Position numbers and translations under genes: made by a program
The notes under the pieces: model-generated
Database searches by the model: none
Seen by the model: the letters and a program-made list of their open reading frames with translations, nothing else
Told to the model about the DNA's origin: nothing
From: Echinarachnius parma
Lineage: Eukaryota > Echinodermata > Echinoidea > Clypeasteroida > Echinarachniidae
Direction: 5' to 3'
Assembly: GCA_037951105.1 (NCBI GenBank)
Contig: JBAMJV010004291.1
Coordinates: 1 to 64,000, forward strand
Length of the DNA stretch: 64,000 nt
Shown here: in pieces, positions 1-64,000 of the stretch
How the letters are laid out: each line of letters begins with the position of its first letter
How positions within the stretch are numbered: position 1 is the first letter of the stretch

Positions 1-1602
1 GGGGTTGTGGGTGGGGTTGGGGGGTTTGGTGGTTGTTTTGGTGGGGTGGTGGGGTGTTTGGTTGGTGTTGGGGGTTGTGGTGGGGTGGGGTGGGTGGGGG
101 GGGTGGTGGGGGGGTTGGGGGGGTGTGGTGGTTGTGGGGGGGGGGTGGGTGGTGGGGTTGTGGTGTGTGGTTTGGGTGGGGGGGGGTTGGTGTGGTTGGG
201 GGTGTTGGTGGTTGGGGTGGGTTGTTGTGTGGGTTGTGGTTGTGGGGTTGTTGTGTGTGGGTTGGGGGGGTGGGTGGGGGTTGATGGGGGGTGGGGGGGT
301 GGGTAGTTTTTTTTGGGGGGTGGTGTAGTTTTAGTAGTTTTGTTTGGGGTTGTTAATGGGTGTGGGGATTGTTGGGGGGGGGTTGTGAGTGTGTTTTGGT
401 GTATGATGTTTTGGGTTGGGTTGGGTGTGAGTTGTGGGGAGTGGTGTGGGGGGTTGGGTGTGTGGGTTGGTGGGGGTGGTAGGTGGTTGGGGTGGGGGTG
501 GGTGGGGGGTGGTGGGGGGGTTGGGGAGGGGGTTGGTGGTTGGGGTTTGGTGGGGTTTGGGGATGTTGGGTTTGGGGTGGAGGGTGGGTGATTGAAGAGG
601 AGAGTAGGGGAGGTGAGATGGGGAATGAGTGGAGAGGGAGATGAGGAGAGAAGGGGGAGGGGGAAGGGAAAGTGGAGGGGGGGAAGGTGAGAGAGAGATA
701 GATAGGGAAAGGTAGGGGTGGGGGGAGTGGTGTGTGGGGTTGAGGGTTTTGAGGGGTGGGGGTATTTTGTTTTGGTTTTGGGGGTTTTGGGGGGTGGGGT
801 GGGGTAGGGTGGTGGGGGGTGGTGGATGGATAGGGTGGTAGGGTTTTGTGGGATGGGGGGGTTGTGGATGGTTTGAATGATAGGGGAAGGATTTTGGGGG
901 TGTTTTAATTGGGGGTGTGTTTGGGTTGGGGAGGGGGGAAGGAGGGTTAGGGGGGTTAGATGGATGGGGGTGGGGGTGGAGGGGGAGGGGGGGTTTGGTG
1001 GATGGATGGGGGGGGTGAGGGGTTTGGGTAGGGGGGGGTTTGAAGGTTGTTTGTTGTGGGGTTTTTTGTTGTTTGTTGTTGTTGGTTAGGAGATAGATAA
1101 GTGGGGGGTGGAAGAATGATTGGTTAGTTTAGAGATAGTGTTTATGAATTTGGGATTTGTTGGGGGGTGGGGGGGTAGGATATTATTGGGGTGTGAATGG
1201 GTATGAAGTATGGTAAGAATTGGGGTTTTATTGGGGGGTTTGTTGTTGAAAGAAGAGTATGAAAGATGAAATGAAATAAAAGAATGGTGTGGATGTAGAG
1301 GGTAGGGGTGATGGTTAGTAGTGTGAGTGTAGGGGTGGTGATAGGGTATGGGATAGAGGGGGATGGGAGGGGTGGTGTTGGTTTTAGGTAGAGGGGTGAT
1401 TTTGTTAAAGTGGGTGATTATTAGGAGGTGTTTTTTAGATAGGAGGGGGAGAATAGGGTAGGAAGGTGTTGGTATGTAGATTAGAGGAATTTGGGGTGGA
1501 GGTTGTGGGTGGGTTTAATAGTTAGGAGAGGTTTGGTGTTGGTTTTTGTTTAGTGGTTTAGTTTGTGTTTAGTGGGTTATGGTTGTTAATGTTTTGTATT
1601 GG
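1..1602. other. Cytosine-free G/T-rich tract at the window edge
   Basis: I see no C on the + strand from position 1 until about 1603. The first 282 bases are only G and T. A then appears, with a purine-rich patch near 600-720, and normal four-base sequence begins abruptly around 1603-1630. Glycine/valine/tryptophan-rich open frames over this stretch are composition artefacts and are not annotated as genes. If the tract is real it would be extremely prone to G-quadruplex formation. An assembly or base-calling artefact is at least as likely. Confidence 0.85.
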
Positions 1603-2199
1603 TCTTTTCTGTTTTAAATTTGTCCGTTTTTTACTTTGGACCATTTAATACCGAATCGTGCAAGATTTCGACATTAGGATTTTCTAATTTTATATTGTTA
1701 TGGAAATATAGTATTTCTTATACATGAAAATGTTAACCATATTCTGACCCACCGCTAGATTTTGTGCAATCGCTCTTCAAAGTTGGGCTAGATTTGCTGC
1801 GGTTTTATGCTGCTTTTGTGGGGGTAGCAGTTGGTCCCACTTTCCCTGCCTGTTCTACCGGCCTAGTCTGGACTGAGCGGTCGGTAGTGAGGGTTGAAGT
1901 TAACTCGCGCTTTTTCGATTTTCACCCAACGTTGCCAGATCTGGCATAATTATGCTTTCTGGCATAAGTTTGACCCTTTTAGCATCTGGAATTATGCCTG
2001 GCATTATTTGACCGTTTTTAGCTAAATTCTTGCATAATTTGACTTTTTTTTGCATAATTCTGGCAGAATTTGGAGAAGAAAAAAAAGGTCTAAAATTAGT
2101 AAAAAATCATCATTAAACTAAAGTAATGACAATGTCATGATCTCGACCAGAAATTTTTTCTAAGATCCTCGCCTCGGCCTGGGAATTTGTGTCCTGGTC
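1603..2199. other. No gene seen; ordinary AT-rich sequence
   Basis: Normal base composition resumes here. Around 1935-2070 a short phrase of the type 'gcataatt(t)' recurs several times (a loose direct repeat of about 10-25 bp). No open frame with protein-like composition or recognisable motif was found. Confidence 0.5.
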
Positions 2200-2960
2200 G
2201 AATTTGGGACTGGACCTGGTCTTGGTCTAAAAAACGTTGAACACCCCTAGTCTTGGCTTTGAAAATGTTCTACAACTACCCCCCGCCCCCCCCCCCCTTC
2301 CCGCAGGGCCAGGGGCAGGGGCTTAGGTTACCCCCCCCCCCCCCCCCCCCCAGGATTCCCAACCAGTGTGTCGAAAATTTGGGACTGAAGACCTGGTCTA
2401 GGGCACACATAGGTACATTACACTAGCATTGTGTGGAGATCAACCTCTTCCGCCTGCTGCACTATCCAAAACATAAACAATTTTTGTCGGCCGATTTCTC
2501 CCTAAATTTACCAGCAAATGCAAAAAACTTTTGTTTATGTGATCCCTAAGTCATATACTTTGATAATAATTACCGATTTTGTTGTTTTGAAGATTGCAAA
2601 ATGTAGAAAAAAAAGGATTATTTCCCGTCTGTTTTCATTACCGATGCATCCTAACACATAACGTTCAACTGATGAACGGTACAGTGTATGAATAGGCAGT
2701 ATGGTAATCTCCCGTGTATTACCATATATTGCGTGTAAATGGTCCACCTAAGTGGACCATATACTTTGTAGATGTGGTCTAGGGCTCGAGATTTTGTGAT
2801 GGGACCTGGTCTCTGCTTCGAAAATTTCTACGACTACCCCCACCCCCCCCCCCCCCTCGCTTACAGGATTCCCAACTAATTGGTCAACTGATGACCTCAA
2901 AATTTTGGACCTGCTCCCGGTTTCGAAAATTTTCTACGACTAGCCGACAGTGATAAATAT
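2200..2960. repeat. Duplicated repeat units carrying poly-C tracts
   Basis: Two related units (about 2205-2405 and 2785-2950) share the order 'ctttgaaaatgttctac', a run of C, then 'caggattcccaac', then a 'gacctggtct'-like phrase. The C runs are long (for example 21 C at 2331-2351). Related wording recurs at 7190-7390, 44720-44760, 58860-58940 and 60550-60665, so this looks like a dispersed repeat family whose middle has expanded into poly-C/poly-G. Confidence 0.55.
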
Positions 2961-3173
2961 AATGTCAAAGAGACCTTGAAAGTGATAGATTTGTCGATCT
3001 AGTAGTCATACTTCTAGTCCACAGTCTTCTGCCTGATAATGTTTTCATGGAGAAAACATGTCATTACATTTTCATAATATAACAATATTAGAAAATTATA
3101 TTTTGGAATTAATTGAAATATTTTGACATTATAATTAATAATTCTTTTTCCTTTTGTATGCTGATGCCTGTAG

Positions 3174-3379
3174 GTATATGAAGTCACTGGAAAGATCCAC
3201 CAATCAAGCTTCTCCACTGTGGCTCTGCTGAATGTTGTACCTGACCGGCTGGTTACCCAACCAGTGTCAAATAGTTCTACACGTCTTAATTGGCTCTGCT
3301 GAACCCCATCCGTTAACCGCTGACTCTCTGGCCTTCCATGCAGTCTGTTCTTGGCCCCTGGGTGGCTCATCACTTTATG
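3174..3379 (+). ncRNA. Exon-like unit 1 of a possible spliced non-coding transcript
   Basis: A 206-bp block is preceded by a T-rich stretch ending in 'tgtag' and followed by 'ATG|gtaatt', so its borders look like a 3' and a 5' splice site. All three forward frames contain stops, so it is not obviously coding. A diverged copy of the same block with the same two borders lies at 3843-3996, and the intron-like sequence after each copy is also related ('ttaggctagccc.catcagcaat'). This could be a duplicated lncRNA exon or simply a tandem repeat with chance splice-like edges. Confidence 0.3.
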
Positions 3380-3842
3380 GTAATTTTTTGTTTGTACAAT
3401 TTTAAGAAATTGGTTGATTGGATGCTTAAATTGTTAAGTTTACGTAACCATGGATTTAACACCTTAACTGTATTAAGGCTAGCCCACATCAGCAATAGAC
3501 TTGGGCTACCCGACTAGTCCTATTGCCTAGTACTAGTACTAGGGCTAGCCGGGTAGCCCAAGCTCAGCCTAGTACAGTAATATTTATGTTCAAAACGATA
3601 CCACTGAATAGTTATTCTTCTTGTTTTATTTTTTTATTATGAAATTTATTATTTATTATGAAATGGTGGGAAAGTCAAATTTTTAACAATTTTAAGACTC
3701 CATTGAATATGATCCAAGTTGACATTCGTGTATTTCATAGAGAAAACGTTGCCTTAAAAAAAAATCTAATCGAAAATTGTATTTTTTTTTTTTTTATGTT
3801 ACTTGTAAACATATTTGTTTTTCTTTGTTCTACTTGCTGTAG

Positions 3843-3996
3843 GAATTAGACACTGGCTCTGCTGAGCGCTGTACTTGCCTGGGTTAGCCCAACCAGTGTA
3901 AACTAGTTCTACATCTTACTCCGTCTGACTCTGGCCTTCCCTGCCAGTCTGTTCCTGGGTGCCCCAATGGTTCTAGTGCTGGCTTATCTTTTCATG
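3843..3996 (+). ncRNA. Exon-like unit 2 (duplicate of the 3174-3379 block)
   Basis: It shares 'ctggctctgctga', 'cccaaccagtgt', 'tagttctaca' and 'ctggccttcc' with unit 1, in the same order. It also keeps the same acceptor-like ('gctgtag') and donor-like ('catg|gtaatt') borders. The frame has an early TAG. The unit period is about 665 bp. Confidence 0.3.
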
Positions 3997-4740
3997 GTAA
4001 TTGTTCTTGCAATTTTCAGAGATATGCAAAGTTGGTTGATTGGAGTGGTTAAAGTCCAGCTTTATGTTACCGTGAATCTAACAATTTATTTTTAGGCTAG
4101 CCCTCATCAGCAATGTAACATGGTTTAAGCATGGGCTATATCTGGCTATTCATAGTAGGCCTAGCCAGGTAGCACAGGGCCCACCAAGTACAATCACAAT
4201 TTATTTTCCTCGTTAATGCCTAATGGAAATGGGTAGGCTAGGGTGCTCGGCCTCTTAACTCATTATTTGAAATGTTATCCAGTAATTCATTTTTGAAATA
4301 ATATAGACCTACCAGGTAGCAGTAGTAATATTACTAGTGCCATTACCACTTGGTTATAATGAATAATAATAAATTGGTTACTGTTGTACTTGATCTGTCA
4401 CACCCTGGCGAGGATGGGGATAACCGATAACAGCTTTACTGCAGGGTATGTTTTTTAATTTTGAATTTAAGATCAAAATACATTGTATGTGCTGGGGCAT
4501 TAAAACAAATTCTCATCTTGATTGCATGTCTGCATTAATTGCATTTTGTTGGTACAATACTATTGGTATCTTGAGCTTGAGCTATATGCAAGGTTGAATA
4601 ACCCTTTTGAAGCTTGCCGGATTATGAAATGTAGTATCTAATATTTAATTTTGGTGTGTTACCCATGTCCATTATTATCTTTAAATTGAGTTCACTTGAT
4701 ACTAAAATCGTTATTATTTTCTCTTTTCTCATAAAAACAG

Positions 4741-4827
4741 GACTAAGGCAAGATCATGGAGCATGTGACATCATGAGATCAGTTCTTTGGTGCGTCAGTG
4801 GAGCAGAAGTACAATAACATTAATAAG
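4741..4827 (+). ncRNA. Possible third exon of the same transcript
   Basis: The 87-bp block follows a pyrimidine-rich tract ending 'ctcataaaaacag' and ends 'aataag|gtatga'. It is linked to the two upstream blocks only by position and splice-like borders. It could be chance. Confidence 0.2.
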
Positions 4828-5544
4828 GTATGACTGAAACATTTGATCTGGTGACAGCTGATCAAAAATATGTTGTTGCATTAATATTACTGTTAGGTTT
4901 AGTGCTAGGAATAATGATGTTTTTTTTTAAAGATTTGTTGTATTGATTTGAGAAAAATAAATAGTTAAGCAAGCAATTAACTTATACGTGCTGTCGAATT
5001 GAATGAGTAGAGTGAAATTAAGGACAGTTTAGTTGAATTAAATATTATACAATTTGGAGGTATCAATCTAAATGGAATGAAAAAAAAAGTATTTCCAGTT
5101 ATACTCTATGATAGTATTCATCAATTCCATTTTTTGTGCATACTTACAGGCAATCTGTATTACACCCGAACACTCATAAAGAGGAAGGGTGTGGGGGGGG
5201 GGGGGGGGGCGGGGGGGGGGGGGGCGGAGTGGAGAGTACAGAGTACTATTCACAGAGATTTGGTTACCTTGTCTGACTTAACAAGTGACTTAACACTTAA
5301 CAATGACTTAACACTTGTATTCTAGTTACATAGGGAGGGGAGGGATGTGTAATTATTATAATTATTTTGTAATTATTATTATTTTTTTGACATTAAATTT
5401 GTTAAAAGCTCATTATGATAGGACACACACTTAGCCCCCAATATAACTACCCCACTGTAATACCTATTTTGACATTTTAAATGTAAAAGGCTATTTTAAA
5501 CACAAATTCTAGTAAATGTTTATTTCTTGCATTAATTCCTACAG

Positions 5545-5940
5545 GTGGGATCAGCATGTTCTTAGAGCCGATGACATCCCTCATCACTACCAAAAGCACA
5601 TCATCTACTAGTGACAACTTGGGTGGCAAGAGAGAGATGCAACTTCACACACATTCCTTTACAATTTCATGCCACTAAGTTGCAATACTCGGTTCAACAG
5701 GAATACACTCCAACTAGACTGAAGTAAAATCTGTAACTGAAAGGGACACAGTTGTATAGCCAACTAATCATGCGCATTCAATGTAAAATGTCTCGATATT
5801 AAATGGACCAGCATGTAACCATGAAGCAGCACCTGGAGAACATTTGCAAATCGACCATGAGAGCCATCATATTGTTTGGACAGATTAGACAGACAATATC
5901 TTACAGCATCAGCAACTAAACCATACACCCAGGCCCAGAA
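5545..5940 (+). ncRNA. Possible last exon of the same transcript
   Basis: The block begins after 'ttaattcctacag' and carries no good donor before the MITE at 5950. No long open frame is present. Support is only the acceptor-like border and the position after the preceding blocks. Confidence 0.15.
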
Positions 5941-5949
5941 CAGTTAATA

Positions 5950-6136
5950 CAGGGAAACCCTGTTATAACGAGCTCGCTTAGTACGAGGTACCGTTTATAA
6001 TGAAGAGAATCCTTTGGTCCCAATTGTTCCAATGGCATAATGCTCCACTTATAATGAGCTCAGTTATAGCGAGATTCTGGTTATAATGAGGTAAAATCAT
6101 TAGTCCCGACTACCTCGTTATAACAGGGTTTCCCTG
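5950..6136. mobile_element. TA-flanked MITE with perfect terminal inverted repeats
   Basis: The 187-bp element has perfect 23-bp terminal inverted repeats beginning CAGGGAAACCCTGTTATAAC and is flanked by TA on both sides (5948-5949 and 6137-6138). The termini and TA target duplication fit a Tc1/mariner/pogo-type non-autonomous element. The interior repeats the phrase 'ttataatgag' and there is no coding sequence. Confidence 0.85.
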
Positions 6137-6587
6137 TACACCCAGGCCCATTCTATCTGATCTAATGCACGTGAAATTTTAAATGATCATTTTTTCATTT
6201 AACTTGTATGTATATTTTTTCACTGGTGTAATTAATATCTTTCAGCCCAATGGGAGGGAGGGGGATTTTTTTTCCATATACCCCCCCCCCCCCCCAAAAA
6301 AAAAAGTGAATGTATTTCAGAGGACAAATTTTCATTGGCTGGGGACACAGTGGAATTTCAATTTCTGTCCTATATGTCTGTGTACTTATGATGTGATGTG
6401 AGGATTATGATATTCAGTAAAATAATAAGAATCCTACAAAATATATACACAGCCTTTTGTTTTCTTTGGATTTTATTATGATAGCTTGAATGATGTGGAA
6501 TATTCACAGTATGAATTACAACTGTCTAAACCATCAAACATAAATTAAAATATCTCTGTCAAATATTTATTGTAAACCTTGAACAGT

Positions 6588-6768
6588 GGAACCTTGTTAA
6601 AGAGAGCTCTGATGTAACTAAACGTAAACCCTCTTATAACAAGATCATTGTGCTGGTCCCAGCTCTTTATAATCTGTTTGTTTTATGACCCTGGTATAAA
6701 GGGATACTAGATACAAAGTTGTTCATGGTCCCAAGGACCTCACTTTAAAGAGGTTTCACTAATTGCAA
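6588..6768. mobile_element. Degenerate relative of the pogo-like MITE
   Basis: The edges 'cagtggaaccttgttaaaga' and 'tttaaagaggtttcact' are imperfect inverted repeats. The interior has the same 'cttataacaagatca...ggtccca' wording as the element at 5950-6136. No clean TA duplication was identified. Confidence 0.5.
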
Positions 6769-7185
6769 TATGTATGATGGATTGCATTTGAATGTCTGTA
6801 ATTTGTGTGTACTGTGCCATATGTGTGTATTTGTGATACTGTGTTTTGAAATGCTTGTGTGTATGTGAGTTTGTATGAATTTGGTGAGTATGACTCTGTC
6901 ACATGTGTGTAGTCATTTCTACAACATCCTTACCTAAAATAGATTCAAAGTTGGAAAACATTTAATCTAAGTTTACTTAGTCATCATCACAGGAAACAAT
7001 ACATCACATACATTTAATAAATTAAAAACATTTTGATTGTGGAGCAATAATTATAACTCTTATAATAATCACCATCTGTCAAAGTAAATAATGCCACTTG
7101 TAACTGAACAAATCCCCTGCCCCAATTGTGTGAAGATACACCAAATATTAAACAGTAATGACTGTAGGTGCGTGGTGGTGGTTAG

Positions 7186-7430
7186 GGGCATTGGCGTACC
7201 CAGGATTTTGTAGATGGGGAGGGGGTTTAATTTCTTCTGAAGAAAACATTTCTGTCAGAGGGAGGGGGGGGGGGGGGGCGGGGGGTTGTGGTCGTAGAAA
7301 AAAAAAGTTTTCGAGGACGAGACCTTGGTTTTTCGCACTTTTCGAGGCCGAGACCATGGAAAATGACGGTCGAGACCGCTAAAATTTGAGTACGCCTATG
7401 TGCTGTGTGTGTGGGGGGGGGGGGGGGGGT
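7186..7430. repeat. G-run repeat beginning 'ggcgtacccaggatttt'
   Basis: The order is the phrase 'ggcgtacccaggattttg', G-runs, 'gttttcgaggacgagacc', 'tttcgaggccgagacc', then another long G-run (about 7411-7428). The same phrases occur in the opposite orientation near 60550-60665 ('aaaaatcctggctacgggcc') and in the 2.2-2.9 kb units. This is a dispersed, probably old repeat family. Confidence 0.45.
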
Positions 7431-8157
7431 AACAAGTGTATTTTCCTCAGAGTTTGGTCTATAATTATTACTAAGAGAACATGCAAGCCTTTATATGCAT
7501 TAGTCTTATACATACAAAATAATACACATTGAAGACAAATATTGGAAGGTCTAAATACTGGGGGAAATATTTATTAAAACAAAAAAGAAAACTGACCAGA
7601 AAAAAAAATAAGCAACGAATAAAACAACCTTTTTTTTTGTTAGTGTCGGTTGCTCTAAGTAACTTGCGTTGGATCAATTGGAATCAACGCCGCAAATACG
7701 CGATGGTGATTGGTTCCCGGGAATGGCTTGTCGTGCAACGGGTCCCTTGTGCAATGTCAACAAACACGCAACACACACAACACAGTCATGCTAGGCGAAA
7801 AGAGACAAAACATTGCTGTACAAAAACATACTTTTCTCCAAATCTAGCGGTGGGTCAGCGAGTTCTCAACGGATTATTGAAGCCAAATAAATTGCGGATT
7901 CACACTCATTTTCAGTTTGAAATCCTAATGTAGAACTTTGTTGCTATTTTAGTGTAAATTTACGTAACTTTCGTCAGGTATTATGGCTTAAATCAGTTCA
8001 CAAATTAACGCTTAATTTCCTTTTTATTTCACTTTTTCTTTATGACATGTAATTTTGTGTTTATGAACGTGTTTTGCATATTTGTTTCATACACCTGTGT
8101 AAATTACAAGACTTGACGTGGGAAACTTAAACATTAATCGCCATTTGTAGAGCAAAT

Positions 8158-8188
8158 CGCGGTACACCACATCGTGTGGTGTACCGCG
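8158..8188. repeat. Perfect 14-bp inverted repeat with 3-nt loop
   Basis: CGCGGTACACCACA is followed by TCG and then its exact reverse complement. It lies about 0.7 kb upstream of the retrotransposon ORF and may be in that element's 5' untranslated region, as a hairpin or a dyad protein-binding site. Function is not known. Confidence 0.8.
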
Positions 8189-8881
8189 GTTGTGTGTGGA
8201 CGTGTTTTTGTGGTGCTCCCAAATTTGTGTTATTTGTTTTGGTTTCCGGGCGCATCATACATATATGTTTGGTATCAAAACGACGAGCTTGGATCTGTGA
8301 AGCCGACAATTCGCGTGTTTCCTGTATTCAATCGCGGACGGACGAGTTTTTAAGCGATTTGGGTAAAAAATTTGGATTTTTAGCGAAATATAAAAAAAAT
8401 CAACTTTGTTTTCTTCTGTGCGCTGCTTGATGCACCTGTTTTGACTACCCGGGCGCTATGCGCATGCTCGCGCAAAACTACCAACCAACCAACTGGAGCC
8501 AGCGGAGTTACCCGCGCCCATCACCAGGCAATTGGCGCAGAGTATTGCATCATGACGTCATGGAATATACTGATTAAAGGAATTGTTCAACTTTTGGATG
8601 ACATGAGACCTTATGGATTTGAAGGAAAATAAGTAACAACAAGCTTAACTACATCAACAACACTACTGCTGAATAACAAGTAAGAGCGTTCCTTTTACTT
8701 TATAGTTTATGATATACTCTGATATTATCTTTTATCATTGTTTGTATCATTATAATTTCTTAATCTGAGTCTTGAGGAGAGTGGATTGAATGAATTAAGT
8801 GTGGAGTATTCTGACGTACATGTATAGACTGTAGCCAAATGTCAATGATAGTATATGATTTGATTAATCGTATCCTTCATC
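8189..8881 (+). other. Region upstream of the retrotransposon ORF, possible 5' UTR
   Basis: There is no supported coding sequence. It is locally richer in CpG than the flanking DNA and contains several short ATG frames of 60-84 codons that look non-functional. The true 5' end of the element and its target-site duplication were not found, so the boundary is arbitrary. Confidence 0.3.
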
Positions 8882-11800
8882 ATGAACTCCACCATCGTCG
8901 GTAGATCTTCACGCATGTCGTGTCACTCCTGGGAGCTCTTAATAATCAAAGCAGCTCTGCTGATCACCATCGGCCTGCTGATCGTCATCATGAGGGCTGG
9001 AGATGTGGCAACGAATCCGGGCCCCCGACCTCCAAGGTACCCTTGCGGTGAATGTCAGAAAGCATGTTCGGATTATAGAGGTTCGAAAGCCAGTATCCTT
9101 TGTGAAGAGTGCAACACCTGGTATCATATAGACTGCGTCCATATTTCTGATGTCATATTCTCTTGTCTAGGAAGGTCTGATTTACCATGGGAGTGCGCCA
9201 AGTGTGGACTTCCTAACGTCTCATCCAGCCTTTTCGATTCTACCATTGATAGTGAAGACTTGAATCAGAGCAACAACAGTTCCGCAAGCAATCTAGAGGA
9301 TGATACAACCCATGGCCCACAAATTACTCATCAAACAAACAACATCTCTAATCTACGTACTCTCACCATCAACTTCCAGAGTATTTATGGTAAGAGAGAA
9401 GTGTTCTGGAGCCTTGTGGACGCCACCAAACCTGACATAATCTTTGGATGTGAAACGTGGCTGAAGCCAGACATCAATCAAGGTGAGATATTCCCCCCTG
9501 GCTTCAACGTCTACAGGAAAGACCGCAGAGATGGCTACGGCGGTGTCCTTCTCGGAGTAAGTTCCAATCTCGTCAGCCAGCAGATCCAGATCGATTCGGA
9601 CGTAGAACTTGTAGCAGCAAAAATTATTAATGAGAAAAAGGACATCATCATTGGTGCATTGTACCGCCCGCCAAGTTCTGACCAACTGTACATGGACAAT
9701 CTGACCCACCATATTGAACAGATTTCTGCCAACAACCAAGGTGTGCCAGTATGGATTGCCGGGGATGTGAATCTCCCAGACATCAATTGGGTCACTGATC
9801 AGATATCCGGCAACCAGTATCGACACAGCATCAGCGAAGCATTTCTGCAGATGCTGGCTCGTACAGGGATGGATCAGGTGGTTGACTTTCCGACTAGAAA
9901 CCAACGAACACTGGACGTCATCATCACCAACAGGCCGTCACTCTTAAACCGATGTGAAGGGATGCCAGGGTTGAGTGACCATGATGTCATCTTTGCAGAA
10001 TGGTCTATCTGTGCAGGAAGGAGGAAACCGGTCCGCCACAAAATCTACTTGTGGAATCGAGCTGATCTTGACAACATACGGCACGAAGTAGGACAATGGT
10101 CAGACAACTTCACATCTCTGCACTCAACATCAACGCCTGTCGAAATCCTTGCTGACAGTATTGAACGCCATCTACAGAGTACACTTGAAAATATGGTGCC
10201 CTCGAAAATGAGTTCTACGAGATGCAGTCAGCCATGGTTTAACACCAATACCAAGAGAATCTGCCGTAGGAAAGCAAGGGCTTACACCAAAGCCAAATTG
10301 ACCAATAGCGACCGAGACTGGAGGAGATTCAGGAAGCTGAAGAAGCAGGCGCAAACAGCTTGTCGGCAGGCCAGCGACAGCTACCTCCAAGACATCATCA
10401 CGAGCGAACATGGCGGGGGCAGAAGACTTGGGGCAATAGTCAAGGCCAAGCGATGCGACCAAACGGGCGTCGCTCCATTGAAGGAAGGAGACCAGATGTT
10501 TAGTGATCCGAAGTCAAAGGCTGACCTATTAAATAAGCAGTTCGCTTCTGTTTTTACCATCGACAACACATCAGCCTTGCCCGATCTTGGACCCTCCTCT
10601 CATCCGACAATGAATCAGATCCTCATCAACAGCAGAGGAATCGTCAAACTGCTCAAGAACTTAAACCCTCACAAGGCTTCGGGACCTGATGGGATTCCTG
10701 CCAGGCTCCTGAAAGAAACTGCAGAGGAAATTGCCCCAGCAATCACACTCCTCTACCAAGCCTCCCTGAACCAAGGTCGCGTACCCTCTGCCTGGAAAAA
10801 GGCCCTCATCGTACCCATCTTCAAGAAGGGGAGCAGATCGTCTCCGGCTAACTACAGACCCATCTCCCTGACAGCCATCCTGAGTAAGTTATGTGAGCAT
10901 GTTGTGCATAGTGCTATCATCAATCACCTAGAAGCACAGGAGATCCTCAGTGATGCACAACATGGATTTAGGAAGAGGAGATCCTGCGACACTCAACTAA
11001 TTCTTACGATCAATGACCTCGCCAAGGGTATCGATGATAAAGGTCAGACGGATCTGATCCTTCTCGACTTCGCCAAGGCCTTTGATAAAGTATCACATAG
11101 GCTGCTTCTCCACAAGATCCAGAACTACGGCGTTCGGGGCTCGACCTTGAAGTGGATAGAGGACTTCCTCAAGGACCGCATCCAACAAGTCATCGTGGAT
11201 GGCAAGTCCAGCAACACTGCCAAAGTCACGTCTGGCGTGCCTCAAGGCAGTGTCCTCGGGCCTCTCCTCTTCTTGGTCTTCATTAATGACCTGCCTAAAT
11301 GCGCGAAGCACTCAACACCTCGACTCTTCGCTGATGACTGCGCATTGTACAGACGAGTATCAACTGACAGGGACGCTGCACTACTGCAGGATGATCTGGA
11401 ATCTCTACAGAAGTGGGAGCGGACTTGGATGATGCAGTTCCATCCCTCGAAATGCCAAGTCATTCGCATCACTAAGAAAAGGCATCCCATCATTTTCCCC
11501 TACCAAGTACATGGAACCACCCTGGAAGTGGTGTCTTCTGCCAAGTATCTTGGTCTTCATGTTGATAGTCACCTAAACTTCAACCAACATGTCGACGTCA
11601 TCACAAAGAAAGCTAACTCTACCAGAGCTTTTCTCCAGCGCCACTCCAGCAACTCCAACCGGAAGATCAAAGAGGCGACCTACAAGACATACGTGAGACC
11701 AATAACGGAGTACGCAGCCTCCGTATGGGACCCCCACACACAAAGAAACATAAGAAAAGTAGAGCAGGTGCAACGGAACAGCGCCAGGTTCGTCACGAGC

Positions 11801-12133
11801 ACCTTCGACCGCAGAGCAAGTGTCACAGACCTTATGAACAGGCTCAAATGGCAATCCTTACAGAACAGGAGGCTACAGGGCCGACTAGCGATGCTCTACA
11901 AGATTCGATTTGGGCTAGTAGACGTACCCTGGAATGACCACCTTACCACACTAACAACAAGCACCAGAGGACATGGGAGTAGATTTTTCACCCCACAATG
12001 CAGCTCTCAAGTGTGCTCATCATCCTTCTTCCCTCGCACTATCAAGGACTGGAACGCGTTAAAAATTGACCCAGCAGCCTTCCCTTCACTCGATGCATTC
12101 AGAGCAGCAGCAGTGAGGGCCGCCTGCATCTAA
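8882..12133 (+). CDS. Intact non-LTR retrotransposon polyprotein (2A-like, PHD, APE endonuclease, reverse transcriptase)
   Basis: This single 1083-residue ORF should drive target-primed reverse transcription. Residues 19-36 are a hydrophobic, signal-anchor-like segment. It runs directly into G40-D-V-A-T-N-P-G-P48, a 2A-like ribosome-skipping motif (usual core D-V/I-E-x-N-P-G-P; here Ala replaces Glu). A C4HC3 PHD-type zinc finger follows (C55/C58, C74/C77, H82/C85, C105/C108). About 158-385 is an APE-type endonuclease with ETWL, YRPP, GDVNLP, TRNQRTLDVI and SDHD. About 580-880 is a reverse transcriptase with KASGPDGI, NYRPISL, DFAKAFDKVSH, GVPQGSVLGP and the catalytic FADDC (D818, D819). The C-terminal part has the YVRPxxEYAxxVWDPH thumb motif and FFPRTIKDWN. 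The domain order fits the CR1/L2 group; clade placement is inference. No stop or frameshift interrupts it, suggesting a young copy. Its codon use is visibly more GC-rich than the surroundings. Confidence 0.93.
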   Translation: MNSTIVGRSSRMSCHSWELLIIKAALLITIGLLIVIMRAGDVATNPGPRPPRYPCGECQKACSDYRGSKASILCEECNTWYHIDCVHISDVIFSCLGRSDLPWECAKCGLPNVSSSLFDSTIDSEDLNQSNNSSASNLEDDTTHGPQITHQTNNISNLRTLTINFQSIYGKREVFWSLVDATKPDIIFGCETWLKPDINQGEIFPPGFNVYRKDRRDGYGGVLLGVSSNLVSQQIQIDSDVELVAAKIINEKKDIIIGALYRPPSSDQLYMDNLTHHIEQISANNQGVPVWIAGDVNLPDINWVTDQISGNQYRHSISEAFLQMLARTGMDQVVDFPTRNQRTLDVIITNRPSLLNRCEGMPGLSDHDVIFAEWSICAGRRKPVRHKIYLWNRADLDNIRHEVGQWSDNFTSLHSTSTPVEILADSIERHLQSTLENMVPSKMSSTRCSQPWFNTNTKRICRRKARAYTKAKLTNSDRDWRRFRKLKKQAQTACRQASDSYLQDIITSEHGGGRRLGAIVKAKRCDQTGVAPLKEGDQMFSDPKSKADLLNKQFASVFTIDNTSALPDLGPSSHPTMNQILINSRGIVKLLKNLNPHKASGPDGIPARLLKETAEEIAPAITLLYQASLNQGRVPSAWKKALIVPIFKKGSRSSPANYRPISLTAILSKLCEHVVHSAIINHLEAQEILSDAQHGFRKRRSCDTQLILTINDLAKGIDDKGQTDLILLDFAKAFDKVSHRLLLHKIQNYGVRGSTLKWIEDFLKDRIQQVIVDGKSSNTAKVTSGVPQGSVLGPLLFLVFINDLPKCAKHSTPRLFADDCALYRRVSTDRDAALLQDDLESLQKWERTWMMQFHPSKCQVIRITKKRHPIIFPYQVHGTTLEVVSSAKYLGLHVDSHLNFNQHVDVITKKANSTRAFLQRHSSNSNRKIKEATYKTYVRPITEYAASVWDPHTQRNIRKVEQVQRNSARFVTSTFDRRASVTDLMNRLKWQSLQNRRLQGRLAMLYKIRFGLVDVPWNDHLTTLTTSTRGHGSRFFTPQCSSQVCSSSFFPRTIKDWNALKIDPAAFPSLDAFRAAAVRAACI
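9002..9025 (+). other. 2A-like ribosome-skipping motif at the ORF N-terminus
   Basis: It encodes D-V-A-T-N-P-G-P (residues 41-48), preceded by a hydrophobic run and an R-A-G. In active 2A sequences the glycyl-prolyl bond (here G47-P48) is not formed and translation restarts at the Pro. The otherwise conserved Glu two residues after Asp is Ala here, so activity may be reduced. If active, a 47-residue leader would be released from the PHD-endonuclease-RT protein. Confidence 0.75.
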
Positions 12134-12310
12134 ACGCCCACCCCCCCCCCCCCCCACGTTGTTTGTGTTTTATTGTGCTGTCGCGTCTCTGTTTTTGTTT
12201 TTGTTTTGTTTATTTTGTTTGCGTTCACTGTACTATACTGTATGTGCACCACACGCAGTGCGTAATCTTCAGTCATGAAGTCTGCACTACCAAGGAAGAA
12301 GAAGAAGAAT
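12134..12310 (+). mobile_element. Probable 3' UTR and simple-repeat tail of the retrotransposon
   Basis: After the TAA the sequence has a C-run (about 12140-12157), a T-rich stretch, and a short (GAA)n tail at about 12295-12309. Short tandem repeats at the 3' end are usual for CR1/L2-like elements. No target-site duplication was recognised, so the end is approximate. Confidence 0.5.
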
Positions 12311-12621
12311 TCATCGTGAATTAATTTTGGCCACTTGTGATTGAACTTCGTGGTGAAATTGTTGAGTTCACGTGAACGCGCGGAAATCCGTGCGTGTGCG
12401 CTGGCTACCCTTTTTAAGTACATGGCCTATGGGAGTGAAACCGCCGTGAGTTATGTAGCGTTGTGTATACACTACTAGTATACACGGGCGAAATACAGTA
12501 GTACAACGGCAGTGTTGGAGTCATAATGTTATGAGTGCGACACGTACGTACATTTCACCAATGCTGTGTGTACAATGTATGCAAATTTATAAATGTTAGT
12601 CATCCGACCAATCACACGTAA

Positions 12622-12992
12622 AGGGATGCCTGTAAATTGTCTAACTCCACGAAAATTACTTGGAGTTTCCTCGTTTCTCTTCTACCAAGTTGCTTAGCTT
12701 ATGGTAAGAGAATAATAAAATAGGTTTAGATTTTTTTCAAATGCCCCTTTAGTATGACAATATCTATCATTTAGCGCAAAAGCATTAATGAATGGTCATA
12801 AACCTCATAAACGTCATACAGTAATTTGTTGTAAAATCTGACGCATGTTTTCGCTTTTTTAACCAGGAAAGCAGTGATCTTTTTCAATGAAACTTTTACA
12901 CATCATTCGGACATATCTTACAATAATTTTGGTACAAGATTGAAGTCTCAAATGTCATTTTTGGCAATATCTGACACTTTACAGGTGCACCT
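12622..12992. mobile_element. MITE related to the AGTGATCC family (in copy A)
   Basis: The 371-bp element runs from AGGGATGCCTGTAAATTGTC to an imperfect inverted copy ending GACACTTTACAGGTGCACCT, followed by TTAA (left side GTAA). Interior phrases ('cttggagtttcctcgtttct', 'gcttatggtaagagaat', 'cccctttagtatgaca') match the elements at 54076 and 54512, so it is a diverged member of that family. Confidence 0.7.
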
Positions 12993-13325
12993 TTAATGTA
13001 GATATTATAATGTGTCTGCTTGATTTGCATAAGAACGAATGAGGTCGGAAGCGGCGCGAACCACCGACCCGTGGATGTTCTTGTACAGGCATACTGCTAT
13101 AATTCGTGTATGTAAATTCTTGATGATATCATATTATGTCTGCTTCATTCGCATAATATTATTGAGGTCGGGATATACAGAACCGTTACCACTGCTCTAC
13201 AGTCATACCATTATCAATATTACAATTGTAATATTATATCAATGTATGGCTCTGTCTTATTCATTGCATTGTCGCGTTGACGTGCAATATGATTCCAGTT
13301 CAGGCAATTAGTACTGTATTGTTAA

Positions 13326-13842
13326 AGGGATAGTTGAGTTTTGGTATAGAGGGCGCTACACAAAATACATTTTTTGTGAGATAATGAAAAACTGAGTGTC
13401 AAAATCGAAAGAGCATACAATTTTAATGACAGAATAAACTTTATTTGATCAAAATCGGTTCCGAAATGGCAAAAATATCCATAAAAATAACCATTTGTAA
13501 TACTTGTGGGGCCCCACAATTATTCGATAATTTTGAACCAGCCGTTAACATTTTAGAAAAATGCTTCCTCTATTCCAAAAATTACCAAATAGGTTTTTAA
13601 ATAGTTGTTGATTATCCCTCTATCTAATCACTATTTCAACAAAGAATTACATGCACAATATATTATTTCAAATGGTTGAAACCGTTGAGTGTTTAGAGAG
13701 CGCCCTCATGAGTTTTAACAGCTCTTTTTTTTAATGATAACAGGCTTTTTATTAAGTCATGTGTAATTTTGTGTTCCTTTCGAGCATGGTGGATTCAGTT
13801 TGACCAAAACTGTACTCTCTTTACCAGAACTCAACTATCCCT
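13326..13842. mobile_element. TTAA MITE, AGGGATAGTTGAG family (copy A, first)
   Basis: The 517-bp element has termini AGGGATAGTTGAGTT...ACTCAACTATCCCT. It is preceded by TTAA and followed by TTAT (one change). Five further copies lie at 14762, 17936, 19818, 27596 and 47400. It is non-coding; the 65-residue minus frame inside it is an artefact repeated in copy B. Confidence 0.85.
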
Positions 13843-14761
13843 TTATTGTGTGGTTCAATCGCAAAATCTATTTTTTTGCTATCAGGCATACTGCCATAAT
13901 TATTATATTGTAAATTGTTGGTGATATCATATGTCTGCTTCATTCGCATAATATAGGTTGAGCCTTGAGCACCTTAAAAAAGGTGGAATTGGCGCATTAG
14001 AATACCTCTTTATAGTATTATTTGCCATATCCCTCTCAACGCCAGTCAATACTGTTAAAATATAACAGTTTATGTTGTACACTCAAGGTATTAAGTAAAT
14101 TGGGGCCTGATCAGATGAACCTTAATATCAAAGGCAAATGACAAGTAAACAACAAAGTAATCAACAACCTAACAACTGATCATGGTAAATATTAACGGTT
14201 AGTATACTTATGACACGGTTCGTGTTATCGTTGAAAACGTGACTACCCTTAATGTCACTATCGTAATAAGCAGTAATATTTTAAGTATATTGCATGTATA
14301 AATAAGTATCATATTATATTAGGATTGTATTATACGCATATCGTAGTAAAGTCAGTATTAATATTAGTATTGGTATTGTGGTGTTTTGTGGTGGTGCATG
14401 TATGTCGTTCTGATTGTGGTTGTAGTGACTTTGAGCTAGCAGGTTAATATATATATGCTTTCATGGCATGGGAAATACATGTTGTGTCGTATGATACATG
14501 ATGGTAAACTGATTAGCGTAAACAGATATATTATATGTGTCCAGCTCTGGTACACTCATCATTTGTAGCCATTGGCTTATAAATAATATGCATCAAAAAC
14601 ACCTAGTTAGCATTATTTGAAGTAATGATAGCAATGTCAGATATTTTTATTTTGTAATGAATTCGGTCAATATAAATGTATGTGATCAGAATCTTTACTT
14701 TAAGATTTTGAGCGTCAATGTTTGTGGCAAAACCTACAAGGTCAGCAAAATATGAACTTAA

Positions 14762-15281
14762 AGGGATAGTTGAGTTTTGATATAGAGGGCGCTACACAAA
14801 ATAATTTTGTTGTGAGATAAAGAGAAACTGAGTGTCAAATTCGAAAGAGCATAATATTTTAATGACAGAATAAACTTTATTTGATTAAAATCGGTTCAGA
14901 AATGCATGAAATATCCATAATTATAACCATTTGTAATAAATGTGGGGCCCCACAAGTATTCAATAATTTTGAACCAGCCGTTAAAATTCGTTTTAAAATG
15001 CTTCCTCTTTTCAAAAATTTTCAAAAGAGGTTTTGAGATAGATGTTGATTATCTCTCTATCTAATCACTGTTTCAACAAAACATCACATGCACAATATTT
15101 TATTTAAAATGGTTTAAACCGATGAGTGTTTAGAGAGCGCCCTCTTGAGTTTGAACGGCTCTTTTTTAATGATCACAGGCTTTTTACTTAGTAATTTGTA
15201 ATGTTGTATTCCTTTCGAGCATGGAACTGTATTCCTTTCGAGCATGGAACTGTACTCTCTTTACCAGAACTCAACTATCCC
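14762..15281. mobile_element. TTAA MITE, AGGGATAGTTGAG family (copy A, second)
   Basis: It has the same termini as the element at 13326, with TTAA on both sides. Near the right end the phrase 'gtattcctttcgagcatgga' is tandemly repeated once, a small local rearrangement not shared by its counterpart in copy B. Confidence 0.85.
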
Positions 15282-15923
15282 TTAAACTTTCAAATATCAC
15301 GAAATCAATGGTTCAATTCAAAATGAGAAATTTGAAAACATTATAAATTCTGTGTACGAAATATACGAAGATCTGTCTACAAATTGTCCAGAGTTCGTTG
15401 GCAATTTGAGTCACACATATGGGTATATGAAAAGGACTAATATTCGACGAGGCATAAGTACCTTATTTGTGCTGGTGTGCCGATTGTGCTGGAATTGTTA
15501 GGGATTATAGCACAAACAACGGTTTACCAAAGTTTCATTGTCGTGGGTAATGCAATGTTAAATGAATACAGTACGCCATTACGAATACGAATATGTTATG
15601 ATTAACCATTACACTTTGTCTTGAAATTAATACTTCGTTATCACTACAATGTGCAAAAGTAAGTTAGTTATGTTCCCTTATGCCCCGTAGCCAAGCGTTG
15701 TCTGCGTACGTTGTCTGCCTACCAACTCATAATGTAAATTTTATCTTGAATTTTACTTTTATTTTCGGCTTTGACCAATATTTATACTAAATCAAGCAAC
15801 TTTAAACATATATTTGGTACTTCTGTAGTATTTCATCATAGTTAAGGCTGTACAGCATGTTTATTTGCAAATACAAAATCCTGGACTTCAATCTAGTCAT
15901 GCCTATCTTTAAAGAAAAGATAG

Positions 15924-16050
15924 ATAAACACATTGTGTGATTTCAAGTATGGTGTTTAAGGCCGGTGTTATTGTTTATTACACACAAACACCAGTTTGAT
16001 AAACACTAACACCAGCCCTAAACACCATACTTGAAATCACCCATTGTATC
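15924..16050. repeat. Long imperfect hairpin (copy A version)
   Basis: The arm 'tgatttcaagtatggtgttt' and the following 'ggtgttattgtttat' pair with the complementary sequence ending 'ccatacttgaaatcaccc'. The counterpart at 20996-21113 pairs slightly better. The loop is about 20 nt. Confidence 0.7.
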
Positions 16051-16142
16051 ATGTTCATTATAATTTGTGTTACATTCACTCGAATATAATTAGGGGCAGC
16101 ATCATAACAAATAATTTGAATGAGTAGTCTTTATATTTGCTC

Positions 16143-17060
16143 GATATTTGCTATATCATTAGATGTATTGTCTTGCCTTGATTGGTAGTTTGCTTCTGAA
16201 GTTTTGGTAAATTCTTGCCATTTAAATTAGTGAAAGTGAAAGATTTCAAATGTTCATAATGACATGTTAGCTCTTATGTCTTCAATCCCTCTCTCCTACT
16301 GCTTCTCTCATTTTCCCATCTATTCTCTTTCTCATCTTCTCTCCTTTTGCCTTTTGCCTTTCCCTATTCTTGTTTTCCGTATATCGCTCTCCACTCACTT
16401 GCCCTTACTTTGATGGTGTTCTATGATATATGTTAATGCTTTCAAATCTTGATGTTACAAAAAAAAAATTACACATTTTAAAATGTTTTATTATGTACTG
16501 ATTTTATGCATTCCACGTGTTAGGCCGTTAAAATAGTTGCAGTTTGGAAATATTCATGTACAAGCCATCCCTGGTGGCCTCCCCAAGATGGTAGAAAAGA
16601 CCCAATGGGTTATAGAAATGTAGATTTCTTGTTTCCTGCCGGGCAGCTTGGGGAGACTCATCAGGGGTGTTTTTATGTCTTTTCTGTTTGTAAATTCATC
16701 ATTCATTTTGTATCGTTACATTGTACTTGTTTGAAATGCCGAATAAATAAGGATTTTTAAAAAAAATAATAATAAGTAGTAATACGTTCGCACTCACCTA
16801 TTGTTGATTCCTCCCTGGAATGAAACGAGAAACTCTCACGGATAAACAGTCCAAATTTCAAATAATGTTTATGGTTTGTACGTTCACAAGCAGTGTGATG
16901 TCCATGTATAGGCCTACATGACCGCCGATTTTAAAACAATTGTATAATGAAGAATCCCTCCTCGACATCCCTCATCCCATCCCACCCCTCCATTGATATG
17001 CAGAGCGCTTTACGTGTGATCATGAACGACGATATCGATAGGCTATCGTGGATCACTGAC
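16143..17060. other. Spacer between the two duplication copies
   Basis: There is no gene. The stretch 16560-16773 (next entry) looks like the 3' end of a retroelement. The rest is AT-rich with a CT-rich patch near 16285-16400. Confidence 0.5.
16560..16773 (+). mobile_element. Possible 5'-truncated retroelement 3' end
   Basis: The block ends in 'gccgaataaataagg', an A-rich stretch and (AAT)n. That resembles the polyadenylation-signal-plus-tail end of a non-LTR or SINE copy. There is no coding content and the family is not recognised. Confidence 0.35.
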
Positions 17061-17227
17061 AGTTATGTAGCGTTGTGTATACACTATAAACGGGCGAAAT
17101 ACAGTAGTACAACGGCAGTGTTGGAGTCATAATGTTATGAGTGCGACACGTACGTACATTTCACCAATGCTGTGTGTACAATGTATGCAAATTTATAAAT
17201 GTTAGTCATTCGACCAATCACACGTAA

Positions 17228-17598
17228 AGGGATGCCTGTAAATTGTCTAACTCCACGAAATTTACTTGGAGTTTCCTCGTTTCTCTTCTACCAAGCTGCT
17301 TAGCTAATGGTAAGAGAATAATAAAATAGGTTTAGATTTTTATCAAATGCCCCTTTAGTATGACAATATCTATCATTTAGCTCAAAAGATTTAATGAACG
17401 GTCATAAACCTCATAGACGTCATACAGTAATTTGTTGTAAAATCTGACGCATGTTTTCGCTTTTTTATCCAGGAAAGCAGTGTTCTTTTTCAATGAAACT
17501 TTTACACATCATTCGGACATATCTTACAATAATTTTGGTACAAGATTGAAGTCTCAAATGTCATTTTTGGCAATATCTGACACTTTACAGGTGCACCT
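17228..17598. mobile_element. MITE related to the AGTGATCC family (in copy B)
   Basis: This is the duplicate of 12622-12992, with the same length and termini. It therefore predates the segmental duplication. Confidence 0.7.
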
Positions 17599-17935
17599 TT
17601 AATGTAGATATTATAATGTGTCTGCTTGATTTGCATAAGAACGAATGAGGTCGGAAGCGGCGCGAACCACCGACCCGTGGATGTTCTTGTACAGGCATAC
17701 TGCTATAATTCGTGTATTATGTAAATTCTTGATGATATCATATTATGTCTGCTTCATTCGCATAATATATTGAGGTCGGGATACATACAGAACCGTTACC
17801 ACTGCTCTACAGTCATACCATTATCAATATTACAATTGTAATATTATATCAATGTATGGCTCTGTCTTATTCATTGCATTGTCGCGTTGACGTGCAATAT
17901 TATTCCAGTTCAGGCAATTAGTATTGTATTGTTAA

Positions 17936-18431
17936 AGGGATAGTTGAGTTTTGGTATAGAGGGCGCTACACAAAATACATTTTTTGTGAGATAATGAAAA
18001 ACTGAGTGTCAAAATCGAAAGAGCATACAATTTTAATGACAGAATAAACTTTATTTGATCAAAATCGGTTCCGAAATGGCTAAAATATCCATAAAAATAA
18101 CCATTTGTAATACTTGTGGGGCCCCACAATTATTCGATAATTTTGAACCAGCCGTTAACATTTTAGAAAAATGCTTCCTCTATTCCAAAAATTACAAAAT
18201 AGGTTTTTAAATAGTTGTTGATTATCCCTCTATCTAATCACTATTTCAACAAAGAATTACATGCACAATATATTATTTCAAATGGTTGAAACCGTTGAGT
18301 GTTTAGAGAGCGCCCTCATGAGTTTTAAACAGGCTTTTTATTAAGTCATGTGTAATTTTGTGTTCCTTTCGAGCATGGTGGATTCAGTTTGACCAAAACT
18401 GTACTCTCTTTACCAGAACTCAACTATCCCT
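17936..18431. mobile_element. TTAA MITE, AGGGATAGTTGAG family (copy B, first)
   Basis: Duplicate of 13326-13842 with an internal deletion of roughly 20 bp near its right end. Confidence 0.85.
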
Positions 18432-19292
18432 TTATTGTGTGGTTCAATCGCAAAATCTATTTTTTTGCTATCAGGCATACTGCCATAATTATTATATTGT
18501 AAATTGTTGGTGATATCATATGTCTGCTTCATTCGCATAATATAGGTTGAGCCTTGAGCACCTTAAAAAAGGTGGAATTGGCGCATTAGAATACATCTTT
18601 ATAGTATTATTTGCCATATCCCTCTCAACGCCAGTCAATACTGTTAAAATATAACAGTTTATGTTGTACACTGAAGGTATTAAGTAAATTGGGGCCTGAT
18701 CAGATGAACCTTAATATCAAAGGCAAATGACAAGTAAACAAAAAAGTAATCAACAACCTAACAACTGATCATGGTAAATATTAACGGTTAGTATACTTAT
18801 GACACGGTTCGTGTAATCGTTGAAAACGTGACTACCCTTAATGTCACTATCGTAATAAGCAGTAATATTTTAAGTATATTGCATGTATAAATAAGTATCA
18901 TATTATATTAGGATTGTATTATACGCATATCGTAGTACAGTCAGTATTAATATTAGTATTGGTAGTGTGGTGTTTTGTGGTGGTGCATGTATGTCGTTGT
19001 GATTGTGGTTGTAGTGACTTTGAGCTAGCAGGTTAATATATATATGCTTTCATGGCATGGGAAATACATGTTGTGTCGTATGATACATGATGGTAAACTG
19101 ATTAGCGTAAACAGATATATTACATGTGTCCAGCTCTGGTACACTCATCATTTGTAGCCATTGGCTTATAAATAATATGCATCAAAAACACCTAGTTAGC
19201 ATTATTTTAAGTAATGATAGCAATGTCAGATATTTTTATTTTGTAATGAATTCGGTCAATGTAAATGCATGTGATCAGAATCTTTACTTTAA

Positions 19293-19755
19293 AGGGGCCC
19301 TGCAACCCAAATGACATCATTTGTCAATCACTGGTCAGCTACCATGCTATTGTGATTAGCCTAATCACAATAGCATCACACGGTTGAATAGAATACCAAC
19401 TCACACAACTTCAATTACAATAGCTGTTGCTATGTCAGAAGAAAAGCACTGTCTAAGCTATTGCATGGAGGTATGCAGGGCATGCTTTTGTGTGGATGTT
19501 CTTTTTGTACTTTCATCTTTTGTTAATCTCATGGTAGCTGACCAGTGATTGACAAATGATGTCACTGCAGGTCAACAATAGAATTTGCTCTGGAGGGTTT
19601 TTTAGGAGGTGGGGCTTAGCAACATGAAGACAAATAAATGATAAAATGTTTAAAAATATACAAAACATATTTGGGTCAAACCGTTTACAAATATTGAATC
19701 TGTACACTAATACAGATGAACAGAGGTCAACATGCATTTGGGTTGCAGGGCCCCT
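19293..19755. mobile_element. TTAA MITE, AGGGGCCCTGCAACCC family
   Basis: The 463-bp element has terminal inverted repeats of about 21 bp starting AGGGGCCCTGCAACCCAAAT and perfect TTAA duplications (19289-19292, 19756-19759). The exact unoccupied site survives in copy A as 'ctttactTTAAgattttg'. TTAA targeting fits piggyBac- or Kolobok-type transposition. A diverged relative lies at 29861-30470. It is non-coding. Confidence 0.93.
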
Positions 19756-19817
19756 TTAAGATTTTGAGCGTCAATGTTTGTGGCAAAACCTACAAGGTCA
19801 GCAAAATATGAACTTAA

Positions 19818-20348
19818 AGGGATAGTTGAGTTTTGGTATAGAGGGCGCTACACAAAATAATGTTGTTGTGAGATAAAGAGAAACTGAGTGTCAAATTCGA
19901 AAGAGCATAATATTTTAATGACAGAATAAACTTTATTTGATTAAAATCGGTTCAGAAATGCATGTAATATCCATAATTATAACTATTTGTAATAAATGTG
20001 GGGCCCCACAAGTATTCAATAATTTTGAACCAGCCGTTAAAATTCGTATTAAAATGCTTCCTCTTTTCAAAAATTTTCAAAAGAGGTTTTGAGATAGATG
20101 TTGATTATCTCTCTATCTAATCACTATTTCAACAAAACATCACATGCACAATATTTTATTTAAAATGGTTTAAACCGATGAGTGTTTAGAGAGCGCCCTC
20201 TTGAGTTTGAACGGCTCTTTTTGAATGATCACAGGCTTTTTACTTAGTAATTTGTAATGTTGTATTCATTTCGAGCATGGTGTAGTTATAACTATTAGTT
20301 TGTAATGTAATGGCGCAGGTTTTGGTTACTAAAATACAAAACTATCCC
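19818..20348. mobile_element. TTAA MITE, AGGGATAGTTGAG family (copy B, second)
   Basis: It is the counterpart of 14762-15281, but its right ~70 bp differ. Here it keeps the 'ttagtttgtaatgtaatg..gcaggttttggttact' segment seen in other family members (27596, 47400). The corresponding part of copy A was replaced, and the right terminus here is shortened. Confidence 0.75.
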
Positions 20349-20995
20349 TTAAACTTTCAAATATCACGAAATCAATGGTTCAATTCAAAATGAGAAATTT
20401 GAAAACATTATAAATTCTGTGTACGAAATATACGAAGATCTGTCTACAAATTGTCCAGAGTTCGTTGGCAATTTGAGTCACACATATGGGTATATAAAAA
20501 GGACTTATATTCGACGAGGCATAAGTACCTTATTTGTGCTGGTGTGCCGATTGTGCTGGAATTGTTAGGGATTATAGCACAAACAACGGTTTACCAAAGT
20601 TTCATTGTCGTGTGTAATGCAATGTTAAATGAATACAGTACCCATTACGAATACGAATATGTTATGATTAACCATTACACTTTGTCTTGAAATTAATACT
20701 TCGTTATCACTATATACAATGTGCAAAAGTAAGATAGTTATGTTCCCTTATGCCCCGTAGCCATGCGTTGTCTGCGTACGTTGTCTGCCTACCAGCTCAT
20801 AATGTAAATTTTATCTTGAATTTCACTTTTATTTTCGGCTTTGACCAATATTTATACTAAATTAAGCAACTTTAAACATTTATTTGGTACTTCTGTAATA
20901 TTTCATCATAGTTAAGGCTGTACAGCATGTTTATTTGCAAATTCAAAATCCTGGACTTCTAGTCATGCCTATCTTTAAAGAAAAGATAGATAAAC

Positions 20996-21113
20996 ACATT
21001 GGGTGATTTCAAGTATGGTGTTTAAGGCCGGTGTTAGTGTTTATTACACACAAACACCAGTTTGATAAACACTAACACCAGCCCTAAACACCATACTTGA
21101 AATCACCCATTGT
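20996..21113. repeat. Long hairpin, near-perfect arms
   Basis: The left arm starts GGGTGATTTCAAGTATGGTG and the right arm ends CACCATACTTGAAATCACCC. The arms are about 45 bp with one internal mismatch block (AGGCC/AGCCC). The loop is about 20 nt, 'tacacacaaacaccagtttg'. If transcribed it would form a miRNA-precursor-sized stem. Confidence 0.85.
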
Positions 21114-21208
21114 AGCATGTTCATTATAATTTGTGTTACATTCACTCGAATATAATTAGGGGCAGCATCATAACAAATCATTTGAATGAGTAGTCTTTAT
21201 ATTTGCTC

Positions 21209-24200
21209 TAGACGAAACTTATCGTTGGGGTGGGGCACATTACCCAAGCATTACATCACATTAAGACGCCAAAAATCACACAGTCAAGCGAGAGTGCATT
21301 TTCACCCAACACCATTTTTTAATTTTTTTTTACATTTCAATATAATTGAATCATTTAAACTTAAACAATTAAAACTATTATGACCATCAGGAAGAAAAAC
21401 GAAGACAATTAGATGTCAAATCTCTGCTAGTTATATGTCAATACAGCAATATTATTGACTAATAGGCAGTCTTTATCTATTTAACATTGACACTTAATAC
21501 CCCAGTAAGAAAACTATTTGCAAAATAAAGGGCATACATCCCAAATATTTGTACGGTCCATAATTTGGTTTCGACTCTAAAGAGGCACTCGTTACAACAT
21601 TTCGAGGTCATGAGGTCGTAATTTGCTCTAATACATGTTACAACAGACAATGCAGTGAATATTGTAGAACAGATCACCATATTTGTTGGAAATAGAACAC
21701 AAATTGTTGAAGAAGTGAAAACAAACAAAAAAGGGTTGAAGGCATAATAATGACCTCTCCTTATACTTTTAGACAGTCAGTGCTATTTGTTGTTAATATA
21801 AAATATAATAAGGTAACTGTAAATTGATTAATCAGGTTGAAACAAAAATGAATCAAACACAACTGAAAGGAAACAACTCTTTTCAGCTTCGTACATAGTA
21901 TTGTCCTGAACAATATGAAATAGATTAAGGCAGCAAGCAACCTGGCATTGAATGTAAAACATTTTATAAAATCGACGTGAAAACTGGGTAAATGTAAATT
22001 ATTCGAAAAGTATTCATTGTGACCATCTCCCCCCCCCCCCCCCCCCCTTCGGCTTTCAGCGCAATAATTCCGCCAGGTATCGCCACACCGTTTCATGATA
22101 TGTTCATTGAAGTCTTGCGCATCTTTTGCGCCCCTAAATAAATTGTGTTCGTTTTCATATAATTCAAAAAACGTTCATCATTATTAACTTTAATCACGGA
22201 AAAACGGTACGAACAGTTGGACAATGTTCAATAAATAATTGATTACATCAAAACAAACAAATGAATTTAAAAATTTGACAAAATAAAGAAATGCATAAGA
22301 CATTCTCAAACAAAGAATGCAAATAAGCAATGTTTGCCTTAAGGGCAAACATTGTTACAGGGCTTGTAATTGCCAATGTTTGAATGTATAGTTAAAACAT
22401 TGTTAGTTATGTCATAGATAATATTGTTGCATTACATTAGTACTAATAATCCAATACATTGTGATTTCTAGACTAACAAAAAGAATGTATGCATTCATTT
22501 CCATACCAAATTCATTATGATTATTATAATCAGAAAATGTTTATCTAAAAATAGCTATCATTCAGTCTTGTAGATTATGCAGCAAGTCCCCCCTCCCCCC
22601 GGATTGTCTGAACTGTCTATTATGATATGTAACAATTAAAAAACATTGATAATAACCAAAAGAAGACCTCTGAAGACCATTCACATATTATAGACCCACA
22701 CAACAACCTAAATGTTAACATAAAACGACCAATAATATACCAACAAATATATATATTAATCGTTTACAAAAAATAGGGAAGTAAAGGTAGTACAGCAAAG
22801 TAACAACAGCATATCCAACCGACAATGCCCATGTACTAATATAATTAATGTCACATTGTCGAGAAATCATGTTTAAATATGATCATTCATCAAATACAAA
22901 TGATCAGATGACAACGCTGAAATGGATGCCGATATCATGTTTGAAGTGGTCTGTGTTTTCTTTTGTTTTAAAACTGCTTCAGCCCTGTTACAATTATTGT
23001 GGGCTCATTTTGGATTTGCTTAGTTCGAATATGACAAATTATATACAATTGTAAAGGTAATGGCTTGAATTAAATGTCTTGTGCAAATCGGCACAATCAG
23101 TTTTCCCGATTTTTTATAAGGTCACATAGTATGAAAGGATTCATTATTTTTTCGATATTTAAACGTATGAAACATTTAGAAAGTTTTACATTAGGATATT
23201 TTTAGTTTCAGTATGCTAACACCAGGTCCCCGTTTCATATCCTTAAATCCTTAGATGAAATTATGGTAGGCCATGTGTAGCCGTGAAAAATTAAAATTCA
23301 TAACCGAAAGTGAAAATATGTAATAATATGTAATGAAATACGAAGTGTCCTTGATAACATAAAATATTGATTATTTTTCGTACGAATTTGATGTTGTAAT
23401 ACAAAACACGTTCACCCTAGAAAAAAATAGTTTTCCATGATTTTAAATCAAACTTTAATTTAAGTTCAACTTAAAACCTTTGTGAAACGCCACCAAGACT
23501 TAACGCCGAAGTGCTTACCCAAATCATGTTGTACGTTTACACACGATATCGATCCGTAAACTGTTTGTGTTAGTCGGGCCTATATTGCCCCCCCCCCCCC
23601 CTCCCCTACTTGCAAAATCAGGACCCCAGGGCCCTCCACCCTACTGGAAAAGGCAAGACCCCAGTTCCCCCGCCCCCCCCCCCCCCCCCCGCCCCCCTAA
23701 TTCAAAACACAAGTCCCTAGTGCCATCCTCTTATACTGGAAAACGCAAGACCCTAGTGCCCTCCCACCTATTGAAAACGCAAGACCCAAGTGCCCCCCCC
23801 CCCTAAAAATAAAAAATAAAAAAAACATAGTGACGTATTTACAGAGGGCGAGGGAGGGGGAAAGGAGTGGAGGTCTTTGCCCTCTCGCAATAATTTTAAG
23901 AATAAAAAACAATACAAAAAACGAAAAAGAGAGGAAAATGTTTTACTGAATTCGAATGATGTGGTCGCTGATGCTTGGTTACCAGCGGCACCCAATGAAA
24001 TTCACATAATAAAAATAGGACTTCATTTGATGTACTTAGCAAATGTGTAGTTTAAACATTACTAAAATGGCATACTTGCTCCATTGTTTTGATCCATTAT
24101 ATATTTTACCTAAACCTCTTTTCTAAATGTCATGCAGCCATAATAATGGATTACCCTAGGGAGAAAATCGTGCCACGGTGGACAAAAGCCCAATTTTTCA

Positions 24201-24476
24201 CCAAAGCTATGTTTTCATAAACGATTGCTCCGAAACAATTAAATGACGGGATCAAGTTCAAAATGGCGGCCATCTCTGATGTTGACTTATAGTTAGGTAT
24301 CATCCCACCTAAATGTATACGAATGTGTTTAAAATGTTTTTTTGTATACGGTTCCTGGTAGTTTGTATATAACATCATGAGAAAATTCCCCTTTTGAGGT
24401 TTGGAGTTTTGAGTTTTAGTCAAAATTGCGTCCAAGATGGCCGCCATTATCTTAAAAGTGCCATAAATCAGTTATT
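21209..24476. other. Gene-free region downstream of the protease gene
   Basis: No gene was recognised. It holds C-tracts at about 22029-22047, 22588-22600, 23587-23601, 23670-23696 and 23794-23806. Repeats of 'aagaccc.agtgccc' between poly-C tracts occur at 23640-23800. The 3' UTR of the protease gene must begin at 24476 going down, but no clear AATAAA on the minus strand was found close to the stop. Confidence 0.4.
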
Positions 24477-50377
<25,901 letters not shown>

Positions 50378-51780
50378 GCTTCAAATCGAGACCAAAAATC
50401 TATAGACAACTCACAGTGCTACTTGAAAAGGAAATTAAAGGATTTGAACAAAATGTAACAGTTTATTCAAGCAGATATAAATACTATAACATGCGGTGTA
50501 AAAAAAAAAGATATGCTAAATCCTTGTTCACCTAATTAGACTTGAATTCATAACTGTTACGGATTAGGTGATACGTTATTTATGCTGCAATATGCTAATT
50601 TGTGACATTTTAATCGACAATTTCGTCATGTTTATGTCAATGAAATGACAATGTATACCCTTATGTAAAACATAGGGGGAAGTCGATCAAGAAGTAGTGA
50701 GCCACGGTGGATTTACAAAATGTCATACATTTAATATTGACGTCAGAACATTGCATAAGCCAACAAAATATATAAAAATCAATTGTACACTTCTTACACT
50801 TCCCGAATACAAAAATAAATAGGGGGTCGGGGTACATGCATTTGATGATATGGCCGATTAAAGAAGGCCATAATTTTACCATATTTTTCAAATTTGTGAG
50901 CAGGCGAAGCTTCTTTTAGCACATGTATCCCCTTATAATAATGAGTCCAATATGACTAAAAGTAAGTGGAAGTGCTTAAGATGAAGTGTATCAGAAATTG
51001 AGGCAATGTAAGGAGATATGTATTTTCTCTGATTCGCGCGCACTCTGGGGCGCGTGCATGTCAAAGTAAAAGTGACAGTTGATTTCAACAATTCAACTGC
51101 TCGAACTAATCAATATCGTATGTCATGCTAGAATCATAAACAAATGCTTAATGCCGTCTTTTAAACTACAATCTTAGCCACAGTATATTACAATCTGGGA
51201 GAGAATCGAAGAACAACAACCGATCGAGAAACGGCCAAATCATCATCCCAAGCGTGATTAATAAAAATAAACTGAAAATCTAATTTGTAACTTTAACGCG
51301 CGACATGACGACGTTAGAAAATCCGACGAACCAAAATAACATGACATCACAGCAAAAAATCAACAGATTTAAGTGAGACCTATCATCATGCAAAGTTTCA
51401 TGATAATTTATTCATCATACCTGACGAAATCAAAAAGTGATACGTAGGATTTACGTATCAAATAATTAAAGTGATACTACTAATATTTTATAAATGTTAA
51501 ACTACGCTATGAGCGGTTTTTAATACAAGCCTCCCAGTAACACGAGTATGTATCGTTCAAAACTGAAAAGTTCCTGTTTTTCATAGCCAATACCCAATTG
51601 AAAGTATCAAGGTACAAATATTTTGTCACAAAAATCTGAAATCTAGTTCCAAATTCGATTATATACAATATAAATATTGCCCGGTATGTAATAACAACAC
51701 ATCAAACAAAGTGTTCGCAGAAAATGTGTTATAGCCCATTATGAAATATCATAGTAAGTTGCTAAAGTGTAAGTACTCAC

Positions 51781-51827
51781 CAACCAAGAATAAACGTTCG
51801 CTCCTGCAGAATGTGGTCTTGTTAAAT
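51781..51827 (-). other. Non-coding first exon (5' UTR) of the protease gene
   Basis: It runs from an initiator-like TCA(+1)TTT at about 51827 to TTGGTTG|GTGAGT, a strong donor. The following intron would end at 50400. Inference from sequence signals only. Confidence 0.6.
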
Positions 51828-51865
51828 GAGGGCAAATGGAGGTAAAGTGACTCTATATAGAGAAA
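51828..51865 (-). promoter_or_regulatory. TATA-box core promoter of the protease gene
   Basis: CTATATAGAG on the minus strand places the first T of TATA about 32 bases before the initiator A at 51827, followed by the donor-bounded exon 1. Spacing, TATA and initiator agree with a focused RNA polymerase II promoter. Confidence 0.6.
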
Positions 51866-53099
51866 ATCATTGAAATCATCTGCCAACTATCTTTGTTGAA
51901 GCGACTTGTTTGTATTCATTTGCATTCAGGATTTAACTGGAATCAAGTCATATTTGCATAACACCAATACTAATGTAATTGATGCATTTCTAATTGAGAA
52001 ATCAATTTTCTCTAGATATTATGTGTTTTGGTTGAAGTTGTATTAATAATATTAGAAAGGTTTATTACAGGTTTCCATTTCGTTTCCAAAAATAAATATC
52101 TGAGTTAATGAATCCCAGGATAGCAAACATATTATGTACTTTTCAATATCTATTTTCACAGCGGCTGTATGTCGAGATGTATCCATGATATGTTTTAATC
52201 AACATCAACCAGTCTGGCGCAACACCGGAAAACCGAGCATGCTCATAGGCCGAATCCCGCCCGCACCGCGATGTTTTTCGTGTAAAACCAATGGACAAAT
52301 CTGCCAGTACGAAACCTTTGTCAAAATGCCTAGCTTTTCAAAAATGGTCTGAAACCATTTTATCTAAACTTTTCATACAGTTAGATGAATAAGTAAACTT
52401 TGATCAGCTACTGGTATATTATCAAGAACATTGAGCCAGACCAAATTGAGTTATTGGACCTGTATATGATATTAGCTGTCACCTTTTGAAAAGTCGTCGG
52501 TATAAAGTCGTTCTAAACAGGCGTTCGCAAGCTGTGCAAGTTCGTGCGATTATGCAACGTTGCGGGATGCAGTAATCGTGCAAACGCACTGTGCGGGGCG
52601 GTACTGCGTGACACACGCGTGCGATATGTAGTAAACGTGACCACTGTATGTACTGGCGAAGCAGCGTGGTAGAGGTGTTCATACACGATGTGTGCATTCG
52701 CAGTAAACCTCTCCGAAGTTATCGGGTTAATTGTATTGCCTCTTACTATACCATCACAGTAAAACGGGAATTAAGTTACCAGATAAAGATTCTCGGTTGA
52801 AGGACATCACACAAATATAACACAGTGTGATAAGATATTGAGATGGAAAGAAAACGAGAAAGATACAGGGAGGAATGTAAACGACGTAACGATTTAACAT
52901 CTCTTTTAAAACGACAGAATGAAGTCTACTCGTCGACTCAGTGCATCGCTGTCTGAGCAGGGTCGTACCGGGTAAAACGAGCATATACCGGGCTTGGAAA
53001 CAGGTGTTGTATGCAACTATCAACCATGTCAAAGCATATTTGTCTTATCTAGTATTGCTTTTCTAAAAAGAGAAAAATCATATTCGGACCCAGTAATGT
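51866..53099. other. Region upstream of the protease promoter, no gene seen
   Basis: Contains a copy of a short repeat (52030-52170) also found at 53590-53720 and 56750-56880. A patch rich in 'gtactgcg/tagtaaacgtg' phrases at 52490-52720 resembles decayed iteron sequence. The small frames on both strands have no protein-like features. Confidence 0.4.
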
Positions 53100-53130
53100 G
53101 TGTACAGACATAGGGCGACAGATGACTCAC

Positions 53131-53145
53131 TCACACATACACATA

Positions 53146-53219
<74 letters not shown>

Positions 53220-53236
53220 CACACACGCACACAAAC
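53131..53236. repeat. (CA)n microsatellite
   Basis: About 100 bp of nearly uninterrupted CA repeats. Related impure CA-rich tracts occur at 55405-55510 and 57645-57770, within the two copies of the following duplication. Confidence 0.95.
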
Positions 53237-54075
53237 ATACACGCACTCATCCCACTTTACACACATATACATAAACAGTACACGTCAGAATCTTGACCCA
53301 GATAAGAGAGTAAGAGAGGGGATAGATTCCCAACACCCTCTCTCGATCTAGGCCTTGTCCTCAACAGATTGCTGAGGAGTACCTCTCCCGACACCCATGT
53401 CAGCGTCTAGTACTAATTATATGACCTGGAATACGTCCACCATCTGGAGTTGCCTCCATGCCTATGCAACCTACCACACACATCTCCATCACTTGGACTA
53501 TTATTGCTTGCCTGTGGACATAGGCGAGAGATCTGCCCCCCCCCCGCCCCCCCCCCCCCCCCTCCCTACCTCGAATTTGTAATTTGTATTTATAATATAA
53601 GAAGGTTAATTACATGTTTCCATTTCGTTCTTTAAAAAATAAATATCTGACTTAATGAATTCCGGGATAGCAAACATAATGATGTACATTTCCATATGTA
53701 TTTTCGCAGATGCAGCCTCTGCAGCTTACATGTTAGAAAGTTAGATTAAGTGTCTAAAATATTTTTCCAGGTACGAGAACATGATACATACTGCGAGCTC
53801 AGCGTTGAAATAGAAGTTTGTTACAGGAACAAAATACCGCACTAGTTCGTTTAATTTTTAGAAGGTTCCTTTTCCAAGATGGTGGTCAACATGAGATCAA
53901 AACTGGCCGCCGTTGTTAAAACTGTCCATAACTTTGCTTCTAGACATAAGAAAGTTGATTTAAGTGTCTAAACATGTTTCCAGGTACGAGCAAATGATAC
54001 ATACTGCGAGCTCAGCGTTGGAATAGAAGTTTGTTACAGGAATAACATACCGCACTAGTTTCAAACCTACCTTAA

Positions 54076-54283
54076 AGTGATCCAGGTAAAGTGGCTAAGT
54101 CCACGAAAAATACTCGGAGCTTCCTCGTTTCTCTTCTGCCGTGTTGTTTAGCTTATGGTAAGAGAAGAATACAATACGGTTCGATGTTTTCAAATGTCCC
54201 TTTAGTATGAAGATAATTATCATTGAAAATCATTATTTCAAAAGCGTTAGCTAACGCTTTTGATAAAAAGTACAATTGTCGTA
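54076..54283. mobile_element. Truncated AGTGATCC-family MITE
   Basis: It begins AGTGATCCAGGTAAAGTGGC after TTAA (54072-54075), at the point where copy 2 reads 'caaacctaccTTAAcctgta'. It matches the inverted right half of 54512-55067 and then breaks off. The host DNA kept at 57006-57087 in copy 2 is missing here, so insertion was followed by a deletion. Confidence 0.75.
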
Positions 54284-54511
54284 GCTCATTGTTTACAGTA
54301 ACAGTTTACAGTAAACATATATTGGCACAGCCATGGTGTGTGTGGAAATGTCGATCAAACGTGGAGATGTTGTCTGTTCATGAATTACCATTTGAGCCCC
54401 TCATGTGTATCAAATGACAGAGACATTACCACTGTGCCATTAGTAATCAAGATTTTGTTATGAGATTTTCATCAATTATCTCACCATATTATACAGATTT
54501 TAGACTATTAA

Positions 54512-55067
54512 AGTGATCCAGGTAAAGTGTCAGACATTGCACAAAATGACATTTGAGACTTCAATCCTATATCAATATCATTGTAAAATACAATTGAAAG
54601 ATTTGTGAAAGTTTGAAAGAAAACGAACACTGTTTACCTAGTGAAAAAAACGAATATTGAGTTCATATTTTATCACCGAATACTGATGGTCTGTTGTAGA
54701 TTTGTCGCAGTAATAATCATCCGTTTGATCTTGACGATATCTTGACGATATCGATACATACAGACGTTACGGAATTCATGGAATTTGCGCTCACTCGGCT
54801 CAAAGTTCAGTGGGTCGGGAAAATTTCCCACGCGCGTGCTGGCCCGGACGTGTTCAGCGACGACAATTGTACTTTTTATCAAAACCGTTAGCTAACGCTT
54901 TTGAAATAATGATTTTCAATGATAATTATCTTCATACTAAAGGGACATTTGAAAAAATCGAACCCTATTTTATTCTTCTCTTACCATAAGCTAAACAACA
55001 CGGCAGAAGAGAAACGAGGAAGCTCCAAGTATTTTTTCGTGGAGTTAGACACTTTACCTGGATCACT
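54512..55067. mobile_element. TTAA MITE, AGTGATCCAGGTAAAGTGTC family, complete
   Basis: The 556-bp element has terminal inverted repeats AGTGATCCAGGTAAAGTGTC and complement, with TTAA at 54508-54511 and 55068-55071. Copy 2 of the surrounding duplication shows an unoccupied site, 'agattattgagattaaaatt', at about 57300-57320. Confidence 0.9.
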
Positions 55068-56404
55068 TTAAGATAAAAATCCTTAAGTTCAACTAAACTT
55101 TTTAATATCTAGTGCTTGGTAATATAAGTGCATCATTAATTTGAATCTGCGCCAAATTTACTGAAATGAAAATCAACGTTTCATGTAACAGATACTAATT
55201 TTGTTATTTGATTATTCTTACACTCGTTGAAATATGAAACGTCTAAAATGAGAAAATACAAGTAACGTAACATCTGCCATGTTTACAGTCCAAAGTACAC
55301 ACGATTAATTATATCGATGAAAATTATTTCTGAAAACAAATAGTGTTTAAAAATTGTTGAAGATAAAGTTTAAAATGTACAAATACAAGTAACGTGGCAC
55401 AAACTCACACCCACACAAGTACACACGCACACACACACCCACGCAAGTACACACATATTGACATACACATATACACGCACCCATCCCACTTCACACACAT
55501 GTACACATAAACTCAGCCAATATACTAGATTCTAGTCTATATTGTTGTGTGGCTATTATTGTTACTTACCCCTCTTAGTCCAAGAGCACAAGCTGATAAA
55601 TATAAAAATCAGGACACTTTTCAACCAAACTGAAAATTGTAGGATAGGTCCAAACCATTTTATGACGAATAACACATTAACTAACCAAAAGCCCCCCCCC
55701 CCCCCCCCCCAAAAAAAACAAAAAAATTACCCCTTTTTATTTTCCAGTATCTAACAAGGAGTTGTAATTGGCCGCCAATGTCATCTTTATTACACTTATT
55801 ACTTTCTAGACAGGTTGGAGAGCTGGTTCAAGGGATCTAGTAAAAATTTTCCAAATCCACAAAACTTAATCAGAAATCCAAAGGTCATCTTATACAGTGT
55901 TGTCACCGTATCATATTGATGTGTATACTATAGAATCTTTGAAGAGGTTTTTGGTTTTTCAAATTTCCCTTTCGTTAAGAAGATATTTACGATTAAAGAA
56001 AATAATTTTGCTTTGATTATTCTCACACTCGCTGATATATGAAACGTCTAAAATTTGAAAAACAAGTAACGTAACAACTGTCATATTTTACAGTCCAAAG
56101 TACACCCGAATAATTACGAGGAATTTACACTTGAGCTGCCAGACGACATCCCCTATCGCCATTAATTTTGGAGAACCTCATCACGCACCAATCATTTACC
56201 AATCACTAGCCGGCATTAATATTGTGGCGTCATCATCCTGAATACGCGCAGTCCTCGTCTGTAATAAGCTGCTGGTAAACTTTTCTTGGGGCGTGGTCTG
56301 GCCGCTAAAGTGTATTTTACCATAATTACATCGATGAAAAATTATTCCTGACAAAAAATAATGATACAAATTTTAACCTATCCCACTTCTCACACATATA
56401 CACA

Positions 56405-58730
56405 TAAACTGTTTACGTCAGAATTTTGACCCTAGAGAGTAAAAGAGGGGATAGATTCCCGCCACCCTCACCCGATCTACGCCCTTGTCCTCAACAGATC
56501 GCCGGGGAGTACCTCTCCCGACACCCGTGTCAGCGTTCAGTACTAATATATATATGTCCTGAACAAGTCCATCATCTGAAGTTGCCTACCTTCCTTTACA
56601 GCCTACCACACACATCTCCGTCACCTGGGCTTTTGCTTGCCTGTGGACATAGGCGAGCGATCTGGGGCTGCAGCCCCCCCCCCCCCCCCCCCCCCCTCCC
56701 CCAGCCCCCCTCCCCACCTCGATTTTGTAATTTGTATTTATAATATAAGAAGGTTAATTACATGTTTCCATTTCGTTCTTTAAAAAATAAATATCTGACT
56801 TAATGAATCCCGGGTTAGCAAACATATGATGTACTTTTCCATATTTATTTTCACAGCTGCAGCCTCTGCAGCTTACATGTTAGAAAATTAAATTAAGTGT
56901 CTAAAATATGTTTCCAGGTACGAGAAAATGATACATACTGCAAGCTCAGCGTTGAAATAGAAGTTTGTTACAGGAACAAAATACCGCACTAGTTTCAAAC
57001 CTACCTTAACCTGTATCTAAACAATACAAATAAACATGAATAATGTGATGCCCCATTTGTACAATTTTTTCAGATTCTTTCAATTGAATTAAAATGTTTA
57101 CAGTAAACATATATTGGCACAGCCATGTTGTGTGTGGAAATGTTGATCAAACGAGGAGATGTTGTCTGTTCATGAATTACCATTTTAGCCCCTCATGTGT
57201 ATCAAATGACAGAGATATGAGGGCCTTCCACTGTGCCTTTAGTAATCAAGATTCTGTTATGAGATTTGTATAAATATTCTCACCATATTATAGAGATTTT
57301 AGATTATTGAGATTAAAATTCTTAAGTTGAACTAAACTTTTTAATATCTAGTGCTTGGTAATATAAGTGCATCAATAATTTGAATCTGCGCCAAATTTAC
57401 TGAAATGAAAATCAACGTTTCATGTAACAGATACTAACTGTTTTATTTGATTATTCTTACACTCGTTGGAATATGAAACGTCTAAAATGAGAAAATACAA
57501 GCTACGTAACATCTGTCATGCTTACCGTCCAAAGTACACACGACTAATTATATCGATGAAAATTATTCCTGAAAACAAAAAGTGTTTAAATATTTTTGAA
57601 GATAAAATTTTTAAAAATACAAATACATGTAACGTGGCACAAACTCACACCCACGTAAGTACACACGCACACACACACCCACGCGAGTACACACGCAAAC
57701 ACACACCCACGAAGGTACACACATACACCTATACACGCACCCATCCCACTTCACACACATGTACACATAAACTCAGCCAGTATACATGGTATACTATGTT
57801 CTAGTCTATATTGTTGTGCTGCTATTATTGTTACTTACCCCTCTTAGTCCAAGAGCACAAGCTCATAAATATCCAAATCCGGACACTTTTCAACCAAGCT
57901 GAAAATTGCAGGATAGGTCCAAACCATTTTGTGACGAATAACATATTAACTAACCAAACCCCCCCCCCCCCCCCCCCCAAACAACAACAAACAGAATTAC
58001 CCCTTTTTATTTTCCAGTATCTAACAAGGAGTTGTAATTGACCACAATGTCATCTTTATTACACTTATTCCTTTCTAGACAGGTGAGCTGGTTCAAGGAA
58101 TCTAGTAACATTTTTCACATCCACGAAGCTTGATAAGAAATCCAAAAGTCCTATTATACAGTGTTGTCACCGTATTATATTAATGTGTATACTGTAGAAG
58201 CTTTGAAGAGGTTGTTGGTTTTTCAAATTTCCCTTTCGTTAAGAAGATATTTACGATTAAAGTGTTCCGATTTGTCAGTTTCTACTAGATAGTCAAATCC
58301 GTGTATCAAGTCAGTGAAATGAGTTCGGGAATATCATTATGCATTTGATTCCATTACTATCATATATTTAATGTGAAATTTCAACACATTACTCAGAGGA
58401 CATATCAAGTCACAAAACTGCACATTTCCCCAACCATTCGTCCTTTTTTGCACATGCCAACAAAGGTATTACACGTAGCTCCCTTTAGAGGGTCTTAATA
58501 TATGTTTCAGTGTAATATATTACAAGCAACTTTAACAATCTACTGCTTGGTAATATAACTTCATCCCTAATTTCAAACGTCACCTAATTTACTTTAAAAA
58601 TAATATCAACGATTCATGTAACAGATAATAATTTTGCTTTGATTATTCTCACACTCGCTAATATATGAAACATCTAAAATTTGAACAAACAAGTAACGTA
58701 ACATCTGTCATATTTTACAGTCCAAAGTAC
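56405..58730. repeat. Segmental duplication, copy 2
   Basis: Same block order as 53270-56100 without the two AGTGATCC MITEs. 58080-58730 additionally resembles 55795-56100 and an earlier stretch at 35970-36350 ('gttaagaagatatttacgat', 'catatca..tcaca'). Poly-C tracts at about 56671-56697 and 57959-57978 sit at the same relative positions as in copy 1. No gene. Confidence 0.8.
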
Positions 58731-58947
58731 ACACGATTAATTACATTGATGAAAACTTGTTTCTGACAAAATTTATTTTTATCATGATCTAATATTTTTA
58801 TTTTGATGATAAAACGCTTAAAATGTACAAATACAAGCAACGTAGCTTATGTACGCGCCTCCCCCCGAATTCAGAAAAGTCCTTTTTTGTTCGTCTCTGG
58901 TCTAGTTTCTATCGGTCTCGGGACTTGATATCGGTCTCAAACATCTA

Positions 58948-60540
58948 AACCCCTCAAAAAAAGTTCGGAAACTCAAGTTTGATCGATTATATCTATTTTA
59001 TTAAGAAATCATAATGGTTATATTTGGTATCACTTGAAAGGGTGTGTATACCTGTTTAAAATGATACCAAATTCGTAGACATCACGAGCACGAGGTATGT
59101 GCAGTATACTTGAGAATGGGGGAAAGTCAGAAGTGAAATGTCGCAAAATGCGCCAACAAACTTCAGTTGGAAGGTCTGACAACCATATCACGGTCTTTCT
59201 CAAGTTCAAATTCTTTCGACGATGAATATCTTGTCAATGAAGAGATACTGTTGAATATGGTATCAGACAACAGCCTGTTTAATTATCTTTCCAATGACAC
59301 CTCACTTGGAATAATTATGAAAGCCGGGTAGGTACAATTAAGGTGAATATTTGGGATGATCGACAGCAAAATGTAAGCAAAATGCATTTGATTGTGTGAA
59401 ATTGAAGGCGTTGCATCCAAAAACGACTTTTGTGGGGATATCTTAGTACTTTACTTTACATAATCATTATGAAATTCAACATTATGTTAAAGCGTGTTAA
59501 TTTGTCAATGAAATAATGCCCCATTCATAGTGGTTATGTGCTTGAGGTGTGTGTAGTACCTCTAAATGTATGGGGCTCAAAATGACACGTTGTTAGGTAG
59601 ACTTTCTACCGTTTGATACGTGGTAATAAGGGCATACCTACACGGTCGAAGAGGGCGCTAATATGCCAGTTCTGGCCAGTTTGCGTAGGTTTAGAGAAAT
59701 TTGAAGCATTTTCAATACATCAAGTTTGTGAGTTTCCTGTATTACACACTCACATTCAGCATAATCATTGCAAATGAGACATCATATTAAAGGTAAATTA
59801 ACGAGCTTTCCGATAGTGCAAAACGTAATGATGATAGAGTTATGCTTAATACAACAATATCTTACCGGAATCTTGAAACAAGAAGCCATGGTCTTAAATT
59901 CATAGCATTTATAGACCCCCATATCCGGTTTTACTGCACACACCCCAATAGCATAATTATTACAGGTGAGACATGATTTTAAAGAAAAATAAACACGCTT
60001 TCACATGATACTAAATTTACTGATGATTATGCAATTTACAACCCTAAAACATTCCTCCAATAGTCGTTTTTCGATGCAACGCCTTCAATTTCACAAACAG
60101 AAATGCATTTTGCAACATTTCCCTTTCGGCCCTCCCCCATATTCAGCTGTACCATACTTAACATGTTAATAAAATTGTTACGAACATAACCGTATTGAAA
60201 AGATAGACACATAGGCTTTAAAATGATACCAAATTTGATAAGTTTAAATCATTTGAACACGCTACAATCTTCGATACAACCTGAACATTAAAAAATACGG
60301 CACAAGAGTCAAATTTCCCAACTGAATACTTTCGGCCCGTTTTGCGACATTTCACTTCTGACCGTCCTCATTTCTGAAACGCACTGCGTATTCCCTGATT
60401 TGAAATGAATGACAAATAATGTACCATTTTAAAGGGAAATCATCATGCTTTACAATGACACTAAAAGGAACAAATACAATTTGACAATAAAAGTTATACA
60501 ATCGATCAAAGTTGAGTTTCCGAACTTTTTTTGAGGGGTT
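58948..60540. mobile_element. 1.6-kb TA-flanked inverted-repeat element
   Basis: Terminal inverted repeats of about 41 bp begin AACCCCTCAAAAAAAGTTCG, with TA on both sides (58946-58947, 60541-60542). The interior has several diverged copies of 'aatgataccaaattt' and 'aaaatgcatttg..tgtgaaatt' phrases and no transposase frame. It is related internally to 39426-40169. Fits a non-autonomous Tc1/mariner-type element. Confidence 0.8.
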
Positions 60541-60542
60541 TA

Positions 60543-60670
60543 AATCAGCGGACTCGGAAGCCCACCCCCCCCCCCCCCCCACCTCGATTTACACGACTCA
60601 ACCAGTGGTCTCGGTCCCGTTTTTGGTAAATTTCGCACCCCCTTGAAAAATCCTGGCTACGGGCCTGGCT
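60543..60670. repeat. Poly-C repeat ending 'aaaaatcctggctacgggcc'
   Basis: A C-run (about 60564-60580) is followed by 'acctcgatttacacgactca' and 'ccttgaaaaatcctggctac'. It is the inverted relative of the repeat at 7186-7430. Confidence 0.45.
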
Positions 60671-61245
60671 CCTGCCATAGTTTATATTTCGTTCACATTT
60701 CGTCACAAATCATACCTGCTAGAAATGTAATCTTACAAAATACACAGCCGGGAAAGCAGTTATTGCCAAATGAACTAGAAATTCATACGAACGTTTCATC
60801 GGAATCGCTGCGAGTCTCGACTTTCCGTAATTCTTCGCAAGGTGATTCGCATGGTTCGAGATACACCCTAGGCAGGCTTAGTGTTAAGCAGTGTGCACAA
60901 ACTAGCCTTGTTAAAAATGGCAATCCACGGTGTAGCCTCCTCATGCTTGTCAATCTTTAACTTGTCGAACATATCGGGATAACTGGCTGTACTACTACAG
61001 ACTGCCTCTAAAGTGTAACATGGAGAAGTATGTACACTTAATACCGGAGCTATATTATTTTGAAAATGGACAATGATGGATGGGACAACTCTATACAAAA
61101 ATAATAATAATAATAGAGATATGTATAAGTAGTAGCCAAATGCCTCTACGCGTCGCCGAGCATGCGCGCATATGATCCTGTATACAGTTATCGCTTGCGC
61201 TCGTGAGAGGTTCAAATTAATTAAATGGATATAAATTAGATCTAA

Positions 61246-61915
61246 CGCGCATTGAAAAGTATGTTGGCATTGTTATAAATTATACTCTGAATTTGAAATA
61301 CCATTGTCCGGAACTGTAATAAGCTAATAGGTATGTAACAAAGATCATTTGTTAATTGTACTCCACATATTTCAAAGCAACTGTATAAAGCTATCATTAG
61401 ATCACGCTTAGAATATTGTTGTATTGCCTGGGATCCACACTGTAACAGTCATAAAAATTATACTTGAACGTATTCAAAACCATTGTGATTGGATGTAGTG
61501 TAATAATTCACGAACCTTATAATGAAGATTTTACTATAGACGGATAGCTGATTGAGGAGAGATGAACTAACATCATACATGGCAACGGCCACATGGCCCA
61601 GGATAGCTAGAGATAGAAGAGAATGGAAATATCATGAGGAAAGCTTTGTCCAACGTGGGGATGAACTATAGCCTGATACATAGAAAGATAGATTGCTTAT
61701 TATGAATTACAAAATAATTTGATGCTCGTAAACTCTACACACAGGTTCAAATATGCAACTAGGATTAGAAAAGAACAATTTATTAAAATCAAAGGTACCA
61801 TTTTCTAGAACAGCGATATGAACTCATTTTATGTTTATACAACTCGTGAATGGAACAAACTTCAATATGATATTATAAATAGCCCTCCCCTTAAAACAAA
61901 AGAGAACGGAAGCTA
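61246..61915 (+). pseudogene. Decayed reverse-transcriptase C-terminal fragment
   Basis: Frame-broken pieces read EKYVGIVINYTLN (61252-61291, like the KYLGVxI motif), LYKAIIRSRLEYCCIAWDPH (about 61381-61440, like YVRPxLEYAxxVWDPH), LERIQNH, and YTTREWNKLQYDIINS near 61839-61892 (like PRTIRDWNxLP). The order is that of the thumb and C-terminus of a CR1/L2-like reverse transcriptase. Frameshifts and stops separate the pieces. It is much older than, and not a copy of, the intact element at 8.9 kb. Confidence 0.75.
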
Positions 61916-62804
61916 AATTTACATAAATATCACATAACTCTTATATTCGGTTATGAGGGTCTATAATTCTTAAATAAGTTTTAATTGTAAAGTGGTAAAT
62001 ATTATTGAGCAATATGCATTCATACACTCTTTTCTATACTTGTTGTATTTATAGATTGTAAACGTGTAATGGGGTTCTGCCTTTTCAGTTTAAATTCGCT
62101 CTTTTATATTGTCAGTAAACGGAATAAATAAAACCAGTGAGCGTTTTATCGTATTACGTAACGTATGCGTGATTGGCTCAAACACTTATCATATGATCGG
62201 GTTTAAGAGCGCAATATGAATTTATATGACACAGAGGCTTAGAGTCTGTAGGAGATATAGACAACAATATCGAGGCATAATTAAAAGGTTACAGGTCATA
62301 TCACCTAGATTGATAGGCGTCGATAGGTGAGAGGGGCAAAATTTAACGGAGTCATCAGTGAAAAGGGTAAAACATACTTTGGCAAATTCAGATTTTAAAG
62401 AGTAGGAATGGGAGACGGATGGGGTGCAGGGCAGAAAATAGCTCTTAACCGAATGACTCCCTAGGGCAGTAGGGGTCTAAAAACTTTTGGATTTTACCGG
62501 GTTTAGCCAAACAACTCGCGAATTCCACATTGCACCAGCTTGTCCACGCATTGCACGTGTGAAGGTGATTTTTAAATTGCTAAACTAGTCCATTTTCAAG
62601 CAGATTTTATCAGAGATACTTACACTAACAGATAGGCTATGATGTAGTATTTAACATGGTAGGTGAGAAAAGTGTATTATATACATTTTATACCAAAAAA
62701 AATACAATTCTAAACAATGCGTGGGTGGGGCGATTCTCACTTCTTTCATTTAGCTTAAACTTGATTAACACATCAAGATAAATAATTGTTAGGCGGTGCC
62801 TCTC
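61916..62804. other. No gene seen
   Basis: AT-rich sequence without a supported open frame, repeat pair or RNA gene. A faint resemblance to the AGGGAAATGCC MITE right end occurs near 62720-62755. Confidence 0.4.
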
Positions 62805-63018
62805 TAAAGCCATCTGCAGACAGAGCCGACTCGACCCGATCCGACTGGTTTCAATCAGGCTAGAGTTGGATCCGATTCATCGTTTTGAATCGGCCCCAAC
62901 TGGCATCCGACTGTCTCTCGACTAGCAAAATGTGTGTGGCGAGGCACTGAAAGCTGAGCCGATCCGAATGAAAACCAGTCGAATCGGGTCGACTCGGCTC
63001 TGTCTGCAGAAGGCTTTA
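62805..63018. mobile_element. Short inverted-repeat element, GCAGACAGAGCC family, copy 2
   Basis: The element of about 214 bp has terminal inverted repeats TAAAGCC.TCTGCAGACAG and complement. It is the inverted relative of 42040-42246, sharing 'tcgactgg', 'ggccccaactggc' and 'gcgaggcactgaaa'-type phrases. Confidence 0.8.
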
Positions 63019-63710
63019 TGCAACTGGCTCATTCGCACATCCAGACATCCCGCTGATGGCAACAACATAAACATCCGTGAGTAGATATGATGGGTGTCTA
63101 CCCTACGATTCTACTGTGTCCGCGTACTAAATGTGTGTAACTATTATCATTGATATCATCACCCTTAGCGAATCGCAAACAGATACCGAGTACATGCGCA
63201 GTGTTCGAATCGGGTGCGCTGAGTTGGCTCGTTGACGTGCACTATAAAGCGATTCGCTATATCATATTTCATATTTATTGATTAGGGTCATATCCAGATC
63301 TACTTAATCGCTCAGAACACGTACTGGAACATACCGCTCTATTAAAATGCAGTTATGTAACTGCATACATTGGAATTCGATTCCGATGCAAAGTGTTTTT
63401 ATAACATAATTATAATGTTATTTTTTCGAATCGCATGTGGCGTACACATAAGCAACGTATTGAATAATAGCTGACAGACAATTTCATGTGAACTGTTTTT
63501 CTTTAACGAATAACCATTACTTTGATAAGCAATGCTCTGCATACATTGACAACTTTAAATTTATGACTGAGACATAATGATTGACTATTACAGAACAATA
63601 AACATAATTATGTTCAACTCATCACGGAACCTTGGAATATCAAACTATAAGTGATCTTCGCAAAAAGCCTTCTGGTCTAAATATCGGTCACATTAGTGGC
63701 ATGACTGGAA

Positions 63711-63962
63711 CTAGTTAGAAATAGCTAACTCGGTATGGGATTCCCTTTTATTTGATAACGTCGTACTGCCCATCACGTGGCCAGTGGAACCAGACGCAGT
63801 CTCAGTAGAAACACCATCGGAACATAGACTGATTCTCGGACTAGACCCGGAACATCCAGTGCACATCCAGTGTGCAGTAGTCTTACACAACAACTCTGGA
63901 GCGATGATGCCTTGAAATCCCGCGAACTTGAGCAACTGATCTGCATTGACGTTCAAGCATAC
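63711..63962 (-). CDS. Possible last coding exon of an unrecognised gene
   Basis: After an acceptor-like TTACTTACCCCATAG|GTA, the minus strand is open for 83 codons and a stop: V-C-L-N-V-N-A-D-Q-L-L-K-F-A-G-F..., with several cysteines (CKTTAHWMCTGC) in the middle and a Ser/Thr-rich end. GC content is higher than in the surroundings. I do not recognise the protein. The opposite strand is also open from about 63823 and ends at a donor-like TGGG|GTAAGT, so an exon on the + strand is a real alternative. Only part of a gene could be in the window. Confidence 0.3.
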   Translation of the reverse strand, partial: VCLNVNADQLLKFAGFQGIIAPELLCKTTAHWMCTGCSGSSPRISLCSDGVSTETASGSTGHVMGSTTLSNKRESHTELAISN

Positions 63963-64000
63963 CTATGGGGTAAGTAAATAATGTTGTATATTAGTAACAT

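Follow-up and report, generated by a model that had tools for sequence, protein, structure and literature searches.

Does a hydrophobic leader at the head of a retrotransposon protein serve to recode translation, to direct the product to membranes, or both? The question is posed by a LINE in the window, by which we mean the whole stretch of 64,000 nucleotides of Echinarachnius parma DNA analysed here. A preliminary description had pointed, at 8882-9215, to a hydrophobic run that passes into D-V-A-T-N-P-G-P ahead of a PHD finger, and the sequence does read as claimed. Two fates had been predicted from this layout: release of a 47-residue leader from a free replication protein, or a read-through product sent to membranes, with the change from Glu to Ala in the motif as a possible tuner of their ratio.

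The element and its leader

The retrotransposon ORF is intact, as first described: a single frame of 1083 aa (8882-12133, forward strand) inside a LINE at 8174-12309, which is longer than the feature originally noted. It starts with the ATG at 8882, the same frame being closed by a TGA 7 codons earlier, and encodes a PHD finger, an endonuclease (EN) and a reverse transcriptase (RT). The PHD finger (9044-9205, forward strand) is Pygopus-like, as judged by Pfam, by alignment of its ligands and by a match to a solved structure; the Pfam match falls under Pfam's cut-off (0.0021, 18.5 against 24 bits), the best solved-structure match is Pygopus (1.4e-5), and all eight C4HC3 ligands (C55, C58, C74, C77, H82, C85, C105 and C108) are invariant in 20 aligned sequences, those of the window and of 19 chosen relatives. 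The APE-type endonuclease (9650-9991, forward strand) matches Pfam Exo_endo_phos_2 (3.3e-9), and the RT (10823-11563, forward strand), with a FADD motif, is recognized by Pfam (4.6e-32) and by alignment. Ligands and Pfam matches thus bear out the claim that a C4HC3 finger, then EN and RT, lie downstream of the motif. As all 20 aligned sequences also match an exo_endo_phos-type endonuclease followed by RVT_1 in one ORF, we assign the element to the CR1/L2 group of LINEs, an assignment made by architecture and not by reference tree. The layout of one ORF with N-terminal PHD, EN and RT is also that of LINE type IIIA (CR1 subgroup 6, L2 subgroup 4), in the parts of the source that define it; these parts differ in describing no 2A leader, the term 'virus-like 2A' does not occur in the main text, and the phrase 'APE-type non-LTR retrotransposons' occurs once in the full text (PMC4120745). 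A protein from a 2,382-base ENA contig (P0092) is 99% identical to the last 641 aa (residues 443-1083, window 10208-12130) and stops short of the leader; at this identity it belongs to the same family, and perhaps to the same species, in another public data set.

The ends of this non-LTR retrotransposon copy (8174-12309, forward strand; 5′ UTR, one ORF, 3′ UTR and GAA tail) are the limits of its match to a second insertion, on contig C8278, with 99.42% identity over 4140 aligned bases, and the flanks of the two copies are unrelated by sequence comparison. The 5′ UTR spans 708 nt from the element start to the ATG (8174-8881, forward strand; in-frame stop at 8861). At the other end, both copies finish in a (GAA)5 tail (12295-12309, forward strand), which the copy on contig C5573 also carries. 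The family is dispersed, with copies on C8278, C5573, C9306 and C12238 that have a common 3′ end, lack terminal repeats and differ in their 5′ ends. A target-site duplication was sought at the window insertion and none was found with the settings used, and an Rfam scan of the window gave no match over gathering scores. The 5′ flank of the window copy (8155-8191) repeats, in inverted orientation, the bases with which the element begins (CGCGGTACACCACA ... TGTGGTGTACCGCG); this repeat is absent at the C8278 copy and has the appearance of a 5′ end that snapped back during integration. Just 3′ of the LINE, a segment at 12449-14038 recurs about 4.6 kb on at 17061-18627, with about 96-100% identity in the pieces reported, and a third, less similar partial copy lies at about 14611-15224.

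The leader comprises 47 residues ending in ...IMRAGDVATNPG, followed by P48. Residues 41-48, directly after the hydrophobic run, form a candidate 2A/StopGo core, DVATNPGP (9002-9025, forward strand), with a predicted break between Gly47 and Pro48; we number 2A positions so that this core is p12-p19. The run is interrupted by K23, and its unbroken part is residues 24-37 (14 aa), after which come R38-A39-G40. No other part of the ORF reaches its peak (mean Kyte-Doolittle value of 2.7 over 15 aa), a level attained within the first 40 aa by 16 of 20,000 shuffles, and the chance expectation for a D[VI]..NPGP octapeptide is 5e-5 per ORF of the same composition. A 2A sequence is recognized by NPGP with D (or G, C or N) at p12, by E (rarely H) at p14 and by about 20 aa of upstream context. 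D41 and N45-P48 supply the first of these, and the context is there as well (Leu/Ile-rich p3-p8, I at p7, R at p9, A-G at p10-p11); p14 is Ala, in all five copies of the family. Judged by its sequence, then, the leader fits the description of a 2A-like leader in an APE-type LINE with a predicted 47-aa release product.

The 2A-like core among relatives and in the host genome

Protein searches yielded 120 different proteins, drawn from the 82 found in one search and the best 120 of 125 in another; a search with residues 1-115 gave 4 matches, all already in this set. Anchoring on the PHD ligands picked 45 of the 121 sequences (query included), and the 76 others, which are fragments or proteins without a finger by the pattern used, stand outside the motif counts; NPGP is visible in several of them. 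A 2A-like octapeptide precedes the finger in 43 of the 45 anchored proteins, or 43 of the 44 whose sequence reaches this place. The remaining two are P0053, in which the 20 residues ahead of the finger contain no motif, and the Amphiura protein P0016, which starts after the motif's place and begins MPRPPKYPCGEC. On these sequences, the 2A-like motif before the PHD finger is a trait of the clade. Named relatives among the matches listed come from Amphiura filiformis (brittle star), Pinctada imbricata (pearl oyster), Glandiceps talaboti (acorn worm) and Oryzias melastigma (fish). Relatives were also sought in viral contigs, where 31 pattern matches in DNA included none.

Within the 43 motif-bearing proteins, P17, G18 and P19 are each invariant (43/43), p12 is D in 39 and p16 is N in 41; upstream, 40 have I or L at p7, 33 have A or S at p10 and 23 have G at p11. 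Mean pairwise identity is 0.73 in the core, 0.56 in RT and 0.42 in EN. Residues 19-37, at 0.16, are the least conserved larger segment, and Leu-richness beside the core persists. Position 14 is E in 34 proteins, H in 4, Q in 2, I in 1, M in 1 and A in 1, the window's. In a tree of the 43, built from the finger and part of the endonuclease of these database relatives, the window stands beside an E-bearing Amphiura protein (support 91/94), which makes a change to Ala on the branch of the window itself the simplest reading. One relative, P0011, reads GDVQPHPGP, with Gln at p14 together with His at p16; His at p16 is described in a survey of viral sequences, in the part that concerns this position, as a rare active variant (PMC12846837).

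We also searched the host genome (1.2 Gb in 14,790 contigs). The protein search found at least 150 places (652 candidates, 150 scored), and all 150 were examined. An octapeptide over the score threshold is present at 141 of the 150 listed places, of which 134 end in PGP and one (L136) is probably chance. The other nine comprise fragments, a decayed motif (L016), a changed finger with the motif (L051), copies that the pattern left unresolved, and L144, L145 and L146, a related PHD LINE family in which Met-Pro stands where the 2A core would be (...AYIIMPRKPKYPCGIC), an arrangement that would result if the family had lost its leader and acquired a new start at this point. At the 141 places p14 is E in 94, Q in 22, A in 9, H in 8, N in 5, S in 2 and a stop in 1. 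Counted by clusters with an intact copy, it is E in 13, A in 2, H in 2, Q in 2 and N in 1, so that 7 of 20 are non-E; these clusters are partly dependent (DVET and one DVEL group are split, and the two H clusters are near to each other and to the N cluster), and the DVAL and DCQL clusters have one intact sequence each. Within clusters p14 is nearly constant, with one deviation in 84 distinct sequences. The DVQVNPGP family is a 20-copy PHD LINE (L095, L113, L117-L121, L123-L130, L132, L135, L137, L138 and L153) with Gln at p14 in 20 of 20 and several open frames of 1,161-1,194 aa. A second Ala family, DVALNPGP (L066, L083 and L139), is not close to the window family, and a decayed Ala motif, DVATNPDP (L014), sits in the DVET cluster. 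This DVET cluster, with E at p14, is the nearest to the window family in this genome (74% over the core and the 42 following residues). At p7, 22 own-genome clusters have L in 14, I in 5 and V, A and N in 1 each. A further LINE family (L043, L049, L054, L062 and L063) has DINLNPGP and Trp at p11, both positions being unusual. Chance or artefact as the source of the motif is rejected by its clade-wide presence, the shuffles and the own-genome copies.

Constraint on the leader

The window family occupies five places in the host genome, the same number as found by DNA search (at least five); a sixth, weak DNA match belongs to another cluster. All five copies read LITIGLLIVIMRAGDVATNPGPR, with the core DVATNPGP in each, and the p14 codon is GCA in every one while other codons of the stretch carry silent changes. 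The comparison of other copies that had been proposed thus finds Ala kept in five of five, and a single-copy E-to-A mutation is rejected. The hydrophobic run fared unevenly in the same comparison. Residues 27-40 (LITIGLLIVIMRAG; 8960-9001, forward strand), the conserved Leu/Ile-rich part at p-2 to p11, are identical in the five copies, so that residues 27-38 of the run stand without an amino-acid change. Residues 1-26 (8882-8959, forward strand), which include the start of the run at 19-26, evolve freely and differ from the copy on C9306, where Asp and Pro lie within residues 19-26 and the frame is nevertheless open.

To compare selection along the ORF we set the window copy against C9306, which keeps an open frame. 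In residues 1-26 there are 9 nonsynonymous and 3 synonymous changes plus a 3-base gap. Residues 27-48 differ by 0 nonsynonymous and 3 synonymous changes, against a neutral expectation of about 5.9 nonsynonymous, and the contrast between the two segments has a Fisher p of 0.044; few independent events stand behind this value, since three of the five copies belong to a single subfamily. Nonsynonymous and synonymous changes number 1 and 4 in the PHD finger (49-108), 5 and 1 in the linker (109-158), 8 and 16 in EN and 13 and 25 in RT. The copies on C5573 and C12238, with broken frames, show the same pattern of differences, and the C8278 copy is too close to the window copy to inform on selection. 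It had been held that a motif and run decaying faster than RT would speak against a working leader; no such decay is seen in the motif and its adjacent residues, which change no more than RT, and it is the distal part of the run (19-26) that does decay.

The same gradient is seen when 14 families are pooled (at least 3 copies, and at least 2 distinct sequences without a stop downstream of a point 26 codons before the core): pN/pS is 0.91 at p-28 to p-15, then 0.40, 0.23 and, in the core, 0.13, against 0.28 in the PHD finger, values that are rough, since a change shared by several copies entered the count with each of them and bins that matched badly were left out. Two families taken alone lack the drop: in DVET, p-2 to p11 carries 5 nonsynonymous and 0 synonymous changes and the core 2 and 0, and in DINL p-2 to p11 carries 10 and 5. 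Taken together, the 0/3 and 9/3 differences and the pN/pS gradient are better explained by selection on about 22 aa, as long as a 2A/StopGo element, than by selection on a whole signal peptide, and the replacement by Ala itself appears, from these comparisons, to have been kept by natural selection. The anatomy of the leader, its conservation, the pattern of selection and the fixation of Ala in the copies found are observed.

Skipping, targeting and position 14

How might such a leader work? We consider it probable that the LINE ORF opens with a 2A (StopGo) leader that releases 47 aa, that any membrane product is a by-product, and that Ala allows at least partial skipping; from the sequence we infer both the occurrence and efficiency of skipping and the destinations of the products. 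When Gly47 is added, residues of about 27-47 would occupy the exit tunnel, where the Leu/Ile-rich stretch would pack on the tunnel wall and the catalytic centre would be distorted by D41, N45, P46 and G47. Release of the 47-aa leader would follow, and translation would resume at Pro48 to yield a free PHD-EN-RT protein destined for the nucleus. The core-adjacent part of the run would then be kept mainly because skipping needs it. Since the run would lie some 10-20 residues from the catalytic centre, within the tunnel, the decision to skip would presumably fall before a signal could be read outside. Where skipping failed, a fused product with a possible signal or anchor run would result, and a minor membrane-bound product is likely, though not as a selected trait; Ala at position 14, as a fixed family state, would be compatible with at least partial skipping. 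Viral L-rich StopGo sequences (motifs 2 and 6) share with the window a Leu-rich hexapeptide, (A/S/C)G and then D(V/I), and in the structural part of that work p7 of F2A wedges between tunnel bases, its Ala mutant falling to 34%; they differ in being viral and in having E at position 14, with H the sole alternative flagged (PMC12846837).

Does the hydrophobic run act as a signal as well? Of 42 leaders, 14 contain a signal-like 15-mer (mean hydropathy of at least 2), as do 0.1% of 1720 control stretches, so that it is far commoner than chance yet no family rule. Among own-genome clusters it is found in 5 of the 20 that could be scored, three of the five being pieces of one DVET group; in the window family, as judged by hydrophobicity, 4 of 5 copies reach the threshold and C9306 stands at 1.98. 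Hydrophobicity is uniform only beside the core, where p2-p9 are Leu-rich, and its average reaches background further upstream. Even so, the segment that lies 16-22 residues ahead of the core is hydrophobic in 9 of 41 leaders, compared with 2.6% of random 7-mers, and this excess is beyond what StopGo alone explains.

Selected dual targeting would have the leader kept as both recoding element and signal, with Ala lowering skipping so that a useful share of the enzyme reaches membranes. An uncharged run of 14 aa near the N-terminus would suit this, as would the 4 of 5 family copies above. Leaders shorter than 50 aa are also more often signal-like (11/16 against 3/26 longer ones, p 4e-4 before kinship is allowed for), but the association is unsupported once kinship is counted (6 independent pairs, median sign-test p of 1, low power). 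Residues 1-26 are unconserved, C9306 carries D and P inside the run, and a signal-like stretch is confined to the minority of leaders and clusters given above. The signal function foreseen in the preliminary description is not supported as a conserved trait. We know of no use for a translocated EN-RT, and count this against dual targeting too. In SpNLR2A6, a sea-urchin NLR leader, Arg and Met lie just upstream, as in the window leader. The sections on these NLR leaders, with mutants at R11, M12, L13 and L14, describe an N-terminal hydrophobic leader that likewise ends in a 2A motif, skips at about 80% and otherwise enters the secretory route, the wild type being about 85% cell-associated and 15% in the medium; in function this is an exact precedent for dual targeting, and it differs in that it concerns a cellular immune gene, a 26-aa leader and Glu at position 14, with activity and secretion measured (PMC4981915). 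On balance we regard selected dual targeting in the LINE as unlikely, while a membrane fate of unskipped protein, possible by analogy with the NLRs, looks like a by-product.

Could Ala instead have abolished skipping in the window family, leaving a relic whose protein acts as one fusion? In the comparisons of natural sequences, p14 in RNA viruses is almost exclusively E, H being the sole alternative flagged and found active, and E14Q gives 56% or 26% (PMC12846837); in the experiments on duck hepatitis A virus 2A, the E-to-A change weakened but did not abolish skipping (PMC6249498). Skipping may accordingly be poor in the window family, which is also small, with at least 5 places at the DNA level; by the same viral example, an Ala core is plausible as a weaker but working one, and the weakening could equally serve dual targeting. 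A relic is hard to square with a 22-aa stretch that lacks any amino-acid change at about 12% synonymous divergence, or with the non-E clusters, among them the 20-copy family with frames of up to 1,194 aa, and we think it improbable. Least likely, in our estimate, is that the stretch is kept for a stall 47 codons in, through which the protein would more readily locate its own mRNA or be made more slowly, release being secondary. The same tunnel contacts are said, where the viral mechanism is discussed, to cause pausing before release (PMC12846837), and the far-upstream leader, at a pN/pS of 0.91 and of variable length, is nearly unconstrained, so that whatever the released peptide does seems not to depend on its sequence; but P17-G18-P19 is invariant in the 43 proteins and core pN/pS is lowest, and a mere pause would not obviously need P19. 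The evidence thus continues to favour a StopGo leader that releases 47 aa.

Part of this picture is familiar. Odon et al. in 2013 (Mol Biol Evol) are said to have found 2A-like sequences in APE-type animal LINEs and to have shown recoding for several. The canonical motif is D(V/I)ExNPGP, from which the window family departs with Ala at position 14. Both 2A in such LINEs (Odon 2013) and, from the relevant sections of the NLR work, the dual 2A/signal fate in sea urchins (PMC4981915) are already known; what is added here is a selection test within one genome and family-wide departures from Glu, with no claim that the Ala variant is unreported.

Since A, Q, H and N at position 14 are constant in open-frame LINE families, searches with the canonical D(V/I)ExNPGP can miss real candidates. 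These families are naturally selected variants for probing the contact between Glu and the tunnel, and a constraint that extends over no more than about 22 residues ahead of the Gly-Pro break suggests a simple criterion for telling a recoding leader from a signal peptide. More speculatively, and only as a long shot, the A, Q, H and N states in this genome may form a natural allelic series that tunes the share of free nuclear against leader-fused, membrane-prone enzyme; if each state does set its own skipping rate, a single residue would tune how the enzyme is split.
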